64,000 nucleotides of DNA from Hippea alviniae EP5-r (lineage in GTDB: Bacteria > Campylobacterota_A > Desulfurellia > Desulfurellales > Hippeaceae): positions 868,001 to 932,000 of the forward strand of contig NZ_ATUV01000001.1 in NCBI RefSeq assembly GCF_000420385.1, read 5' to 3'. Shown here piece by piece: positions 1-64,000 of the stretch. Position 1 is the stretch's first letter. Every line of letters starts with the position of its first letter. The notes beneath the pieces are model-generated. The model was not told the DNA's origin, searched no databases, and saw only the letters and a list, made by a program, of their open reading frames with translations. The position numbers and the translations under genes are program-made.

Positions 1-1692
1 GTTGAAATTTACTTTATCGATTATGTAATCGGCAAATATGCTCAAATCCTTTAGTTTTTCTTGAGACTCTTCATCTAACGACTTAACCCTTTGACCAAAA
101 GAGTTCAGATATTTCATAGCATCCATATGCTTTCCATTTACCTGCTTTACAACAAACATACCCAAATACGGCAGTGGAAAGAGTGGATATGTTGAGATGA
201 GCCGTTGGAAATACTCACTTGCTCCATCAACATCGTGGTTTTTTAGGCTCATTACCCCGGCATCGTATATCAGAATTGGGTTTGAAGGAACCCTGCTTAA
301 AGCAAGCTTGTAATATTGAAGGGACTTCTTATAGTCGCCTTCTAAAAAGAACTTTGAAGCATATTGAGAAAGCAGAACGGCTTCAGAAAATTTGGCAGCT
401 TTCATAAACTCATCAGCCGCCTTTTGTGGCAGGCCAAGGCTCTGATAAACAGCTCCAAGCTGGAGATTTGGCGTTGCTTTATCTGGCAGTATGCTAACAG
501 GCTGAAGATACATGTTTAGAATCTCTGCTGCCATAACAAAGTTGAGATTCTGCCTTATTGAATAACTTTCAACCGTAAGTGGTGAGCTAACTTCTGGGAT
601 TATCTTGAAGTGTTCAAAGCAAGCCTTGTAAAACTTATCGTTTAAGTTTAAAAATTTTTCTGCTGCTTCAAACTTATTATCCCTTAGCAACAGAAAGAAG
701 GCAAGATAATTCTTGCATGGTATTTTAGAGATGTCCATATAATACATCTTCGGCACTTTCTTTAATGCTTCTTTGTATTGGTTATTTTGCGTCTCTATAA
801 GTGAAAGGTTGTAATAGACACTTCCCATCGGATACAGACTTATCGCCTTTTTTAAATACTTTAAGGCACCTTTAACATTTCCCTGTTTTAAATAGTAATC
901 ACCAGCTAAAGATAGAAGCAGTGGAGAGTTTGGATATTCGGCTAAAAGTTTGAATACTTCATCTGTCTTATTGTCAACAACATAGTCGTAATATGTCTGC
1001 ATAAGTTGTATATCTTTAAAGTCCAATTTTCTTCTTTTTAGCTCATCTATCATGTTTTGTGCACTTTTATAATCCTTCAAAGCCATGTAAATCCTAAAAA
1101 GATTAACATAACCGTTTATGTAATTTGGATTGTTGTGAATGGCAAGCAGAAGATAATCTTTTGTCTTATCAAACAGATACTCTTTGGCCTTTTCAACATC
1201 GCCCATTTTTAGATAGATATATGCTATGCCGTAATATGAGACATACAAATCGACAGTTGCCTGTTTAAGCTGCTGTATAGCTTCTTTGTATTTGCCTTTC
1301 TCCTGCAGTCTCATTGCATTTATGAAATGAACATCGACTATCGGATTGTAAGCTTTTGGAAGTTCTATCTTTTTCTTTTTTGGCTTCTTTTTTACTATCT
1401 CTTTTTTTGGTGGTGGTTTGGGTTTAGGTTGTGGACTCTTTTTGTGAAAAACGAAAAAAAGCAGGAGAGCAACAACCAAAACAGCTGCTGCTATCCCGCC
1501 TATTAAGAGCGTTTTTTTGCTCTTTTTGGGTTTCTCTTCTAACTGTTTTTCTTCTTTCTCTTCTTCGGCTTCTACACCTTCTTCTGTCTCTTCGGGCTGG
1601 GTCTCTTCTATCTCTTCCTGCTGCTCTTCTTCATCTTCTATTACTATGACTTCTTCATCATCTTGTTTTAGGTCTTTCTCTTCTTCTGCCAT
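1..1692 (-). CDS. Membrane-anchored TPR-repeat protein (3' end cut by window edge)
   Basis: This gene runs off the left edge; 564 residues are visible. Residues 1-50 are extremely acidic (Glu/Asp-rich, with Gln). A Lys/Pro-containing stretch follows, then one hydrophobic membrane segment at about 62-82, then a Lys/Pro-rich linker. The rest is helical and contains tetratricopeptide-like repeats (for example around KGKYKEAIQQLK and QGNVKGALKYLKKAI). This predicts a bitopic inner-membrane protein with an acidic cytoplasmic tail and a periplasmic TPR scaffold. The ATG at 1692 begins one base after the aminotransferase stop, so it is the last visible gene of the minus-strand operon. No catalytic domain is visible. 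The function is unknown; a scaffold in envelope assembly would fit but is inference. Confidence 0.85.
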   Translation of the reverse strand, partial: MAEEEKDLKQDDEEVIVIEDEEEQQEEIEETQPEETEEGVEAEEEKEEKQLEEKPKKSKKTLLIGGIAAAVLVVALLLFFVFHKKSPQPKPKPPPKKEIVKKKPKKKKIELPKAYNPIVDVHFINAMRLQEKGKYKEAIQQLKQATVDLYVSYYGIAYIYLKMGDVEKAKEYLFDKTKDYLLLAIHNNPNYINGYVNLFRIYMALKDYKSAQNMIDELKRRKLDFKDIQLMQTYYDYVVDNKTDEVFKLLAEYPNSPLLLSLAGDYYLKQGNVKGALKYLKKAISLYPMGSVYYNLSLIETQNNQYKEALKKVPKMYYMDISKIPCKNYLAFFLLLRDNKFEAAEKFLNLNDKFYKACFEHFKIIPEVSSPLTVESYSIRQNLNFVMAAEILNMYLQPVSILPDKATPNLQLGAVYQSLGLPQKAADEFMKAAKFSEAVLLSQYASKFFLEGDYKKSLQYYKLALSRVPSNPILIYDAGVMSLKNHDVDGASEYFQRLISTYPLFPLPYLGMFVVKQVNGKHMDAMKYLNSFGQRVKSLDEESQEKLKDLSIFADYIIDKVNFN

Positions 1693-1693
1693 A

Positions 1694-2896
1694 TCACTTT
1701 ATCTTTTCGACAAACTCCTTAAGCCTTTTTATGCCTTCCTGTATGTCTTCAAGACTCGTAGCAAAAGACATTCTTAAAAATCTATCATCGCCAAATGCAA
1801 TACCCGGAACAACAGCAACATGATGATGCTCAAGCAAAAGCTCTGCAAAATCCATAGAACCGTTTATCTTTTTGCCTTCATACTCCTTGCCAAAGAATGA
1901 AGATATGTTAGGGAATACATAAAACGCACCCTTTGGTTTGAAGCAGCTTATTCCTTCTATGCTGTTTAATGCATCGACAATGTAATCCCTTCTCTTTTCA
2001 AACTGAACTCTCATCTTCTCAACACTGTCCTGGTCTCCTGTTAGAGCTTCTAAAGCTGCACACTGAGCAATAGAAGTTGGGTTTGAAGTGCTCTGAGACT
2101 GCAGTTTTATCATTGCTCCTATAACTTCTGCATCGCCGCAAGTGTATCCTATTCTCCAGCCTGTCATGGAGTATGTTTTGCTTACACCGTTTACAACGAG
2201 TGTTCTCTCGTATGCGTAATCGCTCAATGTTGCCATACTTACAGGCTTATATCCATCAAATACGATATCTTCGTAAATCTCATCAGACACAAGCCATATA
2301 TCATTCTTTTCGGCAAGCTCAACGATAAACTTCAAATCGTCAACCGTGTATGTTGCACCTGTCGGGTTTGTTGGGTTATTTACCCAAATCATCTTTGTTT
2401 TGGGTGTTATAGCCTTTTCAAGCTGCTCTTTAGTTGGCACAAAGCCATTCTCTTCTGTTGTATTAACGATAACAGCTTTTCCGCCAACATAACTTACTAT
2501 TGCTTCGTATGTCACCCAGTATGGAGCTATTATTATTACTTCGTCTCCTTCTTCAAGCATTACGGCAGCTATGTTGAATAGAGCATGTTTTGCTCCGACA
2601 GATATGCATACATTCTCCCTTTTATACTCAAGGCCGTTTTTGTTTTTCTCTTTCTCAACAACAGCATCTCTTAACTCATTTATACCGCCAGCCGCCGTAT
2701 ATTTTGTAAATCCATCAGCAATTGATTTTACAGCTGCCATTTTGATGTTATCAGGCGTGTCAAAGTCTGGCTCACCTGCCGAGAAGTTGATAACATTTAC
2801 ACCCGCTGCCCTTAACTCCTTTGCCTTTGCACTGATACCAATAGTCATGGAAGGCTGTATTAAGCCTATCCTTCTGTTGAGCTTTGGTCTGCTCAT
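1694..2896 (-). CDS. aspC: Class I/II PLP-dependent aminotransferase (aspartate aminotransferase type)
   Basis: The 400-residue product has the fold-type I aminotransferase pattern: the N-terminal GEPDFDTP segment, the NNPTNPTG substrate/PLP loop, SDEIYED, and the PLP-binding lysine in NGVSKTYSMTGWRIGY. A conserved Arg near the C-terminus (DRFLRMSFA) would bind the substrate alpha-carboxylate. The likely reaction is aspartate + 2-oxoglutarate to oxaloacetate + glutamate in the cytosol. Thermophilic relatives of this subgroup can also act on prephenate or aromatic amino acids, so substrate range is not certain. The ATG overlaps the coaD stop in an ATGA arrangement, which indicates translational coupling. 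Confidence 0.92.
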   Translation of the reverse strand: MSRPKLNRRIGLIQPSMTIGISAKAKELRAAGVNVINFSAGEPDFDTPDNIKMAAVKSIADGFTKYTAAGGINELRDAVVEKEKNKNGLEYKRENVCISVGAKHALFNIAAVMLEEGDEVIIIAPYWVTYEAIVSYVGGKAVIVNTTEENGFVPTKEQLEKAITPKTKMIWVNNPTNPTGATYTVDDLKFIVELAEKNDIWLVSDEIYEDIVFDGYKPVSMATLSDYAYERTLVVNGVSKTYSMTGWRIGYTCGDAEVIGAMIKLQSQSTSNPTSIAQCAALEALTGDQDSVEKMRVQFEKRRDYIVDALNSIEGISCFKPKGAFYVFPNISSFFGKEYEGKKINGSMDFAELLLEHHHVAVVPGIAFGDDRFLRMSFATSLEDIQEGIKRLKEFVEKIK

Positions 2897-3402
2897 ATTT
2901 TTCCACTCCTTTCGGAAAGTTTTTTGCTCATTGCTTCTATTACAACTTCTGGAACGAATTTAGAGATATCCCCACCGTTAAAAAAGACATCCTTTACAAT
3001 CGATGAGCTGACAAACGAATACTTTATGTAAGGCATCATGTATATCATCTCAACTTCGCTGTTAAGTCTTCTGTTCATAAAGGCCATCTGAAGTTCGTAT
3101 TCGAAGTCTCCGACTGCTCTTAAGCCTCTTACTATTACTTTGGCCTTTTCCTGCCTTGCAAAATCAACAAGTAAGCCTTTGACACCTTTTACTTCTATAC
3201 CGTGAAGCTCGCTATCTGACTCAACAACTCTTTTTGTCAATTCAACTCTCTCTTCAAAGCTAAACAAAGGGATTTTTCCTGCATTTATTGCAACGGCTAT
3301 GATAATCTTGTCAAATATATTTTTGGCTCGTTTTATAATGTCGATATGCCCGTTTGTGATTGGGTCGAATGTGCCGGGAACAATAGCAACAACTTCACTC
3401 AT
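2893..3402 (-). CDS. coaD: Phosphopantetheine adenylyltransferase
   Basis: This enzyme adenylylates 4'-phosphopantetheine to dephospho-CoA, the penultimate step of CoA synthesis. The 169-residue length is typical. The N-terminal GTFDPITNGH nucleotidyltransferase motif holds the HxGH-like TNGH signature, and the family KFVPE-type C-terminal helix is present. The open frame extends 38 codons further upstream inside rsmD, but ATG at 3402 is chosen because MSEVVAIVPGTFDP is the usual N-terminus and GGAG lies just before it. The start overlaps the rsmD end by 8 bases; rsmD-coaD pairing is common in bacteria. Confidence 0.96.
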   Translation of the reverse strand: MSEVVAIVPGTFDPITNGHIDIIKRAKNIFDKIIIAVAINAGKIPLFSFEERVELTKRVVESDSELHGIEVKGVKGLLVDFARQEKAKVIVRGLRAVGDFEYELQMAFMNRRLNSEVEMIYMMPYIKYSFVSSSIVKDVFFNGGDISKFVPEVVIEAMSKKLSERSGKI

Positions 3403-3928
3403 AATCAACTCCAAAATAATCAAGCATATTTTTGCCGAATGTTCGACTCTTAAACTTCTTAAAATCTCTAAAACTGTCGAAGAGATTTGTCTTTTTATCG
3501 TGCTCAACACAAACAATGGCTTCAGGATTTATCACATCAAACAGCTTAAACAGAAACTCGTTTATCTCATAATCGTAAGGCGGGTCAACATAAGCAATGG
3601 TTATCTCTTTAAGAACGGGATTACTTAAAAAGTCAACGGCGTCGCTCTTTATCACTTCTGCATTTTCAAAATCTTTGACATTCTTCTTGATTAGACTAAT
3701 GCTCTCCTTCGATTTATCAACAAACACAACCTTCTTTGCACCACGAGAGAGTGCTTCTGTCCCTATGGAGCCACATCCTGCAAATAGGTCTAAAAATACA
3801 CTGTCTTCAATCAATCCCATCATCGTATCAAAGAACGACTTTCTGACGATGCTACGCGTTGGTCTTAAAAGCTGATTCCTTTTAAAATAGAGCTTCTTAT
3901 ATTTTGTTTTACCTGCTATTACTCTCAT
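3395..3928 (-). CDS. rsmD: 16S rRNA (guanine(966)-N2)-methyltransferase RsmD
   Basis: This SAM-dependent methyltransferase modifies G966 of 16S rRNA. The 177-residue protein begins MRVIAGKTKYKKL, has the RPTRSIVRKSFFD segment typical of the family, a SAM-binding loop (LDLFAGCGSIGTEALSRGA) and the catalytic DPPYD motif near residue 115. The start ATG at 3928 has AAGGTG upstream and lies 20 bases inside the 3' end of the U32 gene, so translation is probably coupled. Confidence 0.95.
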   Translation of the reverse strand: MRVIAGKTKYKKLYFKRNQLLRPTRSIVRKSFFDTMMGLIEDSVFLDLFAGCGSIGTEALSRGAKKVVFVDKSKESISLIKKNVKDFENAEVIKSDAVDFLSNPVLKEITIAYVDPPYDYEINEFLFKLFDVINPEAIVCVEHDKKTNLFDSFRDFKKFKSRTFGKNMLDYFGVDYE

Positions 3929-5123
3929 CGCACCTTCTAATTAGACTAAATTTTTCCACCTTTTCAGGTATCCTAATATACACAATTTCGTTGGGATTTC
4001 CATAACTTTTTTTGTTAAACTCTTCATCATACATCTCATCTATAACAACTCTTCTAACATCAAGGCCTAAGGAGAAAATCTCATACTCTCCGGGCTCAAA
4101 CCTGTTTCTTATACCAACCCTGTAAAAATCACCTTCCCTTCCAAGTATTACACCTTTAAACTTGCAGTTGCGTATGTATCCAGAAGACTTTAGATACTGT
4201 TTTGGCTCACCTTTGTAAAATCCCAAAGAGTAAGGCCTATGGCTAACCTTCTTCAGCTCGCTCATATAAAAATCTATTTTTTCTTCAAAATCCTTGCCGT
4301 TTAAAATCGTATCTATCGCATCTCTATAGACAGCCGTTGTTATAGCAACATAATAGACGCTCTTCATTCTGCCTTCTATCTTAAAAGAGCTAACACCTGC
4401 ATCTATAAGCTCATTCAGAATAGGAAGGGCACACATATCGCAAGAGTTAAAAATAAATGTCCCTTCAGGATGCTCTTCAACTTCCATAGGCTCTGAAGGC
4501 CTTTTTTCTTCAATAACCGTATATCTCCATCTGCAGCTTTGGGCACAATCACCGGCGTTTGCACTCCTTCCTGTCAAATAGGCGCTCAAAAAACACCTAC
4601 CAGAATAGGCCATACACATAGCACCGTGAACAAACGCTTCAAGTTCAAGATTTACACTCTTTTTAAATCTCCTTATATCTTCAAGCGTCAACTCCCTTGC
4701 AAGCACAACTCTTTCGACCCTAAACTTTTTTAAGAAGTTGGCAGCATAAGAGTTTGTTATATTTGCCTGCGTGCTTATATGAATGGGAATTTCTGTAAAC
4801 TCATTAACAAGACTCAATACTCCCAAATCGCTAACTAAAACGGCATCAGGCGGGTAGTTGTTTAAAAACTTTAAAAAATCAACAAACTCATCTATCTCTT
4901 TATCAAACAGATAGGAATTTAAAGTCAAATAGAGCTTTCTTTTTGCTTTATGTGTAAACCTTAATGCTTCTATATACTCATCCTTTCCTAAATTACCTGC
5001 TCTGCTTCTTAAACCAAACTGCTTGTATCCACAATATACGGCATCTGCTCCGTAATTTATGGCAAACTTCAGTTTCTCTAAATTGCCAGCAGGTGCCAAA
5101 AGCTCAACACTTGAGACTTTCAT
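3909..5123 (-). CDS. U32 peptidase-family protein, probable tRNA hydroxylation (TrhP/YegQ-like)
   Basis: The product (about 404 residues) starts with the U32 signature VELLAPAGNLEKLKFAINYG and has the family core HGAMCMAYSGRCFLSAYLTGR followed by CAQSCRW and CDMCALP. These cysteines correspond to the Fe-S ligand set described in U32 proteins. Characterised relatives (TrhP, RlhA, UbiU/V) are O2-independent hydroxylation factors acting on tRNA, rRNA or ubiquinone precursors; the overall pattern is closest to the tRNA type. The name peptidase is historical. ATG 5123 is favoured by homology, although TTG codons upstream (to 5159) keep the frame open and no clear Shine-Dalgarno is visible for either. 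It sits between ftsI and rsmD. Confidence 0.85.
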   Translation of the reverse strand: MKVSSVELLAPAGNLEKLKFAINYGADAVYCGYKQFGLRSRAGNLGKDEYIEALRFTHKAKRKLYLTLNSYLFDKEIDEFVDFLKFLNNYPPDAVLVSDLGVLSLVNEFTEIPIHISTQANITNSYAANFLKKFRVERVVLARELTLEDIRRFKKSVNLELEAFVHGAMCMAYSGRCFLSAYLTGRSANAGDCAQSCRWRYTVIEEKRPSEPMEVEEHPEGTFIFNSCDMCALPILNELIDAGVSSFKIEGRMKSVYYVAITTAVYRDAIDTILNGKDFEEKIDFYMSELKKVSHRPYSLGFYKGEPKQYLKSSGYIRNCKFKGVILGREGDFYRVGIRNRFEPGEYEIFSLGLDVRRVVIDEMYDEEFNKKSYGNPNEIVYIRIPEKVEKFSLIRRCDESNSR

Positions 5124-5155
5124 GGAAAGGGATTTTAGCAAAAGAGAAGTCAAGG

Positions 5156-6853
5156 TCAATCGTTTTTATCTGGTTTTACACCGTAATAGTGAAGAGCAAA
5201 TTCCATTATCTTTGCAAACAATGGCGCTGCAACTTCGCCACCATAAATGCTTCCCTTTGGATTGAATATAGATACAACAACGACAAATCTGGGATTTTCA
5301 AAAGGCGCAAAGCCTGCAAAACTTGCAACATACTCCTTCTGATATTTGCCTTTTTTTGCAATCTGGGCTGTTCCTGTCTTTCCAGCTGTTTTGTAGTCTT
5401 TAAGCTGAGCTTTTTTGCCCGTTCCGTATATTACAACATCTCTAAGAATCTCTCTTACTTTTTTGACGGTTTCTGGTTTCAAAATCCTTTCTCTTTTGGG
5501 TCTAAACTCAAAGATTACCTTATTATCATTAAACATCTTCTCAATAAAATGCGGTTTTACCTTAAATCCACCGTTTGCTATCGCACTATACATATCTGCA
5601 AGTTGAATCTCTGTTACACCAATTCCTTGGCCAAAAGCCATATTTGCCAAATCAACATCTCCAACATTGAATATATCCTTAACGATACCCTTCGACTCAG
5701 AGATCGTATCTATACCTGTTTTTTGACCCAAACCAAATTTATAAAGGTATCTGTAAAATATCTTCTTACCCAATTTCAAGGCAATCTTTGCACTTCCAAT
5801 GTTGCTTGAGAAAACAAACACATTTTTAAAGCTTAGGTATTTAAACCTGTGAACATCGTGTATAATTTTGTTTTTTACTCTCCACCTGCCCTTTTCACAG
5901 TAAATAATCTCATTACCTTTGAATATACCGCTGTCTAAGGCTGCAGACATAGTAAGCAGTTTAAACACACTTCCCGGCTCAAAAACATCGCTTACAGCTC
6001 TGTTTTTTATATCCTTGTAAGGATATTCCCAATAGTGATTGTTATCGTAAAACGGATATGAATCCATTGCTATAATGCTACCATCGTAAGGATTCATAAC
6101 AATAACAGAACCTTTTTCGGCTTTAAACTTATCTATCGTCTCCTTTAAGGATTTATGCACAAAATCCTGTATGTCTTCATTTATTGATATTTGAATGTTT
6201 GTGCCGTGTGGCAGTATAACCGTATTGAGTTTTCTAAATGCGTCTAATGCGACACTCTCCTTCAAAGTTGGCGCAGCAAGATACTGATTGTAATAGTTTT
6301 CAAGCCCTTCTGCTCCCTTACCGTTCTTAAAACAGAAGCCAATTATATGGGCTGAAAACTCACCATCTGGATAAAATCTGCTATACCGCTTTATGAAACC
6401 AAATGCCCTTATAAAACTTGAGCTTTCTGAAAGCTCCTTATACTGTTTGAATGTTAACTTTTTCAACTTGATAAATCTGCTTTCTGGGTATCTTTTTAAT
6501 ATCTGCTCAATTTGATTTTTATCTATGCCCGCTATCTTTTTGAGTTTCTCAAAAAAATTCTGTTTTCTCACCTGATACTTTGGGTTATCCCTATATAACT
6601 CGTTTAATTTATTAAAATACCACGGGTCAACAAAAAGCGTATATGATGGATAATTGACGGTGAGTGCTCTATCTTTTGAGTCGTATATTATTCCCCTATA
6701 CCCTGAGACTGTTATCGTTCGAGATATAGATTTTATATAAAGCTTTTTATAGTAAGAATTATTTATAATTTGAATATTGAATGCTTTAAGCAAAGCGAGC
6801 AAAAATAGCAAAGCTATAAGAAATAGAACGAAGTTAAAACGGGTTCTATTCAA
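5156..6853 (-). CDS. ftsI: Division-specific penicillin-binding protein (FtsI/PBP3, transpeptidase)
   Basis: This is a class B PBP cross-linking septal peptidoglycan. Of 565 residues, about 8-25 form a membrane anchor. The pedestal domain follows, then the transpeptidase with SxxK (S295-VF-K298), SxN (S349-S-N351) and KTGT (492-495). Position directly after an FtsL-like gene and the mraZ-rsmH pair identifies it as the division rather than the elongation PBP; a PBP2-type paralogue lies at 33027. Translation appears to start at TTG 6853, overlapping the upstream TGA stop (TTGA), since no other start occurs before the membrane segment. Rare start plus overlap suggests coupled, lowered expression. 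Confidence 0.93.
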   Translation of the reverse strand: MNRTRFNFVLFLIALLFLLALLKAFNIQIINNSYYKKLYIKSISRTITVSGYRGIIYDSKDRALTVNYPSYTLFVDPWYFNKLNELYRDNPKYQVRKQNFFEKLKKIAGIDKNQIEQILKRYPESRFIKLKKLTFKQYKELSESSSFIRAFGFIKRYSRFYPDGEFSAHIIGFCFKNGKGAEGLENYYNQYLAAPTLKESVALDAFRKLNTVILPHGTNIQISINEDIQDFVHKSLKETIDKFKAEKGSVIVMNPYDGSIIAMDSYPFYDNNHYWEYPYKDIKNRAVSDVFEPGSVFKLLTMSAALDSGIFKGNEIIYCEKGRWRVKNKIIHDVHRFKYLSFKNVFVFSSNIGSAKIALKLGKKIFYRYLYKFGLGQKTGIDTISESKGIVKDIFNVGDVDLANMAFGQGIGVTEIQLADMYSAIANGGFKVKPHFIEKMFNDNKVIFEFRPKRERILKPETVKKVREILRDVVIYGTGKKAQLKDYKTAGKTGTAQIAKKGKYQKEYVASFAGFAPFENPRFVVVVSIFNPKGSIYGGEVAAPLFAKIMEFALHYYGVKPDKND

Positions 6854-7164
6854 TGGACTATTGTTATGTTCTCAGGACCTGCTATCTGGAAGTTTTTAAA
6901 CACTGCCTTTGAATTTAGAAGCGACTTTTCTGTTTTTACAAGAGACTGTCTCTCAAGCATTAATGAGTTTAACCTGCTCTTTTTTATGTTTATCTCATGC
7001 TTTACTTCGGATATGAGCATATTCTGATAGCCAATCAAATATATCATAATGGCGATGATTACAGTTGATGCTATTGAAAGCGGGTTTATTGCTACAGACC
7101 TTACTTTTTCTTTCTCTTTTGCTCTATCTTGAGTTAAGATTTTAACCTGTGCAAAGTCCATCAT
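6850..7164 (-). CDS. ftsL: FtsL-like septum protein
   Basis: This small bitopic protein of 104 residues has a short basic cytoplasmic N-terminus, one hydrophobic segment at about 31-48 (IASTVIIAIMIYLIGY) and a heptad-rich helical tail ending PENITIVH. Its size, topology and place between rsmH and ftsI match FtsL, the coiled-coil partner of FtsB/FtsQ that activates FtsWI. Sequence identity in this family is poor, so the call rests mainly on topology and gene order. An AGGAGG sits 6 bases before the first of two adjacent ATGs (7164), which sets the start. Confidence 0.8.
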   Translation of the reverse strand: MMDFAQVKILTQDRAKEKEKVRSVAINPLSIASTVIIAIMIYLIGYQNMLISEVKHEINIKKSRLNSLMLERQSLVKTEKSLLNSKAVFKNFQIAGPENITIVH

Positions 7165-7165
7165 T

Positions 7166-8050
7166 TTAAGCCTCCTGCGGTAATCTTATGGCACATCGCA
7201 TCTTGGCGCTGCGAGCATGCCTGTTTGATTTAATCTCATCTTCCGTTGGCGTTATGGGTTTTTTGGTTAATGGCCTTATAATGCCTTCCTTCTTGTAATC
7301 CCTGAAAATGTTTTTAACAATTCTATCTTCTAAGGAGTGAAACGAGATTACACATACCACACCCTTCGGGCTTAAGCTCTCTATAGCACTTTTCAGTCCT
7401 ATCTGGAGACTTTCAAGTTCGTCATTTACAACTATTCTTAAAGCTTGGAATGAGCGTGTTGCAGGGTGTATTTTTCTTGACACATTTCTTGGAACAGCAA
7501 GCTCGATAATTTCGGCAAGCTGTTTTGTGCTTGTTATAGGCCTATTCTTTACAATTGCTTTTGCTATACGCCTTGAAAACTTCTCTTCACCGTAAACCCT
7601 TAAGATTCTCTCTATATCTTCCAAATCCCAATGGTTGACAATCTGCTCTGCTGTTAAAGGCTTTCTTCTGTCCATTCTCATATCAAGCTCTGCATCAACA
7701 TTAAAAGAGAAGCCACGATCGGATGTTAGCTGATCTAAAGAGACGCCCAAGTCCATTATCACACCATCAACTGTCTCTATATTCAGTCTGTCTAAATGCT
7801 CTCTTAAATTTGCATAATCGTCGTTTATCAAAATCAGTCTATCTTCGTAGGTTTTTTTAAGTGTATCTTCTGCATGCTTTATTGCTTCTTTATCCTTATC
7901 AAATGCAATAACAACACCATCGGGAGAAGAGAGCTCAAGAATCTTCTTTGTGTGTCCTGCAGCACCAAGCGTCATATCCACATATATACCACCGCTTTTT
8001 GGCTCAATGGCAACTATACTCTCTTTTAACAAAACACTTTTGTGCTTCAT
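7166..8050 (-). CDS. rsmH: 16S rRNA (cytosine(1402)-N4)-methyltransferase RsmH
   Basis: RsmH (MraW) methylates N4 of C1402 in the ribosomal P site. The 294-residue product begins HKSVLLKESIVAI, carries the SAM motif YVDMTLGAAGHT, the MDLGVSLDQL and RGFSF segments and the C-terminal ISFHSLEDRIVK motif, all typical. It starts one base after the mraZ stop and is followed two bases later by the ftsL-like gene, so it is the second gene of the dcw operon. Confidence 0.97.
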   Translation of the reverse strand: MKHKSVLLKESIVAIEPKSGGIYVDMTLGAAGHTKKILELSSPDGVVIAFDKDKEAIKHAEDTLKKTYEDRLILINDDYANLREHLDRLNIETVDGVIMDLGVSLDQLTSDRGFSFNVDAELDMRMDRRKPLTAEQIVNHWDLEDIERILRVYGEEKFSRRIAKAIVKNRPITSTKQLAEIIELAVPRNVSRKIHPATRSFQALRIVVNDELESLQIGLKSAIESLSPKGVVCVISFHSLEDRIVKNIFRDYKKEGIIRPLTKKPITPTEDEIKSNRHARSAKMRCAIRLPQEA

Positions 8051-8051
8051 T

Positions 8052-8495
8052 TTAGAATATTCCTAACTTTTCTATCTCTTCGGCTAATTCATCTTCTGCT
8101 TCTCTTAAGGCTTTTGACTCATTTTCCCACTTCTGTTTTGACCATATCTCTATGTGGTCTAAATTGCCTAAGATTACGACATCCTTATCGATTTCGGCAT
8201 CTTCCCTTAAGACAGAAGGAATTAGTATTCTTCCCTGCTTGTCTATATTTACGTCTTGGGCAGACGAGAAAAACATTCTTTTAAATCTTCTTGCAGCCTT
8301 GTTTGTTAATGGCAGATTTACGGCTTTTTTTTCAAGCTCTTCCCACACATCGTAAGGATAGGCGTATATACACTCATCAAAAACCGTCAGAACCAGCGTA
8401 TTTATATGTTTATCTTTGATTACTTCCTTGAATTTTGGTGGGATTTTTACCCTACCCTTCTCGTCTAATGTGTATTCGAACCTGCCCCTAAACAT
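8052..8495 (-). CDS. mraZ: Transcriptional regulator MraZ
   Basis: MraZ is the ring-forming AbrB-like DNA-binding repressor of the dcw cluster. The 147-residue protein has the duplicated swapped-hairpin domain: MFRGRFEYTLDEKGRVKIPPK at the start and VNIDKQGRILIP near residue 80, each with the DxxGR signature. Tandem GTGGG-type boxes immediately before its start codon (8495-8530) are the expected operator, so self-repression of the operon is likely. Confidence 0.96.
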   Translation of the reverse strand: MFRGRFEYTLDEKGRVKIPPKFKEVIKDKHINTLVLTVFDECIYAYPYDVWEELEKKAVNLPLTNKAARRFKRMFFSSAQDVNIDKQGRILIPSVLREDAEIDKDVVILGNLDHIEIWSKQKWENESKALREAEDELAEEIEKLGIF

Positions 8496-8530
8496 CCACT
8501 TTCACCCACTTTCACCCACTTTTTACCCAA
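8495..8530 (-). promoter_or_regulatory. MraZ operator: tandem GTGGG boxes
   Basis: Read on the minus strand, GTGGG occurs at 8515-8519 and 8505-8509, with GTGGA at 8495-8499, a strict 10-base period (spacer TGAAA). A weaker TTGGG lies at 8526-8530. Period-10 G-rich boxes ahead of mraZ are the known MraZ target. Here the last box touches the start codon and occupies the Shine-Dalgarno position. Confidence 0.85.
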
Positions 8531-8549
8531 TTTTTATATCGGATGTCAA
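8520..8549 (-). promoter_or_regulatory. Promoter of the mraZ/dcw operon
   Basis: A perfect TTGACA -35 lies at 8544-8549 on the minus strand. The best-spaced -10 is TAAAAA at 8520-8525 (18-base spacer). The predicted start near 8513 falls inside the MraZ boxes, consistent with repression by steric block. The -10 is weaker than the -35. Confidence 0.6.
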
Positions 8550-8594
8550 GAAAAAAACTTAAATAAAACCTAAAAAGTTAATGCAAGTTCATAG

Positions 8595-8623
8595 TTGACA
8601 ATATCGGTAATTGCACCTATACT
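8595..8623 (+). promoter_or_regulatory. Sigma-70-type promoter of the glycogen operon
   Basis: TTGACA at 8595-8600 and TATACT at 8618-8623 are separated by exactly 17 bases. A leader of about 30 bases with AAAAGGAG at 8647-8654 precedes ATG 8661. This is one of the strongest promoter matches in the window. Confidence 0.85.
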
Positions 8624-8660
8624 TCTGGTATATAAAAACAAACTTCAAAAGGAGTGCGTT

Positions 8661-11189
8661 ATGAATAAAGTCAAAGGTGTTATTATGGCAGGTGGTTTTG
8701 GAACAAGGATGCAACCTTTGACGCACTCAACTCCAAAACCAATGGTTCCCGTTATGAACATACCTATGATGGAGTATATGCTTGAAAACCTTATCAAAGC
8801 AGGAATTAACGAGATAGTAATACTGCTTTACTTCTTGCCAGATGTAATAAGAGAGTATTTCAAGGATGGTTCAAGGTGGAATGTCAAGATAGAGTATGTA
8901 CTGCCCGATGCAGATTACGGGACAGCAGGAGCAGTAAGACAGGCAAAAGAGTTTCTAAATACGACATTCATCGTCGTAAGCGGCGATGTTATTACAGACT
9001 TCGACCTTTCAAAAATAATAGAGTTTCACTTTAAGAAGAACTCAAAACTAACCATAGGCTTGACTTCTGTTGACAACCCACTGCAATTTGGTGTCGTAAT
9101 AGCAAATAGCGACGGAAAAATAGAGAAATTCCTTGAAAAACCAAGTTGGGGAGAAGTATTCAGCGACACAATAAATACAGGCATTTATGTGATAGAGCCA
9201 GAGATACTGAACTATGTGCCCGTGGGCGAAAGCTTTGATTTTGCAAAGAACCTGTTTCCACTCTTAATGAAAGAAGGCATTGACTTGATGGGATACACGC
9301 TTGATGGATACTGGCGTGATGTGGGCAATCCAGACAGCTATAGAGAAGTTCACAAAGATATATTTTTCAAAAGGGTAAACATTCAACCAAAGGGTAAAAA
9401 GATAGAGTTTGCAGAAGGTGTTTTATATGCATTTGGTGATTTTAAAATGGGTGAAAATGTGAAGATAATAGACACCGTCGTGATAGGCGATGGCGTTGAA
9501 ATTGGAAAAAACTGTATTTTAAGTAATGCTTGTATAGGGAAAGGCAGTAAAGTTGGTAATGATTGCAATATTAGAAACTCGATTATATGGCACAATGTGA
9601 GTGTTGGCGATAAAGTGATAATGGACAACGGCGTTGTGTGTAATGATGTCAAGATTGGAAACGGCGTAAAGGCAAAGGCCGGTGTTGTGCTTGCAGAAGG
9701 CTGCGATGTTGGGCAGCTTGCAACATTTGAACAGGATATTGTTGTCTGGCCAAATAAAAAGATAGATGCGGCATCAATCGTAAAAAACAGCATAATATGG
9801 GGCAGCAGATTTAGAAACACACTCTTCGAAAACGGTATAATAAGTGGAAAAACAAACATAGAGTTAAGCTGTGATGTAGCGTGCAAAATCGGTGAAGCCT
9901 TAGGAAGTCAACTGCCCGTGGGAAGCAAGGTGTTAGTCGGAAGAGATTACTCAACGGCTGCACGAATGATAAAAAGAGCATTTGTCAGTGGACTGCTTGC
10001 AACGGGTATTGTTGTTGTTGACATGAAGACTGTGCCTTTGGTTGTTTTGAGACATGCTATAAACAGGGATGAGAATATAGTTGCAGGTGCCTATTTTAAA
10101 AGGGATTTGTCAGACCCTTCAGCCGTTGAGCTTATACCATTTAACGAATACGGTTTAAAACTGGACACAAACAGCTCAAAAGCCGTTGATAAAAGCTTTT
10201 TTAAGGAAGAGTTTAGGCGTGTAGATTACAAGCAGATAGGCAAAATAATAGACAATCAGATTATAAGGGATGAGAAGTTTTACAAATACTCACACGAGAT
10301 AGAGAGACTAATAGACCACAAAATCATAAGGGAGAGCAACATAAGGGTTGTTGTTGATTTGCTTTATGGAATCACAAAAGATGTGTTTCCATATATTATG
10401 ACTATGCTTCAGATAGACAATATAACCCTAAATGCCCATACCGATGAAGTTAAACTTGCAAACATATCACATTACGAAAAGAAGAGCTTAAACGACATAT
10501 CGATGATGGTTAAAGGACTTGGCCTTGATTTGGGAATACTTATTTACCCATACAGTCAAAGAAGAGTTTTAGTTGATGATAAAGGCGAGATATTGAGCAT
10601 GACACTTGCTTTGAACGCCGTTTTGGATTTGATGAATAGGGAAGCAAAGAGAGTGGGAAGAAAGATGAAAATACTTCTTCCAAGCTGGTCTGCAGACTTA
10701 AACGACAACTATTTTGAGAATCTCTCTATAATGCGCGGCAAATATACGGATTTTGGTATTAAACAGTTAAAAGAGTTTGATATGATAGCAAAAGTTGACG
10801 GCAACTGTGCGTTTCCGCAATTCTCCCTATACAGGGATGCAATATTCTCTTCTCTTAAACTGATGGAGTTGCTTGCCAAAAATTCCACAAGACTGTCAGA
10901 ATTGGGAAGGGATATGCAGGATTTCTTCTATAAATCCTGGTCTGTTGGCTGCCCACAGCTTAAAAAGGGTAAAATAATGAAAAGATTTCTCGATGAAGCA
11001 AAAAAGAAGCAATACTCAACCATTGACGGCATAAAGGTTTGGGAGAGTAATACAGATTGGATTATGGTCATGCCAGACCCTTACAGCGAACAGCTGAACA
11101 TATACATACAGGCTATCAACGAGAACAAGGGTATGGAGATATATGAGCACTACATATCACTTATAAATAACTGGCTGAAAGAGAGTTAG
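8661..11189 (+). CDS. Sugar-phosphate nucleotidyltransferase fused to a degenerate phosphohexomutase
   Basis: The 842-residue protein has three parts. Residues about 5-235 are a nucleotidyltransferase (GGFGTRMQPLTHSTPKPM, and VSGDVITDFD for metal binding). Residues about 250-400 contain left-handed beta-helix hexapeptide repeats. Residues about 430-840 resemble phosphoglucomutase/phosphomannomutase. In the last part the catalytic TASHNP loop is replaced by AYFKRDLSDP (477-486) and no DGDxDR metal loop is visible, so mutase activity is unlikely. Homologues are usually named mannose-1-phosphate guanylyltransferase, but as first gene of a glycogen operon without glgC it may make the NDP-glucose donor. 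ATG 8661 is chosen from the AAAAGGAG site; the frame remains open upstream into the promoter. Confidence 0.85.
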   Translation: MNKVKGVIMAGGFGTRMQPLTHSTPKPMVPVMNIPMMEYMLENLIKAGINEIVILLYFLPDVIREYFKDGSRWNVKIEYVLPDADYGTAGAVRQAKEFLNTTFIVVSGDVITDFDLSKIIEFHFKKNSKLTIGLTSVDNPLQFGVVIANSDGKIEKFLEKPSWGEVFSDTINTGIYVIEPEILNYVPVGESFDFAKNLFPLLMKEGIDLMGYTLDGYWRDVGNPDSYREVHKDIFFKRVNIQPKGKKIEFAEGVLYAFGDFKMGENVKIIDTVVIGDGVEIGKNCILSNACIGKGSKVGNDCNIRNSIIWHNVSVGDKVIMDNGVVCNDVKIGNGVKAKAGVVLAEGCDVGQLATFEQDIVVWPNKKIDAASIVKNSIIWGSRFRNTLFENGIISGKTNIELSCDVACKIGEALGSQLPVGSKVLVGRDYSTAARMIKRAFVSGLLATGIVVVDMKTVPLVVLRHAINRDENIVAGAYFKRDLSDPSAVELIPFNEYGLKLDTNSSKAVDKSFFKEEFRRVDYKQIGKIIDNQIIRDEKFYKYSHEIERLIDHKIIRESNIRVVVDLLYGITKDVFPYIMTMLQIDNITLNAHTDEVKLANISHYEKKSLNDISMMVKGLGLDLGILIYPYSQRRVLVDDKGEILSMTLALNAVLDLMNREAKRVGRKMKILLPSWSADLNDNYFENLSIMRGKYTDFGIKQLKEFDMIAKVDGNCAFPQFSLYRDAIFSSLKLMELLAKNSTRLSELGRDMQDFFYKSWSVGCPQLKKGKIMKRFLDEAKKKQYSTIDGIKVWESNTDWIMVMPDPYSEQLNIYIQAINENKGMEIYEHYISLINNWLKES

Positions 11190-11191
11190 CT

Positions 11192-13180
11192 ATGGTAAGG
11201 GTTGCTTTTTTGTGGCATATGCATCAGCCGTTTTATTTAGATTCGGCTGGCTCGATGAGACTGCCTTGGGTGTTTCTGCATGCGATTAAAGACTATTACG
11301 ATATGCCCTATCTTGCAGAAAGATACAACGCTTCTGTCTCGTTTAACATCACGCCTTCGCTCATAAAACAGCTGAATCTATACGCAGAGAATGGAGTAAA
11401 GTCAGACTGCTTTCTCAAACTGATTACACAGAAACCATCTGAGCTATCGAGCAAGGAGAGAGAGTGGGTTGTAAAAATATGCAAAAGCTCTCAATTCGAT
11501 ACAATGGTAAAGCCGCTTGAGAAATATGCTGAGCTTTACGATAAAAACAGCCTTGACGATAAAGAGCTTACAGAACTGGAAGTTCTGTTTCTTCTTTCGT
11601 GGTGTGGCAACTATTTGAGAAAGAACAGCGAAATTGTGGCAGAGCTTCTAAAGAAACAGAAAGATTATGATGAAAATGATAAAAATGCCCTTATTCATGA
11701 GCTTCTTTTGTTTATAAAAAAGATTTTACCCTTTTACAAAGAGCTATACAAAAACAACAAGATAGAGCTTCTAACAACGCCTTATGCCCATCCGATCCTG
11801 CCACTTCTGATAGATTTAACTGTTGCTGGTGAAGAGTTTGAAGAGATATCAGAAGGTTTATCTCTTAAAGATGATGCAGAAGAGCATGTAAGAAGGGCTA
11901 TAGATATATTCAAAAGGACATTTGAAAGTACGCCTTATGGGTTTTGGCCTGCTGAAGGTTCCGTTAGCGAAGATGCAGTCAATATGCTTAAAAACAACGG
12001 TATAAAATGGGCTGGCAGCGACCAAGACATATTGCAAAAATCTATTGACTCTGCAGATATTTACAAAACTTACGATTTTAACGGCATACTGATGGGCTTC
12101 AGAGACAAAGAACTCAGCGACAAAATAGGTTTTGTCTATAAGGCATATCCTACAGATAAAGCCATAGATGATTTTATTTATCATTTAAAAAAGATTGAAA
12201 AAAACTATAAAAGTGCGATTGTCTATGTTATATTGGATGGTGAGAATGCCTGGGAGTTTTATCCCAATAACGGCTATGACTTTTTGAGTGGACTGTATGA
12301 GAAGATGGTTGAAGATGAGTCTATTGAGCTTGTGAGAATATCTGAACCTGAAGCCGATGAAGAGCTGAAAACATTATCTTCTGGTTCGTGGATATTTGGA
12401 AACTTCAGCACCTGGGTAGGAGATAATCAGAAGAACAGGGCTTGGGAGCTTCTCTTTTTAACAAAAAAGGATTTCTTAAGACACAAAGACAAGCTTGACA
12501 AAGAGAGCTTAGATAAGATACAGGAGCTGTTTTTAATGGCTGAAGCTTCGGACTGGTTTTGGTGGTATGGAGAAGGCCATTACAGTGAACATGAGCTTGA
12601 ATACGATAGGCTCTATAGAAACAACCTTATTCAGATATACAAAATCTTGGGTATAAACCCGCCGGCTGCTCTGTTTGAGCCTATAACAAAATACAGCGAT
12701 GTATCAGCCATTATTGTCCAGCCTAAGTTTGAGATAAATCCTGTGATAGATGGCAAGATAACATCGTTTTTTGAGTGGCTTGGCAGTGGAGTAATAGACG
12801 AAAGCAGAAGCTTCTCAACAATGGACACAACAAGAGGCCCTATCCATAAAATCTATTTTGGCCAAAATAAAGAGAAGCTATTTGTAAGATTTGATGGAGA
12901 GATAGATGAATTAAGAAGAAAAGGAGAGTTGCTCATTCATGCAAAAGAGTTTGAAATGCCACTGCGCATAAGCTTAAAAGAGCCTGTGTTTGAAGAGAAT
13001 ATAGAAGTTGCAAGTTATAAAATTATCGAGATGGCATTATCAAAGAGAATGTTTAAATCAAATAGGGTTGGTTTAAGATTTGAGCTTGTTGTTGAAGATA
13101 GAGTTGTTCAAATATTGCCAAGTTTAAGGGAGATGACAATTAACTTAGAAGAAGACTTTGCAAAAAACTGGTTTGTGTAG
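11192..13180 (+). CDS. Glycoside hydrolase family 57 protein (alpha-amylase/amylopullulanase type)
   Basis: This 662-residue cytoplasmic enzyme shows GH57 conserved regions: HMHQP at residues 9-13, WPAEG with the probable nucleophile Glu255, and LDGENAWE with the probable acid/base Asp349. The first 400 or so residues form the catalytic barrel, followed by helices and a C-terminal beta-rich region (about 510-660). No signal peptide is present, so it acts on internal glucan. Endo-alpha-1,4 (or alpha-1,6) cleavage of glycogen is the likely reaction; exact specificity cannot be read from sequence. It starts 2 bases after the nucleotidyltransferase fusion. Confidence 0.88.
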   Translation: MVRVAFLWHMHQPFYLDSAGSMRLPWVFLHAIKDYYDMPYLAERYNASVSFNITPSLIKQLNLYAENGVKSDCFLKLITQKPSELSSKEREWVVKICKSSQFDTMVKPLEKYAELYDKNSLDDKELTELEVLFLLSWCGNYLRKNSEIVAELLKKQKDYDENDKNALIHELLLFIKKILPFYKELYKNNKIELLTTPYAHPILPLLIDLTVAGEEFEEISEGLSLKDDAEEHVRRAIDIFKRTFESTPYGFWPAEGSVSEDAVNMLKNNGIKWAGSDQDILQKSIDSADIYKTYDFNGILMGFRDKELSDKIGFVYKAYPTDKAIDDFIYHLKKIEKNYKSAIVYVILDGENAWEFYPNNGYDFLSGLYEKMVEDESIELVRISEPEADEELKTLSSGSWIFGNFSTWVGDNQKNRAWELLFLTKKDFLRHKDKLDKESLDKIQELFLMAEASDWFWWYGEGHYSEHELEYDRLYRNNLIQIYKILGINPPAALFEPITKYSDVSAIIVQPKFEINPVIDGKITSFFEWLGSGVIDESRSFSTMDTTRGPIHKIYFGQNKEKLFVRFDGEIDELRRKGELLIHAKEFEMPLRISLKEPVFEENIEVASYKIIEMALSKRMFKSNRVGLRFELVVEDRVVQILPSLREMTINLEEDFAKNWFV

Positions 13181-13187
13181 GTGGGTT

Positions 13188-15167
13188 ATGTTTCTGTTTG
13201 GCGTTCACATGCATCAGCCTGTTGATAACTTCAAAAGTGCTATCGATAAGGCTGTGAAGGAGTGCTATCTGCCGTTTTTCGAGACGGTTTATGAGTTTAA
13301 AGGGTTTAAGTTTTCACTGCACTGCAGCGGCTGGTTGTTTAACAAGATAAAAAATGAATACAACGAGTTGTTTGAACTGATAAAAGAGCTTGTCTTTTCT
13401 GGAAGGGTTGAGCTGTTTGGTGGCGGATACTATGAGCCGATACTTTCTGCTATTCTGCCAAAGGACAGGATTGGCCAGCTAAAAAAACTCAATCAGTTTA
13501 TAGAAGATAACTTTGAAGTCTCACCAAAAGGCGTATGGATAGCAGAAAGGGTATGGGATGAGAGTATCATTGAACAGCTGACAGATGCCAATTTTGAATA
13601 TGCTGTCCTTGACGACCATCACTTCTTCGTATCAGGTATAGAAGAGATTAAAGGCTATTATCTAACCGAATACGCATATAAGAGATTTGCCGTATTTCCC
13701 ATATTGAGAAAATTGAGATATGCCCTGCCCTTTTACAACTCACAAGAAGCAATAGAGCTTATAAAAAGTTTAAATTTTGCACCTGTGTTTGATGACCTTG
13801 AGAAGTTTGGATTGTGGCCTAATACACACAAGTGGGTGTTTGAAGATGGATGGCTTAAACAGTTTTTGAAAAAACTAAAAGAGTCAAACATAGAGACTGG
13901 CCTATTTGGAGACTTCTTTAAAAACGAAAAACCCGCAGGCCTTGTTTATCTTGACAATGTCTCGTATGTCGAGATGGGAAAATGGTCTCTAAACAGCAAC
14001 ACACAGCTTATTATAGAAAAAGCAAAAGAGATACTCAATGCAAATGGATTTGATAGCGAGCTTATAGTAAGGGATGGCCAGTGGAAAAACTTTTTTGTTA
14101 AATATGAAGAGTCGAACTGGATTCACAAAAGAATGCTTGAACTCTCTTCAATTCCCTTAAGGAGAGAAAAATACAAGGATTGCATATACAGGCTTCAGAC
14201 AAACGATGTGTTCTGGCATGGCGTTTTTGGTGGGATTTATTTGCCGAATTTAAGGGATAATGCATACAGATACTTAATAGAGTGCGAAAATATGCTAAGA
14301 AGAATAGATGCCATAGAGATAAGGGATACAAACATAGACGGATATGATGAAGTTAAGTTTTTCTCACCAGAAATTATAGCTATATTCGACTCAAGATACG
14401 GCGGTCAGCTTGTGGAGTTGGACGACAGAAAAACGCTGTTTAACTTTCAAAACACATTAACAAGAAGGGAAGAGCCGTATCATTACACGCTCAGATATGA
14501 AGAAGAGACAGAACATAAAGGCGCAATAGATACGATACACTCGTCAAAGATGCAGCTTGATGGCTCTCTAAGAGAGCATCTTAACTTTGACTGGTATCTG
14601 AAACGCTCATTTATAGACCATATAACAAACCAGTGGCTCAATCAGGAGAATTTTTACAAGTGCAACTTTAGGGAGTATTCGGATTTTGCCAATCAACCGT
14701 TTGAGTATTCTAAATACGATGACGGTATAGAGTTTTTCAGAAACGGTGGTATATACGAAGAGACAGGAAGTTTTAAGGCTTATCTGAGCAAAAGATTTAC
14801 AAAGAGAAAAAACGGGTTTGAATTTGATATACTGCTTGAAACAGAAAGCAGAAATGGTTATCTATATTTTCTTGAGTTAAATCTGCACTTTGCCGACTAT
14901 TCGAAGGTAAAAATAGACACAAAAGGGTTTAACGGAAACTATGAAGAGAGCGGCATAGGTATGTTTGTCATAGAAGACGGCTTTACAAATAGACTGATAA
15001 GATTCAGGCTTGACAACATGTTTAAACTAATAGTTGTGCCGTTAAACACAATCTCAAAGAGCGAGAAGGGTTTTGAGCTTACAACCCAAGGTTTGAGTTT
15101 TGCTATTGTATTGCCGTTTAGCAGGAGTTTAAAACTAAAAGGAGAGTTGGAATTAAGCTATGTCTGA
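13188..15167 (+). CDS. GH57 4-alpha-glucanotransferase
   Basis: The 659-residue product matches the length and architecture of archaeal/thermophile GH57 4-alpha-glucanotransferases. It has GVHMHQP at the start, GGGYYEPI, WIAERVW with probable nucleophile Glu120, and FDDLEKFGLWP with probable acid/base Asp203, followed by the C-terminal beta-sandwich domains of this subgroup. It would transfer maltodextrin chains between glucans in the cytosol. ATG 13188, 7 bases after the previous stop, is chosen because MFLFGVHMHQP is the usual N-terminus; the frame is open slightly upstream. It is co-transcribed with the neighbouring GH57 enzyme. Confidence 0.9.
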   Translation: MFLFGVHMHQPVDNFKSAIDKAVKECYLPFFETVYEFKGFKFSLHCSGWLFNKIKNEYNELFELIKELVFSGRVELFGGGYYEPILSAILPKDRIGQLKKLNQFIEDNFEVSPKGVWIAERVWDESIIEQLTDANFEYAVLDDHHFFVSGIEEIKGYYLTEYAYKRFAVFPILRKLRYALPFYNSQEAIELIKSLNFAPVFDDLEKFGLWPNTHKWVFEDGWLKQFLKKLKESNIETGLFGDFFKNEKPAGLVYLDNVSYVEMGKWSLNSNTQLIIEKAKEILNANGFDSELIVRDGQWKNFFVKYEESNWIHKRMLELSSIPLRREKYKDCIYRLQTNDVFWHGVFGGIYLPNLRDNAYRYLIECENMLRRIDAIEIRDTNIDGYDEVKFFSPEIIAIFDSRYGGQLVELDDRKTLFNFQNTLTRREEPYHYTLRYEEETEHKGAIDTIHSSKMQLDGSLREHLNFDWYLKRSFIDHITNQWLNQENFYKCNFREYSDFANQPFEYSKYDDGIEFFRNGGIYEETGSFKAYLSKRFTKRKNGFEFDILLETESRNGYLYFLELNLHFADYSKVKIDTKGFNGNYEESGIGMFVIEDGFTNRLIRFRLDNMFKLIVVPLNTISKSEKGFELTTQGLSFAIVLPFSRSLKLKGELELSYV

Positions 15168-16197
15168 AATCAGATTTGACCTTATACACAACGAGTATGC
15201 ACTCATATCACCAGAAAGGCTGCACAGACCGAACTGCTATGCAACCGTCGGTAATAAAACATTGGACAACAGACAATATGACTGCCCTTTCTGTGAAGGC
15301 AACGAGCATCTAACACCACCTGAGATATTCGCATTGAGAAACAATGAGCCCAATAAGGCTGGCTGGAAGGTTAGAGTCATACCAAACCTTTACAAAGCCG
15401 TTCAGATAGAAACACCGTTTGGCTCTAAGGAAGCAGGTCATTATGAAGTCTGGAACGGATACGGTGCACATGAAGTCATCATAGACACGCCAAGACATAT
15501 AACAAAGATGAATCAGCTAAGCAAAGACGAGTATTTCAACTGGCTGCATGTGTTAAGGTTGAGAGTTGCAGACTTAAAGAACGACAAAAAGATGATATAT
15601 GCAACGCTGTTTAAGAATCACGGACATTACGCAGGTGCAACACAATCTCATCCACATACACAGCTAATCGCACTGCCCATTCTTCCAAAACAGAAGCTGA
15701 GCTGGTTTAGATATGCCTTTGAGTATTACAAGAGAAACTCACGCAGTATCTTTGACACCGTTATAGAAAAGGAAAAAAACGATAGCGTAAGGGTAATAGC
15801 AGAAGACAATTATTTTATCGCCTTTGCTCCATTTGCTTCTTCATTTGCCTTTGAAGTTATGATAATAAGCAAAATTCAAGAGACTTCCACGATTGTTGAT
15901 TTGACGGATAAAAACATAAATGCACTCGCTAAGTTTTTAAGAAGAATTATCAGGGCGTTTTACAAGCAGCTTGGGAATTTTGACTTCAATCTTGTCTTTG
16001 GTCTGCCGCCATTGAATAAAAACTATGTAAGCGAAGAGTTTTTTGATAAACTAAATCTGTTCTGGCGTTTTCATATAAGAATATTGCCAAGGCTTTTCTC
16101 TTTGGGTGGGTTTGAGTTTGAAAGTGGCGTTCATATCAACCCTGTTTCGCCTGAAGACGCTGCGGCATTTTTAAGAGATTCGTTGGAGGGAGAGTAA
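15160..16197 (+). CDS. galT: Galactose-1-phosphate uridylyltransferase family protein
   Basis: The 345-residue protein belongs to the HIT-superfamily GalT branch. It has the N-terminal RFDLIHNEYALISPER segment, a CPFCEGNE zinc-binding CxxC, and the active site H164-P-H166-T-Q168, where His166 would carry the UMP intermediate. Classical GalT exchanges UDP-glucose and galactose-1-phosphate. In a glycogen operon it may instead interconvert nucleotide sugars and glucose-1-phosphate; no galK or galE is visible nearby. It overlaps the preceding gene by 8 bases and is followed by glgA 2 bases later. Confidence 0.87.
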   Translation: MSEIRFDLIHNEYALISPERLHRPNCYATVGNKTLDNRQYDCPFCEGNEHLTPPEIFALRNNEPNKAGWKVRVIPNLYKAVQIETPFGSKEAGHYEVWNGYGAHEVIIDTPRHITKMNQLSKDEYFNWLHVLRLRVADLKNDKKMIYATLFKNHGHYAGATQSHPHTQLIALPILPKQKLSWFRYAFEYYKRNSRSIFDTVIEKEKNDSVRVIAEDNYFIAFAPFASSFAFEVMIISKIQETSTIVDLTDKNINALAKFLRRIIRAFYKQLGNFDFNLVFGLPPLNKNYVSEEFFDKLNLFWRFHIRILPRLFSLGGFEFESGVHINPVSPEDAAAFLRDSLEGE

Positions 16198-16199
16198 AA

Positions 16200-17549
16200 A
16201 TGAAAATCCTATTTGCTGCAGCTGAGCTCTTGGGTTATGCAAAGAGTGGCGGGCTTGCCGATGTATCATTTAGTCTTCCAAAGGCCTTGGGTAAATTTCA
16301 TGAGACTGTGCGTGTTGTTCCAGCTTATGAGTTTGCAGGCCTTTTGGGCAGCAAAGTCTTTGAATTTTCCGTATTTGGCGAAGATGTGAGCGTGTATCTT
16401 GATGATTTTGGAAACATAAAAACATACTTTGTTTTTAACGAGACGCTCAGCAAAGCAGAGCATATCTATACTCAAGGCGAGAACGAACCTTTACGCTTTG
16501 CCATCTTTAGCAAAAGCATAATCGAGATTGCAAAAAGATTGAATATGGAAGTTTTGATTCTAAACGACTGGCATACTGCAGTTGCTTCCTATTATGCAAA
16601 AATTGAAAGCCTAAAAGCAAAAACCATACTTGTTATCCACAATCTATGCTATCAGGGTGTGTTTGACTCATCTATATTGGAAAGAGCTGGTATAAGACAT
16701 GAGCATTTTACACCGGATGCGTTTGAGTTTTACGGTAAATTAAACATGCTAAAAGGTGGTATAGCCTTCTGTGATAAGCTTATAACGGTAAGCAAAAGGT
16801 ATGCAGAAGAGATACTAACAGAACAGTTTGGCTGTGGGCTTGATGGTTTTCTTCTTAAAAACAAAGATAAACTTACAGGTATACTAAACGGCATAGATTA
16901 CGATGAGTTTAATCCTGAGAATGACAGATTTTTAAGATTCAACTTCTCTTTGAAAAACTTACAGGGCAAATGGCTAAACAAACGGGCACTAATCAAGGAT
17001 ATAGGTTTAAAAAACGCTTCAAGGCCGCTGTTTGCATTCATAGGCAGACTAACTCAACAAAAGGGCATTGAACTTTTAAAGAAGTATATGGATAGGTTGC
17101 TTGAGAAAGAGATAAACTTTGTGATGATTGGAGATGGTAAAACCCAAGATTTTAAGGATTTTTCCAAATATTCAAACTTTTACTTCAAGGAAGGATACGA
17201 TGAGTCGTTTGCACGAAACCTGTATGCAGCGTCTGATTTTATTCTTGTGCCAAGTGAGTTTGAGCCATGTGGACTTACTCAGCTTATAGGATTTAGATAT
17301 GGTGTCATACCCATTGCAAGGGCTGTCGGTGGACTAAAAGAGACCATAAATGAAGATTTTAATAAACCAAGCTGCGGTGCTGGTTTTCTGTTTGAGAAGG
17401 AAGAAGAGTTTTTACAAAAGATAGAAGAAGCTATAAAGCTATTCAAAAACAAAAACCAGCTAAACCTTATAAGAAAGTTCAATATGCAGTGTGATTTTTC
17501 AGCAGACAGAAGCGCCAAAGAGTATCTGAAGGTTTTAGAAGAGCTATGA
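16200..17549 (+). CDS. glgA: Glycogen/starch synthase, GT5 (paralogue 1)
   Basis: This enzyme adds glucose from NDP-glucose to the non-reducing end of alpha-1,4-glucan. The 449 residues show the GT5 N-terminus MKILFAAAELLGYAKSGGLAD with the KxGGL donor loop at about 15-19, LNDWHTA in the middle, GRLTQQKGIELL opening the second Rossmann domain, and EPCGLTQ with the catalytic Glu. It is shorter and more divergent than the paralogue at 18337. It is linked to the ROK gene by an ATGA overlap. Confidence 0.93.
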   Translation: MKILFAAAELLGYAKSGGLADVSFSLPKALGKFHETVRVVPAYEFAGLLGSKVFEFSVFGEDVSVYLDDFGNIKTYFVFNETLSKAEHIYTQGENEPLRFAIFSKSIIEIAKRLNMEVLILNDWHTAVASYYAKIESLKAKTILVIHNLCYQGVFDSSILERAGIRHEHFTPDAFEFYGKLNMLKGGIAFCDKLITVSKRYAEEILTEQFGCGLDGFLLKNKDKLTGILNGIDYDEFNPENDRFLRFNFSLKNLQGKWLNKRALIKDIGLKNASRPLFAFIGRLTQQKGIELLKKYMDRLLEKEINFVMIGDGKTQDFKDFSKYSNFYFKEGYDESFARNLYAASDFILVPSEFEPCGLTQLIGFRYGVIPIARAVGGLKETINEDFNKPSCGAGFLFEKEEEFLQKIEEAIKLFKNKNQLNLIRKFNMQCDFSADRSAKEYLKVLEEL

Positions 17550-18340
17550 GACTTGCCGTTGACATAGGTGGCAGCTATCTAAAATACGAAGCTTTGGATA
17601 GCAATCTTAAAGGCAAAGTTTCAGTAAAAGAGATTGAGATAATCGAGTTTCTTAAAGAACTGATAGAAAAACACAGAATAAACAAGGTTGCTGTATCATT
17701 TGCCGGACAGGTTAAAGACAGCAAGATAATCAGTGCACCAAACATAAACTTAAAAAACATTGACCTTAAAGAAGAACTTGGCGTTGAAGTCATATTAAAA
17801 AATGACCTTTACTGCGCTGCATTATCAGAAGCACACTTTTTTAACTCTAACAACTTAGTTGCTCTCTATTCGGGCACTGGCCTTGGATGTGGCGTCGTTT
17901 TGGACGGTAAACCCATTTTAAGTGATGCTCTATACGGGTGTGAGATTGGCCATATTGGATACAAAAAAGCGCCGTTTAGGTGCGGCTGCTTGAAAGATAA
18001 CTGTCTTGAGTTATACGCATCTGGCAGCGGCATAGAGAAGTGGGCTGAGTTTTATAACTTAGACAATAGCGATTTGTGTTATCTGTATGAGATAAAGCAC
18101 AAGATAGCAGAAGAGTATTTAGAAGCCTTGGCATTTGCCGTTGGCGTTGTTGTGGCTATTTTTAATCCAGAGATTGTTGTGCTCGGCGGCGGGATAGTAA
18201 AAAGATGCGGTTTTGTCCTAAATGAAGTCAGAAAAAGGGCAAAGAGATATGCAATGCCAGCTGCATTTAACGGTTTAAGGATAGAAAAGACACAGATTGA
18301 AAACGGCTCTTTAGAAGGAGCAAAGCTATTGTTAAAATGA
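17546..18340 (+). CDS. ROK-family sugar kinase (probable glucokinase)
   Basis: The 264-residue product has the ASKHA phosphate-1 loop DIGGSYLKYE, an ALYSGTGLGCGVV nucleotide loop, and the ROK zinc motif CGCLKDNCLE near residues 150-160, followed by EIVVLGGGIV. There is no N-terminal helix-turn-helix, so it is an enzyme, not a ROK repressor. ATP-dependent phosphorylation of glucose released from glycogen is the likely role given its place between two glycogen synthases, with 4-base overlaps on both sides. Confidence 0.9.
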   Translation: MRLAVDIGGSYLKYEALDSNLKGKVSVKEIEIIEFLKELIEKHRINKVAVSFAGQVKDSKIISAPNINLKNIDLKEELGVEVILKNDLYCAALSEAHFFNSNNLVALYSGTGLGCGVVLDGKPILSDALYGCEIGHIGYKKAPFRCGCLKDNCLELYASGSGIEKWAEFYNLDNSDLCYLYEIKHKIAEEYLEALAFAVGVVVAIFNPEIVVLGGGIVKRCGFVLNEVRKRAKRYAMPAAFNGLRIEKTQIENGSLEGAKLLLK

Positions 18341-19800
18341 AAATCTTAATGGTTGCAAGCGAGTTTGGAAGCTTTGCCAAAACGGGCGGACTTGCAGATG
18401 CTGTATATGGACTTTCAAAGGCTCTGTCGAATAAAAACCACGAAGTTGCTGTTGTTTTGCCAAGATATTACATAATCGACAAAAGAGAGCTTAAAGATTT
18501 CGGCTTTGCATTTAAAGTCAATATGGGAGTATTGGGAGATATATCCTTTGGCGTATTTGAGAAAAGGTTAAGTAAGAATTTGAGACTGTGGTTTGTTGAT
18601 TATGAGCTGTTCTTTGGCAGAAAGGGCTTATACGACGATGAAAACGGAAACCCTTACACCGACAATGGCATCAGGTTTGTCTTTTTAAGCAAAGCGGCAC
18701 TTGAAGTGGCAAAAAGGCTTAATTTCAAGCCAGACATAGTCCATGCACACGATTGGCATGCAGCTTTTGTAAATGCACTCATTAAGACAAAATACAAGGA
18801 TGATTCGTTTTTTAAGGATACATCATCTGTTTTAACCATTCACAACCTTCAGCATCAGGGTCTATTTGATGCAAGCTTGATGAATGTGATGGATATTGGT
18901 TGGCAGCACTTTAACCCGTTTGAGTTTGAAGCTTTGGGAATGGTTAATCTGCTTAAGGGCGGCATAAAGTTTTCAGACGCCATATCAACGGTAAGCAGAA
19001 GATATGCAGAAGAGATACAGACGCCGCAGTTTGGATTTGGGCTTGATGAACATCTAAAGGCACACTCATGCAGGCTGTTTGGCATCATAAATGGCGTTGA
19101 TTATGAGCTTTGGAATCCTTCAACTGACAGATACATACCCAAAAATTACGATATGGATAGCTTAGAGAACAAAATAGACTCAAAAAGAAAACTGCAGGAG
19201 TTCTTCTCGTTGGAAAAAAGTGATAAGCCGCTTATAGGCTTTATCGGAAGATTGTATGAACAGAAAGGAATTCAGCTTATTATCGAAGCGTTTGATAGGA
19301 TGATGCAGATGAACCTTGAGTTTGTTCTGCTTGGAAGCGGCAAAAAGTGGGCTGAAGAGTTTTTTAAAGAGAAGGCAGAGCAGTATAAAGGCAAATTTGG
19401 TTGTTTTATAGGATATTCAGAAGAGCTGGCTCATCTGATAGAAGCTGGCTCGGATATGTTTTTGATGCCTTCTGCGTTTGAACCGTGCGGTTTAAATCAG
19501 ATATACTCGCTAAGATACGGAACAATCCCGATTGTTCATGCTGTTGGTGGTCTTGTCGATACGGTTGAAAATTTTGATGCTCAAAACGAAAAGGGTACGG
19601 GTTTTGTGTTTTACTCGTTTGACACTTCTGCTCTTTTAAATACGCTCAAATGGGCTTTGGATATTTACAACGATAAATATACATTTGCCAATCTTCAAAG
19701 AAGGGCTATGTCTGTAAGGTTTGACTGGCAAACACAGTCAGAGAAGTATATAAAACTTTATGAGTTTGCAAAGATTTACAGGTCTTTAAAAGATGGTTGA
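18337..19800 (+). CDS. glgA: Glycogen/starch synthase, GT5 (paralogue 2)
   Basis: This second GT5 synthase of 487 residues matches the family length closely. It has KTGGLADAVYGLSKAL at about 15-30, HAHDWHAAF, STVSRRYAEEI, GRLYEQKGIQLI and the catalytic EPCGLNQ. It overlaps the ROK gene by 4 bases and the branching enzyme by 8, so the three are translated together. Presence of two synthases in one operon suggests different donors, primers or chain lengths, as described for plant and some bacterial paralogues; which does what is not visible. Confidence 0.94.
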   Translation: MKILMVASEFGSFAKTGGLADAVYGLSKALSNKNHEVAVVLPRYYIIDKRELKDFGFAFKVNMGVLGDISFGVFEKRLSKNLRLWFVDYELFFGRKGLYDDENGNPYTDNGIRFVFLSKAALEVAKRLNFKPDIVHAHDWHAAFVNALIKTKYKDDSFFKDTSSVLTIHNLQHQGLFDASLMNVMDIGWQHFNPFEFEALGMVNLLKGGIKFSDAISTVSRRYAEEIQTPQFGFGLDEHLKAHSCRLFGIINGVDYELWNPSTDRYIPKNYDMDSLENKIDSKRKLQEFFSLEKSDKPLIGFIGRLYEQKGIQLIIEAFDRMMQMNLEFVLLGSGKKWAEEFFKEKAEQYKGKFGCFIGYSEELAHLIEAGSDMFLMPSAFEPCGLNQIYSLRYGTIPIVHAVGGLVDTVENFDAQNEKGTGFVFYSFDTSALLNTLKWALDIYNDKYTFANLQRRAMSVRFDWQTQSEKYIKLYEFAKIYRSLKDG

Positions 19801-21685
19801 TTACTCATTCTCTCTTTTTACCGATTACGACATATATCTCTTCAAAGAAGGAACGCATTATAGGCTGTTTGAGAAGCTGGGTTGCCATCTAATTGAAGAT
19901 GGTGCATATTTCGCCGTTTGGGCTCCAAATGCAGTCTATGTAAGCGTCGTTGGTGATTTTAACAATTACGACCCAAAAGCCCATCCTTTGAAAAAACGAA
20001 AAGACTTCTCTGGCATTTGGGAAGGCTTTATAAAAGGCGTTAAAAAAGGGCAAACATACAAGTATTTCATCTATTCGGACATAGACAAAAGAAAAAGATA
20101 CAAGGCAGACCCATTTGCCTTTTTCTCAGAGAAACCGCCAAAATCCGCATCTGTTGTTTGGGATATAGAAAACTATAAATTCAACGACGATAAATGGATG
20201 AGAGAAAGGGCATCGAAAAACAACATAAACGCTCCGATTTCCATCTATGAAGTGCATCTTGGCTCATGGAGAAGAAAAGTCGAAGAGAACAACCGATTTT
20301 TAACATATACAGAAGCTGCAGAAGAATTGGCTAATTATCTTGTTGAGATGAACTATACGCATGTTGAGATACTGCCAATAATGGAGCATCCATTCGACGG
20401 TTCGTGGGGCTATCAGGTTTTAGGCTATTTTGCTCCAACTTCTCGATACGGCAAACCAGAAGAGTTTATGCAGTTTGTCGATATCATGCATCATACGGGT
20501 ATAGGTGTTATCTTAGACTGGGTGCCGAGTCATTTTGTTTTAGACGACCATGGGCTTGCAAAATTTGACGGAACCTGTCTTTATGAGCATGAAGACCCAC
20601 GAAAAGGTTATCATCCGCAGTGGAACAGTGCGATATTCAACTATGGAAGAAATGAAGTTAAAGAGTTTCTGATAAGCAATGCTGTCTTTTGGCTTGAGAA
20701 GTATCACATAGACGGGCTAAGGGTTGATGGTGTGGCAAGCATGATATACTTGGATTTTGCACGAAAGCCCGGCGAGTGGATACCCAATCAATACGGCGGA
20801 AGGGAGAATTTAGAAGCCATTGAATTTTTAAAAGAGCTCAACAAGACGGTTTACGGCATGTTTGACGGCATAATGACGATAGCCGAAGAGTCCAGTGCAT
20901 TTCCAAAGATTAGCTGGCCTGTCTATTCGGGTGGTTTGGGTTTTGGTTTTAAATGGAACATGGGATGGATGCACGATACACTTGACTATTTCAAGTCAGA
21001 TCCGATTTACAGACAATACAACCACAACAAGCTGACATTCAGCATCTGGTATGCTTTCAGCGAAAACTTCATACTGCCGCTGAGCCATGACGAAGTTGTC
21101 CACATGAAGGGCTCTTTAATCAACAAAATGCCGGGTGATTATGATACGAAGTTTGCCAATTTAAGGGCGTTGTTTGGGTATATGATGGCTCATCCGGGCA
21201 AAAAGCTTCTATTCAGCGGTGGTGAGTTTGCACAGTTTAGAGAGTGGAATTATGCCGAAAGCTTAGATTGGCATCTGCTTGACTTTCCCAAGCATAAAGG
21301 CGTTCAAACCTTGATAAAAGAGCTAAACAAAATTTACAAAACAAAACGGGCTTTATACCTTTACGATTCAAAGCCTGAAGGGTTTGAGTGGTTAGATGTG
21401 AATAATCACTCTCAAAACATAATAGCCTTCCTGCGAAAATCTGACAGAATAGACGAAACCATTGTCGTTGTATGTAATTTCTCAGGTATAGAGCAGAGAT
21501 ACAGACTCGCCCTGCCCTTTGGTGGTATGTGGCATGAGATATTCAACTCTCAGCTTGAAAAATACGGCGGCTTTGTAAAGGAGTTAAAAGGCTTCGAAGC
21601 AGAAAATATACCCTGCTATGGCAGAGAGTTTAGCATAGAGATAAACTTGCCGCCGTTATCCGTTGTCTATCTTGAGCCTTTTTAA
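19793..21685 (+). CDS. glgB: 1,4-alpha-glucan branching enzyme (GH13)
   Basis: The enzyme makes alpha-1,6 branches in glycogen. The 630 residues comprise a CBM48 N-terminal domain (YFAVWAPNAVYVSVVGDFN), the GH13 barrel and a C-terminal beta domain. Catalytic residues are visible: nucleophile Asp312 in GLRVDGVAS, acid/base Glu365 in TIAEES, and Asp433 in LSHDEVVH. It is the last gene of the operon and its end overlaps the converging phosphorylase by 4 bases. Confidence 0.96.
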   Translation: MVDYSFSLFTDYDIYLFKEGTHYRLFEKLGCHLIEDGAYFAVWAPNAVYVSVVGDFNNYDPKAHPLKKRKDFSGIWEGFIKGVKKGQTYKYFIYSDIDKRKRYKADPFAFFSEKPPKSASVVWDIENYKFNDDKWMRERASKNNINAPISIYEVHLGSWRRKVEENNRFLTYTEAAEELANYLVEMNYTHVEILPIMEHPFDGSWGYQVLGYFAPTSRYGKPEEFMQFVDIMHHTGIGVILDWVPSHFVLDDHGLAKFDGTCLYEHEDPRKGYHPQWNSAIFNYGRNEVKEFLISNAVFWLEKYHIDGLRVDGVASMIYLDFARKPGEWIPNQYGGRENLEAIEFLKELNKTVYGMFDGIMTIAEESSAFPKISWPVYSGGLGFGFKWNMGWMHDTLDYFKSDPIYRQYNHNKLTFSIWYAFSENFILPLSHDEVVHMKGSLINKMPGDYDTKFANLRALFGYMMAHPGKKLLFSGGEFAQFREWNYAESLDWHLLDFPKHKGVQTLIKELNKIYKTKRALYLYDSKPEGFEWLDVNNHSQNIIAFLRKSDRIDETIVVVCNFSGIEQRYRLALPFGGMWHEIFNSQLEKYGGFVKELKGFEAENIPCYGREFSIEINLPPLSVVYLEPF

Positions 21686-23331
21686 GGATTATAAAGTTTT
21701 TCATAATACTCAACTGCCATTCTTGATGAGTCGAAATACGCCATAACATCGTTCATGCTTGTTTTAACTATCTCAAGCCATCTATCTTCATCTTCGTAAT
21801 ACATCGGCAGAATTGTCGTCTCAAGCTTTTCCATCATTGTTAGATAATCCCTTCTATCCTGCTCTTCTATTGGCAAGTTTGGGTCTGCATGCCTTATGGT
21901 GAAACAGTTTATCTCGTCCTTTTCGAACTCTGCATGCCAACCATCGTCAATGGAGAAGTGAATGGCTGCATTTGCCGCTGCTGCCATACCACTTGTGCCA
22001 CTTGCTTCCCTGCCCCATTTTGGAGTATTGAGCCAGATATCCGCACCCTGTTTAAGCATCTTTGAGAGTCTCAGCTCATATCCTGTAAGAACAGCAACAT
22101 TTTTGAACTCTTTAGCCATCAAAACAAGCTCGTTAAACATACCTATGCCACGATAATCTTCTGGATATGGCTTTCCAGCCCAGATAATCTGTATAGGATA
22201 ATCTTTGTTGTTTACGAGATTTCTAAACCTTTCCATGTCGTATATCAAAAGCCACGGCCTTTTATATTCAACAAACCTTCTTGCCCAAACAATAGTTAGG
22301 ATATGTGGGTCAAAGATTTTACCTGTCTGGTCCGCAACTTCTTCAAACAGAAGTCTTTTTAGATGCTTTTTCCATGCCGCAAGCTGATAATCTTCATGCT
22401 CCTGAAGATATGTAAGCAGGTGCTTATCAGCCCAATAGTGCATGTTTTGGGCATTTGTTATACTGATAATCTCGCACCTACCTTTTATATTCTTCCACAG
22501 CTCGTTTGATACCTTGTGATGAATTTTGGATACGGCATTTGCCCTTTTTGCAAGCTTCAAAGCTGCAACGGTTAGACAGAAGTTCTTATCGTGATAATCA
22601 AGCTTATTTTGTATCTCTTCTGCCTTAAAATCACCAAAAAAGCCCATCTCTTCAAGCAGTTTTACATCGTGCTCTTCGTTTCCAGCCTTCTCTGGCGTAT
22701 GCGTCGTAAAGACGATGTGTTTCTTTAACTCTTCAAGCTCAAGGTAATCCTTCATAAGTTCAAAGGCAAGCGGCAAGGCATGGCCTTCGTTTAGATGGTA
22801 AATATCGATATTCAAACCGAGTTCTTTGAGTATCTTGACGCCACCAATACCCAAAACAATCTCCTGAGCTATGCGTGTCTTTTCGTTGTTGTCATAGAGT
22901 TTATAGCTTATCGTTCGTGAGAGATAATCGTTTTCAAGGCAGTCTGTCGTAAGCAAAAACACAGGCACGGTTTCAAAAACATTTGGCGGCAGAAAATAAG
23001 CCTTCACTATTACAGGCTTGCCGTTTATCTTTACTTCAACCCTTGCGCCTGTATCTTCTATGAAATAGTAAAACTTTCTTCTGAATTCCACCTTCATCGT
23101 ATTGTCTTCGTTTCTGCTCTGGTCGTAATAGCCATAGCTCCACAATATCCCAACACCCACCATATTTTGCCTTTTATGATTTGCACTTCTCATGTGAGAA
23201 CCTGCCAAAAAGCCCAAACCACCGGCGTATGTCTTTAAAGCCTGGTCTATTGCAAACTCCATAGAAAAATAGGCAACGCTTTTTGAAAATCTCTCATCTA
23301 TCAAATAGGGGAATAATTTATCTCTTTCCAT
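21682..23331 (-). CDS. glgP: Short GT35 alpha-glucan phosphorylase homologue lacking the PLP lysine
   Basis: The 549-residue protein is the short form of GT35: YFSMEFAIDQALKTYAGGLG at the N-terminus, GVGILWSYGYYDQ, LNEGHALPL, and KPYPEDYRGIGM. The PLP-site block reads EASGTSGMAAAANAA. The residue after GM, Lys in classical phosphorylases (as in GTGNMKF), is Ala450 here. A normal PLP Schiff base therefore cannot form at that site, so phosphorolytic activity is doubtful. AAGGAGA precedes ATG 23331. It converges on the glycogen operon and is divergent from lptB. Confidence 0.87.
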   Translation of the reverse strand: MERDKLFPYLIDERFSKSVAYFSMEFAIDQALKTYAGGLGFLAGSHMRSANHKRQNMVGVGILWSYGYYDQSRNEDNTMKVEFRRKFYYFIEDTGARVEVKINGKPVIVKAYFLPPNVFETVPVFLLTTDCLENDYLSRTISYKLYDNNEKTRIAQEIVLGIGGVKILKELGLNIDIYHLNEGHALPLAFELMKDYLELEELKKHIVFTTHTPEKAGNEEHDVKLLEEMGFFGDFKAEEIQNKLDYHDKNFCLTVAALKLAKRANAVSKIHHKVSNELWKNIKGRCEIISITNAQNMHYWADKHLLTYLQEHEDYQLAAWKKHLKRLLFEEVADQTGKIFDPHILTIVWARRFVEYKRPWLLIYDMERFRNLVNNKDYPIQIIWAGKPYPEDYRGIGMFNELVLMAKEFKNVAVLTGYELRLSKMLKQGADIWLNTPKWGREASGTSGMAAAANAAIHFSIDDGWHAEFEKDEINCFTIRHADPNLPIEEQDRRDYLTMMEKLETTILPMYYEDEDRWLEIVKTSMNDVMAYFDSSRMAVEYYEKLYNP

Positions 23332-23357
23332 CCTATCTCTCCTTTTTGTTTTTCAAA

Positions 23358-23386
23358 AGTCTAATCTGTATTTTGGATTTTTTCAA
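23358..23386 (-). promoter_or_regulatory. Candidate promoter of the phosphorylase homologue
   Basis: On the minus strand TTGAAA (23381-23386) and TAGACT (23358-23363) are 17 bases apart and lie about 30 bases before the start codon. Both boxes deviate from consensus. Confidence 0.45.
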
Positions 23387-23417
23387 GATAAATCAGTCAA
23401 ACACAAACTCTTTAATC

Positions 23418-23446
23418 TTGTTAAACTGGCAAATTTTATGTATCAT
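23418..23446 (+). promoter_or_regulatory. Promoter of the lptB-mrdA chain, abutting the start codon
   Basis: TTGTTA (23418-23423) and TATCAT (23441-23446) are 17 bases apart. Only five bases separate the -10 from ATG 23452, so transcription should begin at or within a base or two of the start codon. No Shine-Dalgarno is present. Confidence 0.65.
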
Positions 23447-23451
23447 TTGGC

Positions 23452-24168
23452 ATGTTAAAGTGTGTGGGGCTAAAGAAAAGCTATAAAAAGAAAATGGCTG
23501 TTAATAATGTGAATATAGAAGCAAAAGAAGGTGAAATTGTTGGGCTTTTGGGACCAAATGGCGCTGGCAAAACAACGACATTTTACATGATTGCTGGACT
23601 TATAAGGCCAGACGATGGAAGGATATTTATGGAAGATGAAGAGATAACACATCTGCCGATGTATAAAAGGGCACAAAAAGGACTCTCCTATCTGCCGCAG
23701 GAACCGTCAATCTTCAGGGGCATGACAGTTGAAGAAAATATTTACGCCATACTTGAGTTTGTTTATAAAGACGAGAAAACAAGAAAACTAATACTCGAAA
23801 AGCTGCTTGAAGATTTAAACATTGCCCATATAAGAAAAACACCAGCTTATGCCGTATCCGGTGGCGAGAGAAGAAGGGTTGAAGTTGCAAGAGCCTTAGC
23901 AACAAAACCAAAATTCATACTGCTTGACGAACCGTTTGCAGGTATAGACCCAATAATCGTTGACGAGCTCAAAGAGATAATAAAAAACCTAAAAAATAGA
24001 AGCATAGGCATAATCATAACAGACCACAATGTTAGAGAGATATTAGACATTGTTGATAGAGCTTATCTGTTGTTCGATGGCAAAATTGTAAGGGAAGGAA
24101 GGCCTGATGAATTAATAAGAGACGAAGAAGTCATAGATATGTATTTAGGCAAGAGTTTCTGCGTATGA
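23452..24168 (+). CDS. lptB: LPS export ABC transporter ATPase LptB
   Basis: LptB powers extraction of lipopolysaccharide from the inner membrane with LptFG. The 238 residues show Walker A GPNGAGKTT, the LptB-characteristic GLSYLPQEPSIFRGMTVEENI Q-loop region, signature AVSGGERRRVEVARA, and Walker B FILLDEPFAG. It is followed by rpoN with an ATGA overlap, an arrangement conserved in many proteobacteria. lptA/lptC, often just upstream, are absent here. The mRNA start predicted from the promoter makes this a leaderless candidate. Confidence 0.95.
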   Translation: MLKCVGLKKSYKKKMAVNNVNIEAKEGEIVGLLGPNGAGKTTTFYMIAGLIRPDDGRIFMEDEEITHLPMYKRAQKGLSYLPQEPSIFRGMTVEENIYAILEFVYKDEKTRKLILEKLLEDLNIAHIRKTPAYAVSGGERRRVEVARALATKPKFILLDEPFAGIDPIIVDELKEIIKNLKNRSIGIIITDHNVREILDIVDRAYLLFDGKIVREGRPDELIRDEEVIDMYLGKSFCV

Positions 24169-25496
24169 TAGAGTTAAGAACCAGCGTTGATACGCATTTA
24201 GGCCTTATACTTACACCGCGCATAGATTTATCGCTAAAAATTCTGGCTATGAACATAACCGAGATAGAACAACAACTCAAAGAGATAGCCGAATCAAACC
24301 CAATAGTAAAGATAGAAGACGATATAAAAATATCAAAAGAGACATACAAAGACGAAAAAATCAAAGAGATAGACGAATCGTTCAAAGAGTATTTCCACCA
24401 AGAAGAGAGCGTTTCGGACATTATTGAAGCCACAACATCAAAAGAAGAGAGCCTTCAAGAGTCCCTACTCTCTCAGTTGACATTTGAGATAGACTTGGAC
24501 GAGAAGGATTTGGAGATAGCAAAAGAAATTATATACAATATCAACGAGAAGGGCTTTTTGGATACGACAATAAACGAAATAGCAGACAAAACAGGCTCAT
24601 CCTTGGAGAGAGTTGAATTTATAAGAAAAAGGATTATTAGGCTTGAACCTATTGGATGCGCAGCATTAGACACAAAAGAGTTTATTATGATTCAAGCAGA
24701 AGAAGAAGGTATAGAGATTGATAAAATAAAAACGCTCATCGATGCTATGGATGATGTCAATAGGCCAGACCTTGAAAAGATAAAGGAAAGAACGGGCTTT
24801 GATAAAGATGAGTTTAGAGATATTCTAAATGCACTCAAAAGTTTTCTCCTGTATCCACTTGAAAATTACCACTCACCTAAACAGACAGACTTTATAGAGC
24901 CAGATGTGTATGTAAGAAAGATAAACGGAAAGCTCATAGCCACACTTGAAGACAAAATTCTCTCAAAGATTGCAATAGACGAAGAGATGCTCAATGAATA
25001 CATAAAAAACAGTGATGCAAAAAAGTTTATTGAAGAGAAATACAAGGAAATCAAAGAGTTTATCATCGCCATATCCCAAAGAAACAAAACACTTCTAAAG
25101 ACGGTTAATGTAATATTGGAAAAACAGAGCCAATTTTTTGAAGATGGAACAATAAAACCGCTAACAAGAAAAGAGATAGCCGAGATTTTAGGATTTAATG
25201 TCTCAACTATAACAAGGGCTGTCTCAAACAAATATATGCTGTTTGAAGGCAAAATAATCCCTTTGAGCAAGTTCTTCTCAAGCGGTGTATCAGAAGATAT
25301 ATCAAAGGATTATGTCAAGTCGATAATAAAAGAGATGATAGATAAAGAGAACAAACTTCAGCCGTTGAGTGATGACCAGATTAAGGCAAAACTTGAAAAA
25401 ATGGGCATAAAACTCACAAGAAGAACAATAACAAAATACAGAAAAGAGCTTAACATTCCAAGCTCTCGGGAGAGAAGATGTCAAGATACTCTATAG
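24165..25496 (+). CDS. rpoN: RNA polymerase sigma-54 factor
   Basis: The 443-residue product begins with a helical, Leu/Ile-rich region I (enhancer-response), includes the ESLQESLLSQL core-binding segment near residue 100, a helix-turn-helix region (LTRKEIAEILGFNVSTITRAVSNKY), and ends with the RpoN box (RRTITKYRKELNIPSS) that reads the -24 element. It is intact and typical in length. It overlaps lptB by 4 bases and rnr by 19 bases. Confidence 0.96.
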   Translation: MIELRTSVDTHLGLILTPRIDLSLKILAMNITEIEQQLKEIAESNPIVKIEDDIKISKETYKDEKIKEIDESFKEYFHQEESVSDIIEATTSKEESLQESLLSQLTFEIDLDEKDLEIAKEIIYNINEKGFLDTTINEIADKTGSSLERVEFIRKRIIRLEPIGCAALDTKEFIMIQAEEEGIEIDKIKTLIDAMDDVNRPDLEKIKERTGFDKDEFRDILNALKSFLLYPLENYHSPKQTDFIEPDVYVRKINGKLIATLEDKILSKIAIDEEMLNEYIKNSDAKKFIEEKYKEIKEFIIAISQRNKTLLKTVNVILEKQSQFFEDGTIKPLTRKEIAEILGFNVSTITRAVSNKYMLFEGKIIPLSKFFSSGVSEDISKDYVKSIIKEMIDKENKLQPLSDDQIKAKLEKMGIKLTRRTITKYRKELNIPSSRERRCQDTL

Positions 25497-27544
25497 CCAT
25501 TATAAAACTGTTATCTTCGTATGATTACAAGCCGTTAAACGGTTCTGAACTAAGAAGGGCATTAGGCATACCAAAGAAGCAGAAAACAGCATTTTACAGA
25601 GAACTAAAAAAACTAAAAAAAGAAGGTAAAATAAAGAAGATATCACGCAGCAGATATGTAATAGCAAAACCAAAAAAGGTATCGGACACATCAATACTTG
25701 AAGGCATACTCATAAGGAAAGAAGGTGCATTCTTCCTTCAAAAAGATGACGAAGAGATAAGACTGCCAAGATTGATAAACACAGCTAAAGCAACAGAAGG
25801 CGATGAAGTAATAGTAAAACTTGAGAAAAAAAGCATAGGCATAACATCAAAAGTCGTAAAGATAACCAAAAGAAACACAAAAAATATTATTGGTTATCTG
25901 ATAAAAAAACCCAAAGGTTGGCTTGTATCTCCTATCGATAGGAAAATCCCATTTGTCGTAAATGTAAAGGAGAAGGATAAGAAACTAAAGGAAGGATGGC
26001 TTGTCCTTGCGCGCATAACTTACATAGGAAAAAGCGTAAACGGTGAAATAGTAAAGGTATATGGAGAGCCGTTTAATCCAGACATAGACATAGAAGTTGT
26101 TGTAGATAAGTTTGGCTTGCCATTTGAGTTTTCAAGCAAAATCGAAGAAGAGTTAAGCAGAATAAAAGAACCTTCCTTAGATGACTTTAAAGGCAGAACA
26201 GATTACAGAGACTTACCGACAATCACGATTGACGGAGCAGATGCCAAAGACTTCGACGATGCCATAGATATAAAACAGAATGAAGACGGCTCGTTTAAGC
26301 TGTATGTCCATATAGCAGATGTTTCAAACTATGTAAAAACAGAAAGCGCACTAAACGAAGAAGCCCTAAATCGTGGTTTTAGCGTCTATTTTCCGGGCAG
26401 TGTCATACCAATGCTTCCATTTAAACTCTCAAACGATATTTGCTCGCTCGTTCCAGGCAGAGACAGGCTAACCGTAAGCGTTGAGATGGACATATCAAAA
26501 AACGGTGCAATCAAGAAATACTCGATAAAAGAGAGCATAATAAGAAACAAACGCAGAATGACATACGATGAAGTTCAGGACATATTAGACAATAAACTGC
26601 AGGCAGACGAAGAGCTAAAAAAGAATCTAAAGGCTATGGAAAAGCTTGCTTCAATCCTAAGAAAACGCAGATTTAAGAAGGGCAGTCTCGACTTAGACAT
26701 ACCAGAGCCATACTTTATCATGCAGGACGATGCTATAATAGACATTCAAGAAAGACCACATAAGTTTTCACACTCCATTATCGAAGAGTTTATGCTTGCA
26801 GCCAATCTATGCGTTGCAGACTTTTTAAAGAAACACTACGAAACTTACATACGCAGAATTCACGAAGACCCAGACCCAGTAAAACTTGCAAACTTATTGG
26901 CTTTCTTAAGAAAAATGGGAATAAGGTTTGAACTGCCTGATGAGTTCACATCAAAAGATTTACAAAAGATTCTAAAGAGCGTAAAAGATGAAAAACTCAA
27001 AAAGATAGTTTCTCAAATGATGCTAAGGTCATTAAAGAGAGCTGAATACTCAACAAAAAACAAAGGGCATTTTGCACTGCATTTTGACAACTATACGCAC
27101 TTTACATCACCAATCAGAAGATACCCAGATTTGGTTGTTCACAGAATGGTAAAAGCCGTTTTAAACAGAACAAAAGAGCAGTTTGAAAACCTTGAAAGTG
27201 AAGTAAAAATCATTCAAAGCAGAGAACTAACAACAGAGAATGCCATGTTCTATATGAACGACATAAAGGCAGCGCAATTTATGAAAAACAAGATTGGAGA
27301 GATATTCACAGGCACAATAACGACGATAATACCAACGGGCTTTTTTGTAAGATTAAAAGAACACTTTGTTGAAGGATTTGTCCCTGCAAACCAACTCAAA
27401 GATGATTATTACCAGTATATCGAATATATGTATGCAATGGTTGGAAAAAGAAAAAAGCGCATCTTCAAGTTGGGAGATGATGTTAGGGTAATGGTTGTTG
27501 CGGTTGACAAGTTTGCAGGAGAGATAGACTTTACGGTGGTTTAA
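25478..27544 (+). CDS. rnr: Ribonuclease R
   Basis: This 3'-5' exoribonuclease of 688 residues degrades structured RNA. It has an N-terminal winged-helix-like segment (about 1-65), cold-shock domains, the RNB catalytic domain starting near DYRDLPTITIDGADAKDFDDAID with metal-binding aspartates, SPIRRYPDLVVHR, and a C-terminal S1 domain (GEIFTGTITTIIPTGFFVRL). No basic tail follows S1. It overlaps the end of rpoN by 19 bases, and the RemA-like gene starts directly after its stop. Confidence 0.95.
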   Translation: MSRYSIAIIKLLSSYDYKPLNGSELRRALGIPKKQKTAFYRELKKLKKEGKIKKISRSRYVIAKPKKVSDTSILEGILIRKEGAFFLQKDDEEIRLPRLINTAKATEGDEVIVKLEKKSIGITSKVVKITKRNTKNIIGYLIKKPKGWLVSPIDRKIPFVVNVKEKDKKLKEGWLVLARITYIGKSVNGEIVKVYGEPFNPDIDIEVVVDKFGLPFEFSSKIEEELSRIKEPSLDDFKGRTDYRDLPTITIDGADAKDFDDAIDIKQNEDGSFKLYVHIADVSNYVKTESALNEEALNRGFSVYFPGSVIPMLPFKLSNDICSLVPGRDRLTVSVEMDISKNGAIKKYSIKESIIRNKRRMTYDEVQDILDNKLQADEELKKNLKAMEKLASILRKRRFKKGSLDLDIPEPYFIMQDDAIIDIQERPHKFSHSIIEEFMLAANLCVADFLKKHYETYIRRIHEDPDPVKLANLLAFLRKMGIRFELPDEFTSKDLQKILKSVKDEKLKKIVSQMMLRSLKRAEYSTKNKGHFALHFDNYTHFTSPIRRYPDLVVHRMVKAVLNRTKEQFENLESEVKIIQSRELTTENAMFYMNDIKAAQFMKNKIGEIFTGTITTIIPTGFFVRLKEHFVEGFVPANQLKDDYYQYIEYMYAMVGKRKKRIFKLGDDVRVMVVAVDKFAGEIDFTVV

Positions 27545-27778
27545 ATGGCTGTTGTAAATATAGGATTTGGGAATTTTATAAACAAAGAGAGAATTGTTGC
27601 TATCGTTAATCCATCATCAACACCTATAAAAAGATTAAGGGAACAACTTGAAAAAGAAGGCAAAGTTATAGATGCAACCCAGGGCAGAAAAACACGCTCA
27701 ATTATAATAATGGATTCAGGACATGTTATCCTATCTGGCATCGCAGTAATGACAATAGCAGAAAGGGTAAACGAATGA
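27545..27778 (+). CDS. remA: RemA/DUF370-family regulator
   Basis: The 77-residue protein has the DUF370 pattern: VNIGFGNFINKERIVAIVNPSSTPIKRL at the start, then DATQGRKTRSIIIMDSGHVILS. In Bacillus subtilis RemA is a DNA-binding ring-forming activator of biofilm and osmoprotection genes. The same order remA-gmk-rpoZ occurs there. In this Gram-negative setting its targets are unknown. It begins directly after the rnr stop and overlaps gmk by 4 bases. Confidence 0.9.
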   Translation: MAVVNIGFGNFINKERIVAIVNPSSTPIKRLREQLEKEGKVIDATQGRKTRSIIIMDSGHVILSGIAVMTIAERVNE

Positions 27779-28428
27779 AGGGCTTAATGTTCGTCGTCTC
27801 ATCACCTACAGGCGCAGGCAAAACAACGATTTGTGAGATAATACAACAAAAAAGAGAAGACATAGAAAGGGTTATAACGCACACAACAAGAGAGCCCAGA
27901 GAAGGCGAGATAAACGGAGTTGATTATTACTTTGTAAGCAAAGAAGAGTTTAAAGAGAAGATAAGAAAGGGTGGATTTGTTGAGTATGCAATAGTGCATG
28001 GCAACTTTTATGGCACAAGTAAACAGGCTTTAGAAGATGTGCTAAACAAGGGCAAAAATGCACTTCTTGCCATTGATGTTCAAGGCGCAAGAAACATAAT
28101 GGAGAGTTTTAAAGGCAGGGTTGTAAGCATATTTATACTGCCGCCATCTTTTGATGAGTGGTTAGAAAGACTCAAAAAAGACAAAAAAAGGGATAAACTC
28201 AGCATAAGATTCAAAACTGCCCTTGATGAGTTCAAACAGATAAAAAATTTTGATTTTTGCGTAATAAACGATAAATTAGATGATGCTGTCAAAAGGGTTG
28301 AGTCGATTATTGACTCATGCCTTTGTAAGCTTGAGTTTTTTGAAGATGAGTTTGTAAAAAAAGCAGAAGAGCTAAAAACTCAAACCGAGAAATTTTTGGA
28401 GGTGAACAATGGAAATATTCATGTCTGA
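27775..28428 (+). CDS. gmk: Guanylate kinase
   Basis: It phosphorylates GMP to GDP. The 217 residues include the P-loop SSPTGAGKTT, TTREPREGEINGVDYYFV for GMP binding, and YGTSKQALEDVL. Near residue 150 a Lys/Arg-rich lid (KDKKRDKLSIRF) is shorter than in E. coli but normal for the family. Its end contains the GGAGGTG ribosome site of rpoZ. Confidence 0.97.
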   Translation: MKGLMFVVSSPTGAGKTTICEIIQQKREDIERVITHTTREPREGEINGVDYYFVSKEEFKEKIRKGGFVEYAIVHGNFYGTSKQALEDVLNKGKNALLAIDVQGARNIMESFKGRVVSIFILPPSFDEWLERLKKDKKRDKLSIRFKTALDEFKQIKNFDFCVINDKLDDAVKRVESIIDSCLCKLEFFEDEFVKKAEELKTQTEKFLEVNNGNIHV

Positions 28429-28596
28429 AGTGATAAATGGAGCGTTGAAGCATTTCCCAAGCAGATACGAGCTTGTAAGGGTTGCTGCAATAAGGGCAAA
28501 CTCCCTATTAAGAGGAGACAAAATCCTGCTTGATGAGAGAAAGGCATTCGGGCATAAAAATACAGTTATTAGCCTTTTGGAAATTAAAGAGGGGCT

Positions 28597-28612
<16 letters not shown>
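28409..28612 (+). CDS. rpoZ: RNA polymerase omega subunit
   Basis: Omega helps assemble the beta-prime subunit and forms part of the ppGpp site. The 67-residue product has the FPSRYELVRVAAIRANSLL core found in omega proteins. The start ATG 28409 is preceded by GGAGGTG inside gmk (20-base overlap), and the end overlaps the RSH gene by 16 bases. Its direct coupling to a ppGpp synthetase gene is common. Confidence 0.92.
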
Positions 28613-31828
<3,216 letters not shown>

Positions 31829-31841
31829 AGACAAGATTTAA

Positions 31842-32588
31842 ATGAGAACACTTATCATATACGTGATTACAGCTATTCTGCTAAATGTCTCTGTTCTTGC
31901 TGCAGGTGGATTATTCTATAAAGTTAAAAACATAGTAAAAGAGAGCATAGTAATCACGAGCCTGCCCGTATCAAAAGGATTAAACGAGATTCAACGGTTG
32001 ATAAATGAGTATCTCGTTCTCATTTCTGTTCAAAAAGAGAACGAACACCTAAGAAAACAGCTAACAAAATGCATGCTTGAGTGTAAAAACAAAGATAAAA
32101 ACGATAGCAACATTCAAGAAGCATCGTTTTCATTTAAAGGAAACTTCGACAGCACAACCATATATCTAAGAACAGCCAAAGAGCTAAACATCAAGAAAAA
32201 CTACTGTTTTGTCTTGGAAGACAACATGCATCTTGTTGGTATTGTAAAAGAGAGAATAAAAAATCACATCTACAAGGCCTATACGGTTTTCAATCCTTCA
32301 TTTGTTGCGGATGTAAAAATAGTCGGAGACGACAATCAAACATTCAGAGCTCTCTACATGGGCAATGAGTACTCACCAAAGGTTGAGTTTTTAGACCCGA
32401 ATGTTGAAGTGAAAGAAGGAGACTCTGTATATACAACGGGTGAGATGGGTATATTTCCACCAAACCTGTTTATAGGAACCGTAAAAAGGGTAAAAAGCGT
32501 AAATGGATACTATAAGGTTGCTTTTGTGGATATAAAAAGGAGCTTTTTTAACAAATGGAAGGTGTTAATAGTTTGCAGAAAAAAATAG
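31842..32588 (+). CDS. mreC: Rod-shape-determining protein MreC
   Basis: The 248-residue bitopic protein has an N-terminal membrane segment (about 3-25), a coiled coil (about 45-85, EIQRLINEYLVLISVQKENEHL) and the periplasmic MreC beta-barrel domain with GDSVYTTGEMGIFPPNLFIGTV near the C-terminus. It links MreB to PBP2. It lies 13 bases after mreB, and its 3' end overlaps mreD by 34 bases. Confidence 0.93.
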   Translation: MRTLIIYVITAILLNVSVLAAGGLFYKVKNIVKESIVITSLPVSKGLNEIQRLINEYLVLISVQKENEHLRKQLTKCMLECKNKDKNDSNIQEASFSFKGNFDSTTIYLRTAKELNIKKNYCFVLEDNMHLVGIVKERIKNHIYKAYTVFNPSFVADVKIVGDDNQTFRALYMGNEYSPKVEFLDPNVEVKEGDSVYTTGEMGIFPPNLFIGTVKRVKSVNGYYKVAFVDIKRSFFNKWKVLIVCRKK

Positions 32589-33040
32589 CAAAGGGTGTTA
32601 TTCTGTTCATAACTCTCTTTGTTTTGTCAGTTGAAGCAGCAGAGATAGTCAATTTTGTGTATCTCGTGCCGTTTTCTATAGCATTTTTTCTATTCCTAAA
32701 CGCTGCAGAGACAGAGCTCCATAGCGAAAGCTTTAACTTCGTCATACCGTTTTTATACGGTATTATTGCAGATATAATCAGTCTAAAGAGATTGTTCGTT
32801 CTATGTTTAGGGTTTGTCCTGTTCTCCTATTTAATTTTTTACCTTATAAAAGCATTTGCTTTAAATAAACAGCATGTATTTATAACTGTCTGTTTCATAT
32901 ATGCTGTTTTTGTTTTCTTTGTTTTTGATATGCCATTATGGGTATCACTGTTTGTATTTGCTTTAAGCTTTCTGCAGTGGAGATTGGCATCACTTATCAC
33001 ATCACTGATAATAACGGACAGGCACAGTGGCGAAGCGTGA
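32555..33040 (+). CDS. mreD: Rod-shape-determining protein MreD
   Basis: The 161-residue protein is very hydrophobic with about five membrane segments and lies between mreC and mrdA, as MreD does. Sequence conservation of MreD is low, so position and topology carry the call. ATG 32555 has AAAAGGAG about 11 bases upstream; a TTG at 32573 preceded by GGAAGGTG is a good alternative that would shorten the mreC overlap to 16 bases. Confidence 0.85.
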   Translation: MEGVNSLQKKIAKGVILFITLFVLSVEAAEIVNFVYLVPFSIAFFLFLNAAETELHSESFNFVIPFLYGIIADIISLKRLFVLCLGFVLFSYLIFYLIKAFALNKQHVFITVCFIYAVFVFFVFDMPLWVSLFVFALSFLQWRLASLITSLIITDRHSGEA

Positions 33041-34844
33041 TAAATACATCCTAAACAAAGCAGATATAGTAAAAAAGAGTGCCGACTATTTGAGTTTAAT
33101 AATAGCCGTATCTTTCATCATTATTATTGCTCGACTCTTCTATTTACAAATCATAAAGGGAAACTATTTTTTAGACCTTTCAAAAAAAAACTCAATAAGA
33201 CTCATAGGAATAGCACCACCAAGAGGAGATATAAAAACATCCGACGGTGTCTTGTATGCAAAAAACACACCATCATTTAGCGTATCAATTTACAAAACAC
33301 CAGACTTAACAAAAAAGGCGATAGAAAAGATTGCCCAAATTATATCAATAGAGCCATCTCTCATAGAAAAAAAGCTAAAATTAACGCCATATTACAGAAG
33401 TGTTCTTATAAAAAGAGACATATCAAGAAATGAAGTATTTAACCTGCTTTTTAAAGGAGAGATAAACAGGTTCATAAACATAGAAGTAACACCAAAAAGG
33501 GTATATCCTTCAAATGCTTTTGCCTATGCCAATATTGTTGGATATCTAACGGAAGTCTCTTTGGATGACTTAAAGAAAGACCCAACATTAAAAGTCGGTG
33601 AACTAATAGGAAGAAAAGGTATAGAAAAGAAATACGACAAAGTATTAAGAGGGAAATGGGGATACAAGGAAGTTCAAACAGCATCAAACGGTATGGTAAT
33701 AAAAACACTCTCAGAAACACCGCCAAAAAAGGGCAAGACATTAACGCTTACAATAAACTCTAAGCTCCAGACATACATCTATGAACTGTTTAAAGAAGAA
33801 GGTTTACACGGTGCTGCAGTTGTTATGAGACCAGATGGTGCAATCCTTGCATTGGTTGACAGCGATACATTCAATCCCAACTATTTTACAGAGAGACTGA
33901 GCAAAAAGGAGTGGGAAAAGCTAAAGAAGAAACACCTTCTAAACCTATTCGATATAGCCACACAGGGTGCATTCCCGCCTGGCTCACTAATAAAACCCTT
34001 TATGGCACTTGCAGCTTTGAAAGAAGGAATAATTACACCAAACAAGATGATATTCTGTCCTTATGCGGTTAAAATAGGCAAATACATATATAGAGACTGG
34101 AAACCAGGCGGGTTTGGTAAGATAAACCTATACAGAGCAATAGAAAGCTCATCTGATGTCTATTTCTATCAAGTGGGAATGAAGTTGGGAATAAACAAGA
34201 TAGATTATTATCTATCAAAATTTGGGTTCGGAAAATCACCAAAGCTTTTTAGTTATTGCACAAAGGGTAATCTGCCATCAAGAGAGTGGAAATATAGAAA
34301 ATACAAACAGGGTTGGTATATTGGTGATACAATATCGACATCCATAGGACAAGGTTTCTTTCTTGCAAGCCCACTTCAAGTTGCCTTAGCCTTCAGCATA
34401 ATAGCAAACGATGGTATAGGATATAAGCCATTTCTTGTTAAGGATGCAAAAAGGGAAATTCTATATATTTTTAAAAGCAAATATTACAAAGACATAAAAA
34501 AAGCTCTATGGCTTGTTGTAAACGGACCTTACGGAACAGCATACAATGCACGCATAGAAGGTTTAAACATATGCGGTAAAACGGGCACAAGCCAGGTCGT
34601 AAAAAGCTCAGTGTATAAAAAGATAAAAAAGCTGCTCAAAGAGAAGAAGATAAAACCCGAAAAAGCTATAAAATACTTCCCACATGCCTGGTTTGCATCA
34701 TTTGCTCCTATGAACAAGCCACAGGTCGTTGTCGTTGTCTTCTTAGAACATGGAGAATACTCATCCAAAGCCGCAGCATTTGCTGGTATAATCTATGACA
34801 AACTCATTCAACTCAAGCTCATTTTATTGTCTCACCAATCTTGA
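33027..34844 (+). CDS. mrdA: Elongation penicillin-binding protein 2
   Basis: This class B PBP cross-links lateral-wall peptidoglycan with the Mre complex. The 605 residues include an anchor (about 21-44), the PPRGDIKTSDG pedestal region, and transpeptidase motifs SxxK (S320-LI-K323), SSD and KTGTSQ. The start GTG 33027 overlaps mreD by 14 bases. rodA, usual partner, is not next: the minus-strand pilC gene follows and the two 3' ends overlap by 26 bases. Confidence 0.93.
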   Translation: MAKRDKYILNKADIVKKSADYLSLIIAVSFIIIIARLFYLQIIKGNYFLDLSKKNSIRLIGIAPPRGDIKTSDGVLYAKNTPSFSVSIYKTPDLTKKAIEKIAQIISIEPSLIEKKLKLTPYYRSVLIKRDISRNEVFNLLFKGEINRFINIEVTPKRVYPSNAFAYANIVGYLTEVSLDDLKKDPTLKVGELIGRKGIEKKYDKVLRGKWGYKEVQTASNGMVIKTLSETPPKKGKTLTLTINSKLQTYIYELFKEEGLHGAAVVMRPDGAILALVDSDTFNPNYFTERLSKKEWEKLKKKHLLNLFDIATQGAFPPGSLIKPFMALAALKEGIITPNKMIFCPYAVKIGKYIYRDWKPGGFGKINLYRAIESSSDVYFYQVGMKLGINKIDYYLSKFGFGKSPKLFSYCTKGNLPSREWKYRKYKQGWYIGDTISTSIGQGFFLASPLQVALAFSIIANDGIGYKPFLVKDAKREILYIFKSKYYKDIKKALWLVVNGPYGTAYNARIEGLNICGKTGTSQVVKSSVYKKIKKLLKEKKIKPEKAIKYFPHAWFASFAPMNKPQVVVVVFLEHGEYSSKAAAFAGIIYDKLIQLKLILLSHQS

Positions 34845-36024
34845 ATATCGGCAGATACATAGCAACAACTAAGAACCCTATTATACCACCGAGAACTACA
34901 ATAATTATTGGTTCTATCATCGTGCTTAAATTTTTGACCGTATTATCAACTTCCTCTTCGTAATATTGAGACACCTTCTGCATCATATCGTCAAGTGTTC
35001 CAGTCTCTTCACCAACTGCAACCATTTGAATAACCATGTCTGGAAACTCCCCCGAATAAGACATCGCATAAGAAAGGTTCTCACCTTTTCTAACCATATC
35101 CCTTACTTCAAGCAAAGTCTCTTCTATTATGACATTACCCGAAGTCTTAGAACTTATTTCCAAAGCATCAAGTATATCTATGCCACTTGCTGTCAAAGAA
35201 GATAAAATAACAGTAAAATTAGCTATTGAGCCTTTTCTTGCTAACATACCAAAAATAGGAAGATGTAAAAGCATTTTATCTATAAATTTTCTAAAAGCAT
35301 AGTTTTTCTTGTATCCGATTTTAGCAGCAATTGCAACAGCAATAATTCCACCTACCATATACCAGAAGTATTTTTTCATAAACATACTAACATTAATAAC
35401 AATCTGTGTTGGCAACGGAAGACTCATCCCACTTGATTTATACATCTCAGCAAAAGTAGGTATAACAAATGTAAGAATTAAAGCTATAACACCAGTGGCA
35501 ACAATAGTAACCATTGTAGGATATATTAGAGCACCTTTTATTTTCCTTTTTAGAGCAAGGTGTTTCTCCAACATTTCAGCTAATCTTTTTAAAACACCAT
35601 CTAAATTACCCGTCTGTTCACCAGCTGCCACCATGTTTACATACATATGAGAAAAAACATCTTTATATGACTTCAAAGCTTGAGACAAACTTGCACCTGT
35701 TTCAACCTTCTGTTTTATATCATACAGAATTTCACCCATTTTTTTACTTTCAGCTTGCTCAGCCATTATATTTAAAGACTCATCCAATGGTAAGCCACTT
35801 GCAAGCATAGAAGCAAGCTGTTTTGTTACTACCATAAGCTCTTTTTCCTTTATCTTGGGCTTTAAAAAGGGTAGCTCTATATCCTTTGGAGCGGGCTTTA
35901 TTTTTATAACCGATATTCTTTTTTGCTTCAATTTAGCTGCTGCTTCGGCTTGAGATGCAGCTATTATTTCACCCTTTCTCATTCTACCCTTAGGGTCTCT
36001 ACCCTTCCATCTATAATACGGCAT
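34819..36024 (-). CDS. pilC: Type IV pilus inner-membrane platform protein PilC (GspF family)
   Basis: The 401-residue protein has two GspF/T2SF domains. Each starts with a LASMLASGLPLDESL or LSSLTASGIDILDAL-type helix and contains GEQTGNLDG / GEETGTLDD signatures. Three membrane segments are visible (about 168-190, 218-238 and 370-395). The N-terminal YYRWKGRDPKGRMRKGEI is family-typical. It would couple the PilB and PilT motors to pilin insertion and removal. It follows pilT by 3 bases. Confidence 0.94.
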   Translation of the reverse strand: MPYYRWKGRDPKGRMRKGEIIAASQAEAAAKLKQKRISVIKIKPAPKDIELPFLKPKIKEKELMVVTKQLASMLASGLPLDESLNIMAEQAESKKMGEILYDIKQKVETGASLSQALKSYKDVFSHMYVNMVAAGEQTGNLDGVLKRLAEMLEKHLALKRKIKGALIYPTMVTIVATGVIALILTFVIPTFAEMYKSSGMSLPLPTQIVINVSMFMKKYFWYMVGGIIAVAIAAKIGYKKNYAFRKFIDKMLLHLPIFGMLARKGSIANFTVILSSLTASGIDILDALEISSKTSGNVIIEETLLEVRDMVRKGENLSYAMSYSGEFPDMVIQMVAVGEETGTLDDMMQKVSQYYEEEVDNTVKNLSTMIEPIIIVVLGGIIGFLVVAMYLPIFKIGETIK

Positions 36025-36027
36025 ACT

Positions 36028-37122
36028 TTACCCCTTCATGTACCTTATTTTATCAAGCTCCCGTTGCAGGGTTTTCTTATCGTTGCTTGCTTCCAACGCA
36101 GTCTCATAACTAATTAACCCTTTTTTATATAACGCAACTATAGATTGATTCATCGTTATCATTCCAGATTCAGCCTGCCCCATTTGCATCGTTGAGTAAA
36201 TCTGAGGAATTTTATTTTCTCTTATTAGGTTTCTTATGGCCGCATTAGGTATCATTATCTCCATAGCAAGCACCCTACCCTTACCATCTTTCCTTTTAAT
36301 TAGCGTCTGAGATACAACGCCTTGTAAAGCAACGGATAACTGCGTTCTAACCTGCTCTTGCTGAGTTGGCGGGAACACATCGACAATCCTATTTATAGTT
36401 TCAGGTGCTGAATTCGTGTGCAAGGTAGCAAAAACAAGGTGCCCTGTTTCGGCAGTTGTGATTGCTGCCTGAATCGTCTCAAGGTCTCTCATTTCACCTA
36501 TCAGTATAACATCAGGGTCTTGCCTTAAAACATGTTTCAAGGCTGATGCAAATGTTGGAACATCGCTTCCAACTTCTCTCTGGTCAATTAGAGCCATTTT
36601 GTGAGAATATGTGAATTCTATAGGGTCTTCTATAGTTATAATATGAACCCTTCTTTCACGATTAATCTTATCAATTAAAGCTGCAAGCGTGGTTGACTTA
36701 CCAGAACCAGTAGGACCTGTAACAAGCACAATACCCTTTTTTAGTTCAGCAAACTTTTGAACAACAGGTGGAATACCAAGTTTCTCAAACGGTGGTATCT
36801 CATACGGTATCATCCTAAAGGCACCAGCGATTGTGCCACGCTGCATGTGTACATTAGCTCTAAATCTTGCGAATTTTGGAATACCAAAAGAAAAATCGAC
36901 ATCAAGATTTTCTTCCAATGTTTTTCTCTGAAGTTCCGTCATCACACTATAACACAACCCTTGAGCATCCGCAGGTGAAAGAACATCATATTCTTCAATA
37001 TCAAAAAGTTCCCCATGAATTCTTATTTTCGGTCTTGCACCCGCTGTTATATGTAAATCAGAACCATCTTTGGCAAGCATTATCTCCAAAAGTTCAACTA
37101 AATCTGTTGCTTTTTTTCCCAT
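36028..37122 (-). CDS. pilT: Type IV pilus retraction ATPase PilT
   Basis: The 364-residue motor disassembles pili. It has an N-terminal PAS-like half (LAKDGSDLHITAGARPKIRIHG), Walker A GPTGSGKST near residue 130, Asp box TIEDPIEF, Walker B ILIGEMRD, and the His box TGHLVFATLHT. The C-terminal AIRNLIRENK motif required for retraction in PilT is present. The frame is open 10 codons upstream, but AAAGGAGG placed before ATG 37122 sets the start. It is 16 bases downstream of pilB. Confidence 0.95.
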   Translation of the reverse strand: MGKKATDLVELLEIMLAKDGSDLHITAGARPKIRIHGELFDIEEYDVLSPADAQGLCYSVMTELQRKTLEENLDVDFSFGIPKFARFRANVHMQRGTIAGAFRMIPYEIPPFEKLGIPPVVQKFAELKKGIVLVTGPTGSGKSTTLAALIDKINRERRVHIITIEDPIEFTYSHKMALIDQREVGSDVPTFASALKHVLRQDPDVILIGEMRDLETIQAAITTAETGHLVFATLHTNSAPETINRIVDVFPPTQQEQVRTQLSVALQGVVSQTLIKRKDGKGRVLAMEIMIPNAAIRNLIRENKIPQIYSTMQMGQAESGMITMNQSIVALYKKGLISYETALEASNDKKTLQRELDKIRYMKG

Positions 37123-37138
37123 CTCTTTCCTCCTTTTG

Positions 37139-38830
37139 TTAGAAGGTGACATTCATTACTTCATCGATTGTTGTTACACCTTCCTTTATCTTCTTTAAAC
37201 CACTCATTCTCAATGTTGACATTCCTTCTTTTATAGCCTGATCTCTCAACTCATCCGTTGATGCACCTTCCAATATCATCCTTCTTAGCTTCTCTGATAT
37301 AGGCATAACTTCATACAAAGCTACCCTACCCTTATATCCAGTACCGTTGCAATTATCACACCCTTCACCCTTATAAATCTTAACGGTTTGAGCTTCTTCT
37401 TTGGTAAAACCTATCTCTTCTAAAGCTGCTGGTGGTATTGACACTTCTTTTTTGCAATATGGACAAATCTTCCTGACAAGCCTTTGGGCTAAAATTAGAA
37501 TAAGAGACGAAGCTATCAGATATCTTTCTATACCCATATCAACCAATCTCATGACAGTTGATGGTGCATCATTCGTATGCAGAGTTGAAAAAACAAGGTG
37601 TCCCGTTAGAGCTGCTCTAATTGCTATCTCAGCAGTTTCTGAATCCCTTATTTCTCCAACCATTATAACATCTGGGTCTTGTCGTAAAAAACTCCTTAAA
37701 GCTGATGCAAATGTTAAACCTATATCTTCTTTAACATGCACCTGATTTATACCTTCAATATTGTACTCAACCGGGTCTTCGACAGTCATTATATTAACAT
37801 CTTCCCTGTTTATCTTATTCAAAGATGCATAAAGAGTTGTCGTCTTTCCACTTCCTGTTGGTCCTGTAACCAAAATCATACCGTAAGGTTTTTTTATAGC
37901 CGCAAGATACCGAGATAAATCGTTTGATTCAAAACCGAGCTGTTCAAGTTCAACCTTAACACTGCTTCTATCCAAAACTCTCATAACAACCTTTTCACCA
38001 AATATCGTTGGTAGAGTTGATACGCGCAAGTCTATATCCTTACCTGCACTTCTCATCCTTATTCTACCATCTTGCGGAAGTCTCTTTTCGGCTATATTCA
38101 ACTTAGACATTATCTTAAATCTTGAGACAAGTTTTGGCGCCATTGTCCTTGCAAATGTCATTATAGTTTTTAATTTTCCATCTATTCTATACCTTATTCT
38201 TAGTTCCTTTTCGTAAGGTTCTATGTGAATATCGCTAACGCCACTTGAAACTGCCCTTGCGAGTATCGTGTTTGCGAGTTTAACAATGGGTTCCTCTTCT
38301 GCTGATTTTTCCAAATCTTCAACATTAACTTCCTCTTCAGTTTCTTTCAAAACATTGACATCTTCGGCTTCTTTCAGGGTATCTGCAATCTCTTCAAGCT
38401 CAGTTGTCGTTCCATAATACTTATCTATTGCCCTAATTATAGAACGCTCGTTAGCAAACAGTGGCGTAACATTTAAACCTGTTATAAATCTTACTTCGTC
38501 CAAAGCAAATATGTTGGTTGGGTCTGCTATTGCAACTTTTATCTTATTCTTATCAACTTCAACAGGTATAAGTGTGTATTTTTGAGCGATGTTTTTTGGA
38601 ACCTTTTTTATAACTTCTCTTGGAATTTCTATGGAGCTCAAATCTATACTATCAACACCATACTGTTTACTTAAAAACTCATTAAGCGTCTTCTCGTCAA
38701 CAAATCCCTTTTCAACAAGTATAGTCCCTAATTTCTTTTTAGTTCTTTCTTGCTCTTTTAAAGCTTCTTCCAACTGCTCCTGTGTTATAACTTTATTCCA
38801 TAATAATAATTGCCCCAATAATGTAGTCAT
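37139..38830 (-). CDS. pilB: Type IV pilus extension ATPase PilB
   Basis: The 563-residue motor drives pilus assembly. Residues about 1-150 form an MshEN-like N-terminal domain (LGQLLLWNKVITQEQLEEAL), which in some homologues binds c-di-GMP. The C-terminal half has GPTGSGKTTTLYASL (Walker A), TVEDPVEY, VGEIRDSETAEIA (Walker B), TGHLVFSTLHTND, and a four-cysteine zinc site (CPYC and CDNC) in the C-terminal part. It overlaps aroE by 4 bases. Confidence 0.94.
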   Translation of the reverse strand: MTTLLGQLLLWNKVITQEQLEEALKEQERTKKKLGTILVEKGFVDEKTLNEFLSKQYGVDSIDLSSIEIPREVIKKVPKNIAQKYTLIPVEVDKNKIKVAIADPTNIFALDEVRFITGLNVTPLFANERSIIRAIDKYYGTTTELEEIADTLKEAEDVNVLKETEEEVNVEDLEKSAEEEPIVKLANTILARAVSSGVSDIHIEPYEKELRIRYRIDGKLKTIMTFARTMAPKLVSRFKIMSKLNIAEKRLPQDGRIRMRSAGKDIDLRVSTLPTIFGEKVVMRVLDRSSVKVELEQLGFESNDLSRYLAAIKKPYGMILVTGPTGSGKTTTLYASLNKINREDVNIMTVEDPVEYNIEGINQVHVKEDIGLTFASALRSFLRQDPDVIMVGEIRDSETAEIAIRAALTGHLVFSTLHTNDAPSTVMRLVDMGIERYLIASSLILILAQRLVRKICPYCKKEVSIPPAALEEIGFTKEEAQTVKIYKGEGCDNCNGTGYKGRVALYEVMPISEKLRRMILEGASTDELRDQAIKEGMSTLRMSGLKKIKEGVTTIDEVMNVTF

Positions 38831-39648
38831 AGCCCTATATCCCCTAACAGCATTTTTGCGTTCTCTTTGTCAAACTCTATCCCTGTCCATATTTTAAATG
38901 AGTAGTAAGCTTGTCCAATAAACATATCTAATCCATTTACTGCTGTCAACCCTTTCTGTTGAGCTTTTTTTATAAGTGGCGTATCGAAATATATAACATC
39001 AATAATTATCGGCTCAAAAACCCAATCAAGTTCAAACGACAAATCTTCACTATTTAAACCAACAGGTGTGCAGTTTACTATTATATCGGCTTTTGAAATG
39101 ATATCTTTATCGTGCAGCTCACCCAAAACAATCTCAACCTTACCTTCAAACTTCTCTTTCAACCTATTAGCCCTTTCAAAACTCCTATTCAAAAGATATA
39201 TTCTCTTAACACCCAATTTATACATAGCATAGACAACAGAAACAGCAACACCACCAGCACCAACAACTACTATGTTATCTTCAGAACTGCAGAACTTAGA
39301 ATATTCTTCAAACATATCCATAAAACCAAGATAGTCCGTATTAAAACCGCAAAGCTTGCCATTTTCATTTTTTATCGTATTAACAGCTTCAAGAAATGCA
39401 GTATCATCATCTGTCTCATCGACATGCCTAAAAGCTTCATTCTTAAATGGAACGGTAATGTTTGCACCCTTTATGCCCAAAGCTCTAATAGCGTCTAAGG
39501 ATTTAGCTGCACTTTCTGGTTCAAAAGCAACATAAACGGCATTTACTCCATAATATTCAAACATGTATGTATGTAGAACAGGAGATAAGCTATGTTTTAT
39601 AGGGTTACCGATTACGCAATAAACATCTGTATCAGCTTGAATATACAT
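38827..39648 (-). CDS. aroE: Shikimate dehydrogenase
   Basis: It reduces 3-dehydroshikimate with NADPH in aromatic amino acid synthesis. The 273 residues show the substrate site GNPIKHSLSPVLHT, catalytic Lys in NITVPFKNEA, NTDYLGF, the nucleotide loop VVGAGGVAVSVVYA, the NRSFERA NADP-specificity loop and NCTPVGLNSED. GGAGAAGG precedes ATG 39648. It lies between tsaE and pilB with overlaps of 17 and 4 bases. Confidence 0.95.
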   Translation of the reverse strand: MYIQADTDVYCVIGNPIKHSLSPVLHTYMFEYYGVNAVYVAFEPESAAKSLDAIRALGIKGANITVPFKNEAFRHVDETDDDTAFLEAVNTIKNENGKLCGFNTDYLGFMDMFEEYSKFCSSEDNIVVVGAGGVAVSVVYAMYKLGVKRIYLLNRSFERANRLKEKFEGKVEIVLGELHDKDIISKADIIVNCTPVGLNSEDLSFELDWVFEPIIIDVIYFDTPLIKKAQQKGLTAVNGLDMFIGQAYYSFKIWTGIEFDKENAKMLLGDIGL

Positions 39649-40045
39649 CTATCCTTCTCCTTTGTTCACCTTCAATTTCAAACTCGATAACTATATCAGG
39701 CTCAATGTTGAGTTCTTCTGGCCATTCAATAAAAAATATCCCTTCTTCATTCTCCAAATACTCAACAACAGACTCATCTATTCCAACCCTGTAAAGGTCT
39801 ATGTGATAAATACCATCTCTATACTCGTTTATAACAGTAAAAGTCGGACTGCCGTTAAACTCTTCTTCCTTTATACCTAAGGATTCCAAAGCAAACTTTA
39901 CAAACCTTGTTTTCCCAGAACCTAAATCACCCTTCAAAAAAACAATACACTTATTTCCCTTCTTTGCCAAATTCTCAACAACCCAATATGCGGCCTTCTT
40001 TGTATCTTCTTCGCTTTTGCTTAGAAATGTTTTTAGAGCTTTCAC
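39632..40045 (-). CDS. tsaE: tRNA threonylcarbamoyladenosine synthesis ATPase TsaE
   Basis: TsaE works with TsaB/TsaD in making t6A37 in tRNA. The protein (about 137 residues) has Walker A KGDLGSGKT, the SPTFTVINEY threonine region and the YHIDLYR and FIEWPEEL motifs. The frame is open to a TTG at 40060, but that codon lies just upstream of, and overlaps the spacer edge of, the predicted -10 region. GTG 40045, six bases after the -10 hexamer, is therefore preferred and would make a leaderless message. It heads the tsaE-aroE-pilBTC operon. Confidence 0.88.
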   Translation of the reverse strand: MKALKTFLSKSEEDTKKAAYWVVENLAKKGNKCIVFLKGDLGSGKTRFVKFALESLGIKEEEFNGSPTFTVINEYRDGIYHIDLYRVGIDESVVEYLENEEGIFFIEWPEELNIEPDIVIEFEIEGEQRRRIDVYSS

Positions 40046-40051
40046 AGTTAA

Positions 40052-40080
40052 CTTATACAATGAATAACTTTACAATTCAA
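40052..40080 (-). promoter_or_regulatory. Promoter of the tsaE-aroE-pil operon
   Basis: On the minus strand TTGAAT (40075-40080) and TATAAG (40052-40057) are 17 bases apart. The predicted +1 coincides with GTG 40045. No Shine-Dalgarno is visible. Confidence 0.65.
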
Positions 40081-40096
40081 GCATTAAAGATATAAT
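40069..40096 (+). promoter_or_regulatory. Promoter of the GT9 glycosyltransferase gene
   Basis: TTTACA (40069-40074) and a perfect TATAAT (40091-40096) are 16 bases apart. Seven bases separate the -10 from ATG 40104, so the transcript should start at about the start codon. Its -35 is directly adjacent to the -35 of the divergent tsaE promoter. Confidence 0.72.
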
Positions 40097-40103
40097 CTCT
40101 GCG

Positions 40104-41105
40104 ATGAAGGTTTTGATTATTCAAATAAAGCAGCTGGGCGATGTTCTTCTATCTACGCCTTTAGCAGAAGCGATAAAACACCACTTGCCAAAAACTGAAG
40201 TTCACTTTTTAACATCAAAAAGAGCAGAAGAGATAGTAAGCCTAAACCCGTTCATAGATAAGATACACACAATAGAAGAAGGCATAATAAACGAGATAAA
40301 GGTGTGGTTTAAAGTAAGAAAAGAGCAATATGACGCTGTTTTGGATATTCAGAGAACAGGAAGATCAAAAAGAATAACCCTTTTTTCCAAAGCAAAGATA
40401 AGGGCTGCATTTGACGAAGTAAAAGACAAATTCTACTACAACACCATAATAGACCAAACAACATCCGGATATACAGCATTCGAAAGATTAGACATGCTCA
40501 AGGCAATTGGCATATACAAACCCAAACGATTCATGCCCAAACTCTTTTCCTCAAACAAGGATTTAGAGAATGTCAAACACTATCTTGCAGAGAAAGGCAT
40601 ATTCGACAAATTCTTTGTCGTCTCACCAACGGCAAGAAAACCAAATAAGATGTGGCAGGCAGAAGATTTCGGCAAAACAGCTCAAGCACTATCAGAACAC
40701 TTTAATCTTACACCAATCATCGTATATGGAACAGAAAAAGAAAAACCTATAGCCTTCAAAGTTAAAGAGTTTGCAAAAGATTCTATAGTCTTAGAAAAAC
40801 CTTTTTCTGTCAAGCAGTTTGCCGCTTTGGTTAAACTCTCTAAATTCTTCATAGGCAACGATTCGTTTGCATCACATGTTGCAGTCAGTCAACAAACAAA
40901 AACCATCGTAATCTGTGGCCCAACAGCCGGCTGGTTTATAGAAAACGAAAATACGATTCTTATTTACAAAGGTTTAAAATGTCAACCCTGCGGAAGTGCA
41001 GATAAGTGTCCTTACGATCTTGAGTGCTATAGAACCCTAAAAGATAAAGATGTGCTCAAAAGAGCAATACCGTTTTTAGAACAGGCCTTCAATAGTAAAC
41101 CTTAA
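40104..41105 (+). CDS. Glycosyltransferase family 9 (heptosyltransferase-like)
   Basis: The 333-residue product begins MKVLIIQIKQLGDVLLSTPL, the GT9 N-terminal signature with the GD dipeptide. The second Rossmann domain contains FIGNDSFASHVAVSQQTKTIVICGPT, the acceptor/donor region of heptosyltransferases. It probably adds ADP-heptose to the LPS inner core on the cytoplasmic face. A C-terminal cluster (CQPCGSADKCPYDLECYR) has four cysteines, as in WaaF/WaaQ relatives. Which heptose is transferred cannot be decided. Its end overlaps the converging HD-GYP gene by 30 bases. Confidence 0.88.
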   Translation: MKVLIIQIKQLGDVLLSTPLAEAIKHHLPKTEVHFLTSKRAEEIVSLNPFIDKIHTIEEGIINEIKVWFKVRKEQYDAVLDIQRTGRSKRITLFSKAKIRAAFDEVKDKFYYNTIIDQTTSGYTAFERLDMLKAIGIYKPKRFMPKLFSSNKDLENVKHYLAEKGIFDKFFVVSPTARKPNKMWQAEDFGKTAQALSEHFNLTPIIVYGTEKEKPIAFKVKEFAKDSIVLEKPFSVKQFAALVKLSKFFIGNDSFASHVAVSQQTKTIVICGPTAGWFIENENTILIYKGLKCQPCGSADKCPYDLECYRTLKDKDVLKRAIPFLEQAFNSKP

Positions 41106-42533
41106 AGAAGGAGAAAGCCTAATCTCGCTGTCAAACACTAAATAAACCTTGCGATTATCTTTTAAATCAACACCTTCTATGTTTAGCCTTTTGTATCCTT
41201 TCGCAATATCATTTAGAATATCAAAATTTAAAGGTTCACCTTTAAGATACCTTACACCTTCATTCTCAACAACAACAATGGTCTTTAAATTACCAACAAC
41301 CGATGCAAGTCTAAAAATCGTATCAACAGTCGCCTCAAGTTTGGTGTTTTTATATTTTTTTCTACCTTCGCAAAGCTCTATGGTTTCCTCATACTTCCTT
41401 TGAACTTTTGCGGCTACATCCTTATACAATTCAACCTCTTTTTTAAGGTCGGTATTCTCACTTCTCAAAACATTCAATCTCTCAAATATATTACTACAGT
41501 TATCTAACTCCGAATTCGAAAAATACCTTGAAGAGACCTTGTTGAATTTGTTTTTAAAAGCAAAAAATGCATCGCTCTCTATGAAATCAAACACCATCTT
41601 CATAAGTCTATCGTCAAATTTACCTTCAAACTTTTTCATCTCCTCCAAAATCACATTGCATCCCATCTTGTCTTTATAGCTTCTGCTTGATTGAACAGCA
41701 TCTAAAATATCGCTTACTGCAACAATCTGCACACACAACGGTATATCCCTTAAACCGTAAGGATACCCAGAACCATCAATCTTCTCATGATGAAAAAGCG
41801 CTATATCCAATACACAATCATCAAAACCAAATGCCTTTAAAATTCTATAACTATACAAAGGATGCTGTTTTATAATTTCAAACTCATCATCTGTCAGACG
41901 CTCTTCTTTTTTTAGAATATTAAAAGGCACGAAGAGCTTTCCTATATCGTGCAATATCGCACCAATCTTTATGTCAAGCAATGTTTTCTTATCTATACCA
42001 TACTTACGAGCTATATAAGCTGAATACTCTTTTGTTCTGTAAGAATGCATATAAGTTTCTTTATCTAATTTATAAACAAAACCTATAGCAACCCTTAACC
42101 GTGCAAAACCACTGTTTTCAAACCGCGTATGCCACTTTCTTGAATTCATAAGTAAATCAACCAAAGCAACCTGATACTCGGGCACATTCATATCAAAAAC
42201 AACAACAAAACCACTGTTTTTAGATATCCTATAAACCTTAAATTTTCTAAGTTCAGGGTCTCCAAACAAACTCTTTGCTATTTTATACTTATCTATCTCG
42301 CTTAAACCTTCAAACTCATCAATCGATATATCTTTTCCTATGAACTTCTCATCTCCAGAAAAAATCACCCTATTATCTTCAATGCAGAGAATCTTCTTAG
42401 CGCCTATAGTGCATAAACCTTCTACAAATCTCTTTAAATCATCTTCTTCAAGGAGCTTATCTGTCTTTAATATATCGCCCACAACATGGGCATGCTTTTT
42501 ACTCAAAGAGTCAATTATCTTTTGAATACTCAT
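41076..42533 (-). CDS. HD-GYP domain protein (probable c-di-GMP phosphodiesterase)
   Basis: In the 485-residue product the first 160 residues are an unclassified sensory-like domain. The HD-GYP domain spans about 165-330, with AILHDIGKLFVP as the metal-binding HD and HHEKIDGSGYPYGL as the HHExxDGxGYP motif, both intact. A coiled coil at about 355-400 (LRSENTDLKKEVELYKD) and a small C-terminal domain follow. Hydrolysis of c-di-GMP is the expected reaction. It overlaps the HDOD gene upstream by 4 bases, so the two are probably one functional unit. Confidence 0.88.
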   Translation of the reverse strand: MSIQKIIDSLSKKHAHVVGDILKTDKLLEEDDLKRFVEGLCTIGAKKILCIEDNRVIFSGDEKFIGKDISIDEFEGLSEIDKYKIAKSLFGDPELRKFKVYRISKNSGFVVVFDMNVPEYQVALVDLLMNSRKWHTRFENSGFARLRVAIGFVYKLDKETYMHSYRTKEYSAYIARKYGIDKKTLLDIKIGAILHDIGKLFVPFNILKKEERLTDDEFEIIKQHPLYSYRILKAFGFDDCVLDIALFHHEKIDGSGYPYGLRDIPLCVQIVAVSDILDAVQSSRSYKDKMGCNVILEEMKKFEGKFDDRLMKMVFDFIESDAFFAFKNKFNKVSSRYFSNSELDNCSNIFERLNVLRSENTDLKKEVELYKDVAAKVQRKYEETIELCEGRKKYKNTKLEATVDTIFRLASVVGNLKTIVVVENEGVRYLKGEPLNFDILNDIAKGYKRLNIEGVDLKDNRKVYLVFDSEIRLSPSLRFTIEGLF

Positions 42534-44449
42534 GATAAGATATACATCATCTCTTCAATCTTGCTTCTCATCTCTTCGGCAAAATTCTTAAACAGAGAAA
42601 GGAGATTTACACCAAACTTTTTAAAAAACAGATTATAGGTATAGTAATTTAAGTCTTCTAAAGAGTATCCCGGATAGAAGTATCCCAAAGCCCTTGCCAT
42701 CATAGCAGATGCATGTATCAGATGTAAAGATGTATCAAACTTAGAGACAACTGAAGGGAATAGCCAGTTTTTTATAACCTGCCCTATTCTTTCTGGAAAA
42801 GACCACAGAGAAGACAGCTTATAACCGACTTCTGAAGACCTTGCAGGCATACTCTCAAACTCTGCCCTTTCGTATTTTATTTTATCCTTTTTAACTCTCT
42901 TTATAAGCTTTTTATAATCTCCTTCCATATATTGAGCATAAAACATATTGCCTATCACATGAACAACACTACCGAGCGTAATAGAAGCATTGATATTGGC
43001 TTTCTGCTCTATATATTTTGATATGGCAAGCGTGGCTATAGCGTATTTGTAAAGCTCTTTAGTTAGGCGTGATTTAAACATACTCAAATATGAAACACTT
43101 AACGATATACCCAAAATCTCCTCCATACCAAGAACAATCGCAGCCCTTTCAACGCTCTTTATCTCTTTTTTAAATCCGAAAAATGCAGAGTTGGCAAACC
43201 TAAGAATCTTAGATGTTATAGCTGGGTCTTTCTCTATCTCTCTCACTATTCTCTTGAATGAAGCGTTTTCGTTGTAATTCATTATAATATTTGCCTGAAC
43301 TTCAGGAAGGCTAAGAAGCTGGGTTTCTGCAGAGAGTTTATCAAGAAATACTCGTTCCTTAGTTTTATCAAAACTCTCGGATATAATTCTTACCTTCTCT
43401 GCGAATCTCTCCTTTGTTTTTTCAAGTTCTTCTTTTGAAAAACCTTTATTTTTAACCTCCACAATTCTCCTGGCTATTTTCAATGTAAGAAAAGGGTCAA
43501 CTTTTTTCTTATAATCTGCATCGAAAAACAGAAGCGCGGCTTCTTCTTTCAAATCTTCTAAAGCAAACATTATTACATAAGGGTCATCAACAGAAAGATG
43601 CTCAGTCTTTTCTTCTACTTTGAAAATATCCATCTGAGCATACTTTTTCTCTTCTGTTAACTCGATAAGACTGCTATTCTTATAAAAACTTATAACTTCT
43701 GCGGTTTTAAGCTTTATATCTGAAATTTTCTTTTCAACAAACGATTCTACCTTATCCTTTAGTATCTCTATACCCTTTGGGCTATCCTGATTAAACGGCA
43801 AAATCACAAAGCCAAACTTAGATACTATAAAAAAGATATCAGACCTTTTTAAATCATTATATATACTTTCAAGCAACCAACCGTAACTCTTTATCTCGGG
43901 ATTCTCAAATCTATCAAACTTAAATACAACTATCTTTAACTCCTTATCAAGGGAACTTAAAATCTGCTCTACTTCTTTAATCGAATAGATAGGTAAATCA
44001 AATTCAAACTTATATGTATTTTCTTGAGTTAGTATCTCGTCGATAACAGAAACTTTATCAACAATATAATCAATACCTAAAAGGCTCCACTCTTTAAAAT
44101 CTTCATTTTTCTGGACAATCGCAATACTCTTGGCAGTTTTAAATTTGTTCTTAAGCCTTTCCACAATTTCTTTATTCCGCAAACTTTGCGGATTCATTTC
44201 AAAGAACAGAAAATCAACCCTATTTATGTTACGTAAAAATATTGTAGTCGGTTTGAATGTTTTAAGGTCAATATCCTGTTTTTTTATCTTGCGTATCAAA
44301 GGAAAACTTTTACGTTCATTTTCAAACACGAGAATAGCACTCTTTTGCTCGTTTTTCTGGAGAGATTTGCCACAAAAAGCGCAAACTTTAGCACTTATAG
44401 GATTATAATAACCACAACTACACTTTACGAGTCTATTCTCAAGTTCCAT
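42530..44449 (-). CDS. HDOD-domain signalling protein with N-terminal zinc ribbon
   Basis: The 639-residue protein starts with a four-cysteine zinc ribbon (CSCGYYNP then CAFCGKSL, residues about 9-29). The middle (about 35-290) includes a region recalling a degenerate GGDEF fold (VVFKFDRFENPEIKSYGWLL) without the GGDEF motif. From about 390 an HDOD domain follows (LSLPEVQANIIMNYNE, ILRFANSAFFG, AAIVLGMEEILGI). HDOD proteins usually lack catalysis and act as signal-output scaffolds in motility and c-di-GMP networks. Translation probably starts at ATG 44449, seven bases from the -10 box, without a Shine-Dalgarno. Confidence 0.85.
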   Translation of the reverse strand: MELENRLVKCSCGYYNPISAKVCAFCGKSLQKNEQKSAILVFENERKSFPLIRKIKKQDIDLKTFKPTTIFLRNINRVDFLFFEMNPQSLRNKEIVERLKNKFKTAKSIAIVQKNEDFKEWSLLGIDYIVDKVSVIDEILTQENTYKFEFDLPIYSIKEVEQILSSLDKELKIVVFKFDRFENPEIKSYGWLLESIYNDLKRSDIFFIVSKFGFVILPFNQDSPKGIEILKDKVESFVEKKISDIKLKTAEVISFYKNSSLIELTEEKKYAQMDIFKVEEKTEHLSVDDPYVIMFALEDLKEEAALLFFDADYKKKVDPFLTLKIARRIVEVKNKGFSKEELEKTKERFAEKVRIISESFDKTKERVFLDKLSAETQLLSLPEVQANIIMNYNENASFKRIVREIEKDPAITSKILRFANSAFFGFKKEIKSVERAAIVLGMEEILGISLSVSYLSMFKSRLTKELYKYAIATLAISKYIEQKANINASITLGSVVHVIGNMFYAQYMEGDYKKLIKRVKKDKIKYERAEFESMPARSSEVGYKLSSLWSFPERIGQVIKNWLFPSVVSKFDTSLHLIHASAMMARALGYFYPGYSLEDLNYYTYNLFFKKFGVNLLSLFKNFAEEMRSKIEEMMYILS

Positions 44450-44456
44450 ATAATAT

Positions 44457-44485
44457 AATATATTCGTATCTCAAACCAATGTAAA
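44457..44485 (-). promoter_or_regulatory. Promoter of the HDOD/HD-GYP operon
   Basis: On the minus strand TTTACA (44480-44485) and TATATT (44457-44462) are 17 bases apart. Seven bases separate the -10 from ATG 44449. The region is AT-rich with overlapping TATTAT options, so the exact hexamer is uncertain, but any choice leaves almost no leader. Confidence 0.6.
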
Positions 44486-44576
44486 GAAAAATTTTTATTA
44501 TTGATGTTAATCAATATATAATGTTTAAAAATTCGCCTTTACTTATTATCCGCTACAATAAAAAAGAATCAAAAAC

Positions 44577-44604
44577 TTGACAATTTCAGATTTTTGACTA
44601 TTTT
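44577..44604 (+). promoter_or_regulatory. Promoter of the hrcA heat-shock operon
   Basis: A perfect TTGACA (44577-44582) and TATTTT (44599-44604) are 16 bases apart. The predicted +1 near 44611 falls inside the CIRCE operator. Confidence 0.7.
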
Positions 44605-44606
44605 TG

Positions 44607-44633
44607 TTAGCAGACTATTGAGGTGAGTGCTAA
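44607..44633 (+). promoter_or_regulatory. CIRCE operator (HrcA binding site)
   Basis: The sequence fits TTAGCACTC-N9-GAGTGCTAA. The left arm TTAGCAGAC matches 6 of 9 bases and the right arm GAGTGCTAA matches all 9, with a 9-base spacer. The spacer carries GAGGT, the Shine-Dalgarno of hrcA, and the right arm ends on the A of the start codon, so the same element could control both transcription and translation. Confidence 0.88.
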
Positions 44634-45640
44634 TGAGTGAGAAACTTAACGAGAGAAAAATTTTGGTGTTAAGTGTTATAGTTGATAATTATATAAAGAA
44701 CAAACAGCCAGCAGGTTCAAGGGTTTTAACAAAAAGATACAACCTTGACTTTTCTCCAGCAACAATGAGAAATGTAATGCTTGACTTGGAAGAGATGGGT
44801 TATCTAACCCATACGCACACTTCAGGCGGTAAAATACCAACACCCAAAGGCATCAAGTTTTATTTGGATATGATATTGTCAAACTTCAATCCACAGCTCA
44901 GAGAAGAGTTTGAAAGATTGCCTTTGGGAAGTGCTTTTGGTTCTCTTGATGAGAAAATGAACAGAATATTAGATACCATGTCTTCACTAAGCGAGCTTGT
45001 AAGCTTAATAACAATGCCTGACTTTTCAAAAACAAAAATAAAGAACATACAGTTCGTAAAAATAGGTGAAAACAAGATATTGAGCGTCATCGTCTCAAAC
45101 AGGAATGTAATAGAGACAAAGATAGTCTCAACAGATAAGCAACTAAACGACAACGAGCTTAAAGAGTTCTCAGAGTATATAACAGAAAAGTATGCAGATA
45201 GAACATTAGAAGAGATAAACGAAGACTTACAAGCTTACATAAACAGCAAAAAAGAGACTTGCGAAGCGTTGATTAATAAACTGATGGAAGAAGCCAAAAA
45301 ACCAACCGTCATGATTGACGGCATAGAGAACATCTTTAAATATCCAGAGTTTCAAAATGACTTGGAGAAACTCAAAAAACTTGTAAAAACGCTTGAAGAC
45401 AAAAAAACGATGCTTGAGCTTATAAGAAGCGTTATGAACAGCGAGCGTATCATCTTAATAGGAGATGAGTTGCCTATAGAAGGCATTGAAGAGATAGGCT
45501 TTGTCTCATCGGCTTATAAATACGAAGATATCAATGTTGGTGTGGTGGGCGTTGTTGGTCCGATAAATATGGATTATACGGAGATTTTAAACATCGTTGA
45601 ATCAGCCAAAAAGAAAATAAATGAGATTATCAACGCATAG
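44633..45640 (+). CDS. hrcA: Heat-inducible transcription repressor HrcA
   Basis: HrcA binds CIRCE and represses chaperone operons; GroEL assists its folding. The 335-residue product has an N-terminal winged helix (KILVLSVIVDNYIKNKQPAGSRVL, YNLDFSPATMRNVMLDLEEMGYL, THTSGGKIPTPKG) and the C-terminal regulatory domain ending VGVVGVVGPINMDYTEILNIV. ATG 44633 is chosen because GAGGT is 8 bases upstream; a GTG two codons earlier is possible. Confidence 0.96.
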   Translation: MSEKLNERKILVLSVIVDNYIKNKQPAGSRVLTKRYNLDFSPATMRNVMLDLEEMGYLTHTHTSGGKIPTPKGIKFYLDMILSNFNPQLREEFERLPLGSAFGSLDEKMNRILDTMSSLSELVSLITMPDFSKTKIKNIQFVKIGENKILSVIVSNRNVIETKIVSTDKQLNDNELKEFSEYITEKYADRTLEEINEDLQAYINSKKETCEALINKLMEEAKKPTVMIDGIENIFKYPEFQNDLEKLKKLVKTLEDKKTMLELIRSVMNSERIILIGDELPIEGIEEIGFVSSAYKYEDINVGVVGVVGPINMDYTEILNIVESAKKKINEIINA

Positions 45641-45650
45641 GGAGGAAAAA

Positions 45651-46223
45651 ATGAGCGAAAAAGAGAAAGAGCAGCTCAAAGAAGAACAGCAACAAGAACA
45701 GGCTCAAGAAAATCAAGAAAATAAGCAGAACGAAGAGACAAAAGAGCCCAATTACGAAGAAGAATACAACAAACTCAAAAACGAATACCTAAGACTGCTT
45801 GCTGACTTTGACAATTACAGAAAAAGAATGATTAAAGAGATAGAAGATGCAAAAGAGTCAGCAAAAAGAGCTATAATAAACGACTTTTTGACAATACTCG
45901 ACAACCTTGAAAAAGCCATTGAGATGGCTTATCAGCACAAGGATGCCATCATCGAAGGCATTGAGCTTTCTATCAAATCATTCAAAGATATGCTTAAAAA
46001 ACACGGCGTCGAAGAGATAAAACCTGACAAAGAGACATTTGATCCTAATCTTCACGATGCTTTAATGATTCAAGAATCAGAAGAGCTGCCTAAGGATACA
46101 GTAATACAAACTGTTCAAAAGGGATACATTTACAAAGACAAACTCATCAGGCCTGCAAAGGTTATCGTTAGTGCAGGCAAAAAAGAAGAAAAAAATAATA
46201 CAAATAATAAAAAGGAGGAATAA
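45651..46223 (+). CDS. grpE: Nucleotide exchange factor GrpE
   Basis: GrpE releases ADP from DnaK. The 190 residues have a long Glu/Gln/Lys-rich disordered start, a coiled coil (YNKLKNEYLRLLADFDNYRKRM), and the C-terminal beta domain (YIYKDKLIRPAKVIVS). GGAGG lies 5 bases before ATG 45651, which excludes the ten-codon upstream extension. It starts 10 bases after hrcA and ends 3 bases before dnaK. Confidence 0.96.
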   Translation: MSEKEKEQLKEEQQQEQAQENQENKQNEETKEPNYEEEYNKLKNEYLRLLADFDNYRKRMIKEIEDAKESAKRAIINDFLTILDNLEKAIEMAYQHKDAIIEGIELSIKSFKDMLKKHGVEEIKPDKETFDPNLHDALMIQESEELPKDTVIQTVQKGYIYKDKLIRPAKVIVSAGKKEEKNNTNNKKEE

Positions 46224-46226
46224 AAA

Positions 46227-48128
46227 ATGGGAAAGGTATTAGGAATCGATCTTGGAACAACTAACTCTTGTATGGCAATCATTGAAGGTGGAAAGCCACG
46301 CGTAATACCAAATGCAGAAGGTGCCAATACAACGCCAAGCGTTGTGGCATTTACCGATAAAGGCGAAATCCTTGTCGGTCAGGCTGCCAAAAGACAGGCT
46401 ATAACAAACCCAAAAAGGACAATCTTCTCTGTAAAAAGGCTCATAGGCAGAAGATTCTCATCAAAAGAAGCTCAAGAAGCAATAAGCAGACTTCCATACG
46501 AAGTTGTTGAAGGCCCAAATGGAGACTGCCGAATAAAGATTGACGGCAAGGAGTACACACCGCAGGAGATTTCAGCAAAAATCTTAATGAAACTCAAAGC
46601 TGATGCAGAAGCTTATTTGGGCGAGAAAATTACCGATGTTGTCATAACCGTTCCTGCATACTTTGACGACTCTCAGAGAAAGGCAACAAAAGACGCAGGA
46701 AGGATTGCAGGTTTAAATGTCTTAAGGATAATCAACGAGCCAACGGCATCTTCTTTGGCTTTCGGACTTGATAGAGAAAAAGAAGGAAAAATTGCAGTCT
46801 ATGACTTGGGTGGTGGAACATTCGATATATCCATCCTTGAGATAGGCGATGGAGTATTTGAAGTTAAAGCCACAAACGGTGATACATACTTAGGTGGCGA
46901 TGACTTCGATAAAGCTTTAATTGACTATGTTGCTGATGAGTTCCAGAAAGAGCATGGCGTTGATTTAAGAAAAGACCCAATGGCTCTTCAGAGATTAAAG
47001 GAAGCGTGCGAGAAAGCAAAGATAGAGCTTTCAAGCGCAATGGAAACAGAAATCAACCTGCCATTCATAACGGCAGATGCAAGCGGCCCAAAACACCTTG
47101 TAATGAAGATAACAAGGGCAAAGTTCGAGCAACTTGTAATGCCTTTGATAGAAAGAACACTCGAGCCATGCAGATTGGCTTTGAAAGATGCAGGACTAAA
47201 GCCTGAAGATATCGACCATGTAATCTTAGTCGGTGGTATGACAAGAATGCCGAAGATTAGAGAAGTAGTAAAAGAGTTCTTCGGTAAAGAACCAAGAAAA
47301 GACATCAATCCAGACGAAGCTGTTGCCTTAGGTGCTGCAATTCAGGGTGGTGTTTTGAAGGGTGAAGTAAAGGATGTATTACTGCTTGATGTAACGCCGC
47401 TCTCCTTGGGTATAGAGACTCTCGGTGGCGTAATGACAAAGATAATCCCAAGAAATACCACAATACCAACAAAAAAAAGTCAGATATTCACAACTGCAGA
47501 AGATAACCAGACAACCGTTACAATACACGTCTTGCAGGGTGAAAGAGAACTTGCAAAGGATAACAAGACACTCGGCAAATTTGAGCTTGTTGGCATTCCA
47601 CCAGCACCAAGAGGTGTTCCACAAATAGAAGTAACATTCGACATAGACGCAAACGGTATTCTCAATGTTACAGCAAAGGATAAGGCAACAGGCAAAGAGC
47701 AGAGCATAAGAATAACAGCTTCCAGCGGCTTAACCGAAGAAGAAATCGAAAGAATGGTCAAAGAAGCTGAAGCCCATGCAGAAGAAGACAGAAGAAGAAG
47801 AGAACTCATCGAAACCAAGAACAAGGCAGACTCTCTCATATATTCGACAGAGAAGAGCTTAAAAGACTTTGGCGACAAAGTTAGCGAAGATGAGAAGAAG
47901 CAGATTCAGGAAGCTATAGACAACCTAAAGAAAGCAATGGAAGGCGACTCGAAAGAAGAAATAGAAAAAGCTATGGAAGAGCTTGCAAGAAAGTCGCATA
48001 AGTTAGCTGAAGAAGCCTACAAGAAAGCTCAAGGTTCTCAAGGCGGCACAACGTCATCGTCTTCAACTTCTTCAAGCAGCTCAGACGAAGAAGTGGTTGA
48101 AGCCGAAGTTGAAGACGAAAACAAATAA
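46227..48128 (+). CDS. dnaK: Chaperone protein DnaK (Hsp70)
   Basis: The 633-residue chaperone shows [10 protein letters not shown] at the start, the [19 protein letters not shown] and [13 protein letters not shown] nucleotide-binding motifs, the [14 protein letters not shown] linker, the substrate-binding domain and a helical lid with a Ser-rich, acidic tail. The AAGGAGG site is 8 bases upstream. It is the third gene of the hrcA operon and is followed by a strong terminator. Confidence 0.99.
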
Positions 48129-48150
48129 TTAGAAAAGGCAAAAACCATCT

Positions 48151-48190
48151 CAACCCAACCGTTGGATGGCAGCGGTTGGGTTGTTTTTTT
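48151..48190 (+). terminator. Intrinsic terminator after dnaK
   Basis: An 11-base-pair perfect stem (CAACCCAACCG at 48151-48161 with its complement at 48173-48183) has an 11-base loop and is followed directly by seven T (48184-48190). It would end or attenuate hrcA-grpE-dnaK before dnaJ. Confidence 0.9.
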
Positions 48191-48212
48191 AATGAAAAAA
48201 GGATAAAAGTTT

Positions 48213-48221
48213 TGTTATAAT
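48213..48221 (+). promoter_or_regulatory. Extended -10 promoter of dnaJ
   Basis: TGTTATAAT (TG at 48213-48214, TATAAT at 48216-48221) is a consensus extended -10. The -35 region (TGAAAA near 48193) is weak. Transcription would start about 40 bases before dnaJ, beyond the dnaK terminator. Confidence 0.65.
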
Positions 48222-48268
48222 AGCACGCTCGAAAATGAGCAAATTCTTTCACTTAAAGAGGCTCCAAA

Positions 48269-49363
48269 ATGAAGGACTATTATGAAATCTTGGGCGTCTC
48301 AAGGGATGCAACAGAAGAAGAGATAAAAAAGCGCTTCAGAGAACTTGCAATCAAATACCACCCAGACAGAAACCCAGATAACAAAGAAGCCGAAGAGAAG
48401 TTCAAAGAGATAAACGAAGCATACTCTGTTTTATCAGACCCAAAAAAGAGAGCCCAATACGACCAGTTTGGCACGGTTGGTGATGCAGACTTCTCTGCAA
48501 ACTATGATTTTGGTTCGGTTTTTGAAGACCTTTTTGAAGACTTATCAAGTGTATTTGGTGATTTATTTGGTGATTACTCATACAAAAGAAAGAAAAGACC
48601 GCAGAAAGGCGAAGATATTAGCATCAACCTGACGATAGACTTTAAAGAAGCTGTATTCGGTGCAAAAAAAGAGATAAGAATCAAACGAAGAAGAACATGT
48701 CCAAAGTGTAATGGAACGGGTGCCGACAAAAACGGCATACAGATGTGCCCATACTGTCATGGAACAGGTGAGATAGCATACTCTCAAGGTTTTTTATCAG
48801 TTAGAAGGGTTTGCCCTAAATGTAATGGCACTGGAAGAATAATAACAAAAAAGTGCAGCGAATGTGGTGGAACAGGCTATGTTTATGATGAAGAAAGACT
48901 CCAGATAAACATAAAACAGGGCATAGACGATGGCGATATTATAAGGGTTCAAGGATTAGGTAATAAAGGCATAAATGGTGGACCAAACGGCGACTTGTAT
49001 ATTTATGTTCATGTTAAAGAGCATGAGTTTTTCAAAAGAAAAGGCAGAGATATTATCGTCGAAGTGCCAATCTCAATAACGCAGGCAGCCTTAGGAACAA
49101 CGATAAAGGTTCCAACAATCTGGGGAGAAACAGAACTAACAATCCCGCCAGGCACACAACATGGAGATACATTCATCCTAAAACACAGAGGCGTCGAATT
49201 AAACGGAGAAAAGGGTAAACAGATAGTAAAAATCAAAGTCATAATACCCAAAAAACTATCAAAAAGACAGAAAGAGCTACTCGAAGAGTTTGCAAAAGAG
49301 TCAGGTGAAACTATCAACTATCAAGATTCGCTATTCAAAAAGGTGAAAAACCTATTCAAATGA
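48269..49363 (+). CDS. dnaJ: Chaperone protein DnaJ (Hsp40)
   Basis: The 364-residue cochaperone has the J domain with HPD (YHPDRNPDN), a Gly/Asp/Phe-rich linker (about 70-110), four CxxCxGxG-type zinc repeats ([32 protein letters not shown]) and the C-terminal substrate domains. It stimulates DnaK ATP hydrolysis. It is separated from dnaK by a terminator and has its own promoter, and it overlaps the DUF445 gene by 4 bases. Confidence 0.97.
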
Positions 49364-50637
49364 GCATAGATGTAGTCTCACTGCCTTTAATTGGTGCTTT
49401 CATAGGATACTTCACAAACTATGTAGCAATAAAAATGCTCTTCTATCCAAAAAAACCATATTATATTGGCAAAGTCAGAGTGCCGTTTACGCCGGGATTA
49501 ATCCCGAAAAAAAGAGACGAAATCATAGAGAAGATAGCCGATGTCGTTGAGAAAAAGATTATAAATAAGGATGAACTAATACGATACATTTATTCAAAGA
49601 GAAACAGAATATTCCTGTATGATTACACAGATAAACTTCTAAATGAACTACTTGAAAAAAAGCTATCTTCGTTAAACATCCCATACAAAAAATTCACACC
49701 AATCATAGAAAGCTTAATAGAAGAAAAATTAAAACCGCTCATTGATGAGAAAATATCAGACATTACACTTGATATAAATTACATAACTTACAATGCCTTT
49801 TTACTGATAGACAAAACTGAAACAGTAGAGAGTTTGATTGGAAGTAAAACAAAAGAGAAGATAAACTCAAATATAGAGATTCTCTCAATAGAAGCGCTAA
49901 ATAGACTATCCGATAGCTTAGATGACCCAAAAATAAAAGAGATTATCAGAAAAAAAATTGTTGAATCTTTGGATTCATACATCGATGAGTCTAACATACT
50001 AACGGCAAGCTTCGTCTCCATGCTTGCACCACTAATCGAAGAAAACGACAGAATCATAGAGATAATCATAGAGAAACTTCAAGCTCTTCTCAAGGATAAA
50101 GAGATAAAAAAGCGTGTTGTAAAAAGCATAAAAGAGTCAATGGATGAGAACATTTTTAAACTCAATTTAGAAGAGTTTTTAATAAAATACACGGGCAACA
50201 ACTTAGAAGATACAAGAAAACTATTAACAGAAAAACTTGATAGCATCATAGATAACCTAAATCTAAAAGAAAAGATAAAAAACGAGATATTAAAACTATT
50301 GGATAGTAAAAAACTCGCAAGAAAATCCATAGCATTTTTAAAATTGAATATGTCTAAGATTAGCTTTGGAGATGTTATAGAGTTTATCAATCCGAAATTT
50401 AAAAAGAAAATGTCAAGATACATAATAAACAATCTGCTGATTATTATAAAGGGACAGAGTCAAAAGATATTCGACTTCAGCATATCCGAGAATGCAAAAA
50501 AGAAACTAAAGAGCCTTGATATAGGACAAGTTGAAGAGATTGTTTTAAACATAAGCAAAGAGCAGTTTAAATACATAAACCTATTTGGCGGCATTTTAGG
50601 ATTCTTAATAGGCATAATAGAACTCATATTGAGGTGA
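49360..50637 (+). CDS. DUF445 family membrane protein
   Basis: The 425-residue protein starts with a hydrophobic segment and the family signature [20 protein letters not shown], then [17 protein letters not shown] long Lys/Glu/Ile-rich helical region follows, with a hydrophobic C-terminal hairpin ([17 protein letters not shown]). DUF445 (YheB-like) proteins are membrane-anchored and of unknown role. It overlaps dnaJ and mazG closely and so is part of the same transcript. Confidence 0.88.
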
Positions 50638-50642
50638 TAAAA

Positions 50643-51404
50643 ATGAGCGAAAGCTTTGACAGGCTTGTCAATATCGTAAAACGATTAAGGTCTCCGAATG
50701 GTTGTCCATGGGATAGGAAACAGACGCTTTACTCCCTAAAACAGAATGTAATAGAAGAAGTATTCGAGCTTATCGACGCATTGGATAGAAAGGATATAGA
50801 AAATATAAAAGAAGAATTAGGAGATATGCTGCTTCATGTCGTATTTCACTCTCAAATCGCAGAAGAAGAAAACCTATTCAGCATAGACGATATGATAAAC
50901 GGTATAAGCGATAAACTGATAAGAAGACATCCGCATGTGTTCGGCAATGTCAAAATTGAAAATGCAGACGAAGTTTTAAAGAATTGGGAAAAGATAAAAG
51001 AAAACGAAAAGAAAGAAAAACCAAAACATTACCTTGATTCTGTCCCGCCTTCACTCCCGCCAATAGAAAGGGCGTATAAATTGCAGAAAAAAGCCGCCAA
51101 AGTCGGTTTTGATTGGAGTAGCCCAGAAGAGTGTTTTAAAAAGGTCGAAGAAGAGTTTAACGAGCTAAAAGAAGCCAGAAACGAAAAAGAGTTAAAACAT
51201 GAGATAGGCGATTTAATGTTTGCTTTGATAAACTTTGCAAGATTAAACAAAATAGACCCATCGGAAGCATTAAGAGAAGCAAATATAAGATTCGAAGAGA
51301 GATTTAACTGCATAGAAGATAAACTAAAAGAGAAAAACAAAAACCTGAACGAGTCAAACTTAGAAGAGATGGATAAGTTGTGGGATAAATGCAAGAAATC
51401 ATAA
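50643..51404 (+). CDS. mazG: Nucleoside triphosphate pyrophosphohydrolase MazG
   Basis: MazG hydrolyses NTPs/dNTPs to NMP + PPi, with roles in nucleotide-pool cleaning and ppGpp balance. The 253 residues include the SPNGCPWDRKQT start, the first catalytic EEVFELIDAL with ELGDMLLHVVFH, and a second EEEFNELKEA with EIGDLMFALIN. Both tandem domains keep the ExxE and ExxD ligands. GAGGTG six bases before ATG 50643 sets the start, three codons inside the longer frame. Confidence 0.95.
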   Translation: MSESFDRLVNIVKRLRSPNGCPWDRKQTLYSLKQNVIEEVFELIDALDRKDIENIKEELGDMLLHVVFHSQIAEEENLFSIDDMINGISDKLIRRHPHVFGNVKIENADEVLKNWEKIKENEKKEKPKHYLDSVPPSLPPIERAYKLQKKAAKVGFDWSSPEECFKKVEEEFNELKEARNEKELKHEIGDLMFALINFARLNKIDPSEALREANIRFEERFNCIEDKLKEKNKNLNESNLEEMDKLWDKCKKS

Positions 51405-52687
51405 ATACCAGGTTATTATTTGTAATACTGCTCATCATAATTTCTTTTTTTGTTATACTAAAATCTAAATCCGTAAAAAGCGAAAAGGATTTCACTATAG
51501 CAAACAGAAAACTAACATCTTTCGGAGTGTCCAATGCAATAATAGGAACACTGGTTGGTGGAGCAGCAACAATAGGAACCGTTCAGTTGGCATATATGTA
51601 CGGATTGGCAGCCTGGATATTCACCCTTTTTAGCGGAGTAGCTTGTCTTTTTTTGGGAGCTTTTTTCTCAAAAGCGCTCAGAAGCGAAGAGGTGGTAACC
51701 GTATCGGAGTTTATAGGCAATAGATTTGGAAATAAAGCAAGGGTTTATACAAGCGTATTAAGCTCTATAGGTATGTATATACACATAGTAGCCCAGTTTT
51801 TAGCCGCCATGTCAATCATAGAGACAGTGTTCGGTTTCAATGCAACAACAAGCATGATAATAACCTTTATTCTGATACTGATATTTGTTTTAAGCGGCGG
51901 AATAGTAAGTTCTTCTCTGGTAGGGGAGATAAAAACATTCATGCTGTATATCTTAATGTTACTATCCGCGTCCATAGTAATAATAAAACAAAACGGAATA
52001 TCAAATCTAATCGGTTCATTGCCGGATAAAAACATGCTTAGTATCTTTTCATACGGCAAATCAAAAGCAATTCAGGACATGATAGCAATGGTCATAGGCG
52101 TTCTTTCAACCCAAACTTATCTACAGGCAATATTCTCGGCCAAAGATGTCAGAACGGCAAGAAACGGAGCTTTTTTAAGTGCCCTATTAATTCCACCAAT
52201 CGGGCTTATGGGAATACTGGTCGGCATGTATATGAGAATTCACCATCCAGAACTAATAAACAACACTGTTGTTGTATTTCCGTATTTCCTAAAATTTTAC
52301 TTTAACCCCATACTCACCGCTCTGTTTTTATCGTTTCTAACGATAATAACACTGGGAACGGCTTCGGGTCTGACTCTTGGAGTAACAACCAACCTATATG
52401 TTGACGTATTAAAAAGCCTTATAAAAAAGAATACATCAAAAGGAATAAGAGAAATAAAAACCACAGGTTTTTTAGTCCTTGCATCATCCATGTTTTTAGT
52501 GGTTACGGGACTTCACTCCGCTATTCTAAGCTGGAGCTATCTCTCAATGGGCATAAGGGGCTCTGCGGTATTCCTTCCACTACTTTTCATAATCCTGATA
52601 AAAGATGAGGAAATTTTAAACAAACTCAAACCTATCATTTTCATTGCGCCGTTTTTTTACATTTTAATAAGCATAGCGTTGAGATGA
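51389..52687 (+). CDS. Sodium:solute symporter family (SSS) transporter
   Basis: The 432-residue membrane protein has about 11-12 hydrophobic segments. The N-terminal SEKDFTIANRKLTSFGVSNAIIGTLVGGAATIGTVQLAYMYG is the SSS arrangement, where the GG/AT unwound region of TM1 helps bind Na+ and substrate. It is shorter than the usual 480-550 residues. The substrate is not evident; PutP/PanF-like solutes are possible. It overlaps mazG by 16 bases and the next gene by 4. Confidence 0.86.
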   Translation: MQEIINTRLLFVILLIIISFFVILKSKSVKSEKDFTIANRKLTSFGVSNAIIGTLVGGAATIGTVQLAYMYGLAAWIFTLFSGVACLFLGAFFSKALRSEEVVTVSEFIGNRFGNKARVYTSVLSSIGMYIHIVAQFLAAMSIIETVFGFNATTSMIITFILILIFVLSGGIVSSSLVGEIKTFMLYILMLLSASIVIIKQNGISNLIGSLPDKNMLSIFSYGKSKAIQDMIAMVIGVLSTQTYLQAIFSAKDVRTARNGAFLSALLIPPIGLMGILVGMYMRIHHPELINNTVVVFPYFLKFYFNPILTALFLSFLTIITLGTASGLTLGVTTNLYVDVLKSLIKKNTSKGIREIKTTGFLVLASSMFLVVTGLHSAILSWSYLSMGIRGSAVFLPLLFIILIKDEEILNKLKPIIFIAPFFYILISIALR

Positions 52688-53304
52688 TAACATTAACATT
52701 AAAAGAGAGTCTAAATAAAAATAGATGTCCGATATGCAGAACAATCTCAATGGAGTTTGACAACTTCCTATGGTGGTTTGAACGCGAAGGATATCACGAG
52801 ATTTCGTCACTTAAAGCTCTAAAAGATGCACCCTTTATCTGCAAAAGACATGCAGATAAAATAGAGAGATTGAAAGACAAATTAAACAACACATTTGAGT
52901 TTTTAATAAAAAACGATGCTGAATTCCTTATGCTTCTTAAAGAAACAAATCCCAGAAAAAGAAAAAAACTTCTAAATCAGCCATTCGAATGTAGATTATG
53001 TTTAGAGGAAAAAAGGATAGAAGAGCTTGCCGTTGAACAGTTTGTAAAGGATAAAGACATACAAAAAGCATATTTTGAATCGGCCGCCCTTCTATGCAGA
53101 AGACATCTCTTTGCTGTTTTAAAAATCTCTAACCCAAATCTATCAGAGATGCTCATAAAAAAAACATTGGACTTTTTTCATGAAAGCTCCAGTTTACTTG
53201 AAAACTTCTTCAATAAACTTGATTACAAATCAAAGAACAAACCATCAGATGAAGAAAGAGACGCCTACATCAAGATACTCAAATACTTCTCGGTTGATTT
53301 TTAA
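52684..53304 (+). CDS. Hypothetical cysteine-motif protein (two CxxC/CxxH modules)
   Basis: I do not recognise this 206-residue protein with certainty; it resembles DUF6062-type proteins. It has two similar modules: CPIC near residue 17 followed by CKRH near 56, and CRLC near 101 followed by CRRH near 140. Each could bind a zinc ion. No signal peptide or membrane segment is visible. It is coupled to the SSS transporter by a 4-base overlap, so a role linked to that transport step is possible but unproven. Confidence 0.75.
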   Translation: MITLTLKESLNKNRCPICRTISMEFDNFLWWFEREGYHEISSLKALKDAPFICKRHADKIERLKDKLNNTFEFLIKNDAEFLMLLKETNPRKRKKLLNQPFECRLCLEEKRIEELAVEQFVKDKDIQKAYFESAALLCRRHLFAVLKISNPNLSEMLIKKTLDFFHESSSLLENFFNKLDYKSKNKPSDEERDAYIKILKYFSVDF

Positions 53305-53504
53305 CTCAAAAAACAGAATTCAAATAAAAATCGCTTCCGAGATCTTTCAATTCTAAAAAAGAGAGATTGACACGGAAAGCTGAAGGGAGACAAACAATTC
53401 AATACCACTCAACAGATTCAACAGAATTACCTATATTTTCCATAAAAACTCTTTTGTATGGTAAAAGAAACCGTAAAACAGTCTTCACAAGCAGTTATCA
53501 AAAG
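53305..53504. other. Gene-free stretch before the giant VWA gene
   Basis: No open frame, tRNA or strong terminator was found here. One imperfect inverted repeat (AGAATTCAAA near 53314 against TTTCAATTCT near 53345) has a C-C mismatch and no T-run. With the following promoter region the total gap is 257 bases, the longest in the window. Confidence 0.5.
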
Positions 53505-53533
53505 TTTACAAATAGATAAATTTTTGATATATA
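53505..53533 (+). promoter_or_regulatory. Promoter of the giant VWA gene
   Basis: TTTACA (53505-53510) and TATATA (53528-53533) are 17 bases apart. A short leader with GAAGGAGTGG precedes ATG 53562, so the gene has its own transcript. Confidence 0.7.
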
Positions 53534-53561
53534 ACTTAAAAAATATTGAAGGAGTGGAAAC

Positions 53562-56500
53562 ATGAGACGGCAGGTGTTGTTGATTCTGTTTTTTATATTT
53601 TTCTCTGTAAACTCTTTCTCAGCTGATTATTACAAACTGCCCTTCAAAGACAATCTGACAAAAATCGGCTTCTGTAAAAATACAAGCAAATCAATCGACA
53701 GCGAATATTTTTTCGGAAAAAGGATATACGGATACATTTTCAAATGCAAAGGAGATAAAAATAAAGAAATAAAAAACCTATTTAAAGAGCTGGGTTTTAA
53801 AATAAAAGAGAAAGAGAGCGGATTCTTTGCAGTAAAAAAACTAAAAGATGAGAACATATGGATAGACTTTTCACCTAACAACGAACATCAACTAAAAATA
53901 GCAAGGCAGGTTATACTTAAAAACGGAAGTTCGATTGAGTTTAAAGCAAAAAATGACAATCCAATCTATTTTTACTTAGAGCATCCAGAAGATAAATTCC
54001 TAAGTCTCATAGTAAATATTCCAAAAGACTCAAGGCTTGATATAGAGATTGAAGGCGAGATAAAGCATGGTAAACTAAAAAAAACCATCCACTATAATCA
54101 AGAATTAAACGGAGAATATTCAACAAAATACATGTTATACGACCTACCACAGCTTGAAGGAGTATTTTTATGCTCTGCTACCCTATCATCAAAAAAATAC
54201 CCTGCACAATTCAAAATACAGGTAATAGAAAATGGCAACTTAAAGAAACTAAATAATTCTGATAAAATAGGCGGCATAATTCTAAAAAACGTGCCTTATG
54301 GCTCTGCCGTTGTAAAGCCACAGGAAGGTGTAAGCATATATCACCCGAATATAACCGAAAGGGACTACAGCGGCGATTTAACGCCAAACGGAGATACGAT
54401 ATTCTGGCTGCCAGAAGGCAGATGGACAATCGAAGTCAAACCATTTGAAGAAAACCAGATAAACCTAACAACGCTAAAAAGTCATCTCATACCCGTTTTT
54501 GGCGGATATTTGACGACAGTAAGCTGGCCTGCTGCAATGAAGCATCTGTTTGAATCCGAAGACAATGTAAAATTGCAAATCTTAAAAGTCTTACCGAAAG
54601 ACAACAACAGACTCACCATCGATGTCTCACTTCTAAACTTCAAAGAGAGCTATGAACCAGATAAAAACGACTTTGAGATACTTGAGTCGGGCAAAAAAGG
54701 AGAAGTCCTATCCATCGAGAGATTAAAAACTCCGCCACAGATTGCCATTCTGCTTGATTCGTCAGGCTCAATGAGAAAATCGATGGCAAAGGCAAAAAGA
54801 ATAACAGCAGAGTTTATAAAAGGTCTGCCGAAAAACTCAGAAGTTTATCTGATAGATTTTGACACAAAACCAAAACTTATAAGCAAAGGTTCACCATCTC
54901 AGGCTTTAAAAGCTTTAAAAAGAGTAAAATCCGGCGGTGCAACTGCACTTTACGATGCAATAGTCTTAGGCATAGAAACATTAAAAAACAAAAATAGACC
55001 AACCCTAATCGTATTCACAGACGGTATGGATTCAAATTATAACGACACAGCAAGGCAGAGCAAAGCGACAAAACAGGAAGTATTGAATTTAATAAAAGAG
55101 TCCAACATACCTACATTCACGATAGGTTTTGGTAAAAACCCAGATAAAGAGACACTCTCAAGAATAGCAACTCTTGGAAAAGGCCAGTATTACTATGCAA
55201 AAGACTCCAAAATTCTAAAAAGTGTATTTGAAAGCATAAAAAACAATCTTGGTCATCAGTGGAGAATAACATACAAAAGACCAAAGGACACCTTAGATTC
55301 CGATGTCCCGATAATTGCAATGATGATAGACAACAGCGGCTCGATGGAAGAGAAGATGGAAAAAACAAGGGAAATACTGGCAGGTTTTATAGAGAGTCTG
55401 CCTGAAGATTATCTTGTTCAACTCTTTATATTCAGCAACGATGTTGAAGTAAAGCAGGTATTAACAAACGACAAATTAGCCCTGCTTCAGGGTATATCAG
55501 AGATGAAAGATTTATCCTCAACAAACATATTTGGCTCGATAAAGGCAGCATACGATTTTCTGCATGCCATCCCATCGACAAACAAATATCTAATCTATTT
55601 AACGGACGAAGCTCTTAATGTCGAGAAATCACAAAAAGACAACCTGAATCTACTGCTCAAAAAGATAAAAGACGACGGAATCAAAAGTCTATGGATAGGC
55701 ATGGTAAATGAGAAAAACGAAAAGATATTCAAAGATGTGGCAAAACTTTCAAACGGCAGCTATGTCATAACACCATCCTGCGAAAAGATAGGCGAAGCCT
55801 TGCAAAAACTATCCGACAAAATAGCCAAATCAAAACAGTCAAATCTCCACACATTAAGGGTGATATACAAACAGACAGACAGGTACGGAAGAATTCACTT
55901 CTATACAACGGCAACACTTATTCCATTTAAACAGAGCAAAAGCGAAAAAACAGCGGCGATAGAAGGCATAACCTACAAAAAAACAGAAAAACTAAAACCA
56001 TACGACGGAACAATAGGAAGATTCATAAGTGGTAGCGATGCTATAGGCAGGCAGGTTCAGGTTTTAAAACGCATTCCGTTGAACATATCGGCAAGCAACA
56101 AGGCAGTAAAGATGACTGTAAAAGAGATAGTCTTTTTAAGCAAACTAAAAGGCGTAAAAGCAGAAAGCGGCAAAAGATTCATGGCAATGATAGTAAAATT
56201 CGAAAACATACTAAAACCACAGAAGGTTGTTGTTTATCCCAACGGCTCAACTCACCCTGCAAGCTGGATAAACAACTCCGAAAAAAGCGCAAGAACAATA
56301 GAGAAAATACCGGATTATCTCATACCCGATGCACGACTGCATATATTCTTAAAATGGAACAATAATCAATCGTTTCCCGTATCCGAAGCGACATACTTAG
56401 CCCAGATGCCATTAATTCTGCCAGGCGAAAACGAGATATACATAAGGCCAGAACATCCAGTTGAAGGCACGCTCATCTTTATGGTGCCTGATGAGTTTAT

Positions 56501-59500
56501 GAAACAGAGCTCACTTGAGCTTTACGATACGGCATACGGACACATAATCCTGCCCATAAGCGGAACGGCAAAGATAACAAAAGAGAAGATTTTACACCTT
56601 CCCAAACAGCCCACAGCAAAGCTATCGGATACATTCTCTCTAAGGATGATAGGATATACCGACACAACAAAGATAAACAACTTTGAAACAAATGAAAAAA
56701 CCTTAATAAGAATAGCAAGATGCAATCTTATCTCAAAGGTTCAAGCTCACCTTTCGATAAATCCACAAAAGAGATTTTACCTTGCCATTTCGACAAACAA
56801 AGGAGACTTTTTCTTCAAACTCCATCCTATAACCAAGGACATACCGTTTGGACTTTATAAACCAAGATTGATAACGCCGGGTTCTTTTAATACGATAGCT
56901 CTTGCATTTGAGATACCAAAGACACTAAAAGACAACCCGTTCTCTCTTGTTGTTGACTTAAAAGGCGGTGCAAAAATCTTAAATGTCAAAAACAGCCAGA
57001 AAACAGAGCCAAAACCACTGACAGAAGCAGAAGCAGAAGGAATAAAGCTCTATGTAAACAACATTTATGTATCAAAAAACAGCAGTCTTTTGCCAGACAA
57101 CTCGCTAATCGTAGATTTAACCCTAAAGGACAAAAAAGACAACTTCTCAACATCATTGGTTAATTTCCTTGGCTTAAACATAACAGAAGAAGCAAAAAAG
57201 AGACTAAAGGGCGAGTTTCAGTCATCCATCGAGAAAAATACAACAGACTCAAAAAGTCTTGCAAGTTTTGGGTTTAACCGAGTAGCACCAACACCAGGAG
57301 ATGTTGAGCCTTCGTTCAAGAATTTCATAACGGAATTCAGTTATGAAACACTTGTCATAAACGGCCAGACAAGAAGAGGGTTTCTTATCTTTGAACTTGA
57401 CAAAAAAACAAAACCGGAAGATTACACGCTCTCATCGCCAATCTTTAAGAACCTGCACTTCAGAATAAAAAACACAAAAGAGTTTAAAGATTATGACCTG
57501 CTTGCTAAAATTACGGAATACTCAACTGATTCGGATTTTCAGGACAGGTTAACAGAAGCAGTAAACAGACTTCAAGCAATAAGGGAAGCAGAAGGATTCA
57601 AAAAACCCGGAAGCATAAAAGTAGCGTCCATATCCCTTGATAAAAGCTCTGCAGGCATAAACATAAACCCGCCGAATATAACAACCGCTGGCGGCAAAGA
57701 GTGGTCAGGCATAAAAAACATAAGCCAGCTAAAAGAGCTATTAAAAAACATAAAGCTCATACCGTCAAATTGGGACGCATGGAAAACAACATACTCGCCT
57801 GAATCCGTCTTAACCCAAAGATGGGCAACAGAAAACGAGATAGCGTACATGAACTGGCTTGTATTAAACAGAGAAGGATTTTTAACAAAACGCCTAACGC
57901 TCTCTTTAACCGAAAAGGGTAAAAAAGCCGTCTGCAACTTTTTCAAGCCATATAGGTGCAACCTAAATGAACTGCCTGCAATCCAATACGAAGATGACAA
58001 CGGCAATAGACACACGCTCGTTTTACCATTCTTCAAAGAGAAATACGAGATAAACTCATACTTTAAAAACGAAGAAGAAGCAGATTCAGACTCATACCCA
58101 ACAGCAACGGTCGAAGTATCCGTTGTTGCCGAGAAACTCTCATCATCAAGAAACGAAGCTCTATCAGAGATGGCAAGCGCACTCGCATCGGAAGAGTCAG
58201 AAAAGACAGAAACCATAACACTAATTTCGGAGAAGTATCGACTCAAAGATTTGAGCATGGGATTTATTAATATAGGCTTTGCAAAGGTATTTGACCCATC
58301 AAAAGGCGTGGTTGAAAAAGCCATTATAGACTCACCTATCGGAAGAAAAGTATCCGAAGAGTCATTAGAGTTAACAAAATACAAACCGTTAAGGATAGAG
58401 CTAAAATTCTACACGCCCGATAAAGACTTCAAAACCGTTAGAGAGCTCGGCAACAATCAGCTACTGGAAGATTACTTCTTCACCGTTGCAATAAACACGC
58501 CCGATTTAGACAACAAAGCGGTAAAAGAGCTTCAAAAAAAATGGACAACAATTTACAAAGATACGCCAAACCCGGATATAATATCTTCTCTTAAGTGGTT
58601 TTCTGAAGGCGTCATAACCCGTTTTGTCTCATCTCAAACGGCCTATGAGAAAAAGATTGCAGACAAACTCAACATCAAGCTAAAAAGAGTTAAAAATCCA
58701 AGAATTGTTATCGTCACGATGTTTACAGGTTTAAAAATGAAAAAACCTATAGCTACGATAGATATACTGAATCCCTACCCTTATGTTGAAGGAGATAAAA
58801 AAGCGATTCATAGCTTTAATATTATGGCCGGATTCTATTACACCAGACTCGAGAAGTTTGCCCTACCGGGCGGATTCAACGCCGTCGATGTTATGAGACT
58901 TTTGCCAAAAGATACGAAGTTTCTGTTTTTAGATCCAGAAGAGTTAGAAGAGTTTTCAAAAATACTGAAAAAAGAAGGATATCCTGCCTGGATAGTTGAA
59001 CACTTTGAAGATTGCGATAATTTTGTCATCTTCCCGACAAAACCTTTAAAGTTTGGCAAATATTACAAAACCGCATGGCTTGAGATAACCGAAGATTATA
59101 AGGTATTCTCATATTTAGATACGGGAGAAAAAGGCAGCATAACAGAACATATCATAGCAAACGACGAGATAGCTCAGCTTGCAGATTACATGGTCGGCTT
59201 CTGGATGGGTGTTCAGACATCTGTCTGGTCAACCGCAGCCTTCTCCTTAGAACTTGATAACTGGGAAGATATAAAAACACAGGCTCATGCCTTTGCAAGA
59301 CAGCTTGCAAACTATTTAACCGCAGTTCTTGAAGGTGGTGAAAGATTAAAACCAGACTTAGAAAAAGCTCAAAAAGTAATTTTAGACCACGATGTGCTTG
59401 GTGCCTTAGGAGTTGATAAAATGCAATATGGCGGATTTAGTAAGGAAAAGTTAGAACAAGAGATAGCTCAAGATGCACAAAACAGGGGGTTTTCAAGCGA

Positions 59501-59630
59501 TGATGTTCAGGATATGCTTAATGAAAAAGACATAAACAAAATACTTGATAGTCTGAAAGGTAAGCTCAAAGAGAAGTATCTCGGATTCACAAACGGATAC
59601 AAGGACGGAGTGGATTATTACTTCAAATAA
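53562..59630 (+). CDS. Giant exported protein with two von Willebrand factor A domains
   Basis: This 2022-residue protein has a signal peptide (about 1-20, RRQVLLILFFIFFSVNSFSA). Residues about 20-390 are unclassified and beta-rich. VWA domain 1 (about 393-560) has an intact MIDAS: D399-S-S-G-S403, the threonine in GGATALYD, and FTDGMDS. VWA domain 2 (about 583-760) has D590-N-S-G-S594 and SSTNIFGS, LTDEA. Residues 770-2022 match no domain I know; they include a Glu/Ser-rich stretch near 1500-1560 and an amphipathic helical C-terminus. There is no LPXTG, membrane anchor or obvious beta-barrel. VWA domains bind protein ligands through a metal ion, so an extracellular or periplasmic assembly/adhesion role is plausible. 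It is monocistronic. Confidence 0.88.
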   Translation: MRRQVLLILFFIFFSVNSFSADYYKLPFKDNLTKIGFCKNTSKSIDSEYFFGKRIYGYIFKCKGDKNKEIKNLFKELGFKIKEKESGFFAVKKLKDENIWIDFSPNNEHQLKIARQVILKNGSSIEFKAKNDNPIYFYLEHPEDKFLSLIVNIPKDSRLDIEIEGEIKHGKLKKTIHYNQELNGEYSTKYMLYDLPQLEGVFLCSATLSSKKYPAQFKIQVIENGNLKKLNNSDKIGGIILKNVPYGSAVVKPQEGVSIYHPNITERDYSGDLTPNGDTIFWLPEGRWTIEVKPFEENQINLTTLKSHLIPVFGGYLTTVSWPAAMKHLFESEDNVKLQILKVLPKDNNRLTIDVSLLNFKESYEPDKNDFEILESGKKGEVLSIERLKTPPQIAILLDSSGSMRKSMAKAKRITAEFIKGLPKNSEVYLIDFDTKPKLISKGSPSQALKALKRVKSGGATALYDAIVLGIETLKNKNRPTLIVFTDGMDSNYNDTARQSKATKQEVLNLIKESNIPTFTIGFGKNPDKETLSRIATLGKGQYYYAKDSKILKSVFESIKNNLGHQWRITYKRPKDTLDSDVPIIAMMIDNSGSMEEKMEKTREILAGFIESLPEDYLVQLFIFSNDVEVKQVLTNDKLALLQGISEMKDLSSTNIFGSIKAAYDFLHAIPSTNKYLIYLTDEALNVEKSQKDNLNLLLKKIKDDGIKSLWIGMVNEKNEKIFKDVAKLSNGSYVITPSCEKIGEALQKLSDKIAKSKQSNLHTLRVIYKQTDRYGRIHFYTTATLIPFKQSKSEKTAAIEGITYKKTEKLKPYDGTIGRFISGSDAIGRQVQVLKRIPLNISASNKAVKMTVKEIVFLSKLKGVKAESGKRFMAMIVKFENILKPQKVVVYPNGSTHPASWINNSEKSARTIEKIPDYLIPDARLHIFLKWNNNQSFPVSEATYLAQMPLILPGENEIYIRPEHPVEGTLIFMVPDEFMKQSSLELYDTAYGHIILPISGTAKITKEKILHLPKQPTAKLSDTFSLRMIGYTDTTKINNFETNEKTLIRIARCNLISKVQAHLSINPQKRFYLAISTNKGDFFFKLHPITKDIPFGLYKPRLITPGSFNTIALAFEIPKTLKDNPFSLVVDLKGGAKILNVKNSQKTEPKPLTEAEAEGIKLYVNNIYVSKNSSLLPDNSLIVDLTLKDKKDNFSTSLVNFLGLNITEEAKKRLKGEFQSSIEKNTTDSKSLASFGFNRVAPTPGDVEPSFKNFITEFSYETLVINGQTRRGFLIFELDKKTKPEDYTLSSPIFKNLHFRIKNTKEFKDYDLLAKITEYSTDSDFQDRLTEAVNRLQAIREAEGFKKPGSIKVASISLDKSSAGININPPNITTAGGKEWSGIKNISQLKELLKNIKLIPSNWDAWKTTYSPESVLTQRWATENEIAYMNWLVLNREGFLTKRLTLSLTEKGKKAVCNFFKPYRCNLNELPAIQYEDDNGNRHTLVLPFFKEKYEINSYFKNEEEADSDSYPTATVEVSVVAEKLSSSRNEALSEMASALASEESEKTETITLISEKYRLKDLSMGFINIGFAKVFDPSKGVVEKAIIDSPIGRKVSEESLELTKYKPLRIELKFYTPDKDFKTVRELGNNQLLEDYFFTVAINTPDLDNKAVKELQKKWTTIYKDTPNPDIISSLKWFSEGVITRFVSSQTAYEKKIADKLNIKLKRVKNPRIVIVTMFTGLKMKKPIATIDILNPYPYVEGDKKAIHSFNIMAGFYYTRLEKFALPGGFNAVDVMRLLPKDTKFLFLDPEELEEFSKILKKEGYPAWIVEHFEDCDNFVIFPTKPLKFGKYYKTAWLEITEDYKVFSYLDTGEKGSITEHIIANDEIAQLADYMVGFWMGVQTSVWSTAAFSLELDNWEDIKTQAHAFARQLANYLTAVLEGGERLKPDLEKAQKVILDHDVLGALGVDKMQYGGFSKEKLEQEIAQDAQNRGFSSDDVQDMLNEKDINKILDSLKGKLKEKYLGFTNGYKDGVDYYFK

Positions 59631-59639
59631 CAAAAGACT

Positions 59640-59656
59640 GGGTGGCTAAGCCACCC
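59640..59656. terminator. Hairpin between the converging VWA and small exported genes
   Basis: GGGTGGC (59640-59646), loop TAA, GCCACCC (59650-59656) is a perfect 7-base-pair stem. T-rich sequence follows on the plus strand and, after three bases, on the minus strand, so it may terminate both genes. Confidence 0.65.
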
Positions 59657-59662
59657 TTTGAA

Positions 59663-60280
59663 TTATTTTCTAAAGAGTGATTCTAACGCTTCAAAATCGA
59701 AATTTTTGATAAAATCTAAAGCCTCTTTGTAATCCATATTCTCAAAATTCGCTCCAAGCATGGCAAAAGCAGGCTCGTTTTTGAGTTCCTCAGCTTTAAG
59801 AAGAGGCACAACTATCGTCCCGCTATGCTCTATCTTGTCATAACCGATACCTATCTTATAACCGTTCATTTCAAAAGCTTTTAAAAACTCCTTGTCGGAA
59901 TCAACGGTAACACCCTGAGAAAACGGAGCCCAGCTCATAAGAACCATAGAACCATTTAATACGGTAATGCCAATTTTTTTATTGCCGCTTGTATAATCCC
60001 TTTCAACCGCGACAAGCTCACCGTTTGGAGTCTTCATGTTTGAACCAGAACATTTTTCTGCCTGCCAACCTTCCACATCAACTATATACTCGCACACCTC
60101 TTTATAACTCGGAACCTTCCATTTTTCATTAAACTGTTTTTGAGCTGCCTGATTTGTCCCCATTGAAGGTATGCTAACACCCGGTGGCATAGCTGGCATA
60201 CCACCCGTTGGATACTCATTAGCATAACTTACACCACCCAAAAGACCAACTATAGCAGCACCTATAATCAGCTTCTTCAC
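59663..60280 (-). CDS. Small exported protein of unknown function
   Basis: The 205-residue product has a clear signal peptide (MKKLIIGAAIVGLLGGVSYA, cleavage probable after YA). A Pro/Met/Gly-rich linker follows (about 22-45), then a compact alpha/beta domain with two cysteines (VCEYIVDVEGW, EKCSGS) that could form a disulfide. I do not recognise the family. The start is GTG 60280, supported by a strong GGGAGGTGA. It converges on the giant VWA gene and is divergent from the cyclase; a functional tie to either is only a guess. Confidence 0.82.
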   Translation of the reverse strand: MKKLIIGAAIVGLLGGVSYANEYPTGGMPAMPPGVSIPSMGTNQAAQKQFNEKWKVPSYKEVCEYIVDVEGWQAEKCSGSNMKTPNGELVAVERDYTSGNKKIGITVLNGSMVLMSWAPFSQGVTVDSDKEFLKAFEMNGYKIGIGYDKIEHSGTIVVPLLKAEELKNEPAFAMLGANFENMDYKEALDFIKNFDFEALESLFRK

Positions 60281-60315
60281 GCTTCACCTCCCTTTAAAGT
60301 TAATAGATTTTTATA

Positions 60316-60344
60316 ATTGTATAATATTATCTGAAAAAACTCAA
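60316..60344 (-). promoter_or_regulatory. Promoter of the small exported protein
   Basis: On the minus strand TTGAGT (60339-60344) and TACAAT (60316-60321) are 17 bases apart, giving a leader of about 30 bases that contains GGGAGGTGA. Confidence 0.6.
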
Positions 60345-60359
60345 TATTCAAAAACCATC

Positions 60360-60387
60360 TTGCAAAACCGTACTTAATTGATATTAT
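60360..60387 (+). promoter_or_regulatory. Candidate promoter of the cyclase gene
   Basis: TTGCAA (60360-60365) and TATTAT (60382-60387) are 16 bases apart. Transcription from about 60394 would exclude the TTG codons at 60378 and 60390 as starts. Confidence 0.45.
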
Positions 60388-60419
60388 ATTTGGAGAAACT
60401 TTATCAGGCAGTAGAAGGA

Positions 60420-61826
60420 GTGTTAATCTTCAAGCACAATGATTTACTTTTAAAAGTCATAGCAGAGACAGAACTTATATGGGTAAACACCTTGGACGAA
60501 AATGGCAATATCGTTCTATGGAACAAAGGCGCAGAGAAAATCAGCGGATACTCAAAGGAAGAAGTTGTAGGTAAAAAGGACATATGGGATTTATTGTATC
60601 CTGATAAATCCTATAGGGACAAGATATTCTCAAAAGCAATCGAGATAATCAAAAAGGGTGAGATAGTAAAAGATTTTGAGACAACAATAACAAGAAAAGA
60701 CGGAAGTAAAAGAACAATCAGGTGGTATTCTGAAAACTTCACCAACACCAATGGCAAGCCTATAGGTTCTGTCGCTATTGGTATAGATGTAACTTACGAA
60801 AAACTTTTAAAAGATAAACTTAAAGCCAAAAAAGAAGAGTTTGAAACATATCTCAATCTTGCAAATATAATGCTTGTCGTTATAGATAGAGAGATGAAAA
60901 CAAAGTTTGTAAATAAGAAGGTTGAAGAGATATTGGGATACAAAAGGGACGATATCTTAGGTAAAAATTGGTTTGATAACTTTTTGCCAGAAGAAGAGAA
61001 AGAAGAAGTAAAACATGTTTTTAGAAGAATAATAAACGGCGATTTTGAAGAGTTAAGCTACTATGAGAATCACATAGTTACAAAAAACAGTGAAAAAAGA
61101 CTTATAGGTTGGTATTCAACATTTCTTATGGATGAAGCAGGTAATGTTGTTGCAACTCTAAGCGCTGGTGAAGATATCACGGCGGTAAAAAAAGAGACAG
61201 AACAACTTAAAAAACTCTCGTTTATAGACCCATTAACGGGATTAAACAATAGACTCTTCTTCGAAAAAGAGTTGCAGATAATTAACACTCCAAAAAACTA
61301 TCCAATTAGTATGGTTATACTCGATGCAGACAATTTAAAAGAGATAAATGACACATTAGGGCACAAAGCAGGCGATGAACTCTTAATAAGCATTGCAAAC
61401 TCTCTAAAAGAAGCAGTAAGGGAAAACGACATTGTCGCAAGGATAGGTGGCGATGAGTTTGTTGTTATTTTACCAAAAACAAACGAGAAAGGAGTAAAGG
61501 CATTCTGCAGAAGATTAAGAAACACTTGTTCAGACAAAAACAGAGTATATTGTGGCGTATCAATAGGATATGCAACACAGAATCTGCCATCTGAAGATTT
61601 AAAAAAGATTTTAGAGAAAGCCGATAGAAAAATGTATGAAGAGAAAAAGAGAAAGAAAGCCCTAAAGAATGGCACTCTTTTTAATTTAATTACAGCTATA
61701 GAAAAGAAGAACTTAGACCTTTCAGAAGACAAAATAATGATTAAAAAGGGTGATTTAGAAGATGATGAATGGGTCAAGATAGTAAAATATTTACAAGAAT
61801 ACCCCCGAGCCAGACTAAACAGTTAA
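60420..61826 (+). CDS. PAS-PAS-GGDEF diguanylate cyclase
   Basis: The protein (about 468 residues) would make c-di-GMP from two GTP. Two PAS domains (WNKGAEKISGYSKEEVVGK and VNKKVEEILGYKRDDILGK) each end in a PAC-type strand set. A GGDEF domain follows, beginning DPLTGLNNRLFFEKEL, with intact RIGGDEFVVIL and an upstream RxxD inhibitory site (REND). A C-terminal tail of about 55 residues follows. No membrane segment is seen, so sensing is cytoplasmic. The start is uncertain: GTG 60420 is used, but the frame is open to TTG 60378 and no start has a normally spaced Shine-Dalgarno. The 3' end overlaps panE by 12 bases. Confidence 0.87.
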   Translation: MLIFKHNDLLLKVIAETELIWVNTLDENGNIVLWNKGAEKISGYSKEEVVGKKDIWDLLYPDKSYRDKIFSKAIEIIKKGEIVKDFETTITRKDGSKRTIRWYSENFTNTNGKPIGSVAIGIDVTYEKLLKDKLKAKKEEFETYLNLANIMLVVIDREMKTKFVNKKVEEILGYKRDDILGKNWFDNFLPEEEKEEVKHVFRRIINGDFEELSYYENHIVTKNSEKRLIGWYSTFLMDEAGNVVATLSAGEDITAVKKETEQLKKLSFIDPLTGLNNRLFFEKELQIINTPKNYPISMVILDADNLKEINDTLGHKAGDELLISIANSLKEAVRENDIVARIGGDEFVVILPKTNEKGVKAFCRRLRNTCSDKNRVYCGVSIGYATQNLPSEDLKKILEKADRKMYEEKKRKKALKNGTLFNLITAIEKKNLDLSEDKIMIKKGDLEDDEWVKIVKYLQEYPRARLNS

Positions 61827-62732
61827 GCCCTTAAATAAACCTGTAAACTCAAGCATTTTTACAACTCTATAGAGTGTCTCATTAACCTTAACTTCAAGAT
61901 TAAACTTCTTTGCCAATTTAACCACATATCCATTTAGATACTCTATCTCGGTTTTTCTTCCCTTTCTTAAATCTTCACCAACACTTGCCTTCCATTTTTT
62001 CGGTTTGAAGCTTTGAGAAAACCCAAATACATCATCTGCAACTTCTTTAGCAGAGAAATCAAGGTTTAAATACTCTGCAACCCTAACAATCTCGTTTAGA
62101 GACTCTCTAACAATCCACCTTGCGTGCTCGAAAGATAAATCCAAAATGCCCGTCAAAGCATTGAGCGTGGCAGATGAGCAGTAAAACATGAACTTATGCC
62201 ACTTATCTCTCATAATGTTGCCGCTTTTTTCTATCTTTATACCTGCATTTTCAAAAACATTGCATATTTTGTCCAACCTGTTGTTTTCGATAAGCGAGCC
62301 TATCTTCATTCCTTCATTTAGGAACTCTTCAATTGTAGATTCATTAATAAATCTTGAGCCTATTAAGACACTTGCAGGGAATATTTTGTCTTTGCCAAAC
62401 AGCTTTTCTGCAACTTCTTCCGTATAAATACCGTTTTGAATGGTTATAATATCGACACTATTCCACTTTGATTTGATTGTTTTCAAAGCTTCTTCAGAAT
62501 CATAACTCTTCGTGGCAAGAAGAACAAAGTCTGGTTTTCCAACGCTGTTTATACTCGTCTCTATCTTCAATTTCTTGCTTTTCAACTCATCGCCTTTTTT
62601 GAGAACAAGAGTGTTGTTTTTCAAAGTGTTTTTTATCCTTTCTCTTGAGATACAGACAACATCTGCAACATTATCCAGCATAAAACCAAACCACAAACCC
62701 AAAGCACCAGCACCGAAAATAACAACTCTCAT
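61815..62732 (-). CDS. panE: 2-dehydropantoate 2-reductase (ketopantoate reductase family)
   Basis: It reduces ketopantoate to pantoate with NADPH in the pantothenate/CoA pathway. The 305 residues show the nucleotide loop VIFGAGALGLWFG, LLATKSYD, TIQNGI, and the catalytic Lys in MRDKWHKFMFYCS with later Glu/Ser substrate residues (GRKTEIEYLNG). The frame is open 64 codons upstream, but AAGGAGA ahead of ATG 62732 and the family N-terminus fix the start. PanE-like proteins include other 2-ketoacid reductases, so substrate is probable rather than certain. Confidence 0.88.
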   Translation of the reverse strand: MRVVIFGAGALGLWFGFMLDNVADVVCISRERIKNTLKNNTLVLKKGDELKSKKLKIETSINSVGKPDFVLLATKSYDSEEALKTIKSKWNSVDIITIQNGIYTEEVAEKLFGKDKIFPASVLIGSRFINESTIEEFLNEGMKIGSLIENNRLDKICNVFENAGIKIEKSGNIMRDKWHKFMFYCSSATLNALTGILDLSFEHARWIVRESLNEIVRVAEYLNLDFSAKEVADDVFGFSQSFKPKKWKASVGEDLRKGRKTEIEYLNGYVVKLAKKFNLEVKVNETLYRVVKMLEFTGLFKGLTV

Positions 62733-62759
62733 AAAGTTTCTCCTTCTTCTTTTCTTTCT

Positions 62760-62787
62760 ATTATAACAAGATATGAACACTTTACAA
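62760..62787 (-). promoter_or_regulatory. Promoter of panE
   Basis: On the minus strand TTGTAA (62782-62787) and a perfect TATAAT (62760-62765) are 16 bases apart. The -35 overlaps that of the divergent crotonase promoter. Confidence 0.72.
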
Positions 62788-62809
62788 CAGATTAACAATT
62801 TATTAAAAT
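62781..62809 (+). promoter_or_regulatory. Promoter of the crotonase gene
   Basis: TTTACA (62781-62786) and TAAAAT (62804-62809) are 17 bases apart, followed by an AAGGAGG ribosome site near 62821 and ATG 62835. Confidence 0.65.
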
Positions 62810-62834
62810 TTAAAAAACTCAAGGAGGTATTAAA

Positions 62835-63608
62835 ATGTATGAGAGTATAAAAACTAAGAAGGAGAATTTTATAGGAACAATAACATTGAACAAGCCAGAG
62901 AGTCTCAATGTTTTTACAAGCCAACTTGCAGAAGAGCTAAACAGTGCTCTTGTTGAGTTTGACAACGATAAAGAAGTAAGGGTTATCGTTATAAATGCTG
63001 AAGGAAAAGGGTTTTCAGCTGGCATAGATGTAAACGAGCTAAAAAACAAGACTCCATTTGAGTTGCTCCAGACAACAAAATTAATGGAAAAAATGAATTT
63101 AACGATAACAAGCATGAAAAAACCGACTATTGCATCGATTCATGGATTTGCCGTTGCAAATGGCTTTGGTTTAGTTGCCCTATGCGACCTTGCAATAGCA
63201 GCAGAAGGCACAAAATTGGGTGCAACGGCGATAAATGTTGGACTCTCATGTATAGGACCAGCTGTTGCTTTAAGTAAGCTCATAGGAAGAAAAAGAACCT
63301 TAGAGTTGCTTCTAACAGGAAGAATAATAACAGCAGAAGAAGCATATCAGTGGGGTATAATAAACAAAGTTGTGCCAAAAGATAAATTAAAAGAAGAGAC
63401 CTACAAATTAGCAGAAGAGCTTGCAAGCAAAAGCCCGCTTGCGCTTCAGATAACAAGAAAGGCGTTTTACGAGATGGCTGATATGCCGCTTGAAAAGGCT
63501 ATTGAGCTTGCCAATTACGCATTTAGTCAAATATGCGCCTTAGAAGATGCAGAAGAAGGTATAAATGCGTTTTTAGAGAAGAGAGAGCCCAATTGGAAAG
63601 AGAGATAA
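62835..63608 (+). CDS. Enoyl-CoA hydratase/isomerase (crotonase) family protein
   Basis: The 257-residue protein has the crotonase fold with the oxyanion loops KGFSAGIDVNEL (about 58-69) and HGFAVANGFGLVALCDLAIA (about 103-122). In hydratases two Glu act as acid/base. The second is kept (Glu157 in RTLELLLTG), but the first aligns with Ala132 (GATAINVG instead of a QPEI-type segment). It may therefore be an isomerase, a hydrolase or another crotonase rather than a standard hydratase. It has a strong AAGGAGG and its own promoter. Confidence 0.85.
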   Translation: MYESIKTKKENFIGTITLNKPESLNVFTSQLAEELNSALVEFDNDKEVRVIVINAEGKGFSAGIDVNELKNKTPFELLQTTKLMEKMNLTITSMKKPTIASIHGFAVANGFGLVALCDLAIAAEGTKLGATAINVGLSCIGPAVALSKLIGRKRTLELLLTGRIITAEEAYQWGIINKVVPKDKLKEETYKLAEELASKSPLALQITRKAFYEMADMPLEKAIELANYAFSQICALEDAEEGINAFLEKREPNWKER

Positions 63609-63628
63609 GGAAACCTTTCACAAATCAC

Positions 63629-63656
63629 TTGAATTTTAGACAGACACAACTATAAT
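63629..63656 (+). promoter_or_regulatory. Promoter of tRNA-Pro
   Basis: TTGAAT (63629-63634) and a perfect TATAAT (63651-63656) are 16 bases apart and place the transcript start a few bases before the tRNA. Confidence 0.75.
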
Positions 63657-63665
63657 GAGCGCTGA

Positions 63666-63742
63666 CGGGGCGTAGCGCAGTCTGGTAGCGCACCAGTTTC
63701 GGGTACTGGGGGTCGGCGGTTCGAGCCCGCCCGCCCCGACCA
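63666..63742 (+). tRNA. tRNA-Pro, anticodon CGG
   Basis: A full cloverleaf of 77 bases with encoded CCA can be drawn. The acceptor CGGGGCG (63666-63672) pairs with CGCCCCG (63732-63738). The anticodon stem CCAGT/ACTGG encloses loop TTCGGGT, giving anticodon CGG (codon CCG). The T arm is GGCGG-TTCGAGC-CCGCC. Confidence 0.95.
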
Positions 63743-63745
63743 GTT

Positions 63746-64000
63746 TTACATTATCTCCATAAAAGGTGTAAAGGCTATAACTTCTGTATCCATATCATGA
63801 ACTAAAACCATATGCTCAAGTCTAATTCCAAGCCTATTTGGTATGTAGATGCCGGGTTCTATTGTAAAAACCATATCTTTTTGCAAAACTATATCGCTAT
63901 CTGCATTTATAAAAGGAAACTCATGAACATCAAGCCCAACACCATGACCCGTCGAATGAATGAAATACTTATCAAGCCCATACTTTGCAAGCTCTTTTCT
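63746..64000 (-). CDS. M24-family metallopeptidase (Xaa-Pro aminopeptidase type), C-terminal part
   Basis: Only the last 84 codons are in the window; the gene continues to the right. The visible part has the M24 pita-bread metal-site motifs: STGHGVGLDVHE, FTIEPGIY and GIRLEHMVLV, holding the His and two Glu ligands. This fits a Pro-specific dipeptidase or Xaa-Pro aminopeptidase rather than methionine aminopeptidase. Its stop lies 3 bases beyond the end of the converging tRNA. Confidence 0.9.
   Translation of the reverse strand, partial: RKELAKYGLDKYFIHSTGHGVGLDVHEFPFINADSDIVLQKDMVFTIEPGIYIPNRLGIRLEHMVLVHDMDTEVIAFTPFMEIM

Follow-up and report, generated by a model that had tools for sequence, protein, structure and literature searches.

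Leaderless genes preceded by a TANNNT or TATAAT -10 element about 12 bp upstream were recognised in 207 of 953 bacterial genomes by Zheng et al. (2011; PMC3160421), and the proteobacterial figures given there place the signal in 2 of 26 epsilon- and 8 of 33 deltaproteobacterial genomes. Of the 471 5' UTRs mapped in Campylobacter jejuni, 19 are reported to be shorter than 10 nt, with TAnAaT before the ATG (PMC3847290). As for the start codon itself, reporter experiments in mycobacteria indicate that a 5'-terminal ATG or GTG suffices and that TTG fails (Shell et al., 2015; PMC4633059), and leaderless GUG is described as poor in E. coli and good in mycobacteria (PMC4633059, PMC9031893), initiation in E. 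coli being put below 10% in work cited in PMC4633059. A competitive balance has been modelled for the divergent promoters with overlapping polymerase sites of the EcoRV restriction-modification system (PMC5333194); the leaderless C transcript treated in the same account is that of AhdI, a convergent system. Literature searches combining Hippea with leaderless, Hippea with Desulfurella and promoter, and Desulfurellales with leaderless returned nothing relevant.

The locus considered here lies in a 64,000-nucleotide stretch of the Hippea alviniae EP5-r genome (contig NZ_ATUV01000001.1, 868,001 to 932,000; the window, whose own numbering is used for positions within it), where 58 bp between tsaE and GT9 house two divergent sigma70-type promoters. 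The leftward gene, tsaE (39632..40045, minus strand; Pfam PF02367, 4.3e-26), encodes the t6A biosynthesis ATPase TsaE, begins with GTG and heads a tight five-gene run that continues on the minus strand (34819..39648, from ORF coordinates and Pfam) with an aroE-like gene (38827-39648), two type II/IV secretion ATPases (37139-38830 and 36028-37152) and a T2SSF gene (34819-36024); by their ORF coordinates these neighbours overlap or sit a few bases apart, and the run is probably co-transcribed. The rightward gene, GT9 (40104..41105, plus strand; Pfam PF01075, 8.7e-20), encodes a heptosyltransferase-like glycosyltransferase of family 9, begins with ATG and stands alone, a convergent HD-domain gene coming next. 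Leftward, the promoter (40080-40046) is read as TTGAAT (40075..40080, minus strand) and TATAAG (40052..40057, minus strand) with a spacer of 17, six bases separating the -10 (40057-40052) from GTG 40045; rightward (40069-40103), it is read as TTTACA (40069..40074, plus strand) and TATAAT (40091..40096, plus strand) with a spacer of 16, and seven bases precede ATG 40104. Hexamers, spacers and start distances are thus correct to the base in the preliminary description of this DNA, and its claim that both genes do without a Shine-Dalgarno sequence also stands, as no Shine-Dalgarno-like tetramer was found upstream of tsaE and none is visible by eye before the GT9 ATG. It had further called the promoters divergent and back-to-back, of which only the first holds: the two overlap at 40069-40080 on opposite strands, and because each -35 hexamer sits inside the spacer of the other promoter they are interlocked. 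GTG 40045 is the sole in-frame tsaE start that is both downstream of the -10 and close to the N-terminus; TTG 40060 was considered as a start and rejected, since it falls within the promoter and lacks conservation. Against the sigma70 consensus TTGAAT-17-TATAAG matches at 9/12 and TTTACA-16-TATAAT at 11/12, with both spacers within the 16-18 bp range, and no site in the 10 kb examined matches better than the rightward promoter, even though the scan overall returned no surplus (36 sites vs 32.1, sd 4.4, in shuffles).

Comparison with relatives provides strong evidence at tsaE, which was found in 29 of 31 genomes searched and whose upstream regions were read at 21 of the 29 loci (L008-L028; L029-L036 were set aside as distant). 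The arrangement TTGAA[T/A]-N17-TATAAN-N6/7-start precedes tsaE at 14 of the 15 loci of the window's family, which as loci of related species are non-independent observations, and the sole misfit is G012. At one of the loci read, that of G015, the script returned a TTG at gap 10 (gap denoting the bases between -10 and start codon), while an ATG at gap 7 is visible in the sequence. The start codon is ATG at 10 of the fitting loci and GTG at four, the N-termini vary (VKALKTFLSKSEED, MINNKSYVSKSENE, VEVKLEIISKSEKD, MTKKDSFESDNIET), as do the residues from the start to the conserved block, and the gap stays at 6-7 nonetheless. Thirteen of these 14 loci have no Shine-Dalgarno-like tetramer in the 20 bases preceding the start, and the AAGG flagged in G009 (L018) starts inside the -10 itself. 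Beyond the family, the three sister-family loci (L023-L025) have a different start, at which the ATG overlaps an apparent upstream stop, and the TTGAA-N17-TATAA element was not found at three further loci of the same class (L026-L028). It could be argued that the -10-like elements are chance matches in AT-rich DNA and that the true promoters lie further upstream and yield ordinary leaders without a recognisable Shine-Dalgarno sequence, and the region is indeed AT-rich, with further 9/12 matches upstream of both genes. However, when the 58 bp were shuffled 20,000 times with dinucleotides preserved, promoters scoring 9/12 or better at gap 5-8 appeared on the left side in 1.9% of cases, on the right side in 2.6% and on both sides together in 0.02%, and this last figure, the two-promoter conservation pattern and the placing of the start codon after the -10 at 14 of 15 loci render chance scarcely credible.

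GT9 allows a similar comparison, the protein being present in 19 of 19 genomes searched when paralogues are counted; stops flagged inside such paralogues (L049, L057 and L060 were checked) fall in the last few matched residues and represent the normal gene end. Of the thirteen loci read, each with a recognisable orthologous start, 12 belong to the family, and TATAAT lies 6-9 bases before the ATG or GTG in 10 of those 12, one of the ten starting with GTG. In G001 and G012 the GT9 ATG comes directly after an upstream stop codon, and the thirteenth locus, which is from the sister-family genome G018, lacks a TATAAT-type -10 before the start. Within the window's genus the gap is 7-9, and in seven relatives it is 8-9, which could leave one to three untranslated bases at the 5' end. 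It is accordingly possible, with rather less than an even chance, that the promoters are real and that transcript starts are spread, some mRNAs being near-leaderless with one to four bases ahead of the start codon; the genus-level gap of 7-9 fits, as does the report that an exact start at the start codon occurs in just 12 of the 19 short 5' UTRs of C. jejuni (PMC3847290), while the constant tsaE gap of 6-7 across the 14 fitting loci speaks against it. Such a reading is a refinement of strictly leaderless initiation, not its opposite. At both genes the -10 lies within the 5-8 bases of the start codon by which leaderless genes are recognised, and because this distance is kept while the surrounding sequence changes (gap 6-7 at 14 of 15 tsaE loci, 6-9 at 10 of 12 GT9 loci), the leaderless starts that had been predicted are strongly supported; judged from sequence, both transcripts are very likely leaderless.

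When the eight same-genus loci that keep the pair are aligned, the main invariants of the intergenic stretch are TTATAC, which is the tsaE -10 on the opposite strand (GTATAA in all eight), the 14-bp block CTTTACAATTCAAG (40068..40081, strandless), which contains both -35 hexamers, and the TATAAT of GT9; TTTACA and the interlocking of the overlapping polymerase sites are likewise kept in 8/8. Invariance across these loci, together with a palindromic match at 10 of 14 positions (counted by eye), would also suit an operator for a transcription factor governing both genes, in which case conservation would be uninformative on the -35 boxes. The halves of the block, however, evolve apart, as TTGAA[T/A] at N17 from TATAAN is kept at 14 of 15 family loci and TTTACA is missing from the corresponding place in family loci outside the genus; moreover, a single copy of the block is present in the window's own genome (G000) even at up to one mismatch, so that no regulon is visible; an operator is therefore improbable. 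The same separation of the halves is seen within the genus in G001, where a 277-codon gene (L016:464-1297) stands between tsaE and GT9, the tsaE promoter is retained, TTTACA is lost and GT9 no longer adjoins tsaE. The intervening gene looks like a membrane protein of the VKOR-thioredoxin type, and an inverted repeat (about 1340-1356 and 1427-1444) lies beside it. In G011 and G015, from another genus of the family in which the pair is kept, the two promoters are truly back-to-back by sequence (the G011 intergenic stretch being 71 bases, counted by eye), and interlocking is therefore a feature of the window's genus.

How common the spacing is was assessed on genes called in 464 kb of G000 and in 400 kb each of G008, G004, G016 and E. 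coli K-12, by scoring two-hexamer promoters of at least 9/12 at gap 6-7 before operon-head genes. A surplus was found in G000 (12 observed vs 4.3 expected, P 0.0016), G004 (8 vs 3.2, P 0.016) and G016 (13 vs 4.2, P 0.0004), and none that is significant in G008 (5 vs 2.8, P 0.15); the same pipeline gave no surplus in E. coli K-12 (2 vs 2.6), nor was there one at this gap before inner, non-head genes. Thresholds of 8, 9 and 10 were all run, G008 failing each and G000 being marginal at 10 (P 0.05). The peak emerges only under the model with both -35 and -10, TATAAT-like hexamers alone giving no clear peak before starts. Taken together, the four related genomes have the promoter at gap 6-7 before 36 of 432 operon heads, about 14 being expected by chance; by start codon, the surplus is found for ATG (31 vs 7.3), is weak for GTG (5 vs 2.8) and is absent for TTG (3 vs 4.4). 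The preliminary description had counted four of about fourteen transcription units with leaderless starts, and in the window this is borne out, with lptB, tsaE, GT9 and an HDOD gene having a promoter at gap 5-7 among 14 operon-head genes; it does not extend beyond, the rest of the G000 sample yielding 9 of 109 (Fisher p 0.04). Nor is there support for a high share for a Gram-negative bacterium, as had been proposed, because 36 of 432, with about 14 expected by chance, is of a similar order to the 19 of 471 given in the C. jejuni mapping (PMC3847290). On these samples the share would appear ordinary for the phylum of C. jejuni if Hippea is counted as a member.

Further genes with the spacing differ in how widely it is kept. 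The lptB-like ABC ATPase (23452..24168, plus strand; Pfam ABC_tran, the name lptB being that of the preliminary description) is preceded by TTGTTA-N17-TATCAT-N5-ATG, and its predicted leaderless start is well supported by a gap of 5-6 bases in 7/7 same-genus orthologues, compared with 0/5 other family loci and 7 bases in 3/3 sister-family loci (the comparison omits G005 and G012, which have paralogues only). HDOD, named alongside it, was rejected as a conserved leaderless gene, a comparable promoter being present in just 2 of 8 orthologues. A PsiE-like gene of G000 (L080:3613-4092; orthologues L205-L211) has TTGACC-N17-TAT[C/T]CT followed 6-7 bases later by the start, in 7/8 same-genus loci and in 0/3 others at the conserved start, the start codon being GTG in G000 and ATG in the same-genus orthologues. 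A leaderless-type start is also seen for a sodium/calcium exchanger (G000, L078:11845-12762) in 7/7 same-genus and 3/4 other family loci, a count that leaves out three distant sister-family matches, and a TnsA-like endonuclease gene of Tn7 type (G000, L081:7837-8541) has its -10 five bases before the ATG. In the sister family, ispH (LYTB; L119:3236-3327 in G016, L232, L241) carries TTGAAA-N17-TATAAT-N6/7 with GTG, ATG and GTG as starts in the three genomes, and no promoter of this type was found at ispH in eight genomes of the window's family. The SAM hydroxide adenosyltransferase gene divergent from ispH in G016 also has a leaderless-type promoter and makes a second double-leaderless pair.

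From the elements, their spacing and conservation, and the surplus of that spacing in the lineage, we infer where transcription starts, that translation is leaderless and that the promoters exclude one another, as follows. The 58 bp would constitute a minimal divergon of two interlocked housekeeping sigma70 promoters. Because the -10 sits 6-7 bases before the start codon (6-9 in relatives), transcription would start on the first base of the start codon (A in ATG, G in GTG) or no more than about three bases away from it, so that the predicted +1 is a purine, which RNA polymerase prefers at that position, and both mRNAs would be translated by recognition of the start codon at the 5' end and not by Shine-Dalgarno pairing. 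A sigma70 polymerase bound at one promoter has a footprint that covers the -35 of the other, and the pair should for that reason act as a competitive balance: judging from geometry and from general knowledge of the footprint, one polymerase should exclude the other, so that the holoenzyme would occupy one direction at a time and the tsaE operon would compete with GT9, no regulator being needed. That the locus is a divergon with interlocked sigma70 promoters, polymerase competition and two predicted leaderless mRNAs appears highly probable, and the interlocked divergent leaderless pair is very likely real, well supported and of a known kind. A further proposal can be advanced only tentatively, namely that the 14-bp block is a bidirectional -35 hub at which one polymerase picks its direction, the tsaE operon with its secretion or pilus ATPases and GT9 as an envelope glycosyltransferase being balanced by competition alone, and that ribosomes of this lineage accept a natural 5'-terminal GUG like AUG. 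Acceptance of GUG is suggested because ATG and GTG exchange at a fixed distance (GTG in 4/14 at tsaE, 1/10 at GT9, the PsiE-like gene of G000 and 2/3 at ispH). Among the new aspects, leaderless GUG on natural mRNAs lends itself best to testing, and promoter exclusion is testable as well.

Set against the described systems, the locus resembles EcoRV, where, as between tsaE and GT9, divergent promoters with overlapping RNA polymerase sites lie between two genes; in the EcoRV account, however, a C protein regulates (PMC5333194), whereas neither a regulator gene nor a regulon site was found here. With regard to start codons, mycobacterial leaderless translation has been tested with reporters (PMC4633059), while here it is predicted and the GTG surplus in the genome samples is small (5 vs 2.8). 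The leaderless mRNAs of C. jejuni and Helicobacter pylori occur at a frequency of similar order to that in the window's lineage, but those listed for C. jejuni all begin with ATG, and here GTG is found too (PMC3847290); if confirmed, leaderless GUG initiation may serve naturally in a Gram-negative lineage. In the comparison reported for Epsilonproteobacteria, leaderless starts are little conserved across species, in contrast to their retention across most of the family here, so that, if confirmed, such starts would be maintained family-wide (PMC3847290). The genes recognised by Zheng et al. (2011) share with tsaE and GT9 the signal, the spacing and the lack of a Shine-Dalgarno sequence. Unlike the cases presented there (PMC3160421), the two starts share one interlocked promoter region, and they make up a small locus, tested by evolution, whose divergent genes both look leaderless and whose promoters are predicted to exclude one another by position.

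Follow-up and report, generated by a model that had tools for sequence, protein, structure and literature searches.

The gene and its surroundings

The question raised by one locus of Hippea alviniae EP5-r is what a giant exported protein with two VWA domains does when its gene stands by itself. Within the window, which is the 64,000-nucleotide stretch of DNA that was analysed, an ORF at 53562..59630 (+) encodes a 2022-residue protein; it begins with ATG, is preceded at a distance of 7 nt by the Shine-Dalgarno sequence GAAGGAG (53548..53554, +) and is present in a single copy in the genome. A first-pass annotation of this DNA described the gene as a transcription unit of its own, with a promoter and a hairpin end. 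The hairpin was confirmed as a palindromic, GC-rich terminator of 7 bp between convergent genes (59640..59656), and the gene is a single-gene unit, but a promoter of its own in the 257-bp gap upstream is plausible only, promoter-like matches around the gene being no commoner than in shuffled sequence (16 observed versus 18.1). The neighbouring genes encode an SSF-family symporter, a 206-aa Cys-rich protein, a 205-aa exported protein and a PAS/GGDEF protein (0.75 kb away), together with dnaK, dnaJ and a mazG-like gene, these last three read from the sequence. Inspection of the locus agrees with the earlier statement that none of the adjoining genes is of the secretion, pilus, MoxR or chelatase kind. 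The idea that the 205-aa downstream gene is a relative of the small exported protein beside a homologue in Sulfurovum was tested and was not supported. For the protein itself, the export signal, domain order, metal-site invariance, family membership, absence from relatives of the host and tree position described below were all computed.

Signal peptide and VWA domains

The N-terminal sequence MRRQVLLILFFIFFSVNSFSADYY reads as a typical Sec signal (residues 1-20; 53562..53621, +) with RR in its n-region and a hydrophobic core; the most hydrophobic 19-residue segments of the protein lie here, and no other exceeds 1.2 on the Kyte-Doolittle scale. Beyond it, residues 125-385 (53934..54716, +) are predicted to form a beta-rich region, with pLDDT mostly above 85, for which no convincing match was found in Pfam or PDB searches.

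Two stretches of the protein match the Pfam VWA model, with a full-sequence E-value of 1.1e-26. VWA domain 1 spans residues 390-572 (54729..55277, +) and carries the MIDAS motif DSSGS at residues 399-403 (54756..54770, +), completed by T461 and D487 and identical in 58 of 58 relatives. VWA domain 2 spans residues 580-765 (55299..55856, +), matches the first domain by profile (probability 99.8) and carries DNSGS at residues 590-594 (55329..55343, +), completed by T654 and D682; D590, S592, S594 and D682 are found in all 57 relatives aligned there and T654 in 55 of the 57. Pfam, motif conservation, the predicted structure and Foldseek thus all place the pair in the VWA superfamily with MIDAS, and the earlier description of an exported protein with two complete metal sites holds to the residue. 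Homologues with conserved metal sites also exist, as that description needed: the Asp and Ser ligands of both motifs are invariant across 57-58 aligned relatives, and because these relatives are otherwise only 25-45% identical to the window protein, both sites are, as judged from sequence, under selection.

Two database entries bear on this part of the protein. The NCBIfam model TIGR03436 (acidobact_VWFA) scores 84.1 bits against a curated cut-off of 81.25, in two stretches of which the better covers residues 368-579, but the model is about 324 residues long, has no function attached and leaves the remainder of the 2022 residues outside, so that it serves as a domain-level label only. The VIT-VWA heavy chain of inter-alpha-inhibitor (6fpy) is aligned by Foldseek over 824 columns, but with an rmsd of 22 and no Pfam VIT match.

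The region behind the VWA pair

The first-pass annotation recognised no domain in the roughly 1250 residues that follow the VWA pair. Pfam, NCBIfam and PDB profile searches assign this region to no known functional family, so the claim of novelty survives a test by profile; searches with the C-terminal half and with its separate domains (Pfam, PDB profiles) gave nothing beyond weak DUF4352 and Transglut_core matches. The claim stands less well for folds, since structure comparison suggests a series of telokin-like beta-sandwiches and a transglutaminase-like domain that is probably inactive, through matches of high probability but weak E-values (1e-3 to 1e-2); an alpha/beta domain is also predicted.

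The first predicted sandwich (residues 840-1014, placed from predicted strands; 56079..56603, +) resembles DUF4352-type structures in Foldseek (probability 1.00) and DUF4352 proteins in BFVD. The Pfam model DUF4352 (PF11611; gathering cut-off 25.9 bits) finds 7 of 44 relatives at E <= 0.01, the best at 1.1e-4, and does not match the window protein. A second telokin-like sandwich (residues 1015-1145; 56604..56996, +) matches the first by profile (E 1.8e-5, probability 78), and a probable third (residues 1150-1305; 57009..57476, +) is drawn from predicted strands and a partial profile match to the first. The lipoproteins YcdA, YjhA, YxkC and CD630_09570 have a DUF4352/telokin-like beta-sandwich fold like that of residues ~840-1300, but they are short, stand alone and lack VWA domains.

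Residues 1310-1520 (57489..58121, +) are predicted to adopt a transglutaminase-like fold akin to that of the CPR-C4/vasohibin/transglutaminase-like cysteine proteases, with Foldseek matches to CPR-C4 (7ob6, 7ob7) at probability 1.00 and E 0.02-0.04; Pfam Transglut_core matches 2 of 41 relatives, weakly. Where the active family has Q-C-W the window protein has Q-R-W (57816-57824), each of the 48 relatives has Gly, Asn or Arg at the candidate catalytic Cys position (1420), and conservation is also lacking at the candidate His. In no alignment column is Cys present in 30% of relatives, and the Cys-His catalytic residues of active transglutaminase-like enzymes are not conserved. A further beta-sandwich (residues 1540-1645; 58179..58496, +), drawn from predicted structure only, leads to a C-terminal alpha/beta domain (residues 1650-1920; 58509..59321, +) that is conserved in the family, belongs to no known family and has no PDB profile match.

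The protein ends in a signature that is new, GFTNGYKDGVDYYFK (59583..59627, +; consensus GFxxGFxxGVxxYF), shared by 37 of 41 complete relatives and met outside the family as one chance match in 3.7 million six-frame residues. This C-terminus, GFTNGYKDGVDYYFK, has neither an LPXTG sorting motif nor a transmembrane segment, as an RrgA-type sortase-pilus tip would.

Distribution of the family

Single-sequence scans of genome contigs and plasmids returned no relatives, the patterns being too specific, and a profile built from Rifleibacteriota relatives had to be used. About 56 loci outside the phylum of Hippea encode relatives. These proteins are mostly full-length where the contig allows, roughly 1,800-2,250 residues long and 25-45% identical to the window protein, and they occur in Thermodesulfobacteriota, Clostridia, Rifleibacteriota, Sulfurovum and others. 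Almost all complete N-termini carry a signal peptide, a lipobox or an N-terminal anchor. Among Gram-positive members the majority are lipoproteins or are anchored in the membrane, with lipoboxes or N-terminal anchors in those that were aligned; in monoderm Clostridia an anchored member necessarily faces outward.

No partner gene is conserved throughout the family. In Gram-negative members no conserved neighbour marks a multi-gene system, such as the surface or periplasmic system of which the first-pass annotation thought the protein might be the core, and the sole recurrent cassette belongs to one group of clostridial loci, several of which place the family gene beside small lipoproteins and Zn-ribbon and AIM24-like proteins, in a setting that resembles an envelope-stress cassette.

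The family itself is solid: it is an undescribed and widespread cell-envelope family in mostly anaerobic bacteria of many phyla. No known family covers the protein, and literature searches of mainly open-access papers turned up no account of giant bacterial proteins with paired VWA domains. The members, about 2,000 residues long and with both MIDAS sites kept from decay, are present in many phyla and have neither a name nor an assigned function.

Origin of the gene in Hippea

Homologues across Desulfurellia, which the first-pass annotation proposed to map, do not exist: none of the phylum's 24 other genomes carries the gene. Two congeners (G004 and G008) have both flanking genes side by side, an empty site that lacks the segment 53305..59662. 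In the tree the window protein groups apart from the Campylobacterota (Sulfurovum) clade and is sister, with full support, to its closest relative, a protein of Thermodesulfatator autotrophicus (45% identity). The absence from all 24 genomes, the empty site and the Thermodesulfatator sister make horizontal acquisition from another phylum the most likely origin of the gene, as far as sequence comparison can tell. Its GC content and codon use are native and do not mark it as foreign, so that either the transfer was old or relatives have lost the gene. There are no flanking repeats indicative of a mobile element, and a scan of viral contigs gave generic VWA matches only and hence no evidence for a phage origin.

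Proposed function

The function of the family protein we infer, with moderate confidence, to be that of a stand-alone exported envelope protein, an adhesin or scaffold that binds ligand through two MIDAS VWA heads. The heads, dependent on Mg2+ or Mn2+, would grip the ligand, and the rod of two or three telokin-like sandwiches behind them, with the dead transglutaminase-like domain and the alpha/beta domain, would hold them at the envelope, linking the cell to a surface, to a second cell or to some component of the envelope. The lack of a conserved Cys in the transglutaminase-like domain favours binding over catalysis. Metal binding, ligand binding, the adhesive role and an outward-facing location in the Gram-negative host are presumed; in Gram-negatives the protein could be retained in the periplasm, with no outer-membrane export partner adjacent.

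Known proteins offer partial parallels. For the N-terminal model Foldseek ranks first (E 9e-18) PTMP1, the proximal thread matrix protein of mussel byssus (4cn8/4cnb), which also has two successive MIDAS VWAs but is eukaryotic, has about 400 residues and lacks the C-terminal rod; the likeness, at 14-15% identity, is one of fold and tandem arrangement only. The modular type IV pilin PilB of Streptococcus sanguinis, whose extracellular VWA binds Mg2+/Mn2+ at its MIDAS and serves adhesion (PMC8179133), matches by profile (E 4e-7), but its class III signal and pilin module are missing from the window protein, which has an ordinary Sec signal and no pilin family match (Pfam, NCBIfam). The resemblance of the tandem pair to PTMP1 and PilB counts for the adhesive reading. 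Bd0875 of Bdellovibrio is a MIDAS adhesin at the cell surface that requires its metal site (PMC11003981), but it is a small single-VWA lipoprotein with a cap, lacking the rod and C-terminal domains.

MIDAS VWAs also work in intracellular or periplasmic assembly and in metal insertion, as does NorD with MoxR. The VWA pair might accordingly recruit an envelope enzyme or secretion component as a periplasmic assembly or chaperone factor, like the MoxR-associated Bat/NorD/CoxE proteins. Profile similarity to BatB (3ibs), a plain Sec signal with no surface-sorting signal in a Gram-negative host, and the clostridial cassette with its envelope-stress look all point this way. We nevertheless consider it rather unlikely, since no MoxR AAA+ gene lies beside the window gene and AAA_3 has no match above cut-off anywhere in the genome, the partner genes vary across the family, and a beta-sandwich rod over much of the length is more typical of adhesins.

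We think it improbable that the protein is a sensor passing ligand or force on its VWA heads to an envelope signalling partner, for which PilY1 mechanosensing provides a comparison (PMC8806160). Large membrane sensor-like genes are divergent from two family members (L080, L108), clostridial loci include a Cache-LuxR and binding-protein pair, and the window gene has its PAS/GGDEF neighbour, but signalling neighbours vary by locus, such genes are abundant, and the protein has no transmembrane signalling domain. Least probable of all is a PilY1-type type IV pilus tip adhesin for pilus priming and surface sensing: PilY1 itself is large, exported and VWA-bearing, its gene accompanies those of minor pilins, and at one Rifleibacteriota locus (L096) the family member has three minor-pilin-like genes immediately upstream, but the C-terminal beta-propeller was not found (Pfam, Foldseek, predicted strand order), the window locus has no pilin genes or minor-pilin operon, many Gram-positive members are lipoproteins, and the role was set aside once a separate PilY1-like protein of 1268 residues had been found, encoded within a minor-pilin operon at another place in the same genome (L167, 3120-6926).

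Should the protein prove to be an adhesin, the family would offer a candidate means by which sulfate reducers, Clostridia and related anaerobes fix themselves to surfaces or to one another. More tentatively, it may be a class of giant envelope proteins, common to diderm and monoderm anaerobes and spreading horizontally, that acts as a self-sufficient device for cell-cell or cell-surface attachment in anaerobic consortia. The parts named in such a device are the two always-intact MIDAS heads, the telokin-like rod, the pseudo-transglutaminase and the family-specific C-terminal signature.

A widespread family of giant double-VWA proteins

The gene at 53562-59630 (+) of the window, which is single-copy in its genome and has a Shine-Dalgarno sequence, encodes in a single open frame a 2022-residue protein in which a Sec-type signal peptide is followed by two VWA domains. 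The giant exported protein proposed in the first-pass annotation is real and more than a lone orphan: it offers a way into a widespread, apparently undescribed protein family whose architecture is new and made of known domain types. The same annotation gave the gene its own promoter and a hairpin end, of which the latter stands, as a bidirectional hairpin 3' of the gene (59640-59656), while promoter-like matches near the gene are only at chance level; a 257-bp gap lies on its 5' side.

Relatives had been expected across Desulfurellia, and none was found in 24 other genomes of the phylum, eight of them congeners; genome G011 gave one weak C-terminal match (E 0.00175). A wider search turned up a relative first in a single distant genome and afterwards in 11 genomes belonging to one bacterial family, which a scan of named genomes identified as Candidatus Riflebacteria. 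A profile built from the Riflebacteria relatives and run on named genomes found at least about 56 loci with relatives, the matches listed including Thermodesulfobacteriota, Bacillota (mostly Clostridia), Rifleibacteriota, Campylobacterota (Sulfurovum), Myxococcota, Synergistota and Caldisericota, with many of the loci on MAG contigs and some taxonomic labels possibly wrong. On one Rifleibacteriota contig (JAAYVD010000083.1), two giant paralogues, L104 and L096, lie about 20 kb from each other and sit in opposite deepest halves of the tree. The Sedimenticola endophacoides copy (L112, 9656-15751) is broken across several frames, likely through decay or sequencing errors.

Domain architecture and conservation

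AlphaFold2 models were made from alignments of 55 relatives for residues 21-860 (pLDDT 87.7, pTM 0.86) and 44 for residues 840-2022 (pLDDT 79.0, pTM 0.54). The best fold match of the N-terminal model is the tandem-VWA PTMP1. Matches of the C-terminal model are to DUF4352/telokin-like lipoproteins and to the CPR-C4 protease, at a probability of 1.00 but with modest E-values, and a BFVD search with it likewise returns DUF4352 proteins; YcdA, YjhA, YxkC and CD630_09570 are of the DUF4352 type. Comparison of the profiles of sandwiches 1 and 2 supports repetition (E 1.8e-5). To residues 1310-1520 we assign a putative transglutaminase-like fold, from the predicted order of elements, a weak match to Pfam Transglut_core (2 of 41 relatives) and a Q-[GNR]-W motif at the position where active transglutaminases carry Q-C-W; because no conserved Cys was found in the aligned relatives, this domain is probably a pseudoenzyme. 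CPR-C4 is described as remotely related in structure to vasohibins (PMC9108980), which are transglutaminase-like cysteine proteases (PMC4866520).

Both VWA metal sites (MIDAS) lie where first annotated, at residues 399-403 and 590-594. In the first, D, S, S, G, S, T and D are all identical in 58/58 aligned relatives; in the second, D590, S592, S594 and D682 are identical in 57/57 and T654 in 55/57. Conservation this strict at an overall identity of 25-45% shows that both sites are under strong selection.

GFxxGFxxGVxxYF or a close variant ends 37 of the 41 complete relatives, after a variable linker, and may dock back on its own protein or onto a partner; as a regular expression run on the translated loci, 3.7 million residues in all, it matched family members only, plus one chance 9-aa frame. 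At the other end, Gram-negative members have ordinary signal peptides, with a lipobox in one Deltaproteobacteria member, and most clostridial members carry either a lipobox or a membrane anchor at the N-terminus. The family protein is an envelope protein, outward-facing in monoderms; in Hippea its predicted location is either the surface or the periplasm.

Genomic context and possible functions

Neighbouring genes differ across the family and none is conserved throughout. A cassette is common around the giant gene in one clostridial group (L098, L103, L111, L114, L126), its gene set varying by locus: small lipoproteins, Zn-ribbon proteins (double Zn-ribbon), a protein that we read from its sequence as AIM24-like, a solute-binding protein and a Cache-LuxR regulator.

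Most economically, the protein is read as a stand-alone ligand binder that works by MIDAS, in which a rod of beta-sandwiches at the envelope would bear the two VWA heads. PilB and Bd0875 provide precedents (PMC8179133, PMC11003981); PilB binds Mg2+/Mn2+ and serves adhesion, though, as a caution, its MIDAS metal can be dispensable in vitro for some ligands (PMC8179133). We lean, by a little, towards an adhesin or scaffold. An assembly factor is a doubtful second choice, as AAA_3/MoxR gave no match above cut-off in the Hippea genome to supply a MoxR partner, and a sensor is improbable. Slightly less probable still is a PilY1-like protein: in one genome of the Rifleibacteriota, three minor-pilin-like genes lie directly upstream of the family member (L096, 6342-9776), but the Hippea genome has a separate PilY1-like protein of 1268 aa, which has a DYSGS VWA and shares an operon with four minor-pilin-like genes (L167, G000:C1, 3120-6926). 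With that protein elsewhere and no AAA_3/MoxR match, pilus-tip and MoxR-partner roles are therefore not indicated.

Origin of the gene

In two congeneric, single-contig genomes (G004 and G008), homologues of the left (206-aa) and right (205-aa) flanking genes directly adjoin, with about 27 bp or nothing between them, so that the site of the 6.3-kb giant gene is empty in both. A tree of 50 rows, built on 792 columns, places the window protein as sister to that of Thermodesulfatator autotrophicus (support 100), the pair being nested within a Thermodesulfobacteriota set (support 99) and separate from a Campylobacterota/Dethiosulfatarculus clade with Sulfurovum (support 100). Tree position and empty site together favour horizontal acquisition, and loss from all relatives would be the less likely history. 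Given a GC content of 38.0%, versus a window mean of 37.2%, and native codon use, the putative transfer would not be recent. No traces of mobile elements were found in the flanks, nor any relation between the Thermodesulfatator neighbour genes and those in the window.

The left flanking protein (52684-53304) probably binds Zn; it has two CxxC plus CxxH-like sets (CPIC..CKRH, CRLC..CRRH) and a weak DUF6062 match, and is conserved in 7 of the 9 genomes that represent the genus. Its exported counterpart on the right (59663-60280, -) has no Pfam match and is conserved in four of these genomes.
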